Positions 1 through 64,000 of a stretch of DNA of 64,000 nucleotides are shown piece by piece; positions within the stretch are counted from its first letter, which is position 1, and every line of letters starts with the position of its first letter. The notes beneath the pieces were generated by a model that was not told where the DNA came from, ran no database searches, and saw only the letters and a list, made by a program, of their open reading frames with translations. The stretch covers positions 1-64,000 of the forward strand of contig JAURYH010000002.1 in NCBI GenBank assembly GCA_030653975.1, in the 5' to 3' direction. Both the position numbers and the translations under genes were made by a program. The DNA comes from Hydrogenophaga sp. (GTDB taxonomy: Bacteria > Pseudomonadota > Gammaproteobacteria > Burkholderiales > Burkholderiaceae_C).

Positions 1-141
1 TCGGTGCGTTGACCAAGTGCTCAAGGACGAACTCTGGGCTCCAGGGGGATGCAGGTTTGGCGCACCAACCGACAAGATTCACTCTTCAAAAAACACAGAA
101 CGGAACATACAAGGGGGTCGCGCGCAGCGCGGCGGGGGTGG
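1..141. other. Left-edge non-coding stretch
   Basis: No convincing gene is visible here; the ORFs in the track run antisense across the neighbouring reductase. It contains a GC-rich inverted stretch (cgcgcgcagcgcggcggggg) just downstream of the reductase stop. This resembles the right half of the repeats seen around the liv operon and may act as a transcript end. The upstream neighbour lies outside the window. Confidence 0.4.
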
Positions 142-1155
142 TTACAGCCTCACGAGCTGTTTGCCAAAGTTCCTGCCCTTGAGCAACCCCAGGAAAGCCT
201 CGGGCGCGTTCTCAAGGCCTTGCGCAACCGTCTCGCGTGGCCGCAGCTTGCCGGTGGCCACCAGCGTGCCCAGCTCGGTCAGCGCCTCGGGCCAGACCTC
301 CATGTGTTCGCTGACGATGAAGCCTTCGATCTTCAGGCGGTTCACCAGGATCAGCGCCGGGTTGGTCAACGGCAGCGGCGCGCCGTTGTAGCCGGCGATC
401 ATCCCGCACACGGCGATGCGGCCAAAGGCGTTCATGCGCAGCAGCACGGCGTCGAGGATCATGCCGCCCACGTTCTCAAAATAGCCATCAATGCCGTTCG
501 GACAGGCTTCCTTGAGCGCCTTGGCCAGTGAGTACATGTCCTTGTGCTGCTTGTAGTCGATGCAGGCATCAAAACCCAGTTCTTCGACCGCGTACTTGCA
601 TTTTTCAGGTCCGCCCGCGATGCCGACCGCGCGGCAGCCGCGCGCCTTGGCCAGCGCGCCAAACGCACTGCCCACCGCGCCCGTGGCGGCGCTGATGACC
701 ACCGTCTCGCCAGCCTTGGGATTGATGATCTTCACCAGACCGTACCAGGCGGTCACACCCGGCATGCCGACCGCGCCGAGGTAGTGCGAGAGCGGCACGT
801 GCGTCGTGTCCACCTTGCGCAGCGCACCCGGCTGGTCCGCATTCACCACGCTGTATTGTTGCCAGCCACCCATGCCGACCACGGGGTCCCCAGCCTTGAA
901 TTTCGGGTGCTTCGATTCCACGACTTCACCGACGGTGCCGCCGATCATGACCTCGCCCAGCGGCTGCGACGCCGCGTAGCTCTTGCTGTCGTTCATGCGG
1001 CCGCGCATGTAGGGGTCCAGGCTCAGGTAGTGGTGGCGCACGAGCACCTGGCCGTCCTGCAGCGGCGGCGTCTCGGTGGTCACGAGCTTGAAGTTGTCGA
1101 CGGTGGCTTCGCCTTGCGGGCGGTTGTCGAGCAGGATCTGTTGGTTGCTGGGCAT
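142..1155 (-). CDS. NADP-dependent MDR-family oxidoreductase (CurA/prostaglandin-reductase type)
   Basis: Zinc-free medium-chain dehydrogenase/reductase of about 337 residues, normal for the leukotriene B4 12-hydroxydehydrogenase/CurA group that reduces alpha,beta-unsaturated carbonyls with NADPH. The N-terminal part has the family motif LSLDPYMRGRM. The Rossmann part has VISAATGAVGS and a following GIAGG segment. The track starts at a GTG (1182) overlapping the upstream SDR stop. I prefer the ATG at 1155 because GGAG lies about 9 bases before it. It is the last gene of the acyl-CoA degradation operon, where an enoyl reductase could serve unsaturated intermediates; the substrate is unknown. 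Confidence 0.85.
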   Translation of the reverse strand: MPSNQQILLDNRPQGEATVDNFKLVTTETPPLQDGQVLVRHHYLSLDPYMRGRMNDSKSYAASQPLGEVMIGGTVGEVVESKHPKFKAGDPVVGMGGWQQYSVVNADQPGALRKVDTTHVPLSHYLGAVGMPGVTAWYGLVKIINPKAGETVVISAATGAVGSAFGALAKARGCRAVGIAGGPEKCKYAVEELGFDACIDYKQHKDMYSLAKALKEACPNGIDGYFENVGGMILDAVLLRMNAFGRIAVCGMIAGYNGAPLPLTNPALILVNRLKIEGFIVSEHMEVWPEALTELGTLVATGKLRPRETVAQGLENAPEAFLGLLKGRNFGKQLVRL

Positions 1156-1178
1156 GGGGTATGTCTCCGTGGTGGGGT

Positions 1179-1976
1179 TCACTGAACCGGGCGACGCAGC
1201 GTGGGCAGGCCGACGCCGGCGGCGTCAAAGCCACCGTCGACCGCCAGCACCTGGCCGTTGATGTAGCTCGCCTGCGGGCTGCACAGGAAGCCGACCGCGT
1301 TGGCGATCTCTTCCATGCTGCCGTACCGCGCGAGCGGGATGGTGTCGTGGTAGTCGGCGCGAATGGCGGGTGTGTGCACCTTCTTCGCCATCTCGGTCTC
1401 CACCGGACCGGGCGCGATCGCGTTGACGCGGATGCCGGCGTTGCCGTATTCCACCGCCTGCTGGCGGGTCAGGTGGATCAGCGCGGCCTTGGAAGTGCCG
1501 TAGGCCACGCGCAGCGTGCTGGCGCGCAGGCCCGAGATGGAGGCGATGTTGACCACCGCACCGCCGCCGTTCTTCAACATCATCGGCGCGCAGGCCTGGG
1601 TGCAGATGAACGGACCGTCGAGGTTGGTGGCCATCACCCAGCGCCACTCGTCGTACGTGGTGTCACCGATCGGTTTGAAGGTGGCGACACCGGCGTTGTT
1701 GACCAGCGCGTCGAGCCGTCCGAAACCCGAACCGATGCGCTGCACGGCACCCGCCACCTGCAGCGGGTCCGACACGTCACCGTGGATCACCAGCAGATGG
1801 TCGGCGCGCTCACCCAGTTCCTGGCGCAGCGTGGCTTCGGTGGCGGTCAGCGTCACCGCGTCGTTGTCGATCACCGCGACGCGGTAACCCTGGTGGAAGA
1901 ACCAGCGGGCGATGGCCAGGCCGATGCCGCGGGCAGCACCGGTGACGAAGGCGACAGGCGGGTGCGAAGACGTCAT
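1179..1976 (-). CDS. SDR family oxidoreductase
   Basis: Classical short-chain dehydrogenase, 265 residues. The cofactor motif TGAARGIG is near residue 12, NNAG near 92, the catalytic serine follows NIAS, and the YGTSK active-site pair is near residue 159. The C-terminal VDGGF is typical. Its ATG overlaps the stop of the upstream thioesterase as TGATG, indicating translational coupling. Probably a 3-hydroxyacyl or alcohol dehydrogenase of the same catabolic route; the exact substrate cannot be read from the sequence. Confidence 0.88.
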   Translation of the reverse strand: MTSSHPPVAFVTGAARGIGLAIARWFFHQGYRVAVIDNDAVTLTATEATLRQELGERADHLLVIHGDVSDPLQVAGAVQRIGSGFGRLDALVNNAGVATFKPIGDTTYDEWRWVMATNLDGPFICTQACAPMMLKNGGGAVVNIASISGLRASTLRVAYGTSKAALIHLTRQQAVEYGNAGIRVNAIAPGPVETEMAKKVHTPAIRADYHDTIPLARYGSMEEIANAVGFLCSPQASYINGQVLAVDGGFDAAGVGLPTLRRPVQ

Positions 1977-2401
1977 CAGTCGGTCCTGAGGGTGTTCAGC
2001 GCCTGGGTGGACTTGCCCACCGGCAGGCGCGGCACGAACTTGAAGGTGCCGGTGGCGTGGGCGCAGAGCTTGCCCTCGGCGTCGAAGAGGCTGCCTTCGG
2101 TGAAGGCCATGGTGGCGGTGCGGTGCAGCAGCCTGCCTTTGGCGAGCAGCACCCCCTTGGCCGCGCGCATGAAGCTGGTTTTCATCTCGATGGTGACGCA
2201 GCCCATGGCAGGCTCCACCGAACGCGCCGCGTGCGCCATCACCACGTCGAGCAAGGTCATGCTGGCGCCGCCGTGCACCACGTTGAAGGAGTTTTCATGC
2301 TCGGGCCTGGGCGCGAAAGCGATCTCCGCTTCCCCGCCTTCGAACTTCTGCAGTTCGAAGCCAAGCAGTTCAACGAATGGGATGTGGACCGAGAACTCCA
2401 C
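1976..2401 (-). CDS. PaaI-family hotdog thioesterase
   Basis: 141-residue single-hotdog protein with the PaaI/YbgC-like signature VVHGGASMTLLD, followed by a long central strand region (GCVTIEMKTSFMR). Such enzymes hydrolyse acyl- or aroyl-CoA to free CoA. It starts with GTG directly after the TGA of the upstream SDR, with AGGAGG 4 bases before. It is the second thioesterase of the operon, so it probably relieves CoA trapping or releases an end product. Substrate not determinable. Confidence 0.85.
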   Translation of the reverse strand: MEFSVHIPFVELLGFELQKFEGGEAEIAFAPRPEHENSFNVVHGGASMTLLDVVMAHAARSVEPAMGCVTIEMKTSFMRAAKGVLLAKGRLLHRTATMAFTEGSLFDAEGKLCAHATGTFKFVPRLPVGKSTQALNTLRTD

Positions 2402-3193
2402 TCAACCTCCTGTGATGACAGAGACGCCACCATCCACCGCCAGCCATTGGCCCGTGATGTGTTTGCCGGCATCCGACGCGTACAGCACGGTCAGGCCCTT
2501 CAGGTCTTCGTCGTCGCCCAGGCGGCGCAGGGGGGCGTGTGAAGCCAGCTTCTCTTCGCCCATGGCTTTCAGGGTGCCCTGCGTCATCTTGCTCGGGAAG
2601 AAGCCCGGGCAGATGGCGTTGACGCGGATGCCATGTTCGCCCCATTCGGCGGCCAGCGCACGGGTGAAGTTGATCACCGCGCCCTTGGAGGTGTTGTAGG
2701 CAATCGTCTTCATGCCCGAGGGGTTGCCGCCCAGGCCGGCGATGCTGGCGGTGTTGATGATGCTGCCCGTGCGGCGCGGGATCATGCTGGCCTTGGCGAT
2801 CAGCTGGCTGAGCAGGAAGTAGCTGCGCACGTTGAGGTTCATCACCTTGTCCCAGGCTTCGAGCGGGTGGTCTTCGGCGGGCGCGCCCCAGGCGGCACCG
2901 GCGTTGTTGATGAGGATATCCACCTCGCCCACGCGCTGCAGGGTTTCGCTGGTGAGGCGGCGGATGTCTTCGTCGAGCGAGCAGTCGGCGGCGATCCAGC
3001 GCGCGTCGATGCCGGCGGCCTGCAGCTCGGCGGTGGCCTCTTCCAGATCGGTGGCCTTGCGCGAGCTGATCACCACGCGGGCGCCGGCCTCACCGAGGGC
3101 ATGGGCCATCTGCAGGCCCAGGCCGCGCGATCCGCCGGTGACGAGCGCCGTCTTGCCTTTGAGGTCGAAAAGTTGCTGGATGTTTCGGGTCAT
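2402..3193 (-). CDS. SDR family oxidoreductase
   Basis: 263-residue classical SDR: TGGSRGLG near residue 18, NNAG near 98, and active-site YNTSKG near residue 162. The end VDGGVSVITGG is typical of FabG-like catabolic dehydrogenases. ATG at 3193 is preceded by AGGAG at good spacing. It is immediately followed by the GTG of the thioesterase, so the two are co-translated. A 3-hydroxyacyl-CoA or beta-ketoacyl reduction/oxidation step is likely from the operon but not proven. Confidence 0.88.
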   Translation of the reverse strand: MTRNIQQLFDLKGKTALVTGGSRGLGLQMAHALGEAGARVVISSRKATDLEEATAELQAAGIDARWIAADCSLDEDIRRLTSETLQRVGEVDILINNAGAAWGAPAEDHPLEAWDKVMNLNVRSYFLLSQLIAKASMIPRRTGSIINTASIAGLGGNPSGMKTIAYNTSKGAVINFTRALAAEWGEHGIRVNAICPGFFPSKMTQGTLKAMGEEKLASHAPLRRLGDDEDLKGLTVLYASDAGKHITGQWLAVDGGVSVITGG

Positions 3194-3220
3194 GGGAAGT
3201 GTCTCCTGTGGATGGGTTGT

Positions 3221-5044
3221 TCAGAAAGCGGTTTCGGGCAGGCTGGCGCAGGTCTGGTCGCGCGCGCTCACCACCAGCAGCCAGGCGCCGGTTTTCGGCA
3301 GTTCGTAGTGGAAAAAATAACGCATGGCGCCCAGGCGCCCGGTGCGCGCGGGCGCGTCGTGCGAAGCCTGCGCCGCGAGCGCCACGTCGAGCCAGATCCA
3401 GGCCAGCACCGTGTGACCAAAGGCCTGCAGGTAGGGCACGGCGTTGGCCAGCGCGTCGCCCGGATTCCCGGTAGCCCAGGCGGCTTTGGTGGCCGCCCCC
3501 ACCTGCGCCAACGCCTGGCCCAGCGTGTTGGCGTGTGCGGCGAGTTCGGGCACCTGGATGGCGCGCTGAATGGTGGCGTTGGTGCGGTCGGCCAGCAACT
3601 GCAGGCCCTTGCCGTTTTCCATCAGCACCTTGCGGCCCAGCAGGTCCATGCCCTGGATGCCGTGCGTGCCTTCGTGGATCATGTTGAGGCGGTTGTCGCG
3701 CCAGTACTGCTCCACGGGGAAGTCGCGCGTGTAGCCATAGCCACCGTGCACCTGGATCGCCAGCGAGTTGGCCTCCAGGCACCATTCGCTGGGCCAGCTC
3801 TTGGCGATGGGGGTCAGCACCTCCAGCAGCAGGCGCGCGTCGTCCGCGGCCTCGGGCGCGCCGGTGTGCTGTTCGTCCACCAGCCGGGCGCAATACAGCT
3901 CCAGCGCCAGCGCGCCTTCGCAATAGCTCTTCTGCGCCAGCAGCATGCGTTTCACGTCGGCGTGTTCGATGATGCGCACCTGGGGTGCGGCCGCGTCTTT
4001 TCCGCCTGTTGTGACCGGTCGCCCTTGCGGCCGGTTCTTCGCGTAGTCGAGGCTCGCGTGGTAGCCCGCCATGCCCAGCATGGTGGCCGCCATGCCGACG
4101 CCGATGCGTGCCTCGTTCATCATGTGGAACATGCACTGCAGGCCCCTGCCGGGTTGCCCAACGAGGTAGCCCACGGCTCCCGCTGCACCGCGCACCGGGT
4201 ACTTGCCTTCGCCGAAGTTCAACAAGGTGTTGGTCGTTCCGCGCCAGCCACATTTGTGGTTCAGGCCGGCCAGCGCCACGTCGTTGCGCTCGCCGGTCAG
4301 CTGCCCTTCGGTGTCCACCAGCTTCTTGGGCACGATGAACAGCGAGATGCCTTTCACGCCCGGCACCAGCTTGCCCCCCGCGTCGGGGATCTTGGCCAGC
4401 ACGAGGTGGATGATGTTCTCCGTCAGCTCGTGTTCACCGGCCGAGATCCACATCTTGTTGCCGCGCAGGCGGTAGCGCGGTCCGAGCGGGTCGGCCTCGA
4501 AACCTTCGCCATCGGGCACCGCTCGCGTCACAACGTCGCTCAAAGATGAACCGGCCTGCGGTTCGCTCAGACACATGGTGCCGGAGAACCGGCCACTGAA
4601 CTCGTTGAGCGCGAACACGCGCTTCTGCGCCTCGGTGCCGTGTTTCATCAGCAGGTTGGCGTTGCCGGTGGTGAGCATGCCGCTGCCGATGCTCACCGAG
4701 GCCATGGCAAAAAAGGCGTTGGCCGCGGCCTCCACGGTGTAGGGCAGCTGCATGCCGCCAATCTCATAGTCCTGCGCGGCGCTGAGCATGCCGCTCTCGG
4801 CATAGGCCTTCTGCGCGTCGTGCGTGGCCTGCGGCAGGATCACCTTTTCGCCATCGAACCGGGGCTCCTGCGTGTCCACCAGGCGGTTGAAGGGTGCGTA
4901 CTTCTCGCGTGCGATGCGCTCGCAGGTGTCGAGCACGGCGTCAAAGGTTTCTCGGCTGTGGTCTTTGAACCGTTCACGCTGGCTGAGCGATTCGGCACCC
5001 AGCCAGTCGTGGAGCAGAAAGTCGATGGTGGGGCGAAGACTCAT
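3221..5044 (-). CDS. Acyl-CoA dehydrogenase, large (about 607 aa) type
   Basis: The open frame runs back to 6226, but homology begins at MSLRPTIDF, whose ATG ends at 5044. The upstream part is a shadow of the Bug receptor gene. The 600-residue length and internal motifs (MCLSEPQAGSS, KMWISAGEH, RDNRLNMIHEGTHGIQGMDL) place it with the FAD enzymes carrying the extra C-terminal acyl-CoA dehydrogenase domain, as in the DmdC/AcdA-like group. It catalyses alpha,beta-dehydrogenation of an acyl-CoA, the first step of the beta-oxidation encoded here. The catalytic glutamate is probably the E of HEGTHG. Confidence 0.9.
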   Translation of the reverse strand: MSLRPTIDFLLHDWLGAESLSQRERFKDHSRETFDAVLDTCERIAREKYAPFNRLVDTQEPRFDGEKVILPQATHDAQKAYAESGMLSAAQDYEIGGMQLPYTVEAAANAFFAMASVSIGSGMLTTGNANLLMKHGTEAQKRVFALNEFSGRFSGTMCLSEPQAGSSLSDVVTRAVPDGEGFEADPLGPRYRLRGNKMWISAGEHELTENIIHLVLAKIPDAGGKLVPGVKGISLFIVPKKLVDTEGQLTGERNDVALAGLNHKCGWRGTTNTLLNFGEGKYPVRGAAGAVGYLVGQPGRGLQCMFHMMNEARIGVGMAATMLGMAGYHASLDYAKNRPQGRPVTTGGKDAAAPQVRIIEHADVKRMLLAQKSYCEGALALELYCARLVDEQHTGAPEAADDARLLLEVLTPIAKSWPSEWCLEANSLAIQVHGGYGYTRDFPVEQYWRDNRLNMIHEGTHGIQGMDLLGRKVLMENGKGLQLLADRTNATIQRAIQVPELAAHANTLGQALAQVGAATKAAWATGNPGDALANAVPYLQAFGHTVLAWIWLDVALAAQASHDAPARTGRLGAMRYFFHYELPKTGAWLLVVSARDQTCASLPETAF

Positions 5045-5131
5045 GGCGTGCGATGGTTCTGGAGAAAGCGCTAGTGTGCCGACCCCGTCTTCAACAGACC
5101 AGAGGCGTGGCCGCAGGCAGGGCCGGAATTC

Positions 5132-5173
5132 GTCCCGCAGGGGACAAACCGGCCCGCGCCGGGCCGGTGTCCC
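5132..5173. terminator. Alternative hairpins between receptor and dehydrogenase genes
   Basis: Downstream of the Bug receptor stop lies ACCGGCCCG-cgc-CGGGCCGGT, a 9-bp perfect stem, extended by GGGAC/GTCCC. The same GGGAC can also pair with a second GTCCC at 5132-5136, giving two mutually exclusive hairpins. There is no U tract on the minus strand, so this may be a processing or partial-termination site rather than a full intrinsic terminator. It would let the receptor be made in excess over the downstream enzymes. Confidence 0.5.
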
Positions 5174-5181
5174 TGTCCCGC

Positions 5182-6150
5182 TTATTGCGGTTCGATCTTG
5201 GCGTCCTTGATGGCCTTGGCCCACTTGGCGGTTTCGGCCACGCTGCGCCTGGCCAGGTCGGCCGGGGTGCCGGGCTCCACCGCGAAGCCGATGCCGGCGA
5301 ACCGCTCCTGGATCTCCTTGCTGCTGGCCGCTTCGTTCACCGCCTTGTTGAGCTTGGCCACAATGTCGGGCGGTGTGCCAGCGGGTGCGAACACCGCGAA
5401 GTAGGCGATCAGCTCGTAGTCCTTCAGGCCCAGCGCTTCGTTCACGGTGGGCAGCTCGGGCACGGCCGGTGAGCGCTTGGCCGAGGTCACGGCCAGGCCG
5501 CGCACCTTGCCTGCCTTTACCTGCGGCAGCATCACCGCGAAGTCGGCGCTGAACATGTGCACCACGCCACCGATCAGGTCGGTCATGGCGGCGGGTCCAC
5601 TCTTGTACGACACGTTGGTGAGCTGGATGCCGGCCATGCCCGCCATCATCTCGGTGGACACCAGCTGCGAGGTGCTGGCGCTGGCGAAGTTGATGCTGTT
5701 GGGCTTGGCCTTGGCCATGTCCACCAGCTCGCGCAGGGTCTTGGCCGGCACGTCGTTGTTGACCGCCATGATCAGCGGCACCGAGCCCATGTAGGCCACG
5801 GGCGCGAACGCCGTATCCTGGTCGTAGGGCAGCTTCTTCATCAGGCTCTTGAGCGCGGCGTTGGTGCTGTTGGTGCCGATCAGGATGGTGTAGCCATCGG
5901 GCGCGGCCTTGGCCACCGCATCGGCCCCCAGCAGGCCGTTGGCGCCGGGCTTGTTGTCCACCACGATGGTCTGCCCCAGGGATTCCTGCATCTTCAGCGC
6001 GAAGGCGCGGCCGATGGTGTCGGTGGCGCTGCCGGCGGCAAAGGGCACCACGGCCTTGATCGGCCGGTCGGGCCAGGCCTGGGCCAGGGCAGCTGATGAA
6101 CACGCCAGCGCAGTGGCTGTGATGGCCAGCAATCGGAACACAGGACGCAT
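5182..6150 (-). CDS. Bug-family tripartite tricarboxylate transporter substrate-binding protein
   Basis: 322 residues from the ATG at 6150, which has AAGGAG 7 bases upstream; the track start 11 codons earlier lacks this. A signal peptide is followed by mature AQAWPDRPIKAVVPFAAGSATD, the classic Bug/TctC opening. Motifs such as VVDNKPGANG and the PELPTVNEA loop are typical. Periplasmic receptor that captures a carboxylate. No TctA/TctB membrane genes are in the operon, so it must share a transporter elsewhere or act as a sensor, as is common for Bug proteins in Burkholderiales. Confidence 0.93.
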   Translation of the reverse strand: MRPVFRLLAITATALACSSAALAQAWPDRPIKAVVPFAAGSATDTIGRAFALKMQESLGQTIVVDNKPGANGLLGADAVAKAAPDGYTILIGTNSTNAALKSLMKKLPYDQDTAFAPVAYMGSVPLIMAVNNDVPAKTLRELVDMAKAKPNSINFASASTSQLVSTEMMAGMAGIQLTNVSYKSGPAAMTDLIGGVVHMFSADFAVMLPQVKAGKVRGLAVTSAKRSPAVPELPTVNEALGLKDYELIAYFAVFAPAGTPPDIVAKLNKAVNEAASSKEIQERFAGIGFAVEPGTPADLARRSVAETAKWAKAIKDAKIEPQ

Positions 6151-6197
6151 GAAAGTCTCCTTGGGGTGGTTGTGAAAAGGCAAAGTCAGTGTAGGGC

Positions 6198-6530
6198 TCA
6201 GATCGGCAGATCCAGCACGGCGGCACTCAGGGTTTTACCGTGGGCATCGAGGGCCAGCGAGCGCGTGACGCCGCCGCCCAGGGCGTCGAACATCACGAAA
6301 TGCACCGCGGCAAGATCGGGCAAGGTGTAGCGCTGCACCGGGCCTTGCACCACGCCGGCAAAGTGGGCCTGCACCCGCTCGACGCTGAGCAGGTGCTCCA
6401 TCTCGGGGTAGTCGGCCGGATCCAGCGCGATCACGCTGAGCGTGGCGCGGTTGCCCTTGTCGCCCGAGCGGGCGAGTGCGATGTCGCGCAGCGTGCGGTG
6501 GGGGGCTGTTTTTTTTGATGGTGTTGTCAT
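6198..6530 (-). CDS. AtuA-related small protein (C-terminal AtuA domain as a separate gene)
   Basis: 110-residue protein with the ARSGDKGN motif near residue 20 and a conserved hydrophobic core (VHFVMFDALGGGVTRSL). This matches the ferredoxin-fold domain found at the C terminus of full-length AtuA proteins. Here it is a separate gene, one base from the end of the larger AtuA gene. The pair presumably forms a complex equivalent to the one-chain version. Biochemical function is not established for the family. Confidence 0.8.
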   Translation of the reverse strand: MTTPSKKTAPHRTLRDIALARSGDKGNRATLSVIALDPADYPEMEHLLSVERVQAHFAGVVQGPVQRYTLPDLAAVHFVMFDALGGGVTRSLALDAHGKTLSAAVLDLPI

Positions 6531-6531
6531 G

Positions 6532-7929
6532 TCAAGCTTCCGCGCTCAGTTCGAGGATGTCGCAGCGGGCACGAACCGCCGAGCGCGGCACCAGGGCCGA
6601 GGCCGCGGCAATCACCTCGCGCACCGACTGCGTCACACCGCCACCGCCCGCCGGGCCGTTGAGGTAGAGCGCCTCCACTTCCTGGCCCACGGCTTCGGCC
6701 TGCGCGCGGTTGGCGCAGCGCACCGCCAGGCGCACGCGCACCTCGTAGGGTTCGCGGTCCGCGCCCAGCCGCGGGCCGTGCATGGCGTTCACGCCGATCA
6801 GCTCGGCGCGGTGTTCCAGACCCGTGAGGCCATGGGACAACGTGGCGTCATCCAGCCGGTGGCGCAGGATGGACAGCGCCAGTTCCCCGCGCGCCCGGGC
6901 GCCCGGGCCGGCGTAGGAAATCTGGCCCTCGCCGATGAAACCGTCGCGATAGCCCAGCGTGACCTTCAGCTGTTCGGGGCGCATGTGTCCGCTGGCGCCC
7001 AACGCCTGCACCCGGTCGGGCGCCAGTTGGCTGAAACGCACCTGCGAAAAATCCCCCACCACATCGGCCTGCAGGTAATGCGCGGGGTCTTCCACTTCGT
7101 AGAGCAGTTGCGCGGTGCAGCTGAGCCGGTCCACCCGCCCGCCGGTGCCCGGCAGTTTGGTGATGACCGCGCTGCCGTCGGCCGAGACCTCGGCCAGCGG
7201 GAAACCCACGCGGTGCAGGTCGGGAACGTCCACATGGCCCGGGTCGGCCAGGTAGCCGCCGCTGACCTGGGCCGCGCACTCCAGCAGATGGCCGACCAGC
7301 AAGCCCTGGCCGAGGTGGTGCCAGTCGTCGTCGGCCCAGCCAAAGTGCGCCATGAGCGGCGCCACAAACAGCGACGGGTCGGCCACGCGGCCGGTGACGA
7401 TCACGTTCACGTCCGCCTGCAGCGCGGGCAACAAGGCGTCGGCGCCGAGGTAGGCGTTGGCCGAGATCAGGCGGCCGTCCAGCGAACGCACGCTGTCGGG
7501 CGAATCCATCAGCGGCACGTCGTTCGCCAGCATCCAGGGCAAGACATCGTCGCCCGTCACCACCGCCACGCGCAGGCGCGGCAGACCCAGTTCGCGCGCC
7601 ACGTCCAGCACCGCCTGCCCGGCCGCCATCGGGTTGGCGGCGCCCATGTTGGTGATGATGGTCACGCCGTTGCGCACACAGGCCGGCAGCACGGCGCGCA
7701 TGCGCGCCTGGAGCATCGGGTCGTACCCGGCCTGCGGATCGTGGGCACGGCGCAGCTGGGCCAGCGCGATGGTGCGCTCGGCCAGGCACTCGAACACCAG
7801 AGCATCGAGCTCGCCGCGCTCGGCCAGCTCCAGCGCGGGGTCGATGCGGTCACCGGCGTAGCCGGCGCCGGAGCCGATGCGGTAGGGAGTCATCGTTTCA
7901 GTATGGTGCGACAGGCGAGCGGTGGACAT
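6532..7929 (-). CDS. Acyclic terpene utilization AtuA-family protein (DUF1446)
   Basis: 465-residue DUF1446 protein with the characteristic opening IGSGAGYAGDRIDPA and later NMGAANP and TGRVADPS segments. AtuA homologues are needed for growth on citronellol/geraniol-type compounds in Pseudomonas, but their reaction is not settled; in this operon it accompanies beta-oxidation enzymes. Two starts are possible, ATG at 7929 and ATG at 7893 (MTPYRIGSG). Neither has a strong ribosome site, and the shorter matches the family start better. The missing C-terminal domain is supplied by the next gene. Confidence 0.87.
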   Translation of the reverse strand: MSTARLSHHTETMTPYRIGSGAGYAGDRIDPALELAERGELDALVFECLAERTIALAQLRRAHDPQAGYDPMLQARMRAVLPACVRNGVTIITNMGAANPMAAGQAVLDVARELGLPRLRVAVVTGDDVLPWMLANDVPLMDSPDSVRSLDGRLISANAYLGADALLPALQADVNVIVTGRVADPSLFVAPLMAHFGWADDDWHHLGQGLLVGHLLECAAQVSGGYLADPGHVDVPDLHRVGFPLAEVSADGSAVITKLPGTGGRVDRLSCTAQLLYEVEDPAHYLQADVVGDFSQVRFSQLAPDRVQALGASGHMRPEQLKVTLGYRDGFIGEGQISYAGPGARARGELALSILRHRLDDATLSHGLTGLEHRAELIGVNAMHGPRLGADREPYEVRVRLAVRCANRAQAEAVGQEVEALYLNGPAGGGGVTQSVREVIAAASALVPRSAVRARCDILELSAEA

Positions 7930-7956
7930 GGGGTGAACCCCGGCACCGGCGCCCGT

Positions 7957-8397
7957 TCAGGTTGGCGACGCCGGCAACGCGGCGATGGTGCCCTGCGCCA
8001 CCGCGCAGAGCTTTTCTTCCCCGTCTTTCACCACGAACACATCGCAACGGCAGACCGCCTGCGACTTGCCCGTGTGCACCGCGTGGGCGCGCGCGATCAG
8101 GCGCTCGCCGATGGCCGGGCGCAGGTAGTTGATCTTGAACTCGGACGTGACCACCGGCACGCGCAGGGCCGTGCCGCCCGCGTAGGTGAGCGCGTTGTCG
8201 GCGGCGTAGCTGAGCACGCCACCGTGCACGAAGCCGTGCTGCTGCTTGACCGCTTCCGTGATCGGCACCTGCAGTTCGCAACGGCCTGGCGAGAGCGCCG
8301 CCAGCTCGGCGCCGATGAGTGTGGAAAAAGGCTGCGAGGCCAGGACCTCTCGACCCATCGCCAGAAACACCTCGGGCCTGACGGTGACGTCGCTCAC
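7957..8397 (-). CDS. PaaI-family thioesterase
   Basis: 146-residue hotdog fold protein with the motif QHGFVHGGVLSYAADNALTY, in which the H-G-G and Asp positions of the 4HBT family are visible. Starts with GTG, preceded by AAGGA at correct spacing. It sits between the thiolase and AtuA genes and is a distinct sequence from the thioesterase at 1976-2401. Acts on acyl-CoA or aryl-CoA esters in the cytoplasm; specificity unknown. Confidence 0.86.
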   Translation of the reverse strand: MSDVTVRPEVFLAMGREVLASQPFSTLIGAELAALSPGRCELQVPITEAVKQQHGFVHGGVLSYAADNALTYAGGTALRVPVVTSEFKINYLRPAIGERLIARAHAVHTGKSQAVCRCDVFVVKDGEEKLCAVAQGTIAALPASPT

Positions 8398-8406
8398 CGG
8401 AAGTCC

Positions 8407-9582
8407 TTACAAAACCTCGAAAACACCAGCCGCACCCATGCCACCGCCGATGCACATCGTCACGCAGACGCGCTTGGCACCGCGGCGCTTGCCTTCGATC
8501 AGCGCGTGGCCGGTCAGGCGCTGGCCCGACACGCCGTAGGGGTGGCCCACGGCGATGGCGCCGCCGTTGACGTTGAGCTTGTCGTGCGGAATGCCCAGCT
8601 TGTCGCGGCAGTAGAGCACCTGCACCGCGAAGGCCTCGTTGAGTTCCCACAGGTCGATGTCGCTGACCTTCAGGCCCAGGCGCGCGAGCACCTTGGGAAT
8701 GGCGAACACCGGGCCGATGCCCATTTCGTCGGGTTCACAGCCCGCGACAGCGAAGCCCAGGAAACGCCCCAGCGGCTGCAGGCCGCGTTTCTGTACCAGG
8801 GTTTCGTCCATCACCACGCAGGCACCCGCGCCGTCGCTGAACTGGCTGGCGTTGCCGGCCGAGATCAGGCCGCCGGGCAGTGCGGAGCGCAGACCGTGGA
8901 TGCTGTCGAACGTGGTTCCGGCGCGGATGCCTTCGTCGTTCTCGACCGTGACCTGTTTGGTCATCAGGCCCATCACCTTGTCGGCCACGCCGGCGGTCAC
9001 GGTGATGGGGGCGATCTCGGCCTTGAACAGGCCGGCTTCCAGCGCGGCCGTGGCCTTCTGCTGGCTGGCGGCGCCGTACTCGTCCATGGCGTCGCGGCCG
9101 ATGCCGTAGCGCTTGGCCACCTGTTCGGCGGTCTGCAGCATGTTCCAGTAGATCTCGGGCTTCTGCTTTTCCAGCGCCAGGTCCTTGAGCATGTGCTGGT
9201 TCATTTCCTGCTGCACGCAGGAGATGCTCTCCACACCACCGGCCACATAGACCGAGCCTTCGCCAGCGATGATGCGCTGCGCGGCCAGGGCGATGGTCTG
9301 CAGACCCGAGGAGCAGAAGCGGTTGACGGTCATGCCCGATACCGTGATCGGCAGGCCGGCCTTGAGCGCGATCTGGCGCGCGATGTTGGCCCCCGTCGCG
9401 CCCTCGGGGTTGGCGCAACCCATGATCACGTCTTCGACTTCAGCGGCGTCGATGCCGGCGCGTTGCACGGCGTGCTGCACGGCGTGGCCACCAAGCGTGG
9501 CGCCATGGGTCATGTTGAAGGCGCCCTTCCAGCTCTTGGCCAGGGGCGTGCGGGCGGTTGAAACGATGACGGCGTTGGTCAT
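8407..9582 (-). CDS. Acetyl-CoA acyltransferase (thiolase)
   Basis: 391 residues, the usual thiolase length. The nucleophile cysteine is in [10 protein letters not shown] (near residue 88), the active-site histidine in [14 protein letters not shown], and the second cysteine in [16 protein letters not shown] at the C terminus. It cleaves 3-ketoacyl-CoA with CoA, the last step of beta-oxidation. ATG preceded by AGGAA. It directly follows the hydratase/dehydrogenase gene, so the pair forms an FadBA/FadJI-like module. Confidence 0.94.
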
Positions 9583-9622
9583 GGTTGGTTCCTAATCTTG
9601 TTCGGTGTTCGGACGGGGCGGA

Positions 9623-11731
<2,109 letters not shown>

Positions 11732-11773
11732 GGAATCTCCTCTGTGTGGATCGGGAAAAAGGTGCACGCCCGA

Positions 11774-11792
11774 AAAAACGAACGGTCGTGCG
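11774..11792. promoter_or_regulatory. Operator-like element, copy 1 (upstream of the beta-oxidation operon)
   Basis: The sequence aaaaacgaacggtcgtgcg is identical, base for base, to 20502-20520 upstream of the acyl-CoA synthetase. Its core CGAACGGTCGTGCG is an imperfect palindrome (10 of 14 positions symmetric), which is what a dimeric TetR-type regulator of fatty-acid genes would bind. The regulator itself is not in the window, so the TetR assignment is inference. Confidence 0.65.
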
Positions 11793-11875
11793 ATTCTAGG
11801 GAATTTGTGCGCTGCGGCAAGTGCCACCTGTCGCTATAGAGTCATCGGCGCGCGTGCCTGCGACCAGGATGCCGT

Positions 11876-11943
11876 GGAACCGGCTTTGCCGGGCCACTGG
11901 CATCGCCCCCTCGGGGGGTGACGCCGCAGGCGGCGCAGGGGGG
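11876..11943. repeat. REP-like intergenic palindrome (liv set, copy A)
   Basis: Imperfect GC palindromes (ccccctcgggggg and gccgcaggcggcgc) ending in a run of G, right at the 3' end of the LivF gene. It aligns along most of its length with 16069-16140 (ggcggaactggctctgcc...cccccttgagggggtgacgc). Similar elements are commonly seen between genes in Comamonadaceae. It may protect or terminate the liv transcript. Confidence 0.65.
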
Positions 11944-12639
11944 TCATACTTCAAGCCACTCTTTGCGCGTATAGGGATCTGCTCTGAGGCTTTCGGGCGT
12001 GCCGTGGAACACGATGCTGCCGTGGCCCATGACCAGCGCGCGGTCTGAAATGGCCATCGCGATGGTGAGCTTCTGTTCGATCAGCAGCACCGACACGCCG
12101 CGGCTTTTCAGCTTCTGCAGGTACTCGCCGACCAGCTCCACGATCTTGGGCGCCAGGCCTTCGGTGGGTTCGTCGATGATGATCAGGTCGGGGTCGCCCA
12201 TGAGCGTGCGGCACAGCGTGAGCATCTGCTGCTCGCCACCCGACAACACGCCGGCTTCGGTGTGCTCCCGCTCCTTCAGGCGCGGGAACATCGCGTACAT
12301 GTCATTGAAACTCCAGCGCACGTCTTTGACCTTGCCTTTCTGTCCCAGCTGCAGGTTCTGGTGCACGGTGAGCTTGGGGAAGATGTCGCGGTTTTCTGGC
12401 ACGTAGCCCAGCCCCAGGTGCGCGACCTCGAAGGGCTTTTTGCCCTGGATGGACTGCCCTTTCCAGTTGATGGTGCCTTCGCAGTCGACCAGGCCCATGA
12501 TGGCCTTGGCGGTGGTGGAACGGCCCGATCCGTTGCGCCCGAGCAGCGCCACGATCTCGCCTTGACCAACATCGAACGAGACGCCGTGCAGCACATGGCT
12601 CTTGCCGTAGTAGGCGTGGAGGTTTTCGATTTTCAGCAT
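11944..12639 (-). CDS. livF: Branched-chain amino acid-type ABC transporter ATP-binding protein (LivF family)
   Basis: 231 residues from ATG 12639, preceded by GAGGAGG. Signature LSGGEQQ, Walker B DLIIIDEPTEGLAP and the C-terminal LivF pattern (LLIEQKLTIAMAISDRALVMGHG) are clear. The Walker A reads GRNGSGRSTT: the normally invariant lysine is an arginine, encoded CGT. Last gene of the livKHMGF-type operon. It pairs with LivG to energise uptake, probably of an amino acid, carboxylate or aromatic acid rather than strictly leucine. Confidence 0.9.
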   Translation of the reverse strand: MLKIENLHAYYGKSHVLHGVSFDVGQGEIVALLGRNGSGRSTTAKAIMGLVDCEGTINWKGQSIQGKKPFEVAHLGLGYVPENRDIFPKLTVHQNLQLGQKGKVKDVRWSFNDMYAMFPRLKEREHTEAGVLSGGEQQMLTLCRTLMGDPDLIIIDEPTEGLAPKIVELVGEYLQKLKSRGVSVLLIEQKLTIAMAISDRALVMGHGSIVFHGTPESLRADPYTRKEWLEV

Positions 12640-12652
12640 GCTGCGGTCCTCC

Positions 12653-13495
12653 TCAGTGTCCGACCGATGCGGCTTGTTCATCGGCCAGCACCGATCCCAG
12701 ATAAGCCTCCTGCACCTTGGGGTTCGCGCGCACCGCCTCGGGTGTGTCAAAAGCGATCACCTCGCCGTACACCACCACCGCGATCTTGTCGGCCAGACCG
12801 AACACCACACCCATGTCGTGCTCCACCGTCAGCAGGGTCTTGCCCACGGTGACTTCGCGGATCAGTTCGATGAAGCGGCTGGTCTCGCTCTTGCTCATGC
12901 CGGCCGTGGGTTCGTCGAGCAGGATCACGTTGGCTCCGCCGGCGATGGTGATGCCGATCTCCAGCGCGCGCTGCTCGGCGTAGGTCAGGTTCATGGCCAG
13001 GGTGTCGTGCTTCTTGTCGAGCCGGATCATGCGCATCAGCTCTTCGGCGCGCTCATTGGCGTCGTCCATGCCGGCCAGAAAGCGGAACAGTGTGTAGCGG
13101 TAACCCAGGCTCCAGAGCACGCCGCAGCGCAGGTTCTCGAACACGCTGAGCTTGGGGAAGATGTTGGTGATCTGAAAACTGCGCGAGAGCCCCAGGCGGT
13201 TGATCTCGAAGGGCTTCTTGCCGTCGATGCGGTGGCCGTTGAGCAGCACTTCGCCGCTGCTGGGTTCGAAGCGGCCCGAGATCAAATTGAACAGCGTGGA
13301 CTTGCCGGCGCCGTTGGGGCCGATGATGGCCACGCGCTCGCCAGAGCGCACCGCGAGGTCCACCCCGCGGATGATCTCGGTCTTGCCGAAGCGCTTGCGC
13401 AGGTTCCGCAGCTCCAATGCGTAATCACCCGCGTGCACGTGGCTCATGGCCTGCTCGAAACGGCCGGTGTCGGTGGTGGGCGTGGCGCTGCTCAT
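12653..13495 (-). CDS. livG: Branched-chain amino acid-type ABC transporter ATP-binding protein (LivG family)
   Basis: 280 residues; ATG 13495 overlaps the LivM stop as ATGA. An internal ATG at MSHVHAG is an alternative start. Walker A is GPNGAGKST, Walker B VILLDEPTAGMSKSE, and the signature position reads LTYAEQRALEI, a usual LivG variant of LSGGQ. The extra roughly 20-residue N terminus is longer than typical. Cytoplasmic partner of LivF on the LivH/LivM permease. Confidence 0.9.
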   Translation of the reverse strand: MSSATPTTDTGRFEQAMSHVHAGDYALELRNLRKRFGKTEIIRGVDLAVRSGERVAIIGPNGAGKSTLFNLISGRFEPSSGEVLLNGHRIDGKKPFEINRLGLSRSFQITNIFPKLSVFENLRCGVLWSLGYRYTLFRFLAGMDDANERAEELMRMIRLDKKHDTLAMNLTYAEQRALEIGITIAGGANVILLDEPTAGMSKSETSRFIELIREVTVGKTLLTVEHDMGVVFGLADKIAVVVYGEVIAFDTPEAVRANPKVQEAYLGSVLADEQAASVGH

Positions 13496-14784
13496 TGGGT
13501 CTCCCGGCGCTTGATTTCTTTTTCGATGTCGGTCTGGATCGCGGCCCACTGGGCGCTGAACTGGCGGCGTGTGAGCTCGAAGATGGCCAGGCCGGTCAAG
13601 GTCACGAAGGCCGCGCCAAACCAGCTGCCCGCGGTTTTGGAATGCAGCTCCATGCCGAGGTATTTCACCGAGTCGCCCATCGCCGCGTCGAGCTGCAGGT
13701 GGTAGATCATTTCGACCATCGCACCGCCCCCGAGCAGGACCACCAGCGCGGTCACGCCCAGCGCCAGGTAGGCCACCCAGACCTCGCGCAGCTTGCCGAA
13801 CGCCGCCACGCGCAGGTTCATCATGATCAGGCTGGCGATGCCACCCGGCGCATACATCACCATGAACAGAAAAATCAGCCCGAGGTACAGCAGCCAGGCC
13901 TTGGTCAGCTCGGACAGCAGCACAAAAGCCAGCACCATCAGGATGCCGCCGATGATGGGGCCGAAAAAGAAGGTGGCGCCACCCAGGAAGGTGAACAGCA
14001 GGTAGCCGCCCGAACGCGCCGCGCCCACCACCTCGGCGGTCACGATCTCGAAGTTCAAGGCCCCCAGCCCGCCCGCCACGCCAGCGAAGAAGCCCGCGAT
14101 CATGAAGGCCAGGTACCGCACCTTCTGCGTGTTGTAGCCGATGAACTCGACGCGCTCCGGGTTGTCGCGCACGGCGTTCAGGATGCGGCCCAGCGGCGTG
14201 CGCGTGAACGCAAACATCAGGCCCACGCAGACAAAGGTGTAGACCGCGATCAGGTAATACACCTGGATCGGCGGACCGAAGCTGATGCCCATGAACGGGT
14301 CGCCCACCACGCGGTTGCCCGACACGCCCGCCTCGCCGCCGAAGAACTCCGAGAACATCAGCGACATCGCGAACACCAGTTCGGCCATGCCCAGCGTGAT
14401 CATGGCGAACGGCGTGCCGGCCTTCTTGGTGGTCACGTAGCCGAACAGCACCGCAAAGAACAGCCCCGCCACACCGCCCACCAGCGGCACCAGACTCACC
14501 GGAATCGGGATCTGGCCGTCCGTGGCCGCGTTGAGCGCGTGCATCGCCATGTAGGAGCCCAGGCCGGTGTAGACCGCGTGGCCGAAGCTCAGCATGCCGC
14601 CCTGCCCCAGCAGGATGTTGTAGGACAGGCAGGCGATGATGGCGATGCCCATCTGCGAGAGCATGGTCACCGAGAGGTTGCTGCCGAACACCAGCGGCGC
14701 GAACAGCAGCACCAGCGCAAACAGCGACCAGACGATCCAGCGACCGACGTTGAGGGGTTTGAATTCGTAATAGGCTTTGGTCAT
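13492..14784 (-). CDS. livM: Branched-chain amino acid-type ABC transporter permease (LivM family)
   Basis: 430 residues from ATG 14784 with GGAAGG upstream, about 100 longer than a minimal LivM. The LivM core LSYNILLGQGGMLSFGHAVY near residue 55 and ERVEFIGYNTQKVRYLAFM are present, with about ten hydrophobic segments. After the core there are an extra hydrophobic stretch and a charged tail (residues about 330-430) not found in short LivM proteins. Forms the membrane channel with LivH. Confidence 0.9.
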   Translation of the reverse strand: MTKAYYEFKPLNVGRWIVWSLFALVLLFAPLVFGSNLSVTMLSQMGIAIIACLSYNILLGQGGMLSFGHAVYTGLGSYMAMHALNAATDGQIPIPVSLVPLVGGVAGLFFAVLFGYVTTKKAGTPFAMITLGMAELVFAMSLMFSEFFGGEAGVSGNRVVGDPFMGISFGPPIQVYYLIAVYTFVCVGLMFAFTRTPLGRILNAVRDNPERVEFIGYNTQKVRYLAFMIAGFFAGVAGGLGALNFEIVTAEVVGAARSGGYLLFTFLGGATFFFGPIIGGILMVLAFVLLSELTKAWLLYLGLIFLFMVMYAPGGIASLIMMNLRVAAFGKLREVWVAYLALGVTALVVLLGGGAMVEMIYHLQLDAAMGDSVKYLGMELHSKTAGSWFGAAFVTLTGLAIFELTRRQFSAQWAAIQTDIEKEIKRRETQ

Positions 14785-14873
14785 GATTGGCCTTCCGCCG
14801 GGCCGTTCCCAAGGAAGGCCAGCGCCCCCTGGGGGGGCAGCGAATACACGGAGTGATGAGCGTGGGGGCACAT
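14785..14873. repeat. REP-like intergenic palindrome (liv set, copy C)
   Basis: Fills the LivH-LivM gap. It contains ggccttcc...ggaaggcc (inverted arms) followed by gcgccccctgggggggcagcg and a G-rich end, matching the layout of the elements after LivF and LivK. It presumably forms stem-loops in the liv mRNA. Confidence 0.6.
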
Positions 14874-14878
14874 GGTCT

Positions 14879-15901
14879 CTAGCCTTCTCGCGTACCCAGC
14901 AAGCCCTTGGGCCGGAAGATCAGGATCAGCACCAGGAACAGGTAGGGCAGGATCGGCGCGACCTGTGACAGGGTGAGCTTGAGCACCGAGTTTTCCTTCA
15001 TGGCGTCCGAAGCCTGCAAGCCGAACTGCTGCACCAGGTGGATGAACGAGTAGTCCAGCCCCACGGCAAAGGTCTGGATCACGCCGATCAGCAGCGAGGC
15101 GAGGAAGGCGCCCGAGAGCGAGCCCATGCCGCCCACAACGACGACGACGAAGATCACCGAGCCCACCGTGGCCGCCATGTTGGGCTCGGTCACGAAGGTG
15201 CTGCCGCCGATCACACCGGCCAGTCCGGCCAGGCCGGTGCCGGCGCCGAACACCAGCATCAGCACGCGCGGCACGTTGTGGCCCAGGCTCTCCACCATCT
15301 CGGGGTGGGTGAGCGCGGCCTGGATGATCAGGCCGATGCGGGTGCGGGTCAGCAGCAGCCAGAGAGCCACCAGCATCAGGATCGCCACCAGCATCATGAA
15401 AGCGCGCGTGGCCGGGAACGGCGAGCAGATCACCCCCGCGCCGCCACAGACCTCGCTGGCGACGGCACCCCAGAACATCTCCAGCGTGTCGTTGGCGTGG
15501 TGCACCAGGGTGAAGGCCGGGCCACGCAGCACCTCGGGCGGCACAAACTCCACCGCCGTGCGGCCCCAGATCAGCTGCACCAGCTCCAGAATGATGTACG
15601 AGAGACCGAACGTGACCAGCAGCTCGGGCACATGGCCGAACTTGTGCACCTTGCGCAGGGTCAGCCGTTCAAACAGTGCACCCAGCGCACCCACCACGAG
15701 GGGCGCCACGAACAACCCCGGCCAGAAACCCACCAGCTGGGCGATCGAATAACCGATGTAGGCACCCAGCATGTAGAAGCTGGCGTGCGCAAAATTCAGC
15801 ACCCCCATCATGCTGAAGATGAGGGTGAGTCCCGAGCTCAACAGAAACAGCAGCAAGCCGTAGCTGACACCGTTGAGCATGGAGATGATGATGAACTCCA
15901 T
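14879..15901 (-). CDS. livH: Branched-chain amino acid-type ABC transporter permease (LivH family)
   Basis: 340 residues from ATG 15901 (MEFIIISMLNGVSYGLLLF), the standard LivH opening; the track start lies in the tandem repeat upstream. LSSGLTLIFSMMGVLNFAHASFYMLGAY near residue 25 is the family signature. An insertion of about 40 residues between hydrophobic segments includes VASEVCGGAGVICSPFPATR, which probably lies in the periplasm. The gene follows the LivK receptor gene and a REP element. Confidence 0.92.
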   Translation of the reverse strand: MEFIIISMLNGVSYGLLLFLLSSGLTLIFSMMGVLNFAHASFYMLGAYIGYSIAQLVGFWPGLFVAPLVVGALGALFERLTLRKVHKFGHVPELLVTFGLSYIILELVQLIWGRTAVEFVPPEVLRGPAFTLVHHANDTLEMFWGAVASEVCGGAGVICSPFPATRAFMMLVAILMLVALWLLLTRTRIGLIIQAALTHPEMVESLGHNVPRVLMLVFGAGTGLAGLAGVIGGSTFVTEPNMAATVGSVIFVVVVVGGMGSLSGAFLASLLIGVIQTFAVGLDYSFIHLVQQFGLQASDAMKENSVLKLTLSQVAPILPYLFLVLILIFRPKGLLGTREG

Positions 15902-15934
15902 GGATCCTGCCTTTCGAGGGCGAAACGTGGGGGA

Positions 15935-15960
15935 GGGGTGAGCGGGGTGAGCGGGGTGAG
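15935..15960. repeat. Short tandem repeat in the livH leader
   Basis: Three near-complete copies of the 9-mer ggggtgagc lie head to tail 34-59 bases upstream of the LivH start. It is small, and such repeats slip easily, so copy number may vary between strains and alter spacing in the livK-livH mRNA leader. Confidence 0.7.
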
Positions 15961-16068
15961 TATGGCCTGTCGGGAACGCCACCGCTATCAGCAGCAGGTC
16001 AAACCAGCAACCCCGCGATGCAGCGGTCCAGCCACATCACCGGAGCGAAATGCCTCAACCCAGAACGC

Positions 16069-16140
16069 GGCGGAACTGGCTCTGCCAGGCCGCACCGCGT
16101 TGCCCCCTTGAGGGGGTGACGCGAAGCGGCGCGGGGGTGC
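16069..16140. repeat. REP-like intergenic palindrome (liv set, copy B)
   Basis: Immediately downstream of the substrate-binding protein stop. Contains cccccttgaggggg (perfect 6-bp arms) and gcgaagcggcgcggggg, and shares its whole arrangement with 11876-11943. A stable structure after the receptor gene of a transport operon often raises the receptor-to-permease ratio; that role is inferred here. Confidence 0.65.
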
Positions 16141-16144
16141 TTCC

Positions 16145-17377
16145 TTATCCAGGTCGCTTCATCTGGCAGCTCGTCGGCGTGCTGGACACGTAAGACGGGT
16201 ACTCCTTCACCGGGGCCAGCGTCATGCCGGTGTTCTCCGGGCTGTAGGGGTACTTCTTGTCGGCCTTCTGCCAGACCGTCAGGTACAGCGGCTGCTGCAA
16301 CTGGTGGTCCAGCTTGCGCATCTCCACCTCGCCGTTGAAGTTGTTGACCTTGATGCCCTCCATGGCGGCGGCCACCTTCACCGGGTCGGTGGACTTGGCC
16401 TTGGCCATGGCCGCACCGAGCACGTTGAACGCCGTCGGAATGGCGCCTGTGTACATGTCGTCCTTGTACCTGGCCTTGAAGTCGTCGCCCCACTTGCCCA
16501 TGTCGCCACCCATGTTGTAGTGCTGGTAGGCCACCTGGTACACGCGGCCTTCGCCACCCGTGCCGAGTGCCGTGGGCGTGCCGGTGACGCCGGTGTAGTA
16601 GGTGTAGAACTTGCCGGTGTAGCCGCCTTCGTTGGCGGCCTTGATCAGCAGCGCCAGGTCGGAGCCCCAGTTGCCGGTGATCACGGTGTCGGCGCCCGAT
16701 GCCTTGATCTTGGCGATGTAGGGCGCGAAGTCGCGCACCTGGGCCAGCGGGTGCAGGTCTTCGCCGACGATCTTCACGTCCGGGCGCTTGCGGGCCAGGT
16801 TTTCCTTGGCGAACTTGGCGACCTGCTGGCCGTGCGAGTAGTTCTGGTTGAGCAGATAAACATTCTTGACGTCCTTCTGGTCCTTCATGAAGGTGGTCAT
16901 GGCCTCCATCTTCATGGAGGTGTCGGCGTCAAAGCGGAAGTGCCAGTAGCTGCACTTGCTGTTGGTGAAATCGGGGTCCACGGCAGCGTAGTTGAGGAAG
17001 ATCACTTCCTTGCCGGGGTTGCGCTCGTTGTGCTTGTTGACCGCGTCGATCAGCGCACCCGCCACCGAGGAACCGTTGCCCTGGGTGATGTAACGCACGC
17101 CCTGGTCCAGCGCGGCCTTGAAGGCGTTCAGGCTTTCGGCCGGGCTGAGCTTGTTGTCGAACGCCACCATCTCGAACTTCACGCCGGCGGGGTTGCTGGC
17201 ACTGAACTTTTCGGCGAAATACTGCCAGCTGCGCAACTGGTTCATGCCCACCGGGCCCATCAAGCCAGTCTGCGGGTCGATCAACGCGATCTTGACCGTC
17301 TCCCCTTTCTGGGCATGGGCGCTGAGCAGGGTCAGCGACAAGGCGGCGATGGCAACGGATTTCAAGGCAAACGACAT
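16145..17377 (-). CDS. ABC transporter substrate-binding protein (LivK family)
   Basis: 410 residues with a signal peptide (MSFALKSVAIAALSLTLLSAHA). The periplasmic-binding fold shows VKIALIDPQTGLMGPVGMN, VRYITQGNGSSVAGALIDA and the VYLLNQNYSHGQQ segment of the two-lobe receptors. AGGAG precedes the ATG. Receptor of the LivHMGF transporter that follows. It shares strong similarity in order and motifs with the second receptor at 17558-18832, so the two probably arose by duplication. Ligand unknown. Confidence 0.93.
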   Translation of the reverse strand: MSFALKSVAIAALSLTLLSAHAQKGETVKIALIDPQTGLMGPVGMNQLRSWQYFAEKFSASNPAGVKFEMVAFDNKLSPAESLNAFKAALDQGVRYITQGNGSSVAGALIDAVNKHNERNPGKEVIFLNYAAVDPDFTNSKCSYWHFRFDADTSMKMEAMTTFMKDQKDVKNVYLLNQNYSHGQQVAKFAKENLARKRPDVKIVGEDLHPLAQVRDFAPYIAKIKASGADTVITGNWGSDLALLIKAANEGGYTGKFYTYYTGVTGTPTALGTGGEGRVYQVAYQHYNMGGDMGKWGDDFKARYKDDMYTGAIPTAFNVLGAAMAKAKSTDPVKVAAAMEGIKVNNFNGEVEMRKLDHQLQQPLYLTVWQKADKKYPYSPENTGMTLAPVKEYPSYVSSTPTSCQMKRPG

Positions 17378-17557
17378 GGCTGGGTCTCCTGAAGGTGGAA
17401 AACCTTAGCGTAGCCTGACAGCCCGGCAAACCCCTCAGGGATTGCCCCTAGCAGCTATCGCGCAGGCGACTGTGCGCTCGCACAAGCCTAGCATCCGACA
17501 GACGACACAGGCCCGCTGCCGCGGTTCGTGCGGGCAGGCGTGACAACCGGTTCGGAC

Positions 17558-18831
17558 TCAGGGCCGCTGCATCTGGCAGCTCGTGGGCCCGCTGATTTCC
17601 GATGCGCTCATGTAGCGCACCGGCGCAAAGGTGTGGCCCGTGTCCTCGGCCGCGCGCGGATACCGCCCGTCCACCTTCTGCCAGCGCGAGACATAGAGCC
17701 CCTGCTGCAACTGGTGGTCGTCGGCGCGCATGTGCACCGGCCCGCTGAACCCCGGAAACACCATGCCGCTCAGGCGGCCGGCCACGCGCGCTGCGTCGGT
17801 GGTCTGGGCATGGGTCATCGCCTGCAGCAGCATGGACATGCCGTCGAACGCGGCGTACACCACCAAGTCTTCACCATAGCGGTCGCGAAACGCGGTGGCC
17901 AGGCCGGCGATGGCGCCCGGCTGGTTGGTGTGGTTGTTGGCCACCTGGTACACCGGCAGGCGACCGTCGCCCGAAGCCAGGAGTTCGGGCACACCTTTGA
18001 GGCCGGGGTAATAAGCGTAGAGCGGCAGCTTGACGCCCTGCTTCTGCATCGACTTCACCAGCCCCCGCAGATCAGCGCCCCAGTTGCCCGTGACCACGGC
18101 CTGCGCTCCGGACTCGGCGATCCGGCGCACATGGGGCGCGAAATCCTGACCCACAAAAGGCGGGTGCAGCTCGTCGCCCACGATCTGGATATCGGGCCGT
18201 TCCAGCGCCAGCGCATCGCGGAAGTAGCGGGAGAACTGTTGCCCGTGGGCGTAGTTCTGATTCAGCAGGTAAACGCTTTTCAGCGCGGACTGCGAGGCCA
18301 TGAAAAGGGCCAGCGCCCGCGTCTTCATGGTCGTGTCGGCGTCGATGCGGAAGTGCCAGAAGCTGCACATCTCGTTGGTCAGCGCCGGGTCCATCGCGGC
18401 GTAGTTGATGTAGAGCACCGCCTGTTCGGGGTTGCGGGCGTTGTGCCGCGTCACCGCATCGGAAATCGCCGCCGCCACCCCGGAGCCGTTGCCTTGCACG
18501 ACGTAGCGAAAGCCCTGGTCGATGGCCGCCTTGAGCGCGTCCAGGCTTTCCTTGGGTGAACCCTTGTTGTCAAAACCCGCCACAACAAAACGCACACCCG
18601 CCGGGTTGCCCGGACCGGCCATCCGCTCGGCCATGAACTGCCAGCTGCGCAGGCTGTTGCGGCCGATGTCGGCCGCCGGGCCGGAAAGCGGATCGATGAA
18701 GGCGATGCGCACCACCTTCTGTGGCGCATCGGCGGCCCAGGCCGGGCCGCCCAGGCCCGCCCAGGCCAGTGCGCCCAGCAACGCCCACCGCAGCCAGCGC
18801 CGCACCCCCGACAAAGGCCCGCATCCAGACA

Positions 18832-18832
<1 letters not shown>
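17558..18832 (-). CDS. Second LivK-family substrate-binding protein
   Basis: 424 residues; ATG at 18832 forms a TGATG overlap with the acyl-CoA synthetase stop (the track uses a TTG one codon earlier). Signal peptide with a hydrophobic run WALLGALAWAGLGGPAWA, then IAFIDPLSGPAADIGRN. Motifs VQGNGSGVAAAISDAV and VYLLNQNYAHGQQFSRYF parallel the neighbouring receptor, and both end in a CQM tail. Co-translation with a CoA ligase suggests that it delivers that enzyme's substrate through the same LivHMGF permease. Confidence 0.9.
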
Positions 18833-20475
<1,643 letters not shown>

Positions 20476-20501
20476 GGGGTTCTCCTGGAATGGCTTGAAA
20501 G

Positions 20502-20520
20502 AAAAACGAACGGTCGTGCG
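20502..20520. promoter_or_regulatory. Operator-like element, copy 2 (upstream of the acyl-CoA synthetase)
   Basis: aaaaacgaacggtcgtgcg, identical to 11774-11792. It lies 27 bases before the synthetase start codon, in the gap shared with divergent selO, at a distance where bound repressor would cover the promoter. The identical sequence at two operon heads about 8.7 kb apart is the evidence; the binding protein is unknown. Confidence 0.65.
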
Positions 20521-20628
20521 TTTAATCCACCCAGCATCATGCCTCAACAACGCGCGCTGGCCGTAGCGGGTTGCCCCGGATAGCCCACCCGGGTGTGGGT
20601 GCAAGTCGTCCCGGTGACAATGCGCCGC

Positions 20629-22161
20629 ATGACCCCGCCCCATGCCCTGCCGCCCGCGCCCGCCACCGATGCCCCGACCAGCTGGACGCACCGCTTCGCC
20701 GGCCTCGGCCGCGAGTTCTACACCGAGCTGCGCCCCTCGCCCCTGCCCGCCCCCTACTGGGTCGGCCGCAACCCCGCGCTGGCGCGCGAGCTCGGGCTGG
20801 ACGACGCCTGGATGGCGAGCGATCAAGCCCTGCAGGCCTTCACCGGCAACCAGCTGCTGCCCGGCATGCGCCCGCTCGCCAGCGTCTACAGCGGCCACCA
20901 GTTCGGCCAGTGGGCCGGCCAGCTCGGTGACGGCCGGGCGATCCTGCTCGGCGAACTGGCCAGCACCGATGGCCCGCAAGAGATCCAGCTCAAAGGCGCC
21001 GGGCGCACGCCGTATTCGCGCGGGGGCGACGGCCGCGCCGTGCTGCGCAGCTCCATCCGCGAATTTCTCTGCAGCGAAGCCATGCACGGCCTGGGCATCC
21101 CCACCAGCCGCGCGCTCTGTGTCACCGGCTCCGACCAGCCGGTGCGCCGCGAAGAGATCGAAACCGCGGCCGTCGTCACGCGGGTGGCACCCAGCTTCAT
21201 CCGCTTCGGCCACTTCGAACACTTCTCCCACAGCGGCCAGCACGAACAGTTGCGCGCGCTGGCCGATTTCGTCATCGACCACTTCTACCCCGACTGCCGC
21301 GCCCTGCCCGGCAACGCCTACGCCAACCTGCTCGAAGCCGTGGGCGGGCGCACCGCCGAGATGGTCGCGCAGTGGCAGGCCGTGGGCTTCTGCCACGGCG
21401 TGATGAACACCGACAACATGAGCATCCTGGGCCTGACCATCGACTACGGGCCGTTCCAGTTTCTCGACGCCTACAACCCGCGCCACATCTGCAACCACAG
21501 CGACAGCGCCGGGCGCTACCGCTACATGCGCCAGCCCGGCATCGCGCACTGGAACCTGTTCTGCCTGGGCCAGGCCCTGCTGCCGCTGATGGACGACCAG
21601 CAGCAGGCGCTGGACGCGCTCGAGCCCTACAAGGCCCTGTTCCCCGCGGCGCTGCAGCGGCGCATGGGCGCCAAGCTCGGCCTCGACAACGTGATGGCCG
21701 GCGACGAAGCGCTCACCGAGCAGCTGATGGCGCTCATGGCGCAGGACGCGGTGGACTTCACCCTCTTCTGGCGCCGCCTCTCGCACGCCGTGGCCGGCTT
21801 TGCCGATCCGGACGCGCGCGCGGCCGCGTCCAGCGCGGCCATCGAGCCGGTGCGCGACCTGTTCCTGCAGCGCGAAGCCTTCGACGCCTGGGCCCTGCAG
21901 TGGCGCGGGCGGCTGCAGAGCCAGCCCGGTTTTGACGCCCGCCTCACCCAGGTGCTGATGCTCTCGACCAACCCGCAGCTCGTGCTGCGCAACCACCTGG
22001 GCGAGATCGCCATCCAGCGCGCCCGCGAGGGCGACTTCACCGCCCTGCAGCGCCTGCAGACCGCGCTGGAGACCCCGTTCACCGAGCTGCCCGGCCACGA
22101 CGACCTGGCCGGCTTTCCGCCCGACTGGGCGGCCCAGATTGAAATCAGCTGTTCATCGTGA
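20629..22161 (+). CDS. selO: Protein adenylyltransferase SelO (YdiU family)
   Basis: 510 residues from ATG 20629 (20620 is also possible; the track GTG is less likely). Clear SelO motifs: [44 protein letters not shown], and [21 protein letters not shown] carrying the pseudokinase metal-binding positions. The C-terminal CSS has cysteine at the position of selenocysteine in animal SelO. The enzyme AMPylates proteins involved in redox homeostasis. It precedes msrB with a near overlap, so a shared oxidative-stress role is plausible. Confidence 0.95.
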
Positions 22162-22172
22162 AGGACCCCGCC

Positions 22173-22580
22173 ATGACGTTCCCCATCCAGAAAACCGATG
22201 CCGAGTGGCGCGCCCTGCTCGCTGAAAAAGGCGCCGAACCCGCCGCCTTCGAAGTGACCCGCCGCGCCCACACCGAGCGCCCCTTCACCGGCAAATACGA
22301 AGAAGTCTGGGCCGACGGCAGCTACCACTGCATCTGCTGCGGCAACCACCTGTTCGACGCCGGCACCAAGTTCGACGCCGGCTGCGGCTGGCCCAGCTTC
22401 TGGAAGGCCATCCCCGGCGCCATCACCGAGATCACCGACCGCAGCCACGGCATGGCGCGCGTGGAAACGGTGTGCAGCCAGTGCGGCGCGCACCTGGGCC
22501 ACGTGTTCGAAGACGGCCCGGCGCCCTCGGGCCTGCGTTACTGCATGAACTCGGCCTCGCTGGAGCACCAGCCCGACTGA
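22173..22580 (+). CDS. msrB: Peptide-methionine (R)-S-oxide reductase MsrB
   Basis: 135 residues from ATG 22173, chosen because GAAGGA lies upstream; the track GTG overlaps the selO stop. Two zinc CxxC pairs ([10 protein letters not shown] and [12 protein letters not shown]) and the catalytic cysteine in RYCMNSASL are present. It reduces methionine-R-sulfoxide in proteins. Directly follows selO and is followed by slyX. Confidence 0.95.
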
Positions 22581-22633
22581 GCCCGCCTCGCGCGCGGGGA
22601 ACGGCCGGCCGCGCTCTCGTGTCCAATAGCCCC

Positions 22634-22888
22634 ATGACCCAAGCCTCTGCCCCCAACGCCCCGGCCGCAGCGCTGACGACCGCCGACACCGAGCGCCGCC
22701 TCACCGAACTCGAGATCAAGGCCAGCTACGCCGACGACCTGCTCGACACGCTGAACGCCGTGGTCGCCCGTCAGCAGGAACAGATTGACCTGTTGCTGCG
22801 CGAGCTCGGCCACCTGCGCCGCCAGGGCGCTGACGAGGGTTCGGCGCCCGCGCGCAACCTGCGCGACGAGCTGCCGCCCCACTACTGA
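22634..22888 (+). CDS. slyX: SlyX family protein
   Basis: 84 residues from ATG 22634; the longer ORF in the track begins inside msrB in another frame. Pattern RRLTELEIKASYADDLLDTLN, then a heptad-rich helix, and the family terminus LPPHY. SlyX proteins are short coiled coils of unknown function. Fifty-three bases after msrB and 8 before the next gene, so probably one transcript. Confidence 0.92.
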   Translation: MTQASAPNAPAAALTTADTERRLTELEIKASYADDLLDTLNAVVARQQEQIDLLLRELGHLRRQGADEGSAPARNLRDELPPHY

Positions 22889-22896
22889 ACCGAACC

Positions 22897-23424
22897 ATGG
22901 ACATCCTGGCGCATGGGTTGTGGGCGGGTGCCGGTCTGGTGGCGTTGTCGCACGCCAGACCGGTGGACAAACCCACCCTGGCCTGGGCGGTGGCGCTGGC
23001 GGTGCTGCCCGACGTGGTGCACACGCTGCCCGTGGCGGCCTGGGCCTTGATCAACGGCACGCCAGGCGCCTGGCTCAGCTACGCCACCGCCTCGCCGGGC
23101 GGTGAACCCGATTTCCCGGCCTGGGTGGCCTTCTGGTCGCACCAGGTGCACTGCGTGTTTCACAGCGCCCTGGTGGCCGCCGCGGTGACGGCCCTGCTCT
23201 GGGCCTGGCTGCGCCGGCTCTGGCTGCCCCTGCTCGGCTGGTGGTCGCACATCGTCATCGACGTGTTCACCCACTCGGCCGACTTCTACCCCTCGCCCGT
23301 TTTCTACCCCATCACCTACTGGGGCTTCGACGGCCTCGCCTGGAACACGCCCGGGTTCATGGCGCTGAACTACGCCGCCCTGCTGGTCGTCGGCGTCTGG
23401 CTCTGGCGAAAGCGCCGCGCCTGA
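22897..23424 (+). CDS. Integral membrane protein, possible YdjM-type metal-dependent hydrolase
   Basis: 175 residues with about four hydrophobic helices. Conserved histidine/aspartate pairs sit near the membrane: LPDVVH (near residue 43), WSHQVHCVFHSA, WWSHIVIDVFTHSADFYPSP. These fit the LexA-regulated YdjM-like membrane hydrolase family, but the match is by pattern only. Last gene of the selO-msrB-slyX group, convergent with map. Activity unknown. Confidence 0.75.
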   Translation: MDILAHGLWAGAGLVALSHARPVDKPTLAWAVALAVLPDVVHTLPVAAWALINGTPGAWLSYATASPGGEPDFPAWVAFWSHQVHCVFHSALVAAAVTALLWAWLRRLWLPLLGWWSHIVIDVFTHSADFYPSPVFYPITYWGFDGLAWNTPGFMALNYAALLVVGVWLWRKRRA

Positions 23425-23430
23425 ACCGGT

Positions 23431-24276
23431 TCAGGCCACCGCGGCCGCGGCCACCGGGCTCGCGGTGCTGATGACCGGCTCGATCCCCGCGTAATCGCCC
23501 AGGCCATCGGGCCAGGGCGTGAGGATCTCAAAGCCGGTGTCCGTCACCGCCACCATGTGTTCCCACTGCGCCGAGAGCGAGCGGTCGCGCGTGACCACCG
23601 TCCAGCCGTCGGACAGCTCCTTGGTCTCGCGCCTGCCCGCGTTGATCATGGGTTCCACCGTGAACACCATGCCCGGCGCCAGCTTCAGGCCCGTGTTGCG
23701 CTGGCCGTAGTGCAAGACCTGCGGCTCGTCGTGGTAGATCTGCCCGATGCCGTGGCCGCAGTACTCACGCACCACGCTGAAACCCGCCGCGTGCGCCACC
23801 GTCTGGATCGCGTGGCCCACATCGCCCAGCGTCGCGCCCGGGCGCACCTGCTGGATGCCCGCGCGCATCGCCTCGTAGGTCGTGCGCACCAGGCGCCTGG
23901 CCAGAATGCCCGGCTCGCCCACGCAATACATGCGGCTCGTGTCACCAAACCAGCCGTCCTTGATCAGCGCCACGTCGATGTTGACGATGTCGCCGTCCTT
24001 CAGCTTCTTGTCCGACGGGATGCCGTGGCAGATCACGTGGTTCACCGAAGCGCAGATCGTCTTCGGGTAGCCGTGGTAACCGATGTTGGCCGGCACCGCC
24101 TTCAGCTCGTGCACGATGTGGTCGTGGCAGAGCCGGTCCAGCTCGTCGGTCGTCACGCCCGGCTTCACGTGTTCGCCGATCATGCGCAACACGTCGGCGG
24201 CCAGTTGCCCGGCGCGCCGCGCCATGTCGATCTCGGCCGGCGTCCTGCGGCTTACCCCCTTCTTGCCGCCCGTCAT
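23431..24276 (-). CDS. map: Type I methionine aminopeptidase
   Basis: 281 residues from ATG 24276, which overlaps the upstream gene's stop as ATGA. Metal ligands are all visible: ICASVNHVICHG (substrate His), VNIDVALIKDGWFGDTS (two Asp), YCGHGIG (His), FTVEPMI and QWEHMVAV (two Glu). Removes N-terminal methionine from nascent proteins. The context is unusual: it is coupled to a ParD-like gene rather than beside rpsB or infA, so it may be a second, conditionally used copy. Confidence 0.93.
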   Translation of the reverse strand: MTGGKKGVSRRTPAEIDMARRAGQLAADVLRMIGEHVKPGVTTDELDRLCHDHIVHELKAVPANIGYHGYPKTICASVNHVICHGIPSDKKLKDGDIVNIDVALIKDGWFGDTSRMYCVGEPGILARRLVRTTYEAMRAGIQQVRPGATLGDVGHAIQTVAHAAGFSVVREYCGHGIGQIYHDEPQVLHYGQRNTGLKLAPGMVFTVEPMINAGRRETKELSDGWTVVTRDRSLSAQWEHMVAVTDTGFEILTPWPDGLGDYAGIEPVISTASPVAAAAVA

Positions 24277-24518
24277 GCCACCGCCTCCAGGCCGGCGGGC
24301 GGCACGCTCCGGAGACTCGCCGGCGGCGACGCCTGCCGCTCCGACTCGATCAGCAGCTGGCAGATCTCGCCGTGGCACAGCGTCGGGTTCAGCTCCGACA
24401 ACATGCCCACGCGCAGCCAGTGTTCGGCCTGCGCGTTCATGGAGCGGCTCAGCGCCCCACTGGTCAGACGCAGGTTTTCATGCATCTGCTCTGAAATCTT
24501 GATGATGCCCATGGCCAT
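24273..24518 (-). CDS. ParD-like antitoxin-family protein
   Basis: About 80 residues. MGIIKISEQMHENLR followed by SRSMNAQAEHWLRVGMLSE is the ribbon-helix-helix pattern of the ParD-like family. Starts are ATG 24518 or ATG 24512; the latter has AAGGG at better spacing. No RelE/ParE toxin gene is adjacent; instead it is translationally coupled to methionine aminopeptidase. It probably binds its own promoter, where an AT-rich inverted repeat is present. Confidence 0.82.
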   Translation of the reverse strand: MAMGIIKISEQMHENLRLTSGALSRSMNAQAEHWLRVGMLSELNPTLCHGEICQLLIESERQASPPASLRSVPPAGLEAVA

Positions 24519-24522
24519 CCCT

Positions 24523-24560
24523 TGTATACGGTTTGTAGCTGGTTCGTATATTACCAAGAG
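24523..24560. promoter_or_regulatory. AT-rich inverted repeat upstream of the ParD-like gene
   Basis: GTATACG and CGTATAT face each other around gtttgtagctggtt, in an AT-rich patch that stands out in GC-rich surroundings and sits just before the ribosome site. A good candidate for the promoter and self-bound operator of the ParD-like/map pair. Confidence 0.45.
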
Positions 24561-24866
24561 AGAGATCGACTGGGGCGAGGGACGGGGGAACGGCCCTCGG
24601 GTGAAAGGGCTTTTTGCCTGGACTGGCTCGGTGGTTGCGGGCTGTGTGGGGCAGGTACTCGGCCAGAAGCGGCGTTCTCAAGGCAGTGGTGATCCCATCC
24701 GGCGGGCCGCCCAAATCGGGCCGTGGCCTCGAAGAGGCGAGACGAAATTGCCAGGATGGTCGCGCGTACGTTTTCGAACAAATTTAAGGTGGCGTCCTCA
24801 AGAAGATGGGTAGAGTGAACGTCGTGGCGAGCGACGCGACCAAACGCACTCACGGGGGAGCCCCAC
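24561..24866. other. Non-coding gap before the Crp/Fnr regulator
   Basis: About 300 bases without a supported gene; a 100-residue antisense ORF has no recognisable features. AT-rich stretch gttttcgaacaaatttaagg around 24770-24795 is the most likely promoter region of the regulator gene. A GC-rich ribosome site (cacgggggag) lies at the right end. Confidence 0.5.
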
Positions 24867-25586
24867 TTGGTACATCCATATCACCCACGCAACAACAAGT
24901 TGTTGGCATGTTTGCCCCGAGCCGAGTGGCAACGTTGGAAACCGCAGCTTGAACTGGTCGATCTGCCGCTGGGCAAGGTGCTGTACGAGCCGAGCGCGCA
25001 ACAGACTTTCGTTTACTTTCCCACCAGCGCGATCGTCTCGCTGCTTTACCTGCTGGAGGATGGATCGTCGGCGGAGATGGCGGTGGTCGGTTTTGAGGGC
25101 CTGGTGGGCATACCCATTCTCATGGGCGGTGGCTCCACGCCGAGCCACGCCGTGGTGCAAAGCGCGGGCATGGGTTACCGGCTTCGTGCCAACGCATTCA
25201 AGGATGAGTTCGAGCTTTCCAGCCCGGTCAAGCACCTGATGCTGCGGTACACGCAAGCCCTGATCACGCAGTTGAGCCAGACTGCTGCGTGCAATCGCCA
25301 CCACTCGCTGGAAAAGCAGTTCATCCGGTGGCTGTTGCTCAGACTGGACCGTTTGCCCGGCAACGAAGTGGTGATGACGCAGGAGCTGATCGCCCACATG
25401 CTGGGCGTGCGCCGTGAGAGCGTCACCGAAGCAGCGCACAAATTGCAGGCTGCTGGCCAGATCCGCTACGCGCGCGGCCACATCTGGGTGCTGGACCGGC
25501 ACAGGCTGGAGGAAGGCGCTTGCGAGTGCTATGGGGTGGTGAAAAAGGAACTCGACCGCCTGATTCCTGATTGCGAAACTGGCTGA
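24867..25586 (+). CDS. Crp/Fnr-family transcriptional regulator
   Basis: 239 residues starting at a TTG preceded by GGGGGAG; no upstream ATG fits. The N-terminal half is a cyclic-nucleotide-binding-like beta barrel (FVYFPTSAIVSLLYLLEDG, VVGFEGLVGIPILMGG). The C-terminal winged helix has MTQELIAHMLGVRRESVTEAAHKLQAAG as recognition region. No Fe-S cysteine set like Fnr. This subgroup is common in Burkholderiales and its effectors are mostly unknown. It lies alone, so its targets are not evident. Confidence 0.9.
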   Translation: MVHPYHPRNNKLLACLPRAEWQRWKPQLELVDLPLGKVLYEPSAQQTFVYFPTSAIVSLLYLLEDGSSAEMAVVGFEGLVGIPILMGGGSTPSHAVVQSAGMGYRLRANAFKDEFELSSPVKHLMLRYTQALITQLSQTAACNRHHSLEKQFIRWLLLRLDRLPGNEVVMTQELIAHMLGVRRESVTEAAHKLQAAGQIRYARGHIWVLDRHRLEEGACECYGVVKKELDRLIPDCETG

Positions 25587-25608
25587 TTCAAAAACATGGC
25601 CAGCCCCG

Positions 25609-25857
25609 TCATTGGCCCGATTCGGCCTGCTCCAGCTGTCTGGCCCGCTCGGCGGCCAGATCGTTGACGTAGCCCTCGACCTGCCGTTCAAACCCGGGCA
25701 CATCCTGGAGCCTCCGGGGAACAGCGGGCACAGTGGGTACAGCCTCATCCGAAACGGTCGCCGGCTTCTGAACCTTGGCGGGCGAGCCGCCGTCCAGTTG
25801 CCGGGCCACGAGAAGCCCGACCACCAGAAGCGCCAACAACAAAGCCACCAGTCTCAT
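25609..25857 (-). CDS. Small single-pass membrane or exported protein, unknown
   Basis: 82 residues from ATG 25857, with AGGAGG 9 bases upstream; the track GTG is two codons earlier. One N-terminal hydrophobic helix (LVALLLALLVVGLLVARQL), a proline/valine linker, then a charged helix ending AAERARQLEQAESGQ. Looks like an anchored periplasmic helix. Convergent with the Crp/Fnr gene. Family not recognised. Confidence 0.75.
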   Translation of the reverse strand: MRLVALLLALLVVGLLVARQLDGGSPAKVQKPATVSDEAVPTVPAVPRRLQDVPGFERQVEGYVNDLAAERARQLEQAESGQ

Positions 25858-26003
25858 GAGCACCCACCTCCTTCAAGGTCATCGAGTTTTCGAACCGGGC
25901 ACACCCCGGTCTGCCTGACCCGGATCATTCTGCCGGTTTCTGCGGCCCGCTTCGCCCCCTCTACAATGCGCGCCCCCAAGCCCATTCCCCGAACCCCGAT
26001 TTC

Positions 26004-26831
26004 ATGAACATCACTGTCAACCCGGAACTCAAAGCCTATATCGACCCCTTGACCCCGGAGGAACACGAGGCGCTGGAGCGCAGCCTCCTGGCCGAGGGCT
26101 GCCGCGATGCGCTGGTGCTCTGGGGCGATGTGCTGGTGGACGGGCACAACCGCTACGGCATCTGCCAGAAACACGGCCTCCCTTTCGAGACGGTGCAGAA
26201 CCCGCGCTTCCAGTCCATGGAAGACGTGCACCTGTGGATGATCGACCAGCACCTGGGCCGGCGCAGCGTGTCGGACTTCCAGCGTGGCGTGCTGGCGCTG
26301 CGCAAGCGCGAAATCATCGCCGAACGGCGCGCCCGGTTTCTGGCTGCGCCGCGCGAGGAAACATCGCCCGAGCCGGCCGAGCAGGACGTCCCATCAGCCC
26401 ACCCGGTGGCCACAGCGGCCGTGACGGAGCCCCGGCCGCTGAACAGCCGCGAAGACATCGCCCGGGCGGCGCGGCTCAGCAGCAGCCAGGTGGTGATGAT
26501 CGAAAAAATCCAGAAGCAGGCCGAGCCCGAGCTGGTGGCGGCGCTGAAGTCCGGGGCGATCTCGCTCAACGCGGCGGCGGCCGTGGCCAGCCTGCCGGCC
26601 GAAGAGCAGAAGGCCGCCGCGCTGGCCGGCAAGGACGAGCTCAAGCTGGCGGCCAAGCGGGTTCGCGATGCGAAGCGCAAGCCGTCGGAAGCGGCGCCCG
26701 ATCAGCCGGCCGACGAAGCGGGCGATGAATTGCAGCGCTTGCGTGACCGCGTGAACGAGCTGCAGGCGGAAAACGCGGCGCTGCGTCAGCAGCTGGAGGC
26801 CTTGCGCTCAGGGCACGCAGTGCCGTTCTGA
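26004..26831 (+). CDS. ParB/RepB-like N-terminal domain protein
   Basis: 275 residues. The N-terminal region (GCRDALVLWGDVLVDGHNRYGIC) is the ParB/Srx-like fold. A helix-turn-helix-like segment follows (EDIARAARLSSSQVVMIEKIQ). The C-terminal part is a coiled coil (QRLRDRVNELQAENAALRQQL). No parA is adjacent, so this is a stand-alone chromosomal relative rather than a partition system; it may derive from a plasmid. Function unknown. Confidence 0.78.
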   Translation: MNITVNPELKAYIDPLTPEEHEALERSLLAEGCRDALVLWGDVLVDGHNRYGICQKHGLPFETVQNPRFQSMEDVHLWMIDQHLGRRSVSDFQRGVLALRKREIIAERRARFLAAPREETSPEPAEQDVPSAHPVATAAVTEPRPLNSREDIARAARLSSSQVVMIEKIQKQAEPELVAALKSGAISLNAAAAVASLPAEEQKAAALAGKDELKLAAKRVRDAKRKPSEAAPDQPADEAGDELQRLRDRVNELQAENAALRQQLEALRSGHAVPF

Positions 26832-26847
26832 TCCTGATTTGGAGGGG

Positions 26848-27039
26848 TCAGATTCTCGGGTTCTTCGGTGCGTCCGTGGGGGCCTTGCCGTCTTCATCCA
26901 GATCCTTGTTGGGCTTGATGGCCGGCGAACCAGCGCCTGGAGCGTCATCGACGTTGTCTTCCACCATATCCAGAAATTCATCGACTTCGTCGGTGGAGTG
27001 CCTGGATGGCTCAATGTGGGCCGTTTTCTCGCGGGTCAT
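26848..27039 (-). CDS. Small acidic hypothetical protein
   Basis: 63 residues from ATG 27039 with AAAGGA upstream; the track entry starts 33 codons too early. Sequence is acidic and low in complexity (VDEFLDMVEDNVDDAPGAG) with no membrane segment. Its stop lies 16 bases from the end of the convergent ParB-like gene. No family recognised; the ribosome site and codon use support it being real. Confidence 0.65.
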   Translation of the reverse strand: MTREKTAHIEPSRHSTDEVDEFLDMVEDNVDDAPGAGSPAIKPNKDLDEDGKAPTDAPKNPRI

Positions 27040-27137
27040 GGTGTTTCCTTTCGGTTGGGAATGGGACCTTAGGCTGTCCATCGCAGCGCCCTCATAGGGA
27101 CAGGTTTGAGACCATCTGTCTGTTCGCCAGCCAACCA

Positions 27138-28157
27138 TCAGGGGACCTGCAGCACCCGAAACTGCCTGGCCGCAAAAGCCCAGACCATGCGCGACGCATC
27201 CGGCCCCTGGCCGTCGCTGAAGGCCTTGCTCGCAGCGCCACCGCTCCAGGCGTGGGCCAGGCCGCTCACGGCGACCAGTGTGGCCACGGTGCTGCCCTTG
27301 CGTTTGAAATCGGTGACCGACATCGGGTAGCGCTGGCCCCGTTGCACGCTGCGCGCCTGGCTCGCCGTCGCTCCGGCCGCCTGGGCCCAGACCTGCGCCG
27401 CGGCCAGGCCGTTCTTGGGCGAGACCACGGCGTCCGCGTCGCCGTGGATCACCAGCAGGGGTGGCCAGTGGGCCTCCATCGCGTTCGGTGTGGTCATCAA
27501 CGGGGTCGTGACGCGATGGCCGTGCATGGCGCCCAGAGCCGACAGGGTGGAGTGCGCGGTGCCGGGTGGAATGCCCGAATGCATGACCACAGCCTTGAAA
27601 CGCCCCGGGTGCCGGGTGACCAGCAAGGCGGCCATGCTCGCACCGGCCGACAGGCCGGCGATGGCCACACGGGTCTTGTCCACCGGGTACAGCAGGCAGA
27701 CCTGGTCAACCGCCTGCATGATCAAGGCGGCTTCGCCATAGGCTCGGCCGGTCTTGGTGTCGAACCAGTTCCAGCAGCCCTGCCCGTTGGCGAGCCGGTC
27801 CTGCTCGGGGTAGAGCACCAGAAAACGTTCGCGCATCGCGATGCGGTTCATGCGCGTGCTCGCGGCGAAGCTGTTGGCGTCCTGACCGCAGCCGTGCAGC
27901 ATCACCACCAGCGGCAGCTGCTCGCCAAACTCGACCCCTGGCGGGCGGTAGACCCTGAAGCGCCGGGCCCCAGCCGCGCCCATGACGACACCGGGCATCC
28001 ATGCGCCGGCACCGGGTGGCGGCGCGCGCCTGGCCGCCGCGGGCTTCAGGGTTTTCTTGAGTGCCCGGGTACTGGAAGCGGTGGCCAGGCGTGTCATCGC
28101 TTTGAGGCTCCGCTCGAAACTTTTGGCCCAAGCGGACGGGCGATATCGTTTGCTCAT
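27138..28157 (-). CDS. PHB-depolymerase-family esterase (alpha/beta hydrolase)
   Basis: 339 residues from ATG 28157 (ATG 28166 is possible). The lipase box GLSAGASMA is near residue 170, the oxyanion segment VVMLHGCGQDANSFA near 85, and HGDADAVVSPKNG carries the acid residue. This is the short polyhydroxyalkanoate depolymerase/feruloyl-esterase-like family. A signal peptide is not obvious; the N terminus is basic (SKRYRPSAWAKSFERSLK), so an intracellular polymer or ester substrate is possible. Confidence 0.87.
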   Translation of the reverse strand: MSKRYRPSAWAKSFERSLKAMTRLATASSTRALKKTLKPAAARRAPPPGAGAWMPGVVMGAAGARRFRVYRPPGVEFGEQLPLVVMLHGCGQDANSFAASTRMNRIAMRERFLVLYPEQDRLANGQGCWNWFDTKTGRAYGEAALIMQAVDQVCLLYPVDKTRVAIAGLSAGASMAALLVTRHPGRFKAVVMHSGIPPGTAHSTLSALGAMHGHRVTTPLMTTPNAMEAHWPPLLVIHGDADAVVSPKNGLAAAQVWAQAAGATASQARSVQRGQRYPMSVTDFKRKGSTVATLVAVSGLAHAWSGGAASKAFSDGQGPDASRMVWAFAARQFRVLQVP

Positions 28158-28291
28158 TCGGGGCATTCTGCACTTGACCAATGTGCGTGCGCGAGCGCAC
28201 AGACCGCCCTGGCCCGTGTCCTTATTGTTCCTAAATCGCAAGGCACGAACCGTCGGTATTTCCGACGCTCGACCCGCATTGAGGAACCACT

Positions 28292-28579
28292 ATGTCCCTG
28301 AACCAAAAAACCAGGCAGCCCATCGGACGCCAGGTGGCCACACCACCGCGTGGCGCGAAACCGCCCACGTTGAACCCTGATCTGCCGCTGCCTCACGAAC
28401 GCGACCAGGCGGTCGACGCCACGGCCGATGCGCGCGACCCCCAGATGGCCCAGGCCCAGCGCGATATCGACGCCGGTCTGGTCGACACCGACATGCATGC
28501 GACCCCCGGCCTGGACGCGCAGCGCCGCGCCCGCCTGGTTCCCGGCCCCGGCGGCAAGCCGCCATCGTCGGGCGGCTGA
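28292..28579 (+). CDS. Small hypothetical protein
   Basis: 95 residues, ATG preceded by GAGGAA. Hydrophilic, rich in Pro, Asp and Arg (PNPDLPLPHERDQ-like stretches), without membrane segments; probably disordered. First of three plus-strand genes with good ribosome sites leading to the CBS protein. No family recognised. Confidence 0.65.
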   Translation: MSLNQKTRQPIGRQVATPPRGAKPPTLNPDLPLPHERDQAVDATADARDPQMAQAQRDIDAGLVDTDMHATPGLDAQRRARLVPGPGGKPPSSGG

Positions 28580-28651
28580 TCCCTGCTGCAGGCGTTCAAG
28601 TTTTGCACACCAACCGCCTGGCACCCGCGCTCAATTCGAAAGGAATGACCC

Positions 28652-28918
28652 ATGAACCGCCTCGCTGATCTGCCAGACCCATACCGCCCGCAGGCCGTGG
28701 CGTCGATACCGGTCCAGTCGCCTGTGCCCGGGCCGTGGCCGGAACCGGAGCCATCTCTGCCACCGGGCCAACCACCGTCCCCCGACGGCGTGCCTTTGCC
28801 CGTTGAGCCCATTGACATTCCGCCGCAAGTTCCGCCCGAGATCCGCGAGCCGCACCAACCCGGCGAGCACCTCCCCCTCAGCACCGACCCGGGCCTTTCA
28901 CCCCCAACGCGTCACTGA
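28652..28918 (+). CDS. Proline-rich small hypothetical protein
   Basis: 88 residues, ATG preceded by AAAGGAA. More than a quarter of the residues are proline (PVPGPWPEPEPSLPPGQPP), so it is likely extended and disordered. The CBS-domain gene follows after 15 bases. No family recognised; the reading frame is kept open by proline-rich GC codons, so caution is needed. Confidence 0.6.
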   Translation: MNRLADLPDPYRPQAVASIPVQSPVPGPWPEPEPSLPPGQPPSPDGVPLPVEPIDIPPQVPPEIREPHQPGEHLPLSTDPGLSPPTRH

Positions 28919-28933
28919 CGCCAAGGAGCCATC

Positions 28934-29770
28934 ATGAATCCATTCATTTCTCCCCAGGCGAAGCCGGCACCGGTTGACGGCGACCTCGCCGACCAAGCAC
29001 GGTCCGGCCACGGTATTCCGTCGCAAGACCTGAACCCCGCAGCGCAGTCGTTGCTGAACCCTGAAGAAGCCGAGCGCGAGGCCAAGTCGGTTTTGACGGG
29101 CGGTGGCGTGGTGGCCGGTGCGGCTGCGGGTGCTGCCATCGGCAGCGTGGTCGCTGGCCCCGTGGGTGCGGTGGTGGGCGGCACGGTAGGCGCCGTTGCC
29201 GGCGCACTGGGTGGCGCCGCGGCTGGCTCCATGGTGGAGCCGGAAGACCCGGGCGCCGTCGAACAAGCACCCTTGGTGGTGCCTGCGGTCCTCACTGATC
29301 CACCCGCAAGACCTGTGGCAACAGGTGGGACAAACCTCAACCAGGAGACAAAGATGCAACTTCTCAAAGACGTGATGAGCCACGACGTGCAGGTGATCAG
29401 CCCCGAGGCGACGCTCCAGGACGCCGCAGCCCGGATGCGGGACGACGGCTTCGGGATGCTGCCCGTGGGCGAGAACGACCGCATGATCGGCGCAGTGACC
29501 GACCGCGACATCGCCGTGCGTGCCGTCGCCGAAGGCAAAGGCGGCGACACGCTGGTTCGCGACGTGATGTCGGAAGACGTGATCTGGTGCTATGAGGACG
29601 ACACCGTGGAGACGGGTGCCGACAAGATGAGCCAGTATCAGGTCAGGCGCCTGCCGGTGGTGAACCGCGAGAAGCGCCTGGTGGGCATCGTGTCACTCGG
29701 CGACTTTGCCGTCGCAGCCGACGACATCCAGCCCACCGCTGCTGCCCTGGTTGGCATTTCGCAACCGTAG
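28934..29770 (+). CDS. Glycine-zipper/CBS-domain fusion protein
   Basis: 278 residues, ATG with AAGGAG upstream. Residues about 54-100 form a glycine zipper (GGGVVAGAAAGAAIGSVVAG) typical of membrane-inserted oligomers. From residue 141 two CBS motifs follow (DVMSHDVQVISPEATLQDAA and DVMSEDVIWCYEDDTVETGA), which bind adenosyl ligands. The joint contains ccaggagacaaag-ATG at 29354, a complete internal ribosome site and start, so the CBS part may also be made alone. Probably a fusion of two adjacent genes. Confidence 0.85.
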   Translation: MNPFISPQAKPAPVDGDLADQARSGHGIPSQDLNPAAQSLLNPEEAEREAKSVLTGGGVVAGAAAGAAIGSVVAGPVGAVVGGTVGAVAGALGGAAAGSMVEPEDPGAVEQAPLVVPAVLTDPPARPVATGGTNLNQETKMQLLKDVMSHDVQVISPEATLQDAAARMRDDGFGMLPVGENDRMIGAVTDRDIAVRAVAEGKGGDTLVRDVMSEDVIWCYEDDTVETGADKMSQYQVRRLPVVNREKRLVGIVSLGDFAVAADDIQPTAAALVGISQP

Positions 29771-29852
29771 CGCAGGCCTGGGGCGTTAAGGCACCGCCCT
29801 GCTGACCCACAGCGTTCATCTTCCGTGGCCTGCGGTCGCACGGTGGAAGCGC

Positions 29853-30725
29853 TCAGTCCGGTCGTTGCGGTATGCCCGGTGCCGGGGGCGGGGGCGCGGG
29901 CTTGCGACGTTGCGCGAACACCCAGGTGAACTCCGCGCCGAGCAGGAAAACCTGCGCCGAGTAGTACACCCACAGCAGCAGCACCACCAGGGACGACGCG
30001 GCGCCGAACACAGAGGCCACGGCGCTGCGGCCGATGTACAGGCCGATCAGTGTTTTGCCGACCGTGAACAACAAGGCGGTGATGAGTGCGCCGATCCACA
30101 CATCGCGCCAGGCGACAGCTGTCCTAGGCATCCATTTGTAGATCATCGCAAACACCGCGGTGATGAACGTCAGTGTCACCACAAAGTTGACGGCGTCGGC
30201 CACGATCGCGAATTCGCCGAACCAGGGTGCCCACCATTTGCCCAGTGCGGCCATCAAGGCACTGAGCACCAGTGAAACCAGGAGCAGGAACCCGATGCCC
30301 AGGACCATCCCGAGCGAGAGCAGGCGCACCCGGAAGAAGTCCCGCACACCACTGAAGTCGGGGCGGAGGGGGACCTGCCAGATGCGGTCCATGGCGTTCT
30401 GCAGTTCGACAAACACGGTGGTGGCACCGATCAGCAGTGTGCCCAGGCCCACCAGCATGCCCACCAGGCTGGCGGCTGGCTTGTCCAGGCTCTCGAGCAC
30501 CGTGTCCAGGGTGGTGGCGCTGTCCTCTCCCACCATCAGGGATATCTGCGCAAAGATCTCCGCCCGTGCAGCCGCTTCGCCAAAGAAAAAACCGGTGACC
30601 GAAATGACGATCAGCAGCAGCGGCGCGATCGAAAACAGCGTGTAGAAAGCGAGCGCCGCACCCATGCTGGGCGCGTAATCATCGAGCCACGCGTTGACCG
30701 TCGAGGTGAGCAGCCGCCAGATCAT
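29853..30725 (-). CDS. YihY/BrkB-family inner-membrane protein
   Basis: 290 residues from ATG 30725 (MIWRLLTS); the longer ORF is upstream noise. Six hydrophobic helices, with family motifs YAPSMGAALAFYTLFSIAPLLLI near residue 22 and VTLTFITAVFAMIYKWMP. The ending SAQVFLLGAEFTWVFAQRR is typical. Often called BrkB or virulence factor, but the function is unproven. Stands alone on the minus strand, convergent with the CBS gene. Confidence 0.9.
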   Translation of the reverse strand: MIWRLLTSTVNAWLDDYAPSMGAALAFYTLFSIAPLLLIVISVTGFFFGEAAARAEIFAQISLMVGEDSATTLDTVLESLDKPAASLVGMLVGLGTLLIGATTVFVELQNAMDRIWQVPLRPDFSGVRDFFRVRLLSLGMVLGIGFLLLVSLVLSALMAALGKWWAPWFGEFAIVADAVNFVVTLTFITAVFAMIYKWMPRTAVAWRDVWIGALITALLFTVGKTLIGLYIGRSAVASVFGAASSLVVLLLWVYYSAQVFLLGAEFTWVFAQRRKPAPPPPAPGIPQRPD

Positions 30726-30939
30726 CCGGGTTACCGATCTGGGGGTGCGCTGCCGCTTGCCGCCGAGCCACCTCGGTGCACCGACCGGGCAGGCTCCCAA
30801 ATTTCGGCCGGGGTGAGTTGCATGGGTGGCTCCTGGGCGGGTTCGCACGTGAAACCAATTGTTGGGGAGCTGACCCGTTCGCGTCGGTGCGATGGCACAC
30901 AAAAACCTGGCCAATGTGCTGCAGCAGCGCCAGCGGGGC
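30726..30939. other. Non-coding gap upstream of the YihY gene
   Basis: About 210 bases with no confident gene. A 30-codon minus-strand frame (30731-30823, MQLTPAEIW) with GGAG before its ATG is the only candidate and is weak. The AT-richer stretch gtgaaaccaattgttgg around 30850 may hold the YihY promoter. Confidence 0.4.
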
Positions 30940-31773
30940 CTAGAAGCGGTCTTGTGCCGGGTCGGCTTCGCGCACGGCGGGGCCGGTCTGCGCCAGCGTC
31001 ATCCACACATGAAACGGCAGGCGCTGAATGCCGCGGCGCGGCGCTTCGCGGGCGATGCTGAGCTCGCCGTCGCGGGCGTACATCACGCCGCACTCGGGCG
31101 GCACCTCTTGGGGCTGGGCGATGGGTCGGCCCTTGGCGTCGTGGCCGAGCACGTACCAGCAGGCGCTGGCCATCTCCAGGTAGGCGGCGCGCTTGGCGGG
31201 TTTCTTCAGGTCGCCCAGCAGGTCGGCGCGGCTGACCTTGATCTCGTGCACCACCGGCTCCAGGTAGGCCTCGACCGAGCTGCGGCGGATGGAAAACACG
31301 TCCGGGCAGGCCATGCACCAGGCGTGTTCGGGGGCGGCGGGGTTGGTGGTCACTTCGGCCTCGAAGGCCGCCATCTGAGCCGCCCAGCCGGGCGCCGGCT
31401 CCGCCACCACCGGCGCTGCGGCCTCGCCCAGCAGCAAGGCCCGGGGCAGCGGCACGCGCAGCATCAGGCCGCGCCAGGCCAGGCGACCGGCGCGCGTCAT
31501 GGCCACCGCCACCTGCTCCACCAGCGCCTCGTGCGGCGTGCGCGCGGCCTTGTTGCTGGCGAACACGCGCGCCAGCGTCTGGATGCCGGCGTCGGTCACG
31601 CGCAGGGTCTCGTGGCCGTCGGCAGACACCCGGCGCTCCAGCAAGCCGGCCGCCAGCAGCTCGACCTCGACCATGTCGGCGCAGGGCCAGCCGGCGGAGC
31701 GGTAGATGTCGCGCAGGCGCCGGTGGTGCTGGCGGTTGAGCGGGGGCGGTTCGGGGGAAAAGGCGGACTCCAT
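30940..31773 (-). CDS. MmcB-like putative DNA repair protein with PD-(D/E)XK-type core
   Basis: 277 residues. The N-terminal part (RRLRDIYRSAGWPCADMVEVELLAAG, then LRVTDAGIQTLARV) reads as a winged helix. The C-terminal half has CPDVFSIRRSSVEAYLEPVVHEIKVSRADLLGDLKKPAKR, with the D...E-x-K spacing of PD-(D/E)XK nucleases and a resemblance to MmcB-type repair proteins. ATG 31773 has no ribosome site, so it may be leaderless. Divergent from a nuclease-helicase gene, with a LexA-box-like site touching its start. Confidence 0.68.
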   Translation of the reverse strand: MESAFSPEPPPLNRQHHRRLRDIYRSAGWPCADMVEVELLAAGLLERRVSADGHETLRVTDAGIQTLARVFASNKAARTPHEALVEQVAVAMTRAGRLAWRGLMLRVPLPRALLLGEAAAPVVAEPAPGWAAQMAAFEAEVTTNPAAPEHAWCMACPDVFSIRRSSVEAYLEPVVHEIKVSRADLLGDLKKPAKRAAYLEMASACWYVLGHDAKGRPIAQPQEVPPECGVMYARDGELSIAREAPRRGIQRLPFHVWMTLAQTGPAVREADPAQDRF

Positions 31774-31776
31774 GAA

Positions 31777-31792
31777 CTGACTATATAACCAG
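31777..31792. promoter_or_regulatory. LexA/SOS-box-like palindrome
   Basis: CTGactatataacCAG, i.e. CTG-N10-CAG with an AT-alternating centre. In its 20-base context it matches the Gram-negative LexA consensus tactgtatatatatacagta at about 15 of 20 positions (reading the minus strand: tactggttatatagtcagtt). It lies 3 bases upstream of the start codon of the putative repair protein and in the gap shared with the helicase gene. Confidence 0.55.
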
Positions 31793-31800
31793 TACCATGC

Positions 31801-31895
31801 GCGTGGGTGCGATCCAAAGTGGTGTTTTCCGTGCCTCTCTCCTTCCCCCTCTGGGGGAAGGAGCCAAACCACATCACTTTGAATCGCGCCCATGC
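31801..31895. repeat. BIME-like inverted repeat element (3' half of divergent gap)
   Basis: Inner palindrome ctccttccccc-tct-gggggaaggag is flanked by outer arms gcgtgggtgcgatccaaagtggtg and its imperfect complement cacatcactttgaatcgcgcccatgc. The inner part is the same palindrome found at 46163-46282, and the ctttgaatcgc arm recurs at 46302-46312. It supplies the non-homologous N terminus of the helicase ORF. Confidence 0.75.
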
Positions 31896-31917
31896 ACGCC
31901 ACAAACCGAGCCCTCTC

Positions 31918-34263
31918 TTGAACACCGCCACGCCCCGACTGGTTGACGAAGCCGCCGCCGACGCCCCGCTGGGCGCCGTGGCGGTGCGCACGCTGTGCGA
32001 TTTCGCGGCGCGCCGGGGCGACCTGGATCTGCGCTTCACGCCCTCGCCCAGCGGCAGCGAAGGCGTGGCCGGCCATGGCGAGGTGACGGCTCGGCGCGGC
32101 GCGGCTTACCAGCGCGAAGTGCCGCTGGCCAGCCAGTGGCGCGGCCTGCGTGTGCAGGGCCGGGCCGACGGCTGGGACGCCGCCGCGCAGCGCCTCGAAG
32201 AGATCAAGACCCACCGGGGCGACGCGGCGCTGATCGCGGACAACGCGCGCGCGCTGCACTGGGCGCAGGCCCGGGTCTACGGCTGGATGCTGTGCGAACA
32301 GCTCGGGCTGGAGCGCATCGAGCTGGTGCTGGTCTACTTCAACATCGACACCGGCCACGAAACGCCGCTGGCGGAAACCCAGAGCGCCAGCGCCCTGCGC
32401 GCGCACTTCGAAGACCTGTGCGAACGCTACAGCGGCTGGGCCCGGCAGGAGCGCGCGCACCGCACGGCGCGAGACGCCGCGCTGCGCGCCCTGGCCTTCC
32501 CCTTCCCCGAATTCCGCGCCGGCCAGCGGGCGCTGGCCGAAGCCGTCTACCGCGCGCACGCGGCCGGCCGCGTGCTCATGGCGCAGGCGCCCACCGGCAT
32601 CGGCAAGACGGCGGCCACGCTGTTCGCCGCGCTCAAGGCCGCGCCCACGCAGGGGCTGGACAAGCTCTTCTACCTGACCGCGCGCACCACCGGCCGCCAG
32701 CTCGCGCTGGACGCGCTGGCCCGCCTCGGCGCCGCCGGCCAGCCGCCGGCGCGCCCGGTGCTGCCGCTGCGTGTGCTCGAACGCGTGGCGCGCGACAAGG
32801 CCTGCGAACACCCGGACAAGGCCTGCCACGGCGAGTCCTGCCCGCTCGCGCGTGGCTTCTACGACCGCCTGCCCGCGGCCCGCGCCGCCGCGACACAGGC
32901 CGGCTGGCTGGACAAGACCGCCCTGCGCGAGCTGGCGCTGGAACACAGCGTGTGCCCCTACTACCTGGGGCAGGAGATGCTGCGCTGGAGCGACGTGGCG
33001 GTGGGCGACGTGAACCACTTCTTCGACCTCGGCGCCCACTGGCACGGCCTCACGCTCGAACACGGCTGGCAGACCGCGCTGCTGGTGGACGAGGCGCACA
33101 ACCTGATCGAACGCGCCCGCGCCATGTACAGCGCCCGGCTCGACCCGGCGGCCTTCCAGGCGCTGCGCCGCAGCGCGCCGGCCGCGCTGAAAAAAGGCCT
33201 CGACAGGCTGCACCGCCAGTGGAACGCGCTGGCGCGGGAACAGGCGGCCGACTACACGGTACTGCCCGAGCCACCGGGCGCCTTCACCGCCGCGCTGCAG
33301 CAACTCTGCGGCGAGATCGGCGACCACCTGGCGTTGCACCCGCAAGACGCGGCGGGCGGCCCGCTGCAGGCCTGGTTCTTCGAAGCGCTGCACTTCCAGC
33401 GCGTGGCCGAGCTGCACGGCGAGCACAGCCTCTGCGACCTCACGCGCACGCCCCACCCCGCCCCGGGCACGCGCGTGGCGCAACCGCTGATCAGCCTGCG
33501 CAACCTCGTGCCCGGCCCGCTGCTGCAGGACCGCTGGAGCGCCGTGCGCAGCGCCACGCTGTTCTCGGCCACGCTCGCGCCGATGGACTACGTGGCCGAC
33601 CTGCTGGGCCTGCCGGCCGACACGCTGCGTGTGGACGTGCCCTCGCCGTTTGCCGGCGAACAGCTCGCGGTGCGCGTGGCGCCGCACATCTCCACCCGCT
33701 GGACCGACCGGCTCGCTTCGCTCACGCCCATGGCCGACACCCTGGCGGCGCAGTTCGCGGCCGAACCCGGCAACTACCTCGCGTTCTTCAGCAGCTTCGA
33801 CTACCTGGCGCAGGCGCTCGACCGGCTGCAGCAGCGCCACCCGTCCATTCCCGTCTGGGCGCAGTCGCGCGGCATGGGCGAGCCCGAGCGCGAGGCCTTC
33901 ATCGCCCGCTTCACCGACAGCGGCCAGGGCATCGGTTTTGCCGTGCTCGGCGGCGCGTTTGGCGAGGGCATCGACCTGCCCGGGCGCCGCCTCATCGGCG
34001 CCTTCATCGCCACGCTGGGCCTGCCGCAGGTGAACCCGGTGAACGAGCAGCTCAAGGCGCGGCTGCAGGCGAAGTTCGGCCGCGGCTACGACTACACCTA
34101 CCTGTTCCCCGGCGTGCAGAAGGTGGTGCAGGCCGCGGGCCGCGTGATCCGCAGCGAGCAGGACCACGGCACCGTCTGGCTGCTCGACGACCGCTACGCG
34201 CGCGCCGAGGTGCGACGACTGCTGCCGGCGTGGTGGGTGGTCGACCTGCGCCCCCCGGGCTGA
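31918..34263 (+). CDS. PD-(D/E)XK nuclease-DinG/XPD-like iron-sulfur DNA helicase
   Basis: About 781 residues. The ORF opens at 31807, but its first 37 codons lie in the repeat, so I place the start at TTG 31918; no good ribosome site is seen and the start is uncertain. The N-terminal nuclease part has VQGRADGWD then LEEIKTHRG. The helicase part has Walker A APTGIGKTAAT, four cysteines of an Fe-S domain (KACEHPDKACHGESCPL and HSVCPYYL), and DEAH box LLVDEAHNLIE. The C-terminal motif VI region is VQAAGRVIRSEQDHG. Likely DNA repair or replication-fork processing. Confidence 0.88.
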   Translation: MNTATPRLVDEAAADAPLGAVAVRTLCDFAARRGDLDLRFTPSPSGSEGVAGHGEVTARRGAAYQREVPLASQWRGLRVQGRADGWDAAAQRLEEIKTHRGDAALIADNARALHWAQARVYGWMLCEQLGLERIELVLVYFNIDTGHETPLAETQSASALRAHFEDLCERYSGWARQERAHRTARDAALRALAFPFPEFRAGQRALAEAVYRAHAAGRVLMAQAPTGIGKTAATLFAALKAAPTQGLDKLFYLTARTTGRQLALDALARLGAAGQPPARPVLPLRVLERVARDKACEHPDKACHGESCPLARGFYDRLPAARAAATQAGWLDKTALRELALEHSVCPYYLGQEMLRWSDVAVGDVNHFFDLGAHWHGLTLEHGWQTALLVDEAHNLIERARAMYSARLDPAAFQALRRSAPAALKKGLDRLHRQWNALAREQAADYTVLPEPPGAFTAALQQLCGEIGDHLALHPQDAAGGPLQAWFFEALHFQRVAELHGEHSLCDLTRTPHPAPGTRVAQPLISLRNLVPGPLLQDRWSAVRSATLFSATLAPMDYVADLLGLPADTLRVDVPSPFAGEQLAVRVAPHISTRWTDRLASLTPMADTLAAQFAAEPGNYLAFFSSFDYLAQALDRLQQRHPSIPVWAQSRGMGEPEREAFIARFTDSGQGIGFAVLGGAFGEGIDLPGRRLIGAFIATLGLPQVNPVNEQLKARLQAKFGRGYDYTYLFPGVQKVVQAAGRVIRSEQDHGTVWLLDDRYARAEVRRLLPAWWVVDLRPPG

Positions 34264-34274
34264 GCCCCCGGCGA

Positions 34275-35246
34275 TCAGCCCCGCGGCTGCGCGTCGACCT
34301 GGCCCCGCAGCCACTGCGCCAGATCGCTGAGCACCTGTCCGCCCAGCGGCGAGACTGCGGTGAAGTGGATGCAGGCGTGGATGGCGCCGGGGTAGTGGCG
34401 GTGCTCGGTGGCCACGCCCGCCTGTTCGATGCGCTGCGCCAGCGCGTGGCCCTCATCGCGCAGCGGGTCGTGGCCCATGGTGGCGACCCAGGTGGCTGGC
34501 AGCGTGGCCAGCGTGGGTGCGCTCAGCAAGGCGAAGTCCGGGTGCCGGATGAGTTCGCTGCGCCCGTTCAGATAGCTGTCGACGAACCATTGCATGACGC
34601 CGAGGGTGAGGAACTTGCCTTCGCCGTTTTCCGCCATCGAGGCACTGGGCTCGCTGTGGTGTTGTGCCACCGGGTAGATCAGGCCCAGGGCACGCGGCGT
34701 GATGGTGCTGGCGGTGTGCAGGCAGGCGGTGGCGGCCAGCTGGGCCCCCGCGCTGTCGCCCGCCACGGCGATGCGCGACGGATCGGCGCGCAGTTCGCGC
34801 GCATGCGTGGACAGCCACTGCAGCGCGCAGACCACGTCTTCCACGGCGGCGGGAAACGGGTGCTCGGGCGCCAGCCGGTAGTCCACCGCCACCACCACGG
34901 CGCCCACCTCGTGGCACAGGGTGCGGCACACGGCGTCGTGGGTCTCCAGGTCGCCGATCACGAAGCCGCCGCCGTGCACGTAGAACATCGCAGGCAGTGT
35001 CCCGGAGACATCGGGGTGGTAGATGCGCAGCGGGAGCGGCCCGCCGGGGCCCGCGATGCTGCGGTCTTCCGTGGCGACAGCTGGCGGCGGCAAGCCCATG
35101 CCCGCGGCCAGGTCGCGGTAGATCTGCCTTCCGATTTCGGGCGGCAGCGACTCCAGCGGCGGGTTGCCCTGTGCGGCGGCCTGGGCCAGAAAGCCGGCGA
35201 GGCCGGGGTCCATGGGCGCGCGCGGGAGCGTGGTGGTGACGGTCAT
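34275..35246 (-). CDS. Alpha/beta hydrolase (hormone-sensitive lipase family)
   Basis: 323 residues. HGGGFVIGD oxyanion motif near residue 91, nucleophile GDSAGAQLA near 164, acid/His part near the C terminus (MGHDPLRDEG and HYPGAIHACIHF). ATG with AGGAG overlaps the RND transporter stop as ATGA, so it is made with that transporter. Hydrolyses acyl or aryl esters; probably releases the compound handled by the upstream envelope proteins. Substrate unknown. Confidence 0.9.
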   Translation of the reverse strand: MTVTTTLPRAPMDPGLAGFLAQAAAQGNPPLESLPPEIGRQIYRDLAAGMGLPPPAVATEDRSIAGPGGPLPLRIYHPDVSGTLPAMFYVHGGGFVIGDLETHDAVCRTLCHEVGAVVVAVDYRLAPEHPFPAAVEDVVCALQWLSTHARELRADPSRIAVAGDSAGAQLAATACLHTASTITPRALGLIYPVAQHHSEPSASMAENGEGKFLTLGVMQWFVDSYLNGRSELIRHPDFALLSAPTLATLPATWVATMGHDPLRDEGHALAQRIEQAGVATEHRHYPGAIHACIHFTAVSPLGGQVLSDLAQWLRGQVDAQPRG

Positions 35247-37738
35247 GGTGTCTCCTGTTTTGGGTGAAAAATAGAGAAGGTGTGGAAACGGGGGGCGGCG
35301 CCGTGGGAGGGAGCGCCGGCGTCCGTGGCAGTCGCGGCGGTCGCGGTGCTTTCGACCTGGTCGCTGCGGGCGACGGGCAACAGGAAATGCGCCAGCGCGG
35401 GCAGCAGCACCAGCGCGCCCACCATGTTCCAGACGAACATGAAGGCCAGCAGGATGCCCATGTCGGCCTGGAACTTGATGGGCGAGAAGGCCCAGGTGCC
35501 CACGGCCAGTGCCAGCGTCACGCCGGTGAGCATCACCACGCGGCCGGTGAACTGCAGCGCGTGGGTGTAGGCCTCGGCCAGGCTGGCGCCGGCGCGCAGG
35601 CGGCTGAGCGTGACGCTGAGCACATAGAGCGCGTAGTCCACCCCGATGCCCACGCCGAGCGCGATCACCGGCAACGTGGCCACCTTCACACCCATGCCCA
35701 GGCCCACCATCAGCGCTTCACACAGGATGGAGGTGAGCATCAGCGGCAGCACCGCCACGATCACCGCGCGCCAGGAGCGGAAGGTGATCCAGCACAACAG
35801 AATGACGGCGGCGTAGACCCACAGCAGCATCTCGCGCATGGCCTGCTTGACCACGATGTTGGTGGCCGCGTCGATGCCGGCGCTGCCCGCGGCGAGCTTG
35901 AAGGTCAGCTCGGGCGAGTCGTGTTCGGCCTTGAAGCGTTCCACCTCGGCCACCACGCGCTCCAGCGTTTCGGCCTTGTGGTCCTTCAGGTAGACGTAGA
36001 GCGCCAGGAACGAGCAGCTCTGGTTGAACAGCTCGCGCGGTGCGCGGGTCTGCACACCGCCCAGGGCGCTTTCGTTGGGCAGCAGCTCGAACCACTTCAG
36101 GTGCCCTTCGTTGTAGCCCACCATGGCCAGCTTGGACAGCGTGGCCATGGAGTTGGTGGACTCCACGCCGGGCAGTTGCTCCAGCCGCCAGGCCAGCGCG
36201 TCCAGCGTGGACAGCGCGGTGTAGCTGGTGCAGCGGTCGGGCGGCGTGGTGGCCATCACGGTCAGGATGTCGGTGCTGGCCGCGTAGTGCGAGATCAGGT
36301 AGGCGCTGTCCTGGTTGTAGCGCGAGTCCGGGCGCAGCTCGGGCGCGCCCGGGTCGAGGTCGCCGATGGACAGGTGCAGGCTCACCGCGAAGCCGGCCAC
36401 CGCCAGCAGCGCGCCCGTACCCACCGCGAGGGCGGCGGCGGGCCGCCGGGTGAAGCGGGTCAGGCCCGACCACAGGCGCGAGCGCTGCAGGGTCTGCGCC
36501 GAGTCCGCGCGCAGGCTGCGCGCGGCCGCCCTCGGGCTCACGCCCACATACGACAGCAGGATGGGCAGCAACAAGAGGTTGGTGACGATCAGCATCGCCA
36601 CGCCGATGCTGGCGATCAGCGCCAGGTCCTGGATCACCTTGATCTGGATGATGAACAGCACCGCGAAGCCCACGGCGTCGCACAGCAGCGCCGTCAGCCC
36701 GGCCACGAACAGGCGCCGGAAGGTGTAGCGCGCGGCCACCACGCGGTGCGTGCCGCGCCCGATGTCCTGCATGATGCCGTTCATCTTCTGCGCGCCGTGG
36801 CTCATGCCGATGGCGAACACCAGGAAGGGCACCAGCACCGAATACGGGTCGAGTTCAAAGCCCAGCAGGGCGAGCAGACCGAACTGCCAGACCACCGCCA
36901 CCAGCGAACACGCCACCACCAGCGCCGTGCTGCGCTTGCAGTGCGTGTAGCCGTAGAGCAGGGCGGTGGTGATGAGCAGCGCCAGCAGGAAGAACAGCAG
37001 CACCTGCTGCAGGCCTTCGATCAGGTCGCCCACCACCTTGGCAAAACCGATCACGCGGACCTGCAGCGTGTCGCTGTCGTAGCGCGCACGCAGCGCCTCG
37101 ATCTGGCGCGACAGGTCGCCGTAGTCCAGCGCCTGGCCGGTCTCGGGGTGGCGGTCCAGCAGCGGCACGAAGACGATGCTGGACTTGAAGTCGCCCGCCA
37201 CCAGCTGGCCGATCTCGCCCGAGCGCTCCACGTTGGCGCGCAGCTCGGCCAGGCTTTGCGGCGAACCGTCGAAGGCATCGGGGATCACCGGTCCGCCGTC
37301 CAGGCCCTCTTCGGTCACGGCCACCCAGCGCGTGTTGGAGGTCCAGAGCGACTTCATGAACGGGCGGTCCACCCCGGGCAGCAGGAAGATCTCGTCGTTG
37401 AGCTTCTGCAGCGTCTCCAGGTACTGCCGGTCGAAGATCGTGCCCTCCTTGGCCTGCACCACCAGGCGCAGCGCGTTGGTCTGCCCGGCGAGGTCACCCT
37501 TGTGCGCCAGGTAGTTGGCGATGTAGGGGTGGCCGGTCGGAATGGTCTTCTCGAAGCTGGCGTTGAGCTGCAGCCGCGTGGCCTGCCAGCCCAGCACCAG
37601 GGTGATCAACAGACTGAGCAGCAGCACCCAGGGCCGGTGGTTGAAGAAGGCGCGTTCGATGACGGTGCCCGATGCCGGGTCAAAGTCGGCCAGCCGCGTG
37701 ACGACGGGCTGGGCGTCGAGGGGGGAATCGTGGTTCAT
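35243..37738 (-). CDS. RND/MMPL-family transporter
   Basis: 831 residues with two halves, each with one helix, a large periplasmic loop and a five-helix bundle. LVPFLVFAIGMSHGAQKMNG and ALGVGIGVDYALYVLSVTLS are the paired RND/SSD motifs. Relatives move lipids, terpenoids or sterol-like molecules between membrane and periplasm. Lies 10 bases after the YCF48-like gene in the DUF1302-DUF1329-YCF48-MMPL set. Export or import direction cannot be read from sequence. Confidence 0.9.
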   Translation of the reverse strand: MNHDSPLDAQPVVTRLADFDPASGTVIERAFFNHRPWVLLLSLLITLVLGWQATRLQLNASFEKTIPTGHPYIANYLAHKGDLAGQTNALRLVVQAKEGTIFDRQYLETLQKLNDEIFLLPGVDRPFMKSLWTSNTRWVAVTEEGLDGGPVIPDAFDGSPQSLAELRANVERSGEIGQLVAGDFKSSIVFVPLLDRHPETGQALDYGDLSRQIEALRARYDSDTLQVRVIGFAKVVGDLIEGLQQVLLFFLLALLITTALLYGYTHCKRSTALVVACSLVAVVWQFGLLALLGFELDPYSVLVPFLVFAIGMSHGAQKMNGIMQDIGRGTHRVVAARYTFRRLFVAGLTALLCDAVGFAVLFIIQIKVIQDLALIASIGVAMLIVTNLLLLPILLSYVGVSPRAAARSLRADSAQTLQRSRLWSGLTRFTRRPAAALAVGTGALLAVAGFAVSLHLSIGDLDPGAPELRPDSRYNQDSAYLISHYAASTDILTVMATTPPDRCTSYTALSTLDALAWRLEQLPGVESTNSMATLSKLAMVGYNEGHLKWFELLPNESALGGVQTRAPRELFNQSCSFLALYVYLKDHKAETLERVVAEVERFKAEHDSPELTFKLAAGSAGIDAATNIVVKQAMREMLLWVYAAVILLCWITFRSWRAVIVAVLPLMLTSILCEALMVGLGMGVKVATLPVIALGVGIGVDYALYVLSVTLSRLRAGASLAEAYTHALQFTGRVVMLTGVTLALAVGTWAFSPIKFQADMGILLAFMFVWNMVGALVLLPALAHFLLPVARSDQVESTATAATATDAGAPSHGAAPRFHTFSIFHPKQETP

Positions 37739-37748
37739 GGGAACGGGT

Positions 37749-38834
37749 TCACTCGGTGGGCAAAGAGGCCAGGCGGCGCATGCCGCGCAGGCTGGCCAGG
37801 ACCAGGGCGCCGTCGGCGGCCAGGGCAGCGCCGGCGATGGGAACGGCTTCGCGCACCGGCAGGCGGCGCAGGGCGGCGGCGTCGGGCGGCGCGATCAGCA
37901 CCTCGCCGATCTGGCTGACCAGCACGAAACCGCCGTTGGGCAACACGGCGCTGGCGCCCAGCGTGGCGCCGGTCTGGCTCTCCAGCCGCTCCCAGCGCGC
38001 CGCGTCGGGGCCGGCGCGGTAGACCGAGCCGCGCAGGCCGTGGGCGATCAGGTGGCCCCCGGGGGTCTGCAGCAGCCCGAGGAAGCTGCCCTTGTAGGGC
38101 GAGGGCAGGGCCTCGAAGCTGGCGCCGCCATCGGTAGAGCGCATCAGCAGGCCCTGCTCGCCGGCCACGACCAGTTGCCCGGCCGTGGCGCGCAGGCCGT
38201 AGAGGTGCAGGCCCTGCGGGTTGGCCGGCCGCGCCGAGCGCGGTAGCCAGGTCCGGCCACCGTCCGCCGTGGCGAACAGCAGGCCGTAGGCGCCGGCGGC
38301 GAAGCCGCGCTGCGCGTCGATGAAGCTCAGGTCGAAGAAGGGTTTGTCCGGGCCTTCGTCCACCAGGGCCTGGGCGTCGGCCAGGGCGGCGGTGTCGCCC
38401 GAGGCGCGCGCGGCCTCGGCCACGCTGGCGGCGGCGGCGATGCCGTCGAGCTGCTTGCGCCAGGTCTGGCCGCCGTCGTCGCTGTGCAGGATGGTGCCCA
38501 GGTGGCCCGCAGCCCAGCCGTGGCGTTCGTCGGCGAAGGCCACGCAGGTCAGCGTCACCTGCACCGGCACTGCGGCCTGCCGCCATTGCTGGCCGTGGTC
38601 GTCCGACAGCAACACCGTGCCGCGTTCGCCCACGGCGACCAGGCGGGCGCCGGCCCGCGTGACCGCGAGCATCGCGGCGCCCAGCGCCTTGGGGCTCATC
38701 AGGGCCGGGCGCGAGAGCACCGCGGGGGCCGGCGCGGCGACCGCGCCCAGCGGCAGCAGCCCGGCCATCGCGCCACCGGCCAACCCTACCAGCGCCGCTC
38801 GCCGCGACACGCCGGAGCTTCCGGGGGATGCCAT
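37749..38834 (-). CDS. YCF48/BNR-repeat periplasmic protein
   Basis: 361 residues from ATG 38834, overlapping the DUF1329 stop as TGATG. The N terminus has a Tat-like signal (VSRRAALVGLAGGAMAGLLPLG). Repeated Asp-box units follow (LLSDDHGQQW, LHSDDGGQTW, FATADGGRTW, MRSTDGGASF), indicating a beta propeller like the photosystem II assembly factor YCF48. A structural or assembly role in the transporter complex is inferred from the gene order; it is not a proven enzyme. Confidence 0.87.
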   Translation of the reverse strand: MASPGSSGVSRRAALVGLAGGAMAGLLPLGAVAAPAPAVLSRPALMSPKALGAAMLAVTRAGARLVAVGERGTVLLSDDHGQQWRQAAVPVQVTLTCVAFADERHGWAAGHLGTILHSDDGGQTWRKQLDGIAAAASVAEAARASGDTAALADAQALVDEGPDKPFFDLSFIDAQRGFAAGAYGLLFATADGGRTWLPRSARPANPQGLHLYGLRATAGQLVVAGEQGLLMRSTDGGASFEALPSPYKGSFLGLLQTPGGHLIAHGLRGSVYRAGPDAARWERLESQTGATLGASAVLPNGGFVLVSQIGEVLIAPPDAAALRRLPVREAVPIAGAALAADGALVLASLRGMRRLASLPTE

Positions 38835-40192
38835 CACCGTCCACCCTCGCTGGCCAGGGCCTCGGGGCTGAAGAAGGCGCGCTGGATCGGCTCCTTCACT
38901 TCGTACTGCCTGGGCAGTTCGTTGGACGCCATGTTCAGGTAGTAGGCGCCGGTCTGCATGTCATAGCCACCCCACAGCACGAAGCTGGTCACGGCCGGGA
39001 TGTCCGGCGCGGTGAGCATCAGCGAGTAGTTGGTGCGCCAGAGCTGGCCCTTGGCGTCCCAGCCGTCGAACAGCACGATCTGCCACGAGTCTTCGTCGAT
39101 GTAGTACTTGCGCTTGGGCACCACGTGGCGCTTGCCGGCGGCCAGCGTGGCCTCCACTTCCCACACGCGGTGCAGCTCCCAGCGCACCTGCGCCGGGTTG
39201 AGCGTGCCCGGTGTCACCAGGTCCTCCACCTTGGCGGCGGCGGCGCGGTTGTTGTTGTAGGGGATGTAGATCTCCTTCTTGCCGACCAGCTTGAGATCGT
39301 GTTTGTCGATCGGGCCGAACAGGTTGAAGGCTTCGTCAAACAGGCCAATGCCCGAGGTCACGGAGTCGGGCGTGTCGTAGGCCACCGAGGGGGCTTTGCG
39401 CACGCGGCGCTGGCCCACGAGGTACTGCCACAGACCGCGCGGTGCCGAGGCGTTGACGCCGTCGTGCGCCAGGATCGCTTCACCGGCTTTGGAGCCGGGT
39501 GCGTTGACCACGAACTTGCCGAACTGGTAGAAGCCGTCGAACTTGTCCAGGCTGCCGTTTTTGTCGTAATAGGTCTGGTTGACGGTCTGCACACCGCCCG
39601 AGGCCATGCTGCGCTTGCCGTCGGCAGTCACGACCCAGACCCGCACCGGCATGGTGAAGTTGCCGCCGCGCCAGGCCAGGCGGTGGTTCCAGATGGCTTC
39701 ATAGCCGTCTTTCGGGATCGGGAACGGAATGCCACCGTAGGCGCCCTCGACGCCATGACCACCGTCCACGGTCTTGGCGCGGGTCGCGTTCTGGAAGGTG
39801 TTGTCGTACACGAACTGCGGCGCGGCGGCGCTACGGCGCGTGGGGTAGACGTCTATGTGGAAGTCCGGGTGCTTCTTCATCAGCGCCTGCACGCCGTCGG
39901 TGAGCTTGTCGGCGTGTTCGGCCATGTTCTTCGCGCTGATCGACAGCAGGGGCTTGTCGGCGGCGAAAGGATCGGGGCGCGTGTCGCCGTTGCGGTAGGC
40001 CGCGGGCGCCTTGCTCAGGCCGCCGTCCCAGGCGGGAATGGTGCCGGCCTTGTTGCCGGCTTTTTCGGCGCCCACGGGCGTCAGCGTGGACTTGAGTCTG
40101 GCGGCTTCTTCCGCCGTCACGGCGGCCAGAGCGGGCAGGGAGGCGGCCAGCAGAGCGGCCAGCAGCCAGGGGTGTTTTGCGTTGTGCGTCAT
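38834..40192 (-). CDS. DUF1329 family outer-membrane-associated protein
   Basis: 452 residues with a Sec signal (HPWLLAALLAASLPALAA). The mature part contains AGTIPAWDGGLS, DPFAADKPLLSI and a closing segment typical of DUF1329, distantly LolB-like in fold. These proteins almost always accompany DUF1302. Start 19 bases from the DUF1302 stop. Function not established; likely a soluble periplasmic partner that binds a hydrophobic ligand. Confidence 0.92.
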   Translation of the reverse strand: MTHNAKHPWLLAALLAASLPALAAVTAEEAARLKSTLTPVGAEKAGNKAGTIPAWDGGLSKAPAAYRNGDTRPDPFAADKPLLSISAKNMAEHADKLTDGVQALMKKHPDFHIDVYPTRRSAAAPQFVYDNTFQNATRAKTVDGGHGVEGAYGGIPFPIPKDGYEAIWNHRLAWRGGNFTMPVRVWVVTADGKRSMASGGVQTVNQTYYDKNGSLDKFDGFYQFGKFVVNAPGSKAGEAILAHDGVNASAPRGLWQYLVGQRRVRKAPSVAYDTPDSVTSGIGLFDEAFNLFGPIDKHDLKLVGKKEIYIPYNNNRAAAAKVEDLVTPGTLNPAQVRWELHRVWEVEATLAAGKRHVVPKRKYYIDEDSWQIVLFDGWDAKGQLWRTNYSLMLTAPDIPAVTSFVLWGGYDMQTGAYYLNMASNELPRQYEVKEPIQRAFFSPEALASEGGR

Positions 40193-40211
40193 GGTGGTAC
40201 TCGTGTGTGGG

Positions 40212-41900
40212 TCAGAAGGTGCGGGAGAGGTTGAAAGACAGGTAGTCGCGGTCTTTCAGGGTCTGGCCAAAGGACAACATCCGTGTGGGGGTGCGCGGAT
40301 CGGCCACGGTGAAGGTGTTTTCCTTGCCGAAGAAGGCCGTGTAGTTCAGGCCGACGTTCCAGGCGTTCTGGTACTTGGCCTTGATGCCCACGCTGACATC
40401 GCCCGCCTTGCTGGCGCCGCCGGCGAAGTTGAAGATGGCCGAGGAGCGGCCGCCGAAGTTGTAGCCCAGGCCGATCGGGACCGACAGGTCCAGACCCGGC
40501 AGCACCTGGAAGTACTGCGGCTCGAAGATCATGCGGAACGCCATGGCGCTGCGGGTGGTGTTGGGGTCCAGACCACCAAAGCCCACGGTGCCCGGGTTCT
40601 TGTCCACGCTCATGACGCGGTTCCAGGCCAGTTCGGCCACCAGCGCGCCACCGTCCCACAGGCCGGACTTGTTCAGCACGTAGATGCCCGAGAGGTTCAG
40701 GTGCGCGGTCTTGCCGGTGGCGTAGCAGGGGTTGCCCGCGGAGCCGTCGCAGTTCACCGGCGGCATGAAGGGCGCGCCGCCGAGCACGGCGGGGTCGCTG
40801 GTCAGCGGTGCATCGGTGCGCACCGAACCTTCGAGTGCCCAGTTGAGCTGGCCGATGGAGGAGGTCACGCTGGCGCCGACGGTCTTGATGCCGGTGGCAT
40901 AGACCTGGTGCACGTTGCCGTTGACCAGATCGAACACCGGCACGGCGGGCGTCTTGTCGTGGTAACGCGCGGCGTAGAAACCGAACTCGTAGTCGCTGCC
41001 CGCAGGCGACCAGCGCAACTGCCCGCCGAACTGCCCGCTGTCAGGGGGGCGCTGGTCCTTGCTGTTGTCGGTGACCAGCACCGGCGGCAGCGGCGGGCCG
41101 AAGAACACCTGGCCACCCCCGATGTAGTCCTGGTTGGAGAAGTAGCTGCCCACGCCCGGGATCTTGCTCGGGCGCCATTTGAGCTGGTAGTAGCCGCCCA
41201 GCGTCACGCCATCGACCACCTGCAGGGTGCCCGAAACCTGCTCCACCGGCAGCAGCACTTCCTTGAACTGCCAGTTGGGCACCGAGACGATCTTGGCCAC
41301 GTCCACCGGGCCCTGGGCATTGGCGATGCCGTTCTGCCCGAAGAACAGGCTTTCGCCGTATTGCAGGGCGTGTTTGCCGACGCGGATGGTCCCTGGCAAC
41401 TCGCCCACCGAACCCTTGGCGTAGACGAAGGCGTCGAGCACCTCGCCGCCACGGCCGTGCTGGCTGCGCGTGGCTGGAATGAACTCGTTGGCCGCCTGGC
41501 CCGGCTGGTTGCTCACGCCCATCGTGCCGGGGTTGTCGTTGGCGCTCAGGTATTTCGAGTCGTACCAGGCGGCGTGGCTGAAGCGCAGGCCCCAGTTGCC
41601 GCGCTTGTAGTCGAACTCGGTCAGCAGATCGAGGCGGTTGGACACCACGCCTTTGCCAAAGTTGAGGTCACCGTCGTTCTCGTTGGTCACGCCGCCGTCG
41701 CCGCGCGCCGCCGGCGAGGTCAGCAGCGCCGAGGGGTCCTTGAGCCGGTAGGCCAGGCTGTACTTGGGCGTGAAGTCGAGCCGGATCTGGGTGTCGGGGT
41801 CGTCCGATGCCAGCTCCATTCCGAAGGCGGGCAGCGCACAGGCCAGGCCGCAGGCCAGGGCCAGCGCATGGCGCCGGTGGGTGGTGAAGTTTCTTTTCAT
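40212..41900 (-). CDS. DUF1302 family outer-membrane protein
   Basis: 562 residues, signal peptide (HALALACGLACALPAFG), then FTPKYSLAYRLKDPS and many alternating amphipathic strands ending in FNLSRTF, an outer-membrane-type aromatic C terminus. Probably a barrel for a hydrophobic compound. ATG preceded by GAGGAG. First of the DUF1302-DUF1329-YCF48-MMPL-hydrolase group, 75 bases after the alcohol dehydrogenase gene, with a hairpin in that gap. Confidence 0.92.
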   Translation of the reverse strand: MKRNFTTHRRHALALACGLACALPAFGMELASDDPDTQIRLDFTPKYSLAYRLKDPSALLTSPAARGDGGVTNENDGDLNFGKGVVSNRLDLLTEFDYKRGNWGLRFSHAAWYDSKYLSANDNPGTMGVSNQPGQAANEFIPATRSQHGRGGEVLDAFVYAKGSVGELPGTIRVGKHALQYGESLFFGQNGIANAQGPVDVAKIVSVPNWQFKEVLLPVEQVSGTLQVVDGVTLGGYYQLKWRPSKIPGVGSYFSNQDYIGGGQVFFGPPLPPVLVTDNSKDQRPPDSGQFGGQLRWSPAGSDYEFGFYAARYHDKTPAVPVFDLVNGNVHQVYATGIKTVGASVTSSIGQLNWALEGSVRTDAPLTSDPAVLGGAPFMPPVNCDGSAGNPCYATGKTAHLNLSGIYVLNKSGLWDGGALVAELAWNRVMSVDKNPGTVGFGGLDPNTTRSAMAFRMIFEPQYFQVLPGLDLSVPIGLGYNFGGRSSAIFNFAGGASKAGDVSVGIKAKYQNAWNVGLNYTAFFGKENTFTVADPRTPTRMLSFGQTLKDRDYLSFNLSRTF

Positions 41901-41936
41901 GGGTGTCTCCTCGTTGTGGTTTGGGGGGAATCGGTC

Positions 41937-41959
41937 GGGGGCGTGGCGTGGACGCCCCC
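41937..41959. terminator. Perfect hairpin between alcohol dehydrogenase and DUF1302 genes
   Basis: gggggcgt-ggcgtgg-acgccccc, 8-bp perfect arms and a 7-base loop. On the plus strand it is followed by tggttttctta, but the genes here run on the minus strand, where no U tract follows. It may therefore be a processing or attenuation hairpin that separates the catabolic part from the envelope part of one long transcript. Confidence 0.5.
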
Positions 41960-41975
41960 TGGTTTTCTTAGGGGA

Positions 41976-42743
41976 TCAGATGTAGGTCGAAGCCAGCCCG
42001 CCATCGACCGGCAGGTTGATGCCGCTGACCCAGCGCGACGCGTCGCTGCACAGGAAGGCGATCACCGGCGCCACCTCGTCGCTGAAGGCGGGGCGCTTCA
42101 TGCGGTGCGCGTCTTTTTCCACGCGCTCGTTGCCCAGCATCTGCACGAAGTCGCCCAGAATGGGGGTGAACACCGGGCCGGGGGCCACGCAGTTCATGCG
42201 GATGCCGCGCTCCAGAAACACCTTCTGCGACTGGGTGTAGGTCCAGACGATCAGCGCTTCCTTGAAGTACTGGTAGCAGGTGGCCTGCGGCACCGGGTGT
42301 TTCGCGAGCCAGGCGGCGCCGGCCTCGAAGCTGGTGGTGGCGCCCAGTTCGCGGTGCGGTTCCAGCCGGGCCGGCCACTCGGCGCCGAGGATGGAGGCGA
42401 TGTTGACGACCGAGCCGCCTTCGCCCATGCGCTCCATCACACGCTGCGTGAAGTGGCGCAGGCCCAGGTAGTTGACCTGGCCCACCAGCTCGGCGGGCGC
42501 CGTGCCGGGCACGCCGGCGATGTTGGCCAGCGCGTCGATGTGCGCAGGCAACTGGGCCATGGCGGCGTCGATGGCGGCCGGGTCGCCGAGGTCGATCTTC
42601 ACGAAGCCGTCCAGCGTGAGCATGGGGTCGTTGCGGTCCACGCCGATCACGCGCGCGCCTTGCAGGCGGGCGAGTTTGGCGAAGTCCGAGCCGATGCCCG
42701 AGCCGCAGCCCGTGACAACGATGGTTTTTCCTTGGAGGTTCAT
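41976..42743 (-). CDS. SDR alcohol dehydrogenase, coniferyl-alcohol dehydrogenase (CalA)-like
   Basis: 255 residues from ATG 42743. TGCGSGIG cofactor motif, NIAG, NIAS and the YQYFK catalytic pair near residue 165. The sequence resembles the CalA-type SDR annotated as coniferyl-alcohol dehydrogenase, including the long active-site loop (EPHRELGATTSF) missing from ordinary SDRs. Its ATG overlaps the LivM stop. It would oxidise an aromatic or allylic alcohol to the aldehyde handled by the dehydrogenase at the head of this operon. Confidence 0.82.
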   Translation of the reverse strand: MNLQGKTIVVTGCGSGIGSDFAKLARLQGARVIGVDRNDPMLTLDGFVKIDLGDPAAIDAAMAQLPAHIDALANIAGVPGTAPAELVGQVNYLGLRHFTQRVMERMGEGGSVVNIASILGAEWPARLEPHRELGATTSFEAGAAWLAKHPVPQATCYQYFKEALIVWTYTQSQKVFLERGIRMNCVAPGPVFTPILGDFVQMLGNERVEKDAHRMKRPAFSDEVAPVIAFLCSDASRWVSGINLPVDGGLASTYI

Positions 42744-43717
42744 GGAGCAGTCCTTTCTTGGGGGAGGGAAACGGGTGAAGCGGGGGGGCGGGCCAAGAGC
42801 CGCACCAGGCGGGGGCTCAGAGCGCCCCACAGCCCTTGCGGCAGGAACAGGGCACAGCCGGCGGCCGCCGCGCCCAGGCCGGCGAGGTACCAGGCGCCGA
42901 AGTCGCCCATGAATTCCTGCAGCGCAAACAGCAGCAGCGCGCCGATGTAGGGACCGGGCCCGCTGCGCAGGCCACCCACCAGCACCATGAACAGCATCAG
43001 CACCGACCACTGCACGCCGAAGTTGGTGCGTGGCAGAAAGGTGATGGCGCTGGCCAGCCAGGCCACGCCGGCCAGTGCCGCGCCGAACGCGGCCAGCACG
43101 TAGATCGCCTGGCGGGTGCGCAGCACGCGCACGCCCAGCGAGGCGGCGGCTTCGTCGTCGTCACCGATGGCCTTGGCGGCGGTGCCGACATGGCTGCGCA
43201 GCAGCACGGCCATGGCCAGCGCCATGCCGGCCAGCGCGGCCAGTGCGAACCAGTAACCGATGCTGCGGCGCAGCTCGGGCTCCACCGCGTTGAGCGCAAT
43301 CAGCGAGGTGCCGGTTTCGCCCTGGATCAGCGGGTCCAGCATCACCAGAATGCGGATCACCTCGGCCACCACCCAGGTGCCGATGGCGAACTCGCCGTCC
43401 TTCAGCCTCAGCACGTAGAACGACAGCACCCAGGCCACCAGCGCCGCGCCCAGCGCGCCGGCCAGCAGCGCGGGGTAGGCCGGCAGGCCGCCGTCCACCA
43501 GGCGCAGCGCGAGGTAGCCACCGAGGCCGAAGAAGGCCTGCTGGCCCACCGACACCAGGCCCGCGTAACCGGCCATCAGGTTCCAGGTGGTGGCCAGCAA
43601 CATGTAGATGAACAGCGTGGTGAGCTTGTCCACCACCGAGGCGCCCGCGAAGGCCGGCACGCAGGCCAGCAGCAGCACGGCGGCGAGCGCCAGTCCGATG
43701 TGTTTTGAGGTGTTCAT
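42740..43717 (-). CDS. livM: ABC transporter permease (LivM family), second system
   Basis: 325 residues from ATG 43717, overlapping the LivH stop as ATGA. LATTWNLMAGYAGLVSVGQQAFFGLGGYLALR near residue 40 is the LivM signature, with eight or nine hydrophobic helices. Normal length, unlike the longer LivM at 13492. Component of the importer in the sigma-54-controlled operon. Confidence 0.92.
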   Translation of the reverse strand: MNTSKHIGLALAAVLLLACVPAFAGASVVDKLTTLFIYMLLATTWNLMAGYAGLVSVGQQAFFGLGGYLALRLVDGGLPAYPALLAGALGAALVAWVLSFYVLRLKDGEFAIGTWVVAEVIRILVMLDPLIQGETGTSLIALNAVEPELRRSIGYWFALAALAGMALAMAVLLRSHVGTAAKAIGDDDEAAASLGVRVLRTRQAIYVLAAFGAALAGVAWLASAITFLPRTNFGVQWSVLMLFMVLVGGLRSGPGPYIGALLLFALQEFMGDFGAWYLAGLGAAAAGCALFLPQGLWGALSPRLVRLLARPPASPVSLPQERTAP

Positions 43718-44634
43718 GCCCGTGCCGCCTTTCGGGCGCTCGGGTGGCGCCAGCGCGGCAGCGCGGGGCGGCCCAACCGGTGGCGGTGGTTCCGCCACAG
43801 GCGCGCGCCGAGCACGGCCAGGAACAGCAGGTGCCCGGCGAGCTGGAAGCCCTGCGGTGACCACAGCGCGCCCAGGCTCTGCGCCACACCCAGCAACACA
43901 CCGCCCAGCAGCGTGCCCCACAGGGAGCCAATGCCGCCGATGACCACCGCCTCGAAGGCCTGGATCAGCAGCATCGGACCGCCATAGGGTTCCACCGTGG
44001 CCTGCATGGCCAGCAGCGCGCCGGCCAGCCCGGCCAGGGCCACCGCGATGGCGGCCGCCGCGCGGTGCACCCGCGTGGCGTCCACGCCGCACAGCGCGGC
44101 GGCCTCGGGGTCGCTGGCGGCCGCGCGGATGGCGCGGCCCAGTCGGGTGAAGCTGAGCATCAGCTGCAGCCCGGCCAGCACCGCCACCGCGATCGCGAAG
44201 ATGATCACCGGCAGCTGGCCCACGATGATGCCGCCCGGCAGCTCCCAGCTGGCCCAGGCCAGATCGCCCAGCGCGTTGCCCAGCGAGCGCGCCTCGGAGC
44301 CGAACACGCCGTACAGCGCGTTCTGCAGCACCGCGCCCAGGCCGAAGGTGACCAGCAGCGGCAACAGGATGCCGGCGCGCAGCGTGCGGGCAAACAGCCA
44401 GCGCTGCAGGCCGATGCCGATCAGCGCCATCACCGGCAGCACCAGCGCCAGCGCCAGCCAGGGCGAGAGGCTGAAACGTTCGGTGAGCGCGATCACGCCG
44501 AAGGCGCCAACGATGGCCAGGTCGCCGTGCGCGAGGTTGATGATGCGCATGACGCCGAACATCAGGGACAGGCCGGCCGCGAGGATGGCGTAGAAGCCCC
44601 CCAGCAGCAGGCCCTGAATCAGGGCTTCGGTCAT
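43714..44634 (-). CDS. livH: ABC transporter permease (LivH family), second system
   Basis: 306 residues. GLLLGGFYAILAAGLSLMFGVMRIINLAHGDLAIVGA near residue 9 is the LivH opening, and GGIGSLWGTLLGG is near residue 237. ATGA overlaps at both ends show tight coupling with LivF and LivM. Confidence 0.93.
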   Translation of the reverse strand: MTEALIQGLLLGGFYAILAAGLSLMFGVMRIINLAHGDLAIVGAFGVIALTERFSLSPWLALALVLPVMALIGIGLQRWLFARTLRAGILLPLLVTFGLGAVLQNALYGVFGSEARSLGNALGDLAWASWELPGGIIVGQLPVIIFAIAVAVLAGLQLMLSFTRLGRAIRAAASDPEAAALCGVDATRVHRAAAAIAVALAGLAGALLAMQATVEPYGGPMLLIQAFEAVVIGGIGSLWGTLLGGVLLGVAQSLGALWSPQGFQLAGHLLFLAVLGARLWRNHRHRLGRPALPRWRHPSARKAARA

Positions 44635-45368
44635 GGCTGTGTCTCCAGGGGGCGTTCGGCTTCGACGCCGAAATAGGCCGCCGTGACGGCTTCGCGGCTG
44701 AGCGATTGCGCCGGGCCCTGCAGCACGATGCGGCCCTCGCGCAGGCAGAGCACGCGGTCGGCAAAGGCCATGGCGCGCGACAGGTCCTGCTCCACGATCA
44801 GCAGACTGGTGCGGCCACGCTCGCGCAGGTGGGCGAGGTTGCGGTAGACCTCTTCCACCGCCAGCGGTGACAGGCCCAGCGACACTTCGTCGAGCAGCAG
44901 CACGTCGGGGTTGGTCATGAGCGCGCGGCCGATGGCCGCGGCCTGGCGCTGGCCACCGGAGAGCGCGCCGGCGGGCCGGTCGATGATGGGTGGCAGTGCG
45001 GGCAGCGCGTCCAGCACCTTCTGGATCGTCCAGTCACCCGCCCGACCGTGGTCGCCCGCCACGCGCAGGTTCTCGCGCACGCTCATGTCGTCAAACAGGC
45101 GCCGACCTTCGGGCACCATGGCCAGGCCGCGTCGCACGCGCTGGTGCGCCAGCAGCGCGGTGATGTCCGTGCCGTCGAGCATCACCCGCCCCGCGGCGCT
45201 GGGGTGCACGCCCGCCAGGCAACGCAGCAGCGTGGTCTTGCCCGCGCCGTTGGCGCCGATCAGGGCCACCACCTCGCCGCGCGCGATGGAAAAGCCCAGG
45301 TCGCGCACGGCGACCAGCTGGCCGTGCGCCGCGCGCAGGCCTTGTACGTCCAGCAGTGACTCGCTCAT
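44631..45368 (-). CDS. livF: ABC transporter ATP-binding protein (LivF family), second system
   Basis: 245 residues from ATG 45368. Walker A GANGAGKTT with the normal lysine, signature ALSGGQRQAAAIG, Walker B VLLLDEVSLGLSP, and LivF-type LLIVEQDLSRAMAFADRVL. Overlaps the LivG stop by ATGA. Confidence 0.92.
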   Translation of the reverse strand: MSESLLDVQGLRAAHGQLVAVRDLGFSIARGEVVALIGANGAGKTTLLRCLAGVHPSAAGRVMLDGTDITALLAHQRVRRGLAMVPEGRRLFDDMSVRENLRVAGDHGRAGDWTIQKVLDALPALPPIIDRPAGALSGGQRQAAAIGRALMTNPDVLLLDEVSLGLSPLAVEEVYRNLAHLRERGRTSLLIVEQDLSRAMAFADRVLCLREGRIVLQGPAQSLSREAVTAAYFGVEAERPLETQP

Positions 45369-46087
45369 GCTGCGACGCCTCCGAGGTAGGCACTCATCAC
45401 CAGCGGGTTGGCCATCACCTCGTTGGGCGCGCCTTCGGCCAGCACGCCACCGGCGTCCATGCAGACCAGGCGGTCGATCACGCGCAGCAGTGCGTGCAGC
45501 ACGTGTTCGATCCAGACGATGGTCAGGCCGTCGTCGCACAGCGTGCCGATGAGGTCCACGAGCAGGTGCAGTTCGCCCTCGGTGAGCCCGCCGCCGATCT
45601 CGTCGAGCAGCAGCACCGTGGGCCGGGTGGCCAGGGTGCGCGCGAGTTCCAGGCGCTTGCGGTCCAGCAGGCCCAGCGTGGCAGTGGGTCGCGCCGCCAG
45701 CGCGCCCAGGCCCACGCGGTCCAGCGCGTCTTGCGCCTGTTTCACGGCCGCCGCGCCGCGCAGGGCCGCGCCGTGCTGCGCCGCCACCAGCGTGTTCTCC
45801 AGCACCGACATGCCCAGGAAAGGCCGCGGCACCTGGTGGGTGCGTGCGATGCCGTGGCGGCAGCGCGTGGCCGCGGTCCAGGCGCTGATGTCCTGGCCTT
45901 CAAAGTGCACCACCCCTTCGGTGGCCGGCAGCGTGCCGGCCAGCACACCGAACAAGGTGGTCTTGCCCGCGCCGTTCGGCCCCACCACACCCAGCGCCTC
46001 ACCACGCCGGATCGTGATGTCCACGCCGTGCAGCACCTGCAGGCTGCCAAAGCGCTTGACGATGCCTTTACCGCTCAAGAGATCCAT
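45365..46087 (-). CDS. livG: ABC transporter ATP-binding protein (LivG family), second system
   Basis: 240 residues from ATG 46087; the track extends into the BIME upstream. Walker A GPNGAGKTT. The signature region is TLGLLDRKRLELARTLA, a recognised LivG variation, and Walker B is VLLLDEIGGGLTEGE, with isoleucine in place of the usual proline. Follows the receptor gene after a 246-base gap that holds the paired REP palindromes. Confidence 0.88.
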   Translation of the reverse strand: MDLLSGKGIVKRFGSLQVLHGVDITIRRGEALGVVGPNGAGKTTLFGVLAGTLPATEGVVHFEGQDISAWTAATRCRHGIARTHQVPRPFLGMSVLENTLVAAQHGAALRGAAAVKQAQDALDRVGLGALAARPTATLGLLDRKRLELARTLATRPTVLLLDEIGGGLTEGELHLLVDLIGTLCDDGLTIVWIEHVLHALLRVIDRLVCMDAGGVLAEGAPNEVMANPLVMSAYLGGVAA

Positions 46088-46162
46088 GATGGCTTTCAAA
46101 CGAAGAATGGAAAGAGAAGAGAAAAATGCCCGCGCGGCGGAAACAAGCGTGCTGTGGCTTGA

Positions 46163-46282
46163 CTCCTTCCCCCTCTGGGGGAAGGTGGGGATGGGGGCCG
46201 TTGCCGCTGTGCAAGACCCGCTAGTGGCCAACACGTTTGCGTGCGTGCCCCCATCCCAGCCTTCCCCCAGCGGGGGAAGGAG
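46163..46282. repeat. BIME: two inverted 36-bp palindromic units
   Basis: The left unit ctccttccccctctgggggaagg... and the right unit are reverse complements over 36 bases with few mismatches, separated by about 48 bases (ccgttgccgctgtgcaagac...). Each unit is itself a palindrome. The same pair, including the spacer, recurs at 51269-51390. Situated between the receptor gene and LivG of the second importer. Confidence 0.85.
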
Positions 46283-46333
46283 CAAGTCACAGAACCCATC
46301 GCTTTGAATCGCACCCAACCAGCCTTGGAAGGT

Positions 46334-47635
46334 TCAGCCCCTCCCCATCGCGTAAGCCTTCATCTGCGAAGTCACCGCCACGCGCGGGTGGTCCGCGTTG
46401 GAGACGATCTCGATGTCGAACTTCGCCTTCGAGCCCGGCTTGGCGCGCACCCACTGCACGCCCACCAGGCCGGTGGGGGCGCAGTTGGGCACCGGGCCAG
46501 CGGTGAAGTCCACCAGGCCCACGGCGGTCTCGGTTTTCAGGGTGGCCAGTGCCTGGGCCATCGCCGCGCGGTCCCTGGGGTTGGGGCAGGCGCGCACCGC
46601 GGCCAGCGCGGCGTCGAACAGTGCGGCGGTGGCGCCGAGCTGCTGGTTCACGCCCTTGCCGCTGGCCTTCTCGAAGCTGTCGGCCAGTTGCGCGCACGAC
46701 AGGCCGGTGGCCGACGACTGGAACGGGAAGCTTCGGTGCCAGTAGGCCCCGGCGTGCAGGCCGTGGCCCAGCGTGCCCAGCGCTTCCAGCTCGGCGGCGA
46801 ACAGACCGGCCTTGGCCAGTTGCACCACCTTCACCTGCTGTGCCAGGCCGCGCTGTGCCGCCTGGCGCCAGAACACCGCGAAGTCGGGCGGGAAGGGGAA
46901 GGTGTTGAAAATCTCCACGCCTTCCTTCTTGAACAGCGCGATCTGGGCCGAGAAGTCGGCCACGCCGTTCTGGTACGGGCCGGCGTCGACCACCGTGAAG
47001 CCGGCCTTCTGCAGCGCCGGGATCAGCAGCCCGCGGATCGCGTTGCCGTCGGCATCGGCCGGCAGCAGCATGCCCACCTTCTTGTTGGTTTTCACCAGGC
47101 TCCACTGGTCGGCATACAGCTTGGCGAAGTTGCCGACGCCGAACGAGAAGTGGTAGGTCCACTTGAACGGCGAGGGCTCGCCCGGCTTGGCGCCGCGACC
47201 GAAGTAGAACGCTTCCCACGGCGAGGTGGTGGACAGCGCGGGAATGCCGGCCGCCTCGCAGGCGTCGGCCACCGGGTTCACCGTCTCGGGCGTGGAGGTG
47301 GACAGCACCAGATCCACCTTGTCGCTGTTGATCAGCTCCTTGGCCACCTGCGCGGCACGCACCGGGTTGGACTGCGTGTCCTTGTGGATGAACTCCAGCT
47401 GGAGACGCTTGCCGCCGGCGTCGATTCCGGCGGCCGTGTGCTTGCGCACCAGGTCCAGCACATGGCCGTCGCCCTCGCCAAAGATGCCCAGCGGGCCGGA
47501 CGTGGGGCTGACCACGCCGATGCGCAGCGTGTCGCTCTGGGCGCGCGCCAGCATGGGCAGCGCGGCACCGGCGGCGGTAGCGACACCGGCGCGCAGCACG
47601 TCGCGGCGGCCGAAGTGGGATGCTTGATGTGTCAT
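46334..47635 (-). CDS. ABC transporter substrate-binding protein (LivK family), aromatic-type
   Basis: 433 residues from ATG 47635. Twin-arginine-like signal (HFGRRDVLRAGVATAAGAALPMLARA), then RIGVVSPTSGPLGIFG. Two-lobe receptor with VDLVLSTSTPETVNPVADACE in the hinge region. Sits between the aldehyde dehydrogenase and LivG genes in a sigma-54 operon with XylR-type control, so an aromatic alcohol, aldehyde or acid is the likely ligand (inference). Confidence 0.9.
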   Translation of the reverse strand: MTHQASHFGRRDVLRAGVATAAGAALPMLARAQSDTLRIGVVSPTSGPLGIFGEGDGHVLDLVRKHTAAGIDAGGKRLQLEFIHKDTQSNPVRAAQVAKELINSDKVDLVLSTSTPETVNPVADACEAAGIPALSTTSPWEAFYFGRGAKPGEPSPFKWTYHFSFGVGNFAKLYADQWSLVKTNKKVGMLLPADADGNAIRGLLIPALQKAGFTVVDAGPYQNGVADFSAQIALFKKEGVEIFNTFPFPPDFAVFWRQAAQRGLAQQVKVVQLAKAGLFAAELEALGTLGHGLHAGAYWHRSFPFQSSATGLSCAQLADSFEKASGKGVNQQLGATAALFDAALAAVRACPNPRDRAAMAQALATLKTETAVGLVDFTAGPVPNCAPTGLVGVQWVRAKPGSKAKFDIEIVSNADHPRVAVTSQMKAYAMGRG

Positions 47636-47694
47636 GTCTGTCTCCTGGTTGTGATGGTGCGATTCCCGACGCGTGAAGCGCTGCGGGGGGCTCT

Positions 47695-49170
47695 TCAGAA
47701 CGGGAATGCGGGGGGCGCGTCCTTCACCGTGATCCACTGCCATTGCGTGTATTCGTCGATGTCGGCCGGGCCGCCCACGCTGCCGCCGTTGCCACCGATG
47801 CCGGGGCCGCCGAAGGGGTTGGTGCACTCGTCGCAGACGGTCTGGTCGTTGATGTGCACCATGCCGGCGCGCAGGCGCTGGCCGATGGCCAGGGCGCGGC
47901 TGATGGAGGGGCTGATCACCGCGGCGGCCAGGCCGCCCTGGCTGGTGTTGGCCAGTTGCACCGCTTCGTCGTCGGTGCTGAAGGTGACCAGGTTGACCAC
48001 CGGGCCGAAGGGCTCTTCGTCGAACGAGCGGATGCCGGGCTTCACGCCCGAGAGCACGGTGGGCTTGTAGCAAAGGCCCTCGTGGGTGCCGCCAGCTTCG
48101 AGCACGGCGCCCTGCTTCACGCTGTCCTGGATCACGTCGTCGAAGTGCTTGAGCTGCTTGGCGTCGATCATCGGGCCCAGGGCCACCTGGCCGCTGGCGC
48201 CGTCGCCCACCGGCAGGTGCGTGGCCTTGCCGATCATGCGCGCCTTGAAGCCTTCGGCGATGGACTCGTGCACCAGGATGCGGTTGGACGCCATGCAGAT
48301 CTGGCCCTGGTGGAACCAGGCGCCGAACGCGGCGGCGCTGGCGGCAGCGTCGAGGTCGGCGTCTTCCAGCACGATCAGGTTGTTGGCGCCGCCCAGCTCC
48401 AGCGACACCTTCTTCAGGTGTTCACCGGCCAGCGCGCCGATGCGGCGTCCCACGGCGGGCGAGCCGGTGAAGGCGATCATGGGCACGCGCGGGTCGACCA
48501 CCAGCGCCTCGCCGGCTTCGGCGTCGCCCGGCAACACCTGCAGCAGGCCCTGGGGCAGGCCGGCTTCTTCGAACACGCGGGCGATGATGAAACCACCGCT
48601 CACAGGGGTTCGCGTGTCGGGCTTGAGCACCACCGCGTTGCCCAGCGCCAGCGCCGGGGCCACGGCGCGCAGGCTCAGGATCAGCGGGAAGTTGAACGGC
48701 GAGATCACACCCACCACGCCGTGCGGCACCCTCCGCGCGAACGACAGCCGGCCGGCCGCGCTGGGCAACACCTGGCCCTGCGCCTGCATGGGCAGGCCGG
48801 CGGCCAGGTGGCACAGCGTGATGGACTCGTTCACCTCGTGCTGGCCCTTGGGCAGGATGCCGCCGGTTTCGCGAGCGATGGTCAGTGCCAGTTCGGCAAA
48901 GTGCTGCTGGAACAGCGCGGCGGCGCGGTGGAACACGGCCGAACGCTCGCGCGGGCCCATGGCGGCCCAGGCGGGCTGCGCCGCCTGCGCACGGCCGATG
49001 GCGGCACGCATGTCGGCCGCGCTGGCGATGCCCACCTGCGAAAGCACCTGGCCGGTGGCCGGTTCCTTGACGTCGCGCACGCTGGCGAGCGCGGTGGACC
49101 ATGTGCCGTCGAAGGCTTTGCCCGACGTGAGGCGGCTGTCGAGCCAGACCGGATTTTCGGAAACACCCAT
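47695..49170 (-). CDS. Aromatic-type aldehyde dehydrogenase (benzaldehyde/vanillin dehydrogenase family)
   Basis: 491 residues from ATG 49170 with AGGAG upstream. GVVGVISPFNFPLILSLR (near residue 142), the catalytic glutamate in LELGGANN and cysteine in GQICMASNR, and EEPFGPVVNL are the ALDH motifs. Closest in pattern to benzaldehyde dehydrogenases. First gene after a sigma-54 promoter and directly upstream of the importer; with the SDR downstream it can turn an aryl alcohol into the acid. Confidence 0.9.
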   Translation of the reverse strand: MGVSENPVWLDSRLTSGKAFDGTWSTALASVRDVKEPATGQVLSQVGIASAADMRAAIGRAQAAQPAWAAMGPRERSAVFHRAAALFQQHFAELALTIARETGGILPKGQHEVNESITLCHLAAGLPMQAQGQVLPSAAGRLSFARRVPHGVVGVISPFNFPLILSLRAVAPALALGNAVVLKPDTRTPVSGGFIIARVFEEAGLPQGLLQVLPGDAEAGEALVVDPRVPMIAFTGSPAVGRRIGALAGEHLKKVSLELGGANNLIVLEDADLDAAASAAAFGAWFHQGQICMASNRILVHESIAEGFKARMIGKATHLPVGDGASGQVALGPMIDAKQLKHFDDVIQDSVKQGAVLEAGGTHEGLCYKPTVLSGVKPGIRSFDEEPFGPVVNLVTFSTDDEAVQLANTSQGGLAAAVISPSISRALAIGQRLRAGMVHINDQTVCDECTNPFGGPGIGGNGGSVGGPADIDEYTQWQWITVKDAPPAFPF

Positions 49171-49225
49171 TGTTTTGCTCCTGTTGATCGTTCGTGCACA
49201 CCACACGGTGGCTGCAACAGGATTC

Positions 49226-49240
49226 GCAACGGGCGTACCA
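49226..49240 (-). promoter_or_regulatory. Sigma-54 (-24/-12) promoter of the aldehyde dehydrogenase operon
   Basis: On the minus strand the sequence is TGGTACGcccgTTGC. It matches the consensus TGGCACG-N4-TTGC at all but one position, with GG and GC exactly 12 bases apart. The predicted start is near 49214, about 44 bases before the start codon. The adjacent divergent gene is a sigma-54 activator, which makes the match meaningful. Confidence 0.85.
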
Positions 49241-49374
49241 GCGCAATCGCGCAGGCCGACCCGGAGGCCGGCATTTCCGGGTTTTTTCAGAGGGGCCGAT
49301 CAGGACTTTCCCTAGGGGATTTGTGGGGGTCTGAATGCACTGCTGGAGCCCCAAAAAAGTTACTATAAATAAAC

Positions 49375-49417
49375 AAATGTGATGTTCACATTTCATCAAA
49401 ACATTCATGAATTGATG
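49375..49417. promoter_or_regulatory. Two inverted repeats before the activator gene
   Basis: AAATGTGA-tgt-TCACATTT (49375-49393, perfect 8-bp arms) and CATCAA-n12-TTGATG (49394-49417) lie between a -10-like tactataaat (49360-49369) and the start codon. They are also about 160-190 bases upstream of the predicted sigma-54 start, a normal distance for an upstream activator site. They could serve both autoregulation and activation. Confidence 0.6.
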
Positions 49418-49424
49418 TTCCTTC

Positions 49425-51248
49425 ATGCCACGACAACGCATCTCCCTGGCCGATCTGGCCCGCATCGCGAACAGCAAGGACGAGCCCCGGACCGCACCCG
49501 GCGAGCGGGTGATGGCCGGGTTCGACACCAGCGGCGTCAGCCAGCAGGCGCACCCGACGGTGGCCGACCTGAGCGAGTGCCTGTTCTTTTCGCCGGGCGA
49601 CGGCCGCATCTGGCTGCAGGACCAGCGCATGGTGTTGCTGCATTCGGAGGCGCTGGGCTCGCTGCGCCGCGAGCTGATCGACAGCATCGGCCTGGACAAG
49701 GCGCGCGGCCTGCTCACGCGCGCGGGCTACGTCAGCGGTGCGCGCGACGCGCAACTGGTGCGCCAGCAGTGGCCCGACGCCGACCCGCCGGCGGCCGCCA
49801 TGGCGGGCACGCGCCTGCACGCGCTGGAGGGCGTGGTCCAGGTGGAGCTGGTGCACGCGGCCTACGACGCCGTCACCGGGGCCTACGACGGTGAGTTCCT
49901 CTGGCACAACTCCAGCGAGGACGACGAACACATCGCCGCCTACGGCGTGGGCGGGGCGCCCGCCTGCTGGATGCAGGTGGGCTACGCCACCGGCTACGTG
50001 AGCACGCTGTTCGGGCGGCTGATCGTCTTTCGCGAGGTGAACTGCCGCTCGTCTGGCGACCCCCATTGCCGCGTCATTGGCAAATCGGCCGAACTCTGGG
50101 ACGACGTGCAGCAGGACCTGCGCTACCTCAATGCCCAGGCCTTCGTGGGGGCGTCCGCCGGGGCCGACGGTGCGGTGCCGGTGGTGGATCTGCAGGCCTA
50201 TGCGGCGGCCAACCCCGGCACCGAGCAGAGCATGGTGGGCACCTCCTCGTCGTTCAACGCGGCCTGCCACATGCTGCACCGCGTGGCGCCGACCACCGCC
50301 ACCGTGCTCTTCACGGGCGAGTCCGGCGTGGGCAAGGAGATGTTCGCCAGCACCCTGCACCGCATCAGCCCGCGCAAGGACCAGCCCTTCGTGGCCATCA
50401 ACTGCGCGGCCATACCCGAGACGCTCATGGAGAGCGAGCTCTTCGGCGTGGAGCGCGGCGCCTACACCGGCGCCGGCGCCTCGCGCCCGGGACGCTTCGA
50501 GCGCGCGCATGGCGGCACGCTGTTCCTCGACGAGGTCGGCACCTTGAGTTTTGTCGCCCAGGGCAAGCTGCTGCGCGCCCTGCAGGAGGGCGAAGTCGAA
50601 CGCGTGGGCGGCACGCGGTCCATCGGCGTGGACGTGCGCGTGATCGCGGCCACCAACGTGGACCTGCGACAGGCGGTGCGCGAAGGGCGGTTTCGCGAAG
50701 ACCTGTTCTTCCGCCTCAACGTCTTCCCCATCCACCTGCCCCCGCTGCGCGACCGGCGCGACGACATCCCGCTGCTGATGAGCCACTTTCTGGCGCACTA
50801 CAACAAGCGCCACCAGCGCCAGGTGGCGGGCTTCAGCCAGGCCGCCGTGAAGGCCATGTACAACTACGGCTTTCCGGGCAACATCCGCGAGCTGCAGAAC
50901 CTGGTGGAGCGCGGCGTCATCCTGGTGAGCGACGGCGAGGCCATCGACGTGCACCACCTCTTCAGCAGCGGCGAGTCGCTCGCGCAGAACGTGTTGTCGC
51001 TGGCGTGGCGCGATGGCGGTCCGGCCACACTCAGCCTGCTCGGTACCCGCCCGACGGCCGCAGCGGACGAGGCGGCGGGCACGGTACCCGGCGCTTCACA
51101 GAGCGGCGCGCTGGAGCAGGCCGAACTGGCGCTGTTGCGCCAGGCCATCCGGCGCAGCGGCGGCAACCTCGCGGCCGCGGCGCGCGACCTCGGGGTCAGC
51201 CGCGCGACCGTGGCTTACCGGGCGAAGAAGTTCGGCCTGGTGATTTGA
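49425..51248 (+). CDS. XylR/DmpR-family sigma-54-dependent activator
   Basis: 607 residues. XylR_N sensor region about 45-140 ([22 protein letters not shown]), V4R domain about 145-210 ([26 protein letters not shown]), AAA+ part from about 280 with Walker A GESGVGKE, and LFLDEVGTL as Walker B. The sigma-54 contact loop reads GAYTGA rather than the usual GAFTGA. The C-terminal Fis-type helix-turn-helix is [19 protein letters not shown]. Aromatic effector binding to the N-terminal domains is known for XylR and DmpR; here it should control the divergent operon. Confidence 0.94.
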
Positions 51249-51268
51249 CTGGCGTGATGTGGCTTGAC

Positions 51269-51390
51269 GCCTTCCCCCGCTGGGGGAAGGTCGGAATGGG
51301 GGCCGTTTCCGCGGTACAAGACCGGCCATTGGCCAACACCTCTGCACGCAGGCCCCTCACCCCAACCCTCTCCCCAGAGGGGCGAGGGAG
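51269..51390. repeat. BIME overlapping the end of the E1 gene
   Basis: Same layout as 46163-46282: left palindrome gccttcccccgctgggggaaggtcgg, the spacer (ccgtttccgcggtacaagaccggcc) similar to the other copy, and right palindrome ccctctccccagaggggcgaggg. The right unit includes the E1 stop codon, so the last residues of that protein ([10 protein letters not shown]) are encoded by the repeat. Confidence 0.85.
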
Positions 51391-53954
51391 TGAAGCGCCG
51401 CCTTCACGATGCTCGCCGCATCCACCTCAAAGTACGCCCGCAGCGCAGCCCGCGTGTCGCTGCGGCCAAAGCCGTCGGTGCCCAGCGTGTGGAAGCGCCG
51501 GCCTTCCGGCACGAAGGCGCGCACGCTCTCGGGCACAGCGCGCACGTAGTCGGTCGCTGCAATCACGGGGCCTTCGCTGCGCGCCAGCAGTTGCGTGATG
51601 TACGGCACACCCTCACAGGCCACCCCGTCCCGCGCCAGCTCGCTCCAGCTGGTGATGCTGAACACGTCCACGCCCACGCCCTGTTCAGCCAGCTGCTGCG
51701 CGGCTTTCACCACCTCGGTGAAGATCGCCCCCGAACCCAGCAAGGTGACCCGCCGCCCGCCCTGCGGCCCATGGCTGCCGAAGTGGTAACCACCCTTCAG
51801 CACACCCTCGGCCGCGCCCTCAGGCAGATCAGGGTTGGCGTAGTTCTCGTTCATGAGCGTGACGTAATAAAACACGTCCCGCTGCTCCACCAGCATCTCG
51901 CGCATGCCGGCATCCACGATCACCGCCAGCTCACCCGCAAACGCCGGGTCGTAGGCCTTGCAGTTGGGAATGGTCGCGGCCACCAGGTGGCTGCTGCCGT
52001 CCTGGTGCTGCAGGCCCTCGCCGCCCAGCGTGGTGCGGCCGGAAGTGGCACCCAGCAGGAAACCGCGCGAACGCTGGTCTGCCGCGGCCCAGATGGCGTC
52101 GCCCACGCGCTGGAAGCCGAACATGGAGTAGTAGATGTAGAACGGCAGCATGGCCAGGCCGTGCACGCTGTAGCTGGTGGCCGCGGCCGTCCAGCTCGCC
52201 AGCGCGCCGGCTTCGCTGATGCCTTCTTCCAGAATTTGCCCCTCCAGCGCTTCGCGGTAGCTCAGCACCGAGCCAATGTCTTCCGGCGCATAGCGCTGGC
52301 CCACGCTGCTGTAGATGCCCACCTGCTTGAACAAATTGGCCATGCCGAAGGTGCGCGCCTCGTCGGCCACGATGGGAACGATGCGCGGGCCGAGCGCCGG
52401 GTCCTTGAGCAACGTGCCGAGCATGCGCACGAAGGCCATGGTGGTGCTCATCTCCTTGCCGTCGGCCTTCAGCGCGAACTGGGCGTAGGCGTCAATGGCC
52501 GGCACCGGCACCACCTCGCATGCGGTCTCGCGCCGGGGCATGGCGCCGCCGAGCGCCGCGCGGTGCTCGCGCAGGTAGCGCATCTCGGCGCTGTCTTCGG
52601 CGGGCTTGAAGAAGGCCAGGCCCTTGGCCTGCTCGTCGGTCAGCGGCAGGTTGAAGCGGTTGCGGAATTCGATCAGGTCGCCCTCGTCGAACTTCTTCTG
52701 GCTGTGCGTGGTCATCTTGCCCTGGCCGGCCGCGCCCATGCCGTAGCCCTTCTTGGTCTGCGCCAGTATCACCGTGGGCTGGCCGGTGTGCGCGGCGGCG
52801 GCCGCGTACGCGGCGTGGATCTTCACCAGGTCGTGGCCACCGCGCTTCAAGCGGTCGATCTGCTCGTCGGTCATGCCCTGCGCGAGGCGCGCGAGTTCTT
52901 CGTTCTGGCCGAAGAAGTTGTCGCGGTTGAAGCGGCCGTCTTTGGCGGCGAAGGTCTGCATCTGGCCGTCTACCGTGTTGGCAAAGGCGCGCACCAGGGC
53001 GCCGGTGGTGTCGCGCGCGAACAGGCCGTCCCAGTCGCTGCCCCACACCAGCTTGATCACGTTCCAGCCCGCGCCGGCAAACAGTTTTTCCAGCTCGTCG
53101 ATGATGCGGCCGTTGCCGCGCACCGGGCCGTCCAGCCGCTGCAGGTTGCAGTTGACCACCCAGACCAGGTTGTCCAGCTTCTCGCGCGCGGCCAGCGTGA
53201 GCGCGCTCATGCTCTCGGGCTCGTCCATCTCGCCGTCGCCGAACACGCCCCACACCTTGCGGCCTTCACAGTTGAGCAACTGCCGGTGCGTGAGGTAGCG
53301 CATGAAGCGCGCGTGGTAGATCGAGCTGATGGGGCCGATGCCCATGGAGCCGGTGGGGAACTGCCAGAAGTCGGGCATCAGCCACGGGTGCGGGTAGCTG
53401 GAGAGGCCGCGCGCGCCACTGGCCGGCGCGGTGATTTCCTGGCGGTAGTGCAGCAGGTCGGCCTCGCTCAGGCGGCCTTCGAGGAAGGCGCGGGCGTAGA
53501 CGCCGGGCGCGCTGTGCGGCTGAAAGAACACCAGATCGCCCTGGCGCCCGGCTTTGAAAAAGTGGTTGAAGCCGGTCTCGAACAGATCGGCCGCGCTGGC
53601 GTAGCTGGCGATGTGACCACCGAGCTCACCGTACGCCTGGTTGGCGCGCACCACCATGGCCAGCGCGTTCCAGCGCATCAGCGAAGCCAGGCGCTCTTCC
53701 ACCGCGAGGTCGCCGGGGAAGGCGGGCTGGTCTTCGACCGCGATGGTGTTGATGTAGGGCGTGTTCAGCTCGGGCTGCCAGCCGATGCGCTGCTGCCGGG
53801 CCAGGCGCGCCAGCTCGTCGAGCATGAAGCGTGCGCGCTCGGGCCCTTGTGAGGCCAGCAACGCGGTCAACGCTTCTCGCCACTCCGCTGTTTCGGAGGG
53901 GTCGGTATCGCTTTCCGGGGTGTTGAGATAACGGGCTTGGCGGGTGTCAGTCAT
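51357..53954 (-). CDS. mdeB: Homodimeric 2-oxoacid dehydrogenase E1 (AceE family, MdeB type)
   Basis: 865 residues. Thiamine diphosphate motif [10 protein letters not shown]...[14 protein letters not shown] near residue 235; [20 protein letters not shown] and EGISEAGA are AceE-family hallmarks. The opening ([18 protein letters not shown]) fits the shorter E1 group that includes Pseudomonas MdeB (2-oxobutyrate dehydrogenase) better than housekeeping AceE. Neither E2 nor E3 genes are adjacent, and a divergent Lrp gene lies beside it as in the mde locus, but no methionine gamma-lyase is present. The substrate is inferred. Confidence 0.85.
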
Positions 53955-54021
53955 GGATTACTGTAAGGGTTTGTTGACCACATGTGCTTTTGAACTGGTG
54001 CCGCATTCTGTTAAAAAACAG

Positions 54022-54060
54022 CATAAACTGCTTCAAAATCCATTTATGAAAGTGTTTATG
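54022..54060. promoter_or_regulatory. Inverted repeat at the start of the Lrp gene
   Basis: CATAAAC and GTTTATG face each other across 25 bases in an AT-rich stretch between the divergent E1 and Lrp genes and overlap the two possible Lrp start codons. This is a plausible site for Lrp binding and autoregulation. Confidence 0.4.
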
Positions 54061-54525
54061 GCTTTGGATGCAATTGATATCCGCATATTGTCCGAGCTGC
54101 AGGAAGACGGATCGCTCAGCAACGTGGAGCTGGCGCGGCGGGTGAATCTTTCGCCATCGCCCTGCCTGGTGCGGGTGAAGGCGCTGGAAAACGAAGGCGT
54201 GATTGAGCGCTATGTGGCCTTGGCCGACCCCAAGGCTTTGGGGCTGGGGCTCAACGTATTCATCTCGGTCAGCCTGAAAGAGCAGTCCAAGGCCGCGCTG
54301 GCCGAGTTCGAGCGCCGCATCGCCGAGCACGACGAGGTGATGGAGTGCTACCTGATGTCGGGCGACAGCGACTACCTGCTGCGCGTGGCCGTGGCCGACA
54401 TCGGGGCGCTGGAGCGGTTCATCCTGGAGCAGCTCTCGCCGATTCCCGGGCTGGAAAAGATCCGCTCCAGCTTCGCACTCAAGCAGGTGCGCTACAAGAC
54501 CGCGCTGCCGCTGCATGCGGTCTGA
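54046..54525 (+). CDS. Lrp/AsnC-family regulator (MdeR-like position)
   Basis: 159 residues from ATG 54046, or 155 from ATG 54058 ([11 protein letters not shown]); ribosome sites are weak, and the longer track start lies outside the family. The helix-turn-helix is [28 protein letters not shown]; the C-terminal RAM domain has [19 protein letters not shown]. Divergent from the E1 gene, which it probably induces in response to an amino acid. Confidence 0.9.
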
Positions 54526-54532
54526 GTAACGA

Positions 54533-54569
54533 CTCCCTCCCCCACTGGGGGAGGGCTGGGGTGGGGGCC
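54533..54569. repeat. REP palindrome downstream of the Lrp gene
   Basis: ctccctcccccactgggggagggctggggtgggggcc, one unit of the same family as the 46-kb and 51-kb elements, 8 bases after the Lrp stop. It may act as the Lrp transcript end. Confidence 0.75.
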
Positions 54570-54740
54570 TGCGGCTGGAGCAGAAGCGCTTCTTCTGTGC
54601 GGCTTTGACCTGTCCTCCCCACCAGCCGTGCCAGTCTGAAGTCAGCGAGGTCCGTCAATCACCAAAGGACTGCTTTATGGCGCTGCCCGGTACTCACGCT
54701 ACCGGCCATGAACAGTCTTTACACATACGCAAAAGCAGCC

Positions 54741-54797
54741 GTTCAACGCCGAAGCTCAGCGGGCGACGAAGCCATCCGTTGGAGCGATCTGTTAGCC
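54741..54797 (-). other. attC-like recombination site (cassette 3' end)
   Basis: On the minus strand: GGCTAAC-agatcgctccaacggatgg...gagcttcggc-GTTGAAC, 57 bases. The right end fits the integron core site GTTRRRY exactly; the left end fits RYYYAAC at all but one position. The stretch TAAC-n3-TCGCTCCAACgGA is shared with the second site at 55889-55946. Lies 7 bases downstream of the hypothetical gene that ends at 54805, on the side expected for a cassette in this orientation. Confidence 0.7.
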
Positions 54798-54804
54798 TTG
54801 AAAG

Positions 54805-55335
54805 TCATAAGCCACCGCCCTTCATATATTTGTCGAGAATGGCTGTGGCTTCGCGTATGGCTTCTGGATCTTTGAGACTCCACTCGCGTATTACGCCAAG
54901 CGCATTGTTGCATTCCTCAAAAATTTTCACATTGGCGTCTACCGAATTTAGAGAAAATCCGGCCCGACCACGGAGTGATCCTTTCATGCGGACCCACTTG
55001 GATGAATCGCCACATTCCACTGCATAAAAAGAGTGAACCACCCGATTGCGGTATTCCTCAGCTGCATAGAGTGCTTTCCGAACATCCGCCACTTCCACTT
55101 TAGGAAAGTTCGGATGCCGTTCTGCTCTACGGGGAAAGATCTCCACCAAAAGGTCAACCTTCTGCTTGAAACTCATTGCTGCCGAGACAAGGTATTGGTC
55201 TTCCTTCTCGCGCATGCGGAGAAGCAAAGCCAATTCTTCAGCCAGCCATTGTTCAACTTGTTGGAATCGGACCACTGTGTGACCAATGGCTCGAAGCAAC
55301 GCGTCGGTTTGATCGACCAGATTGCTTTCAGTCAT
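54805..55335 (-). CDS. Cassette-borne hypothetical protein with HEPN-like RNxxxH motif
   Basis: 176 residues from ATG 55335; the track GTG start is 16 codons earlier. Helical throughout; EEYRNRVVHSFY near residue 98 is the R-x4-H signature of HEPN ribonuclease-like domains, and an earlier helix region (VVRFQQVEQWLAEELALLL) is compatible with that bundle. Base composition is clearly lower in GC than the neighbours. Between two attC-like sites, so it travels as an integron cassette. Function unknown; toxin or antiphage activity is possible but unproven. Confidence 0.7.
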   Translation of the reverse strand: MTESNLVDQTDALLRAIGHTVVRFQQVEQWLAEELALLLRMREKEDQYLVSAAMSFKQKVDLLVEIFPRRAERHPNFPKVEVADVRKALYAAEEYRNRVVHSFYAVECGDSSKWVRMKGSLRGRAGFSLNSVDANVKIFEECNNALGVIREWSLKDPEAIREATAILDKYMKGGGL

Positions 55336-55404
55336 AAAGGCAAACGTTTGAGATGAGAGGCGTGCCCGGGCTTGCTGGGGCACTTCCTCTCGATTGGAGG
55401 GGCT

Positions 55405-55863
55405 TCACTGCGGGACGAGGTTCATTGCGAGTGCAGCCAGCAGCAGGGTAACTGCCACTAGTACGACGAGTGATGCCCACTCGCGAGCGGTGAAATCGCG
55501 AAACTGAGGCTTAAAGGGATTCAGGATGCTCCAGTACGACCGACCCATTCGCTTGGTGTGCCGGTACATCAGTACGTTACCACCAATTAGCCAGAGGCAT
55601 CCGGCTGCAGACAAGAGAAGAACCTGTATCCAAGATAGCTGTGGGACCGATAGGTTGGCGGGCGGCTCATCCTTGAGCGGTGCACTGAAGTCAACGAATC
55701 CAGCCAAATGCCCTAGACCAAAGACTACAACGATGGGCAGTACGAAGATCGCCACATTCACGAGATAGAACCGTTGCGACTTTGCGGCGAGCATCCTGAG
55801 CCATGCGATCGGTGCGATGATTATCGTGATGCAGAAGAGCGCGATGAACGCGATTTCGAGCAT
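55405..55863 (-). CDS. Cassette-borne integral membrane protein, unknown
   Basis: 152 residues with four hydrophobic segments (AFIALFCITIIIAPIAWL, FYLVNVAIFVLPIVVVFGLG, VLLLSAAGCLWLIGG, LVVLVAVTLLLAALAM). Between segments 3 and 4 lies RHTKRMGRSYWSILNPFKPQFRDFT, probably cytoplasmic. Follows the second attC-like site on the minus strand and lies 21 bases before the HEPN-like gene, so both may share one cassette. No family recognised. Confidence 0.72.
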   Translation of the reverse strand: MLEIAFIALFCITIIIAPIAWLRMLAAKSQRFYLVNVAIFVLPIVVVFGLGHLAGFVDFSAPLKDEPPANLSVPQLSWIQVLLLSAAGCLWLIGGNVLMYRHTKRMGRSYWSILNPFKPQFRDFTAREWASLVVLVAVTLLLAALAMNLVPQ

Positions 55864-55888
55864 AGTGAAGGGACGGAGAGTCTATGAC

Positions 55889-55946
55889 GCCTAACGGTTG
55901 ATCTCAACCACGGCCGGCGGCCGTCGGTTGGAGCGAATAGTTAAAA
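55889..55946 (-). other. attC-like recombination site
   Basis: On the minus strand: TTTTAAC-tattcgctccaaccgacggccgc...gttgagatcaacc-GTTAGGC. The inner boxes CTCcAACC and GGTTGAG pair with one extra unpaired base on the upstream side, as in real attC sites, and the centre forms a GC hairpin (acggccgccggccgt). The right core GTTAGGC fits perfectly. Its position implies another cassette to the right, of which only a remnant is visible. Confidence 0.75.
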
Positions 55947-56143
55947 GGGGCTTTCGCAAATACCGACGGATCTTCTTTTGTAAGCACGGACACACACTCG
56001 GCGGATTCAAGTCTGAAGTGCAACGCTGGATACCCACAAGGGCAGTCGTTAAAAAAAGTCGCATGCCAACTCCGAAATGTGTTTTCAATCAACCAGTTGG
56101 CACAAGCTGGCGGGTTGTTGTGCAGATAAAACAGATCCGACAA
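55904..56143 (-). pseudogene. Possible cassette ORF or remnant ending in the attC site
   Basis: 79 codons from a TTG. The last dozen residues (SLQPTAAGRG) are encoded by the attC arm, a common feature of cassette ORFs. Residues such as PACANWLIENTF are not recognised, there is no good ribosome site, and the start is uncertain. More likely a degenerate or fragmentary cassette gene than a functional one. Confidence 0.35.
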
Positions 56144-56365
56144 ACCTGACCAAGCTCGAGATGCATTACCGAGTTGGCTGGTCAGGCCTGCGAGCCGCTT
56201 ACCAGTCTACTCGGGCATGCACTTTCGACTCGGCAGAACCTGCCGACCAATGCAGCCGCAATGACAGCTTTGCGACACTTTGTCAGATGCCTGCAACGGG
56301 TCGAGAACACCAGTTCGCAAAAGGGGGCTGCGGACGTTCAAGATGAAGTTCCGTACGGGCAGGCA
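56144..56365. other. Non-coding right flank of the cassette region
   Basis: About 220 bases of mixed composition with no supported gene; plus-strand ORFs across it lack any family features. No integrase gene or attI site could be recognised here. Confidence 0.4.
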
Positions 56366-56427
56366 TTGCCCCCACCCTCCTTCGACAGGCTCAGGACAGG
56401 CCAAGCCTCCCCCAGCGGGGGAGGGAG
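56366..56427. repeat. REP unit interrupted by a second repeat
   Basis: The reverse complement of the 54533-54569 unit is present (gcccccaccc...cctcccccagcgggggagggag), but ccttcgacaggctcaggacagg and a few more bases separate its two halves. The inserted piece resembles the widespread cttcgacaggctcag-type short repeat of beta-proteobacteria, so this looks like one repeat nested in another. Confidence 0.7.
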
Positions 56428-56485
56428 CGAAGGCACGGCCCACCCGCAGGGGGTGAGATGCCCCAATCCAGGGGCGACAAGGGTC

Positions 56486-56570
56486 CGGCTCCGCCGGCCC
56501 GAGCCACCGTCCCCCTCCAAGCCGAAGGCGCAAGAGAGGGGGAAGCAGCGTCAGCGGCGCAGGGGGTGCA
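56486..56570. repeat. GC-rich repeat mosaic at the end of vanB
   Basis: ccggctccgccgg palindrome, then ccccctccaagccgaaggcg...gagaggggg and gtcagcggcgcagggggtg, directly after the vanB stop. The parts resemble the liv-set elements. Possibly the transcript end of the vanAB-like operon. Confidence 0.5.
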
Positions 56571-56574
56571 TTCT

Positions 56575-57546
56575 TTACAAATCGAGCACCAGGCGCGGGC
56601 TGCTCGCCCGCGAACAGCAGGGAAGGAACTGGTCGTTCGCGGCGCGTTCCTCGTCGGTCAGGTACTGGTCGCGGTGGTCGGGCGTGCCGGCTTTCACGCG
56701 CGTGAGGCAGGTGCCACACACGCCCTGTTCGCACGACATGGGAATGTCCAGGCCGGATTCGAGCAGCGCGGCCAGCGCACTCTGGTCGGCGCGCACCGGG
56801 ATCACGCGGCCGCTGCTGGCGATCTCCAGTTCGAAGCTGCCGTCGTTGGCGTGGTCCACCGGCGCGCCGGCGAAGTACTCGCGGTGCAGGCGCTCTTCGG
56901 GCCAGCCCTGGGCACGGCCTATGTTCAGCACCGCGTCCATGAAGCCCTGCGGGCCACACACATAGAGGTGTGTGCCTTCGGGCGCGCGCTGCAGCGTGGC
57001 GGCGATGTCCAGCTTCTGCACCGCATCGCCGTCGTCGAAGTGGTGGTGGGTGTGGCGGGCGAACGCCGATGCCGCGACCCGCTCCAGGAACGGCGTGCGG
57101 TCGCGCGAGCGGATGCAGTGGTGCAGCTCGAAGCACTCGCCCTCGCTGCTCAGGCGCTCGGCCATGGCCAGCAGCGGCGTGATGCCGATGCCACCGGCCA
57201 GCAGCAGGTGGTGCGCCGCATCGGTGGCGAGCGGGAAGTGGTTTTTCGGCGCGCTGATGTGCAGGGTGGAGCCCTCGGCCACGGCTTCGTGCACCGCCAA
57301 CGAGCCGCCACGCGAGGCGGCGTCGCGCAGCACCGCGATCTGGTAGCGGCCGGTCTCGCCGGGCGGGTTACACAGCGAGTACTGGCGCACCAGGCCGTTG
57401 GGCAGGGCGACGTCGATGTGCGCACCGGCGCTGAAGGCGGGCAGGCTGTGGCCGGGTTCGGCCACCAGGTCGAGGCTGCAGATGTCCAGCGCTTCGGTGT
57501 GCTTGCGCGCAACGCGCACCAGCAAGGGGGTTTGGGGTTCGCTCAT
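56575..57546 (-). CDS. vanB: VanB-type oxidoreductase (FMN/NAD reductase with plant-type ferredoxin)
   Basis: 323 residues from ATG 57546. FMN-binding region with RQYSLCNPPGE (near 54), NAD part LLLAGGIGITPLLAMAE (near 118), and C-terminal [2Fe-2S] ferredoxin CEQGVCGTCLTRV plus LPCCSRA. Phthalate-dioxygenase-reductase family, which passes electrons from NAD(P)H to a Rieske oxygenase. Five bases after the oxygenase gene. Vanillate is the best-known substrate of such pairs; other methoxy-aromatics are possible. Confidence 0.88.
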   Translation of the reverse strand: MSEPQTPLLVRVARKHTEALDICSLDLVAEPGHSLPAFSAGAHIDVALPNGLVRQYSLCNPPGETGRYQIAVLRDAASRGGSLAVHEAVAEGSTLHISAPKNHFPLATDAAHHLLLAGGIGITPLLAMAERLSSEGECFELHHCIRSRDRTPFLERVAASAFARHTHHHFDDGDAVQKLDIAATLQRAPEGTHLYVCGPQGFMDAVLNIGRAQGWPEERLHREYFAGAPVDHANDGSFELEIASSGRVIPVRADQSALAALLESGLDIPMSCEQGVCGTCLTRVKAGTPDHRDQYLTDEERAANDQFLPCCSRASSPRLVLDL

Positions 57547-57551
57547 GGCGA

Positions 57552-58592
57552 TCAGGCGGTGGCAGCCTGTTCGGCCGCGAGCACGCGGTCGATCAGCTTG
57601 CGCGACTGCACGCCGCCGGTGTCGATGTTGAGCATGAGCAGCTTGCGCTCGGGGAAAGCGCTCAGGTTCTTCTGCTGGCGCTCCAGCATCTCCAGGTCTT
57701 CCGCAAAAATCTTGCCCTGGCCTTCGCGGATCTGCTCGGTGAGCGACGCATCCTGCGGCTTGAACTTGCGCGCCATGCCCCAGAAGTAGTGCATCGTGGT
57801 GTCGGTCTCGGGGGTGATGAAGTCCACCACCCAGCTGGCGGCTTTCACCGCGTCGGGCGCGGCGTGGCCGCCCTGCCCGGCCAGCGCCACGCCGACCTCG
57901 ATCATGATGTGGCTCGGCGGCGTGAAGTGGCAGATCTGCCAGCGGTCCACCGGCTGGTCGTCCGGCAGGCCATTCATGCGCAGCGCCATCTTCCAGAACG
58001 GCGGCGCCTCGATGCCGGCCATGTAGCGCTCGGTGATCACGTGCTCGCCGTCCACCCGCGTCTGGCACGGCACTTCGTCGATCTCCTTCTGGCCGATGCT
58101 GGTCGAGTGCACATAGGTCTCGTGCGTCAGGTCCATCAGGTTGTCGATCATGAGCCGGTAGTCGCAGGCGATGTGGTACAGGCCGCCGCCGTAGCCGAAG
58201 GCGGGGTTGTCCTGCCACTCGAACTTCGGCACCAGCGCGGTGTCGGCGAGCGCGGCGTCGCCCGGCCAGACCCAGACGAAACCGTGTGCCTCGTGCACCG
58301 GGAAGCTTTGAATGGCCGGAAACGCCCGCACGCGCTGGCACGGCATCGAGACGGTCCTGCCGTCGCAGCCCATGGCCAGGCCGTGGTAACCGCAGACCAG
58401 GGTGTCGCCTTCCACCTTGCCGAGCGACAGCGGCGCACCCCGGTGGGGGCAGAAATCGAGCACGGCGGCGACCTGGCCGGCGCTGTTGCGGAACAGGGCC
58501 ATGGGCTGCCTGCAGATGCGCCGGCCGAGCGGCCGGTCGGCGGGGATTTCTTCGCTGCGGGCAGCGACGTACCAGGTGTTGAGCGGGAACAT
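57552..58592 (-). CDS. vanA: VanA-type Rieske oxygenase (vanillate O-demethylase family)
   Basis: 346 residues from ATG 58592 (MFPLNTWYVAA), GGAG upstream. Rieske ligands CPHRGAPLS and CGYHG near residues 47-68; mononuclear iron ligands in NLMDLTHETYVHSTSIG near 155. Length and opening match VanA, which demethylates vanillate to protocatechuate with formaldehyde release. A palindromic operator 31 bases upstream of the start and a MarR gene just before it indicate regulated expression. Confidence 0.9.
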   Translation of the reverse strand: MFPLNTWYVAARSEEIPADRPLGRRICRQPMALFRNSAGQVAAVLDFCPHRGAPLSLGKVEGDTLVCGYHGLAMGCDGRTVSMPCQRVRAFPAIQSFPVHEAHGFVWVWPGDAALADTALVPKFEWQDNPAFGYGGGLYHIACDYRLMIDNLMDLTHETYVHSTSIGQKEIDEVPCQTRVDGEHVITERYMAGIEAPPFWKMALRMNGLPDDQPVDRWQICHFTPPSHIMIEVGVALAGQGGHAAPDAVKAASWVVDFITPETDTTMHYFWGMARKFKPQDASLTEQIREGQGKIFAEDLEMLERQQKNLSAFPERKLLMLNIDTGGVQSRKLIDRVLAAEQAATA

Positions 58593-58622
58593 GTGGCGTC
58601 TCCGGAGGTGTTGTGCCAACTT

Positions 58623-58640
58623 CATTCAGTATGCTGAATG
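58623..58640. promoter_or_regulatory. Palindromic operator upstream of vanA
   Basis: CATTCAG-tatg-CTGAATG, perfect 7-bp arms. It lies 31 bases before the vanA start and 41 bases after the MarR gene. Length and symmetry suit a MarR dimer, so the adjacent regulator is the likely ligand. Confidence 0.75.
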
Positions 58641-58680
58641 ACGCGGATTGTACGGACGCAGACGGATGGCGAACAGGGGT

Positions 58681-59178
58681 TCAGACCTCGGGTTTTCCCG
58701 GGTCCGGATCGCCGGTCGGTGGTGTGTTGAGGTGCACGAACTTGCGCAGCAGGCGCAGGAATTCGGCCTGCTCGGCGGGCGCCAGCGGCTGCAGCAGCTG
58801 GCGGTACATGGGCACCACGCGCGGCAGCATGTCGGCCAGCACGGCCTCGCCTTCGGGGGTGAGGCGCAGGGCGCGCTGACGCCGCGGCAGCAGCTCGCGC
58901 ACGATCCAGCCCTTGGCCTCCAGCCGGGTGGCGATGTCGGCGGTGGTGGAGGTGTCGAGCGCCACCTTGTCGGCCAGCGTCACCTGGTCGATGCCCGGTG
59001 CGTCCTGCAGGGCGCGCAGGATCGCGTACTGCACGGGCGTGATCTGGCGGCCGTGCGTTTCGTGGAAGGTGGAGACCGCGAGCTGGTGCGCGCGGCGGAT
59101 CAGGTGACCGGGCTCGGCCTGCAGGGCAATGACCCTGTCGGGCAGTGGGCTGGCGGCGGCCTGGGGAGTGGGTGTCAT
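58681..59178 (-). CDS. MarR-family regulator
   Basis: 165 residues. Helices around ITPVQYAILRALQDAPG, the recognition region VTLADKVALDTSTTADIATRLEAKG and wing LLPRRQRALRLTPEG are all typical. Same strand and just upstream of vanA, with the operator between them. Probably represses vanAB until an aromatic ligand binds. Confidence 0.92.
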   Translation of the reverse strand: MTPTPQAAASPLPDRVIALQAEPGHLIRRAHQLAVSTFHETHGRQITPVQYAILRALQDAPGIDQVTLADKVALDTSTTADIATRLEAKGWIVRELLPRRQRALRLTPEGEAVLADMLPRVVPMYRQLLQPLAPAEQAEFLRLLRKFVHLNTPPTGDPDPGKPEV

Positions 59179-59269
59179 GGTGGTGGCGTGCGGTGAGCGC
59201 CGACTATATGACAGGAGATCGGCACGGCAAGGCTTCGGAACGCCGTGATCGCGGGCATGGGAACGTCCT

Positions 59270-59689
59270 CTAGCGGTAGCTGGCCAGGTGGATGCTGGTC
59301 TCGGTGCCGCGGATGCCGCTGATCAGGCGCACGCGCTCCAGCACGTCGGACAGCTCCTTCATCGAGCCCACCTCCAGCTCGGCCAGCAGGTCCCAGCGGC
59401 CGTTGGTGTCGTGCAGCGCGGCCACGCCGGGCTCGCCGAGCAGGCTGGCGATCACCAGCCGGGTCTGGTTGCCCTCCACCTGCACGCTCATCCAGGCCTT
59501 GATGCGCTCGGGCTGCGATTCGGGCTTGAGGCGCACGGTGTAGCCCACGATCACCTGGGTGTCTTCCAGCTTGCGCAGCCGGTTGGTGACGGTGCCGCGC
59601 GAGACCTTGAGCTTGTGCGCGAGGTCGGCCACCGAGAGCCGGGCGTCCTGCCGCAGCAGGGCGATGAGTTGCTGGTCGAGCTGGTCCAT
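59270..59689 (-). CDS. Lrp/AsnC-family regulator
   Basis: 139 residues from ATG 59689 (MDQLDQQLIALL); ATG 59707 is an alternative. Recognition helix region LSVADLAHKLKVSRGTVTNRLRKLEDT, then a RAM domain (VEGNQTRLVIASLLGEPG). Divergent from ornithine cyclodeaminase, the usual arrangement for a local activator of that gene. Confidence 0.9.
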   Translation of the reverse strand: MDQLDQQLIALLRQDARLSVADLAHKLKVSRGTVTNRLRKLEDTQVIVGYTVRLKPESQPERIKAWMSVQVEGNQTRLVIASLLGEPGVAALHDTNGRWDLLAELEVGSMKELSDVLERVRLISGIRGTETSIHLASYR

Positions 59690-59842
59690 GGTCAAAACGC
59701 CATTCAAGATTGTCGAATTGACCGATTTTCTGCCATTTCTCTACTTTGTTGCCGATTTTCATTGTTGCACCGCGCCGGCAAACTCTTGGGACCGGATTGC
59801 GAACCCCTGTTCGCCCCGTTTTCCGCACCACAAGAGACGACC

Positions 59843-60961
59843 ATGAAACACACCGCCAAAGCCCAGTCACTCCAGTTGCTCCAGTTCCGCGACACCGGCA
59901 CCCTGTACCTGAGCGCCCCCGAAGCCGCCGAACTGATCCGCCGCCTCGGCCTGCCGCACTGCCTGACGCACATGGCTGAGCACATCCGCGCCGACTTCCT
60001 GCGCTGGGCCGATTTCGACAAGAGCGCGCGCGTGGCCGCGCACTCCAAAGACGGCGTGATCGAGCTCATGCCGGTGGCCGATGACCACCGCTACAGCTTC
60101 AAGTACGTCAACGGCCACCCGGGCAACACGCACTTCGGCCTGTCCACCGTGATGGCCTTCGGCGTGCTCGCCGACGTGGACACCGGCGCCCCGCTGTTCC
60201 TGAGCGAACTCACACTCACCACCGCGCTGCGCACCGCCGCCATGTCGGCCCTGGCCGCGAAAACCCTGGCCCGGCCCGACAGCCGCGTGATGGCGCTGAT
60301 CGGCAACGGCGCGCAGAGCGAGTTCCAGGCCATCGCCTTCCAGCACCTGGTCGGTATCGAAGAACTGCGCGTGTACGACGTGGACCCCACCGCCAGCGCC
60401 AAGCTGGTGGCCAACTTGCAAGGCAGCGGCCTGCAGATCACGGTGTGCCAGAGCACGGCCGAAGCCGTGCGCGGCGCCGACATCGTGACCACCGTCACCG
60501 CCGACAAGGCCATGGCCCTGATCCTCACGCCCGAGATGATTCAACCCGGCATGCACCTCAACGCCGTGGGCGGCGACTGCCCGGGCAAGACCGAGCTGCA
60601 CGGCGACATCCTCGAAGCGGCCAAGGTGTTTGTGGAATACGAGCCGCAATCGCGCATCGAAGGCGAGATCCAGCACCAGCCGGCCGACTTCGCCGTCACC
60701 GAACTCTGGCAGGTGCTGCGCGGCGAATCCGCCGGGCGCGACAACGCGCAGCAGGTCACCGTGTTCGACTCGGTGGGCTTTGCGCTGGAAGACTTCTCGG
60801 CCTTGCGCTTCATGATGGACAGCGCGGTCCGGCTGGGCATGGGCGAGCGCATCGCGCTGATCCCGCAGCTGGCCGACCCGAAGAATTTGTTTGGCCTGCT
60901 GGCCGCGCCCGCTTCGGTTTCGGAACGGCTGACGCAGATCGCCACCACCGCGCACGCCTGA
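59843..60961 (+). CDS. Ornithine cyclodeaminase
   Basis: 372 residues from ATG 59843; the track ORF begins far upstream in the Lrp gene. NAD-binding LIGNGAQSEFQAIAF near residue 152, substrate region HSKDGVIELMPVADDHRYSFKYVNGHP near 65, and LNAVGGDCPGKTEL. The length fits the longer OCD group that converts ornithine to proline and ammonia. Regulated by the divergent Lrp. Confidence 0.92.
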   Translation: MKHTAKAQSLQLLQFRDTGTLYLSAPEAAELIRRLGLPHCLTHMAEHIRADFLRWADFDKSARVAAHSKDGVIELMPVADDHRYSFKYVNGHPGNTHFGLSTVMAFGVLADVDTGAPLFLSELTLTTALRTAAMSALAAKTLARPDSRVMALIGNGAQSEFQAIAFQHLVGIEELRVYDVDPTASAKLVANLQGSGLQITVCQSTAEAVRGADIVTTVTADKAMALILTPEMIQPGMHLNAVGGDCPGKTELHGDILEAAKVFVEYEPQSRIEGEIQHQPADFAVTELWQVLRGESAGRDNAQQVTVFDSVGFALEDFSALRFMMDSAVRLGMGERIALIPQLADPKNLFGLLAAPASVSERLTQIATTAHA

Positions 60962-60981
60962 GCGGCGCGCGCCTCAGCGCC

Positions 60982-63273
60982 TCAGCGCGTCAGCGACATG
61001 AACAGCTGCGGCAGCCGCTCCGGCAGGCGCTGCACGTTTTCAATCACGGTATGGCGCCCGCCGAAGATGTCGCCCACGTAGGCGTCGGCCTTGGGGTCGA
61101 GGCTGATGCAGTGCGTGTAGATGCCGTCCTGACCGAGTTCGCGCACGGCTTCGCGCGCGTCTTCGATCAGGGTGCGTTCGTCGGGCGTGTCGATGTCGCT
61201 GGGCTGGCCGTCGGTGAGGATCAGCAGCAGCTTCTTGTCGGCCTGGCGTGCGCCCAGGTAGTGGCCGGCGTGGCGCAGGGCCGCGCCCATGCGCGTGGAC
61301 CAGCCCGCCTCGATGCCCGCCAGGCGACCTTTCACGTCTTCATCAAAGCCTTCGTCAAAACCCTTGATGTGCTGGTAGCGCACGTCGTGCCGGGTGTTGG
61401 AGTGAAAGCCCGCGATGGCGAAGGGATCGCCCAGCTGTTGAATGGCCCAGGCCAGCAGGGTCACGGCTTCGCGGCTCAGGTCGAGCACGGTCTGCTCACT
61501 GCCCGCCGCCGGTTCGTTGAGTGACTGCGACAGGTCGAGCAGCAGCAGCACCGCGATGTCGCGCCCGTCGGTGCGGTGGCTCATGTTGATGCGCGGGTCG
61601 GGCGCGGCGCCGCTCTTGAAATCGATCAGGGAGCGGATGGCCACGTCCAGATCGAGTTCGCTGCCCTCTTCCTGAAAACGGATGCGCACCTTGTCCTGCG
61701 GCTTGAGCAGATCGAGCAGGCGCTTGAGCTGCTTGGCCAGCGCCGCGTGGCGCGCGAGGATGCGGTGGATGTCGGCGGGGTTGCCGCTGGGTTGCAGGCG
61801 CTCGTAAAGGCTCACCCAGTCGGGCCGGTAAGTCTGGCTGGCCGGGTCCCACTCGGGGTAGTGGCGCGGCGGCAGGCCGGGCACGTCGGGCGGGGTCTCG
61901 CGCTGACGGTGGTCGTCAAAACTCTCTTCTTCGTCACCGGCCTCGATGTAGATCCACAGGTGGCGGTTGTCGTCGCGGTAGTCCACCTCGGTGTCGGTGA
62001 AAAACACGTTGGGCTGCTGGTCGCTCTGGCGGCGGATGCGCGCCACGCACGAGAGCGCGAGGCTGGCCATTTCTTTCGTGCTTGACTCGCCCGCGGCCAG
62101 CGCCTGGTGGAAGCGCTGGCGGAAATCGAGCAGGTCCGGATCGGTGTAGCCGTGTTGTGCGTCCAGCATGGCGCGCGAGAGCATGGCCAGGCGGTGGCGC
62201 AGGCACGAGTGTGTGGACGGGTCGCAGGCGCCCTCGGTCGGGCGCGGGTGCAGGCGCAGCAGCGTGCGCGCCAAGCCGGGGTATTCGCGCAGCAGCAGGG
62301 TGTCGATGCGCGCGTCTTCAAACATCTCGACCGCGAGGCGCTGGAACGGGCTCCAGTTGTCGGCCACCTGCGGCTGGCTCCAGCGGCGGTGGCCGGCCAT
62401 GTGGGCGAGCGCGGCGCGGTAGCGGTCGATGCCACGCACGCCAGCGCGGTCTTCGTACACGTCGGGCAGGCGGATGCCCAGATCGTCGAAATACGGCTGG
62501 CTGTTGCGGAGATCGTTGGGCGAGGCGCTGTCGTCGCCCAGCTGGGCCGTGGCGTAGGGCACGAGCAGCGCTTCTTCCTGCCACAGGGCCTGCAGATACA
62601 GGTCGAGCACGCGGGTGTGATCGGCCAGCAGGGTGCCGCGGCGCTCGCGCTGCAGCACGGCCTTGGCGTCGGCGCTGCGCAGGCCGAAGTAGTCGCGCTG
62701 GTGCTCGGGGTGGTGGTGGTAGTTGCGCACGCCGTATTCAACCCAGCGCTTGAGCCCGCCCACGCTGAGCAGGCCCAGCAGTTGCGGCGCGCGCTCGAAG
62801 AACAGCGGCAGCCCCGGGCTGGCGAAGGTCTTGTGGTGGCCGTGGATGGAGCCGGTGGTGCGATCCATGAAGTCGAGCGAGAGGCTGAGGTAACGCTGGA
62901 ACGGTTCGCGCGACGGCAGGCGCCGCGCGACGGCCGCCAGGCTCTGCAGAAAGGGCGCGATGGCCTTGCCGTTGGGGGACTTGTAGAGCGTGTGGATGGT
63001 GGCCGCGATGGCGGGCAACGCGTCTTCTCCCAGCGAGCGCGCAATCTGCGGCCACTCGGCCAGAAAGATCAGCATCGGCTCGACACCGCGGCCGAGTTTG
63101 CCGAGGATGCGTGCGTAGTCGATAAAGGCAACAAGTCCCTCGGGCGAGAGCACGCGCACCGCTTCACCCAGACAGCTTTCAAACACGGGGTCCACTTCGG
63201 GGAAGCGGGTGTCGAGCCGGGCGCGCCAGGCCTGCAGCTGGTCGGCAGCCGTGTCGCTGGCGGCGGTGGTCAT
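60982..63273 (-). CDS. cbbO: Rubisco activase subunit CbbO (VWA protein)
   Basis: 763 residues from ATG 63273 with AGGAG; the track TTG start is seven codons earlier. The C-terminal von Willebrand A domain has MIDAS motif LLDLSQSLNEP near residue 560, then ILTDGQPSDIDTPDE. The long helical N-terminal part is typical of CbbO/NorD. The MoxR-type partner directly upstream resembles CbbQ rather than NorQ, so CbbO is preferred over NorD. With CbbQ it removes inhibitory sugar phosphates from Rubisco. Confidence 0.82.
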   Translation of the reverse strand: MTTAASDTAADQLQAWRARLDTRFPEVDPVFESCLGEAVRVLSPEGLVAFIDYARILGKLGRGVEPMLIFLAEWPQIARSLGEDALPAIAATIHTLYKSPNGKAIAPFLQSLAAVARRLPSREPFQRYLSLSLDFMDRTTGSIHGHHKTFASPGLPLFFERAPQLLGLLSVGGLKRWVEYGVRNYHHHPEHQRDYFGLRSADAKAVLQRERRGTLLADHTRVLDLYLQALWQEEALLVPYATAQLGDDSASPNDLRNSQPYFDDLGIRLPDVYEDRAGVRGIDRYRAALAHMAGHRRWSQPQVADNWSPFQRLAVEMFEDARIDTLLLREYPGLARTLLRLHPRPTEGACDPSTHSCLRHRLAMLSRAMLDAQHGYTDPDLLDFRQRFHQALAAGESSTKEMASLALSCVARIRRQSDQQPNVFFTDTEVDYRDDNRHLWIYIEAGDEEESFDDHRQRETPPDVPGLPPRHYPEWDPASQTYRPDWVSLYERLQPSGNPADIHRILARHAALAKQLKRLLDLLKPQDKVRIRFQEEGSELDLDVAIRSLIDFKSGAAPDPRINMSHRTDGRDIAVLLLLDLSQSLNEPAAGSEQTVLDLSREAVTLLAWAIQQLGDPFAIAGFHSNTRHDVRYQHIKGFDEGFDEDVKGRLAGIEAGWSTRMGAALRHAGHYLGARQADKKLLLILTDGQPSDIDTPDERTLIEDAREAVRELGQDGIYTHCISLDPKADAYVGDIFGGRHTVIENVQRLPERLPQLFMSLTR

Positions 63274-63290
63274 GCCGGTCTCCTGGGGGC

Positions 63291-64000
63291 TCAAGCGGCG
63301 TCGAACACGGCGTCGATCGCGTGGTCCAGCGTCTCGCGGATGTCGGCGTCGTCGGTGATGGGCCGCACCATCGCCATGCGGCAGGCGTCGCGCGGCGCCA
63401 CCCCGCCCTGCATGAGCGTGGCGGCGTAGACCATCAGGCGCGTAGAAATGCCTTCGACCAGACCGTGGCCCTTGAGGTTGCGCGCTGTGATGGCGATCTT
63501 CACCAGGCGCGCGGCGAGGGCTTCGTCGATGCCGGTTTCGCTGGCGACGATGTGCGCTTCCTGCTCGGGCGGCGGGTAGTCGAAATCGAAGGCGGTGAAG
63601 CGCTGTTTGGTCGAGGGCTTCAGGTCCTTCATGAGGTTCTGGTAGCCGGGGTTGTAGGAGATGACGAGCTGGAAGTCCGGGTGGGCGCGCACCTGTTCAC
63701 CTTTCTTGTCGATCGGCAGGGTGCGGCGGTGGTCGGTGAGCGGGTGGATCACCACGGTGGTGTCTTGCCGCGCTTCGACGATTTCGTCGAGGTAGCAGAT
63801 GGCGCCCAAACGCGCGGCCATGGTCAGCGGGCCGTCGAGCCAGCGTGTGCCGCCGGCTTCGAGCAGGTAGCGGCCCACGAGGTCGGACGCGGTCATGTCT
63901 TCGTTGCAGGCGACGGTGATGAGCGGCCTGTTGAGCTTCCAGGCCATGTATTCGACGAAGCGCGACTTGCCGCAGCCGGTGGGGCCTTTGAGCATGACCG
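63291..64000 (-). CDS. cbbQ: CbbQ/NirQ/NorQ-family AAA+ ATPase (5' end outside the window)
   Basis: About 236 codons visible; the true start lies beyond the right edge, because family members have 25-35 residues before Walker A GPTGCGKS. Walker B region [14 protein letters not shown], sensor region [23 protein letters not shown], and [15 protein letters not shown] are CbbQ-like. Seventeen bases before cbbO. Rubisco genes are expected further right. Confidence 0.87.

Follow-up and report, generated by a model that had tools for sequence, protein, structure and literature searches.

The cassette array in our 64-kb window (the whole stretch of Hydrogenophaga DNA that was analysed) begins with a conserved leader and an attI site, and attI platforms of this kind, with no integrase gene beside them, are numerous in the genus. 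An integron is usually pictured as a single integrase gene with a single attI. Here we consider it probable that cassettes have been exchanged at attI by an integron integrase in trans. This integrase, with its gene at another place in the genome or in an ancestral genome, would have filled the platforms by acting on them from a distance, now or in the past, and the leader would supply the promoter for the cassettes. From the attI side the order is leader, attI, cassette remnant, two gene cassettes and terminal attC, as listed here from right to left together with the chromosomal flanks:

56575..57549, minus strand: VanB-like oxygenase reductase, chromosomal flank (Pfam Fer2)
56151..56304, minus strand: type II leader upstream of attI (profile match, E 5.9e-40)
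56021..56150, minus strand: attI with a degenerate crossover box, its cassette side facing left (model R1 and alignment with the intI-adjacent attI of G015 and G057)
55947..56020, minus strand: apparent first-cassette remnant of 74 bp (gap between R1 and R2 matches)
55889..55946, minus strand: attC site B (R2, E 6.4e-7)
55405..55863, minus strand: cassette gene, 152 aa (ORF)
55340..55403, minus strand: attC site C, R'' box degenerate, hairpin intact (R2, E 9.8e-8, and hairpin folding)
54805..55335, minus strand: cassette gene, 176 aa from ATG or 192 aa from an upstream GTG (ORF)
54741..54797, minus strand: attC site A, the last in the array (R2, E 1.6e-4)
54654..54723, minus strand: conserved right-end motif just beyond the terminal attC (profile search)
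54052..54525, plus strand: Lrp/AsnC-type regulator, chromosomal flank (Pfam PF01037)

A first attC finder based on regular expressions and folding was too loose and was replaced by the selection of candidates near attI and then by a covariance model, R2, built from 21 attC sites at other loci of the same genus with the window excluded; its two-box structure was supplied by hand, and its shortened calibration makes the E-values rough. On the 64-kb window R2 finds three attC sites, all on the minus strand (E 9.8e-8 to 1.6e-4; next-best region E 0.25), and the same three stand out with filters off. The sequence-only reading, which had proposed such a covariance-model check, had described two co-oriented sites of 57-58 bp with two lower-GC genes between them. 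Both sites are genuine (sites B and A), and the two genes are indeed present in DNA with a GC content of 0.53 at 55-56 kb, against about 0.67 for the window, but site C had been missed; it is the best-scoring of the three and separates the two cassette genes, giving the arrangement gene-attC-gene-attC. The same reading had classed the locus as a CALIN, which holds insofar as three attC sites (at least two define a CALIN) lie here and no integrase gene is found in the window. However, attI and leader are present as well, with the attC-bearing cassettes in a single orientation from attI and no intI within 1.5 kb, so that the array is an integron lacking only intI.

Site C has 59-bp matches in further genomes of the genus, and site A has an orthologous attC in G049 (L046 9986-10043). 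In the 4.09-Mb genome, the motif shared by sites A and B has just two exact copies, those in the window array; contig C44 holds two more places at two mismatches to it, and R2 finds attC sites there too. A right-end motif of about 60 bp (TGGCCGGCAGCGTGAGTAC..GCGCCATGAAGC) was recovered by profile search 14-21 bp past the last attC at six loci (window 54654-54723; L044 10406-10477; L046 9899-9967; L111 3576-3643; L140 4007-4067; L157 2303-2361), and one of these arrays carries intI. Outside both ends of the array, at 54533-54572 and 56373-56425, lies a GC-rich palindromic repeat of the CCCCCACTGGGGGAGGGCTGGGGTGGGGG type that is dispersed across the genus. A search of a plasmid collection returned a single 59-bp match, at the query end within this kind of dispersed GC-rich repeat, and Rfam gave zero matches in the window at gathering thresholds.

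The attI came to light through alignment: minus-strand 56309-56022 aligns to many places in the genus, and the fuller copies end in TTTGTTTAACGACTGCGGTTGTGGGTATCCGG..TTTAAATCAAAGTTAGGC, an attI whose core fits GTTRRRY. This sequence sits immediately upstream of intI in G015 and G057. The sequence model R1, made from 19 sequences with the window left out, matches the window once, at 56021-56150 (positions 1-130 of 153; E 1.9e-27). There the core reads CTTGAAT after a short deletion, and the window attI is mutated and probably inactive; the 74 bp that separate it from the first attC are apparently what is left of a cassette. The conserved leader is about 155 bp long, with its left edge, CGACCC, at about 56297-56303. 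Its alignment contains a conserved TARACT hexamer, represented in the window by TAGACT near 56205, which is a possible -10 element, and the leader may act as the cassette promoter (Pc). A sigma-70 consensus scan of the leader gave no promoter match, and this, together with the damaged crossover box, counts against the trans explanation. An ORF of 79 aa (55904-56143), described previously as a right-hand ORF ending in the attC arm, does so as a string of letters, but it spans attI, is interrupted by stops in most aligned homologues and is conserved only as attI is; it was therefore rejected as a cassette gene.

The two cassette proteins have zero Pfam matches above cut-off, zero NCBIfam or PADLOC matches and no PDB relative at a meaningful E-value. 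The hydrophobic 152-aa protein is a probable membrane protein. The 176-aa protein finds matches in only 2 of 369 genomes of the class, one of which is the source genome, and AlphaFold2 predicts it to be all-helical at low confidence (mean pLDDT 53); its sequence (54805-55335) includes RNRVVH, a string similar to the Rx4H motif known from HEPN proteins.

Between the Lrp/AsnC regulator and the VanB-like reductase, the same kind of platform stands in G049 and G050, so that three species share the locus, and the cassette DNA and proteins of these two match neither those of the window nor one another. The flanks, in contrast, are well conserved: the Lrp side is about 95% identical in G050, and the reductase is 87-91% identical in six relatives. 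An empty site in relatives, for which the sequence-only reading had suggested looking, was not found in clean form at this locus; related species hold other genes between the same flanks. A second locus, between a rhodanese-like gene and a sigma-54-type regulator (both named from sequence appearance only), repeats the pattern in six species. Both flanks or most of them are common at 74-94% identity with attI in place, those inserts that could be measured are about 0.7 to 3.9 kb long, and BLASTP finds no two matching cassette proteins among the six; leader types differ between species, and intI is present in none. Unrelated cassettes between conserved flanks, in three species at one locus and six at the other, argue for exchange at attI by an integrase in trans. 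Alternatively, whole arrays could have been swapped between species by homologous recombination through these flanks, with no integrase acting at the loci. The degree of flank conservation would allow this, as would the occurrence of platforms in genomes without any full-length intI. We nevertheless regard it as unlikely, since the similarity between platforms at unrelated loci stops at about the attI crossover, as insertion at attI predicts, and an integrase would still be needed to fill the donor arrays. At the second locus, the interval from the rhodanese-like gene to the platform, upstream of attI, repeatedly holds a palindrome like CACTGTGTCGACACAATGTCAACACAGTG (L128, L129, L134, L153, L156).

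Across the genus, R1 recognizes about 90 attI sites; they are spread over 33 of 67 genomes, none of which has more than six. It matches two of 250 genomes in an order-wide sample, one of them the source genome, and in a pattern scan of records labelled by organism this attI type turns up mainly in Hydrogenophaga and in one record each from Acidovorax, Polaromonas and Giesbergeria. Among 71 sites examined, some of them near contig ends, a same-strand attC follows within 5 kb downstream at 32; attC lies upstream at three and antisense at none, a directionality that strongly supports the reality of the attI sites. Could they be a mere dispersed repeat that resembles attI, with cassettes nearby by chance? 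Dispersal of the sequence and divergence between its copies would fit this, but the same sequence adjoins intI and has the GTTRRRY core, breaks between copies fall at that core, and the attC that follow, at 32 sites, are on the same strand without exception, which makes such a coincidence very improbable.

The trans explanation draws on this one-sided association, on the attI and three attC of the window array, and on the scarcity of intI: about 49 of the 71 sites lack intI within 1.5 kb, a near-complete intI is present at about seven, and one more has the broken copy of the source genome. A further 14 keep just a 5' fragment, the first 22-130 codons, and these speak against it in that some platforms must once have had intI in cis. 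So do several genomes rich in orphan attI, such as G039 (three contigs; six R1 matches) and G005 (one contig; four), with full-length intI in neither. One can picture every platform as a former complete integron whose cassettes were exchanged at that time and whose intI was deleted later, trans action being uninvolved. The 14 fragments beside attI and the broken intI of the source genome are what such decay would leave, and Xanthomonas offers a documented case in which intI was lost and the arrays stayed (PMC12444791). Local loss has surely occurred at some platforms; as an account of all of them, however, we find it rather less than likely, because the type II leader, found at about 16 attI sites and at many loci, shows no trace of intI, and because the six-species locus, with differing leader types and intI in none, would need many separate losses.

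A TIGR02249 search of the whole genome gives no match on the window's contig, C1, in agreement with the earlier claim that the window lacks intI, and a single integron-type intI elsewhere, on contig C36 (L043, G000:C36). A frameshift near 1945-1950 disrupts this gene, and a RIT-like element of three recombinases with perfect 37-bp inverted repeats (L043 about 2118-5511) sits inside it; no intact integron integrase was found in the 74-contig draft. Its double disruption is a further point in favor of filling in trans, now or formerly. The C36 attI belongs to another lineage, being 53% identical to the window attI, as opposed to 71% for the attI of G057. Since the only intI in the genome is broken and the window crossover box is mutated, the window array is probably frozen now.

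Leader and attI together recur as a discrete unit of about 305 bp at unrelated loci, from CGACCC to the attI crossover. The copies at the Lrp locus of G049 (L046) and at the second locus of G039 (L050) share 91.6% identity over the segment that runs from CGACCC, which lies 152 bp upstream, as far as the crossover, and their flanks are unrelated; G005 and G057 have such pairs at unrelated loci within one genome. In an attI tree that rests on a short alignment and is weakly resolved, the window copy groups with the C44 copy of its own genome, an orphan attI whose core box is intact, and apart from its G049 counterpart at the orthologous locus. It is conceivable, though we put this forward tentatively, that the module is a dispersing non-autonomous unit that provides docking sites, filled and emptied in trans by an integrase that comes and goes. 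Gene conversion between module copies, instead of movement, is an alternative. A reading of the module as a classical transposon was set aside, since a non-systematic look identified no inverted terminal repeats or target duplications.

Arrays related to ours have been described. The definition of a CALIN refers to attC alone, and IntegronFinder recognizes attI only of class 1 (PMC9024848); the window array resembles a CALIN in its co-oriented attC and cassettes with no intI nearby, and differs from it in having attI and a conserved leader. The Shewanella prophage M16-3 contains one CALIN with its own attI, likewise an integrase-less array that starts at attI, and this attI matches that of a complete integron (PMC9892861). 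That is, however, one case in one prophage beside a complete integron, whereas the Hydrogenophaga platforms occupy many chromosomal sites genus-wide, have a conserved leader and carry differing cassettes at orthologous sites. In Xanthomonas, sedentary chromosomal integrons have lost intI, by truncation or entirely, and their arrays remain at conserved places, as here; the platform there is a single place downstream of ilvD (PMC12444791), whereas Hydrogenophaga has several attI modules per genome. Delta-attI-type gene cassettes also carry attI-derived sequence apart from intI, but in them a partial attI replaces attC at the cassette end (PMC12901181), and in Hydrogenophaga an attI with its leader starts the array. 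A literature search that covered few subscription journals returned no account of dispersed attI platforms without integrase in Hydrogenophaga.

Should docking sites prove to be dispersed and to be served in trans, annotation by intI and attC alone overlooks places of cassette capture, many CALINs may be integrons whose attI was overlooked, and cassettes can settle at many places in a chromosome. If, in addition, the module does disperse, one integrase would serve a distributed set of sites. The sequences assembled here make cassette capture in trans directly testable.

Three further arrangements were seen among the platforms. First, at about ten of them intI is cut to its first 22-38 codons, just upstream of attI and with breaks at similar places (L111, L113, L117, L118, L128, L132, L133, L135, L151, L168). 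Second, some platforms stand in tandem, where 67-130 bp separate an attC of one array from the leader that precedes the following attI (L044 9456-9944; L051 9111-9671; L049 9244-9745). Third, at L120, L131, L144 and L145 and at L139 and L142, an orphan attI follows the stop codon of a co-directional conserved gene by only about 20-50 bp, so that read-through from the upstream gene could express the cassettes.
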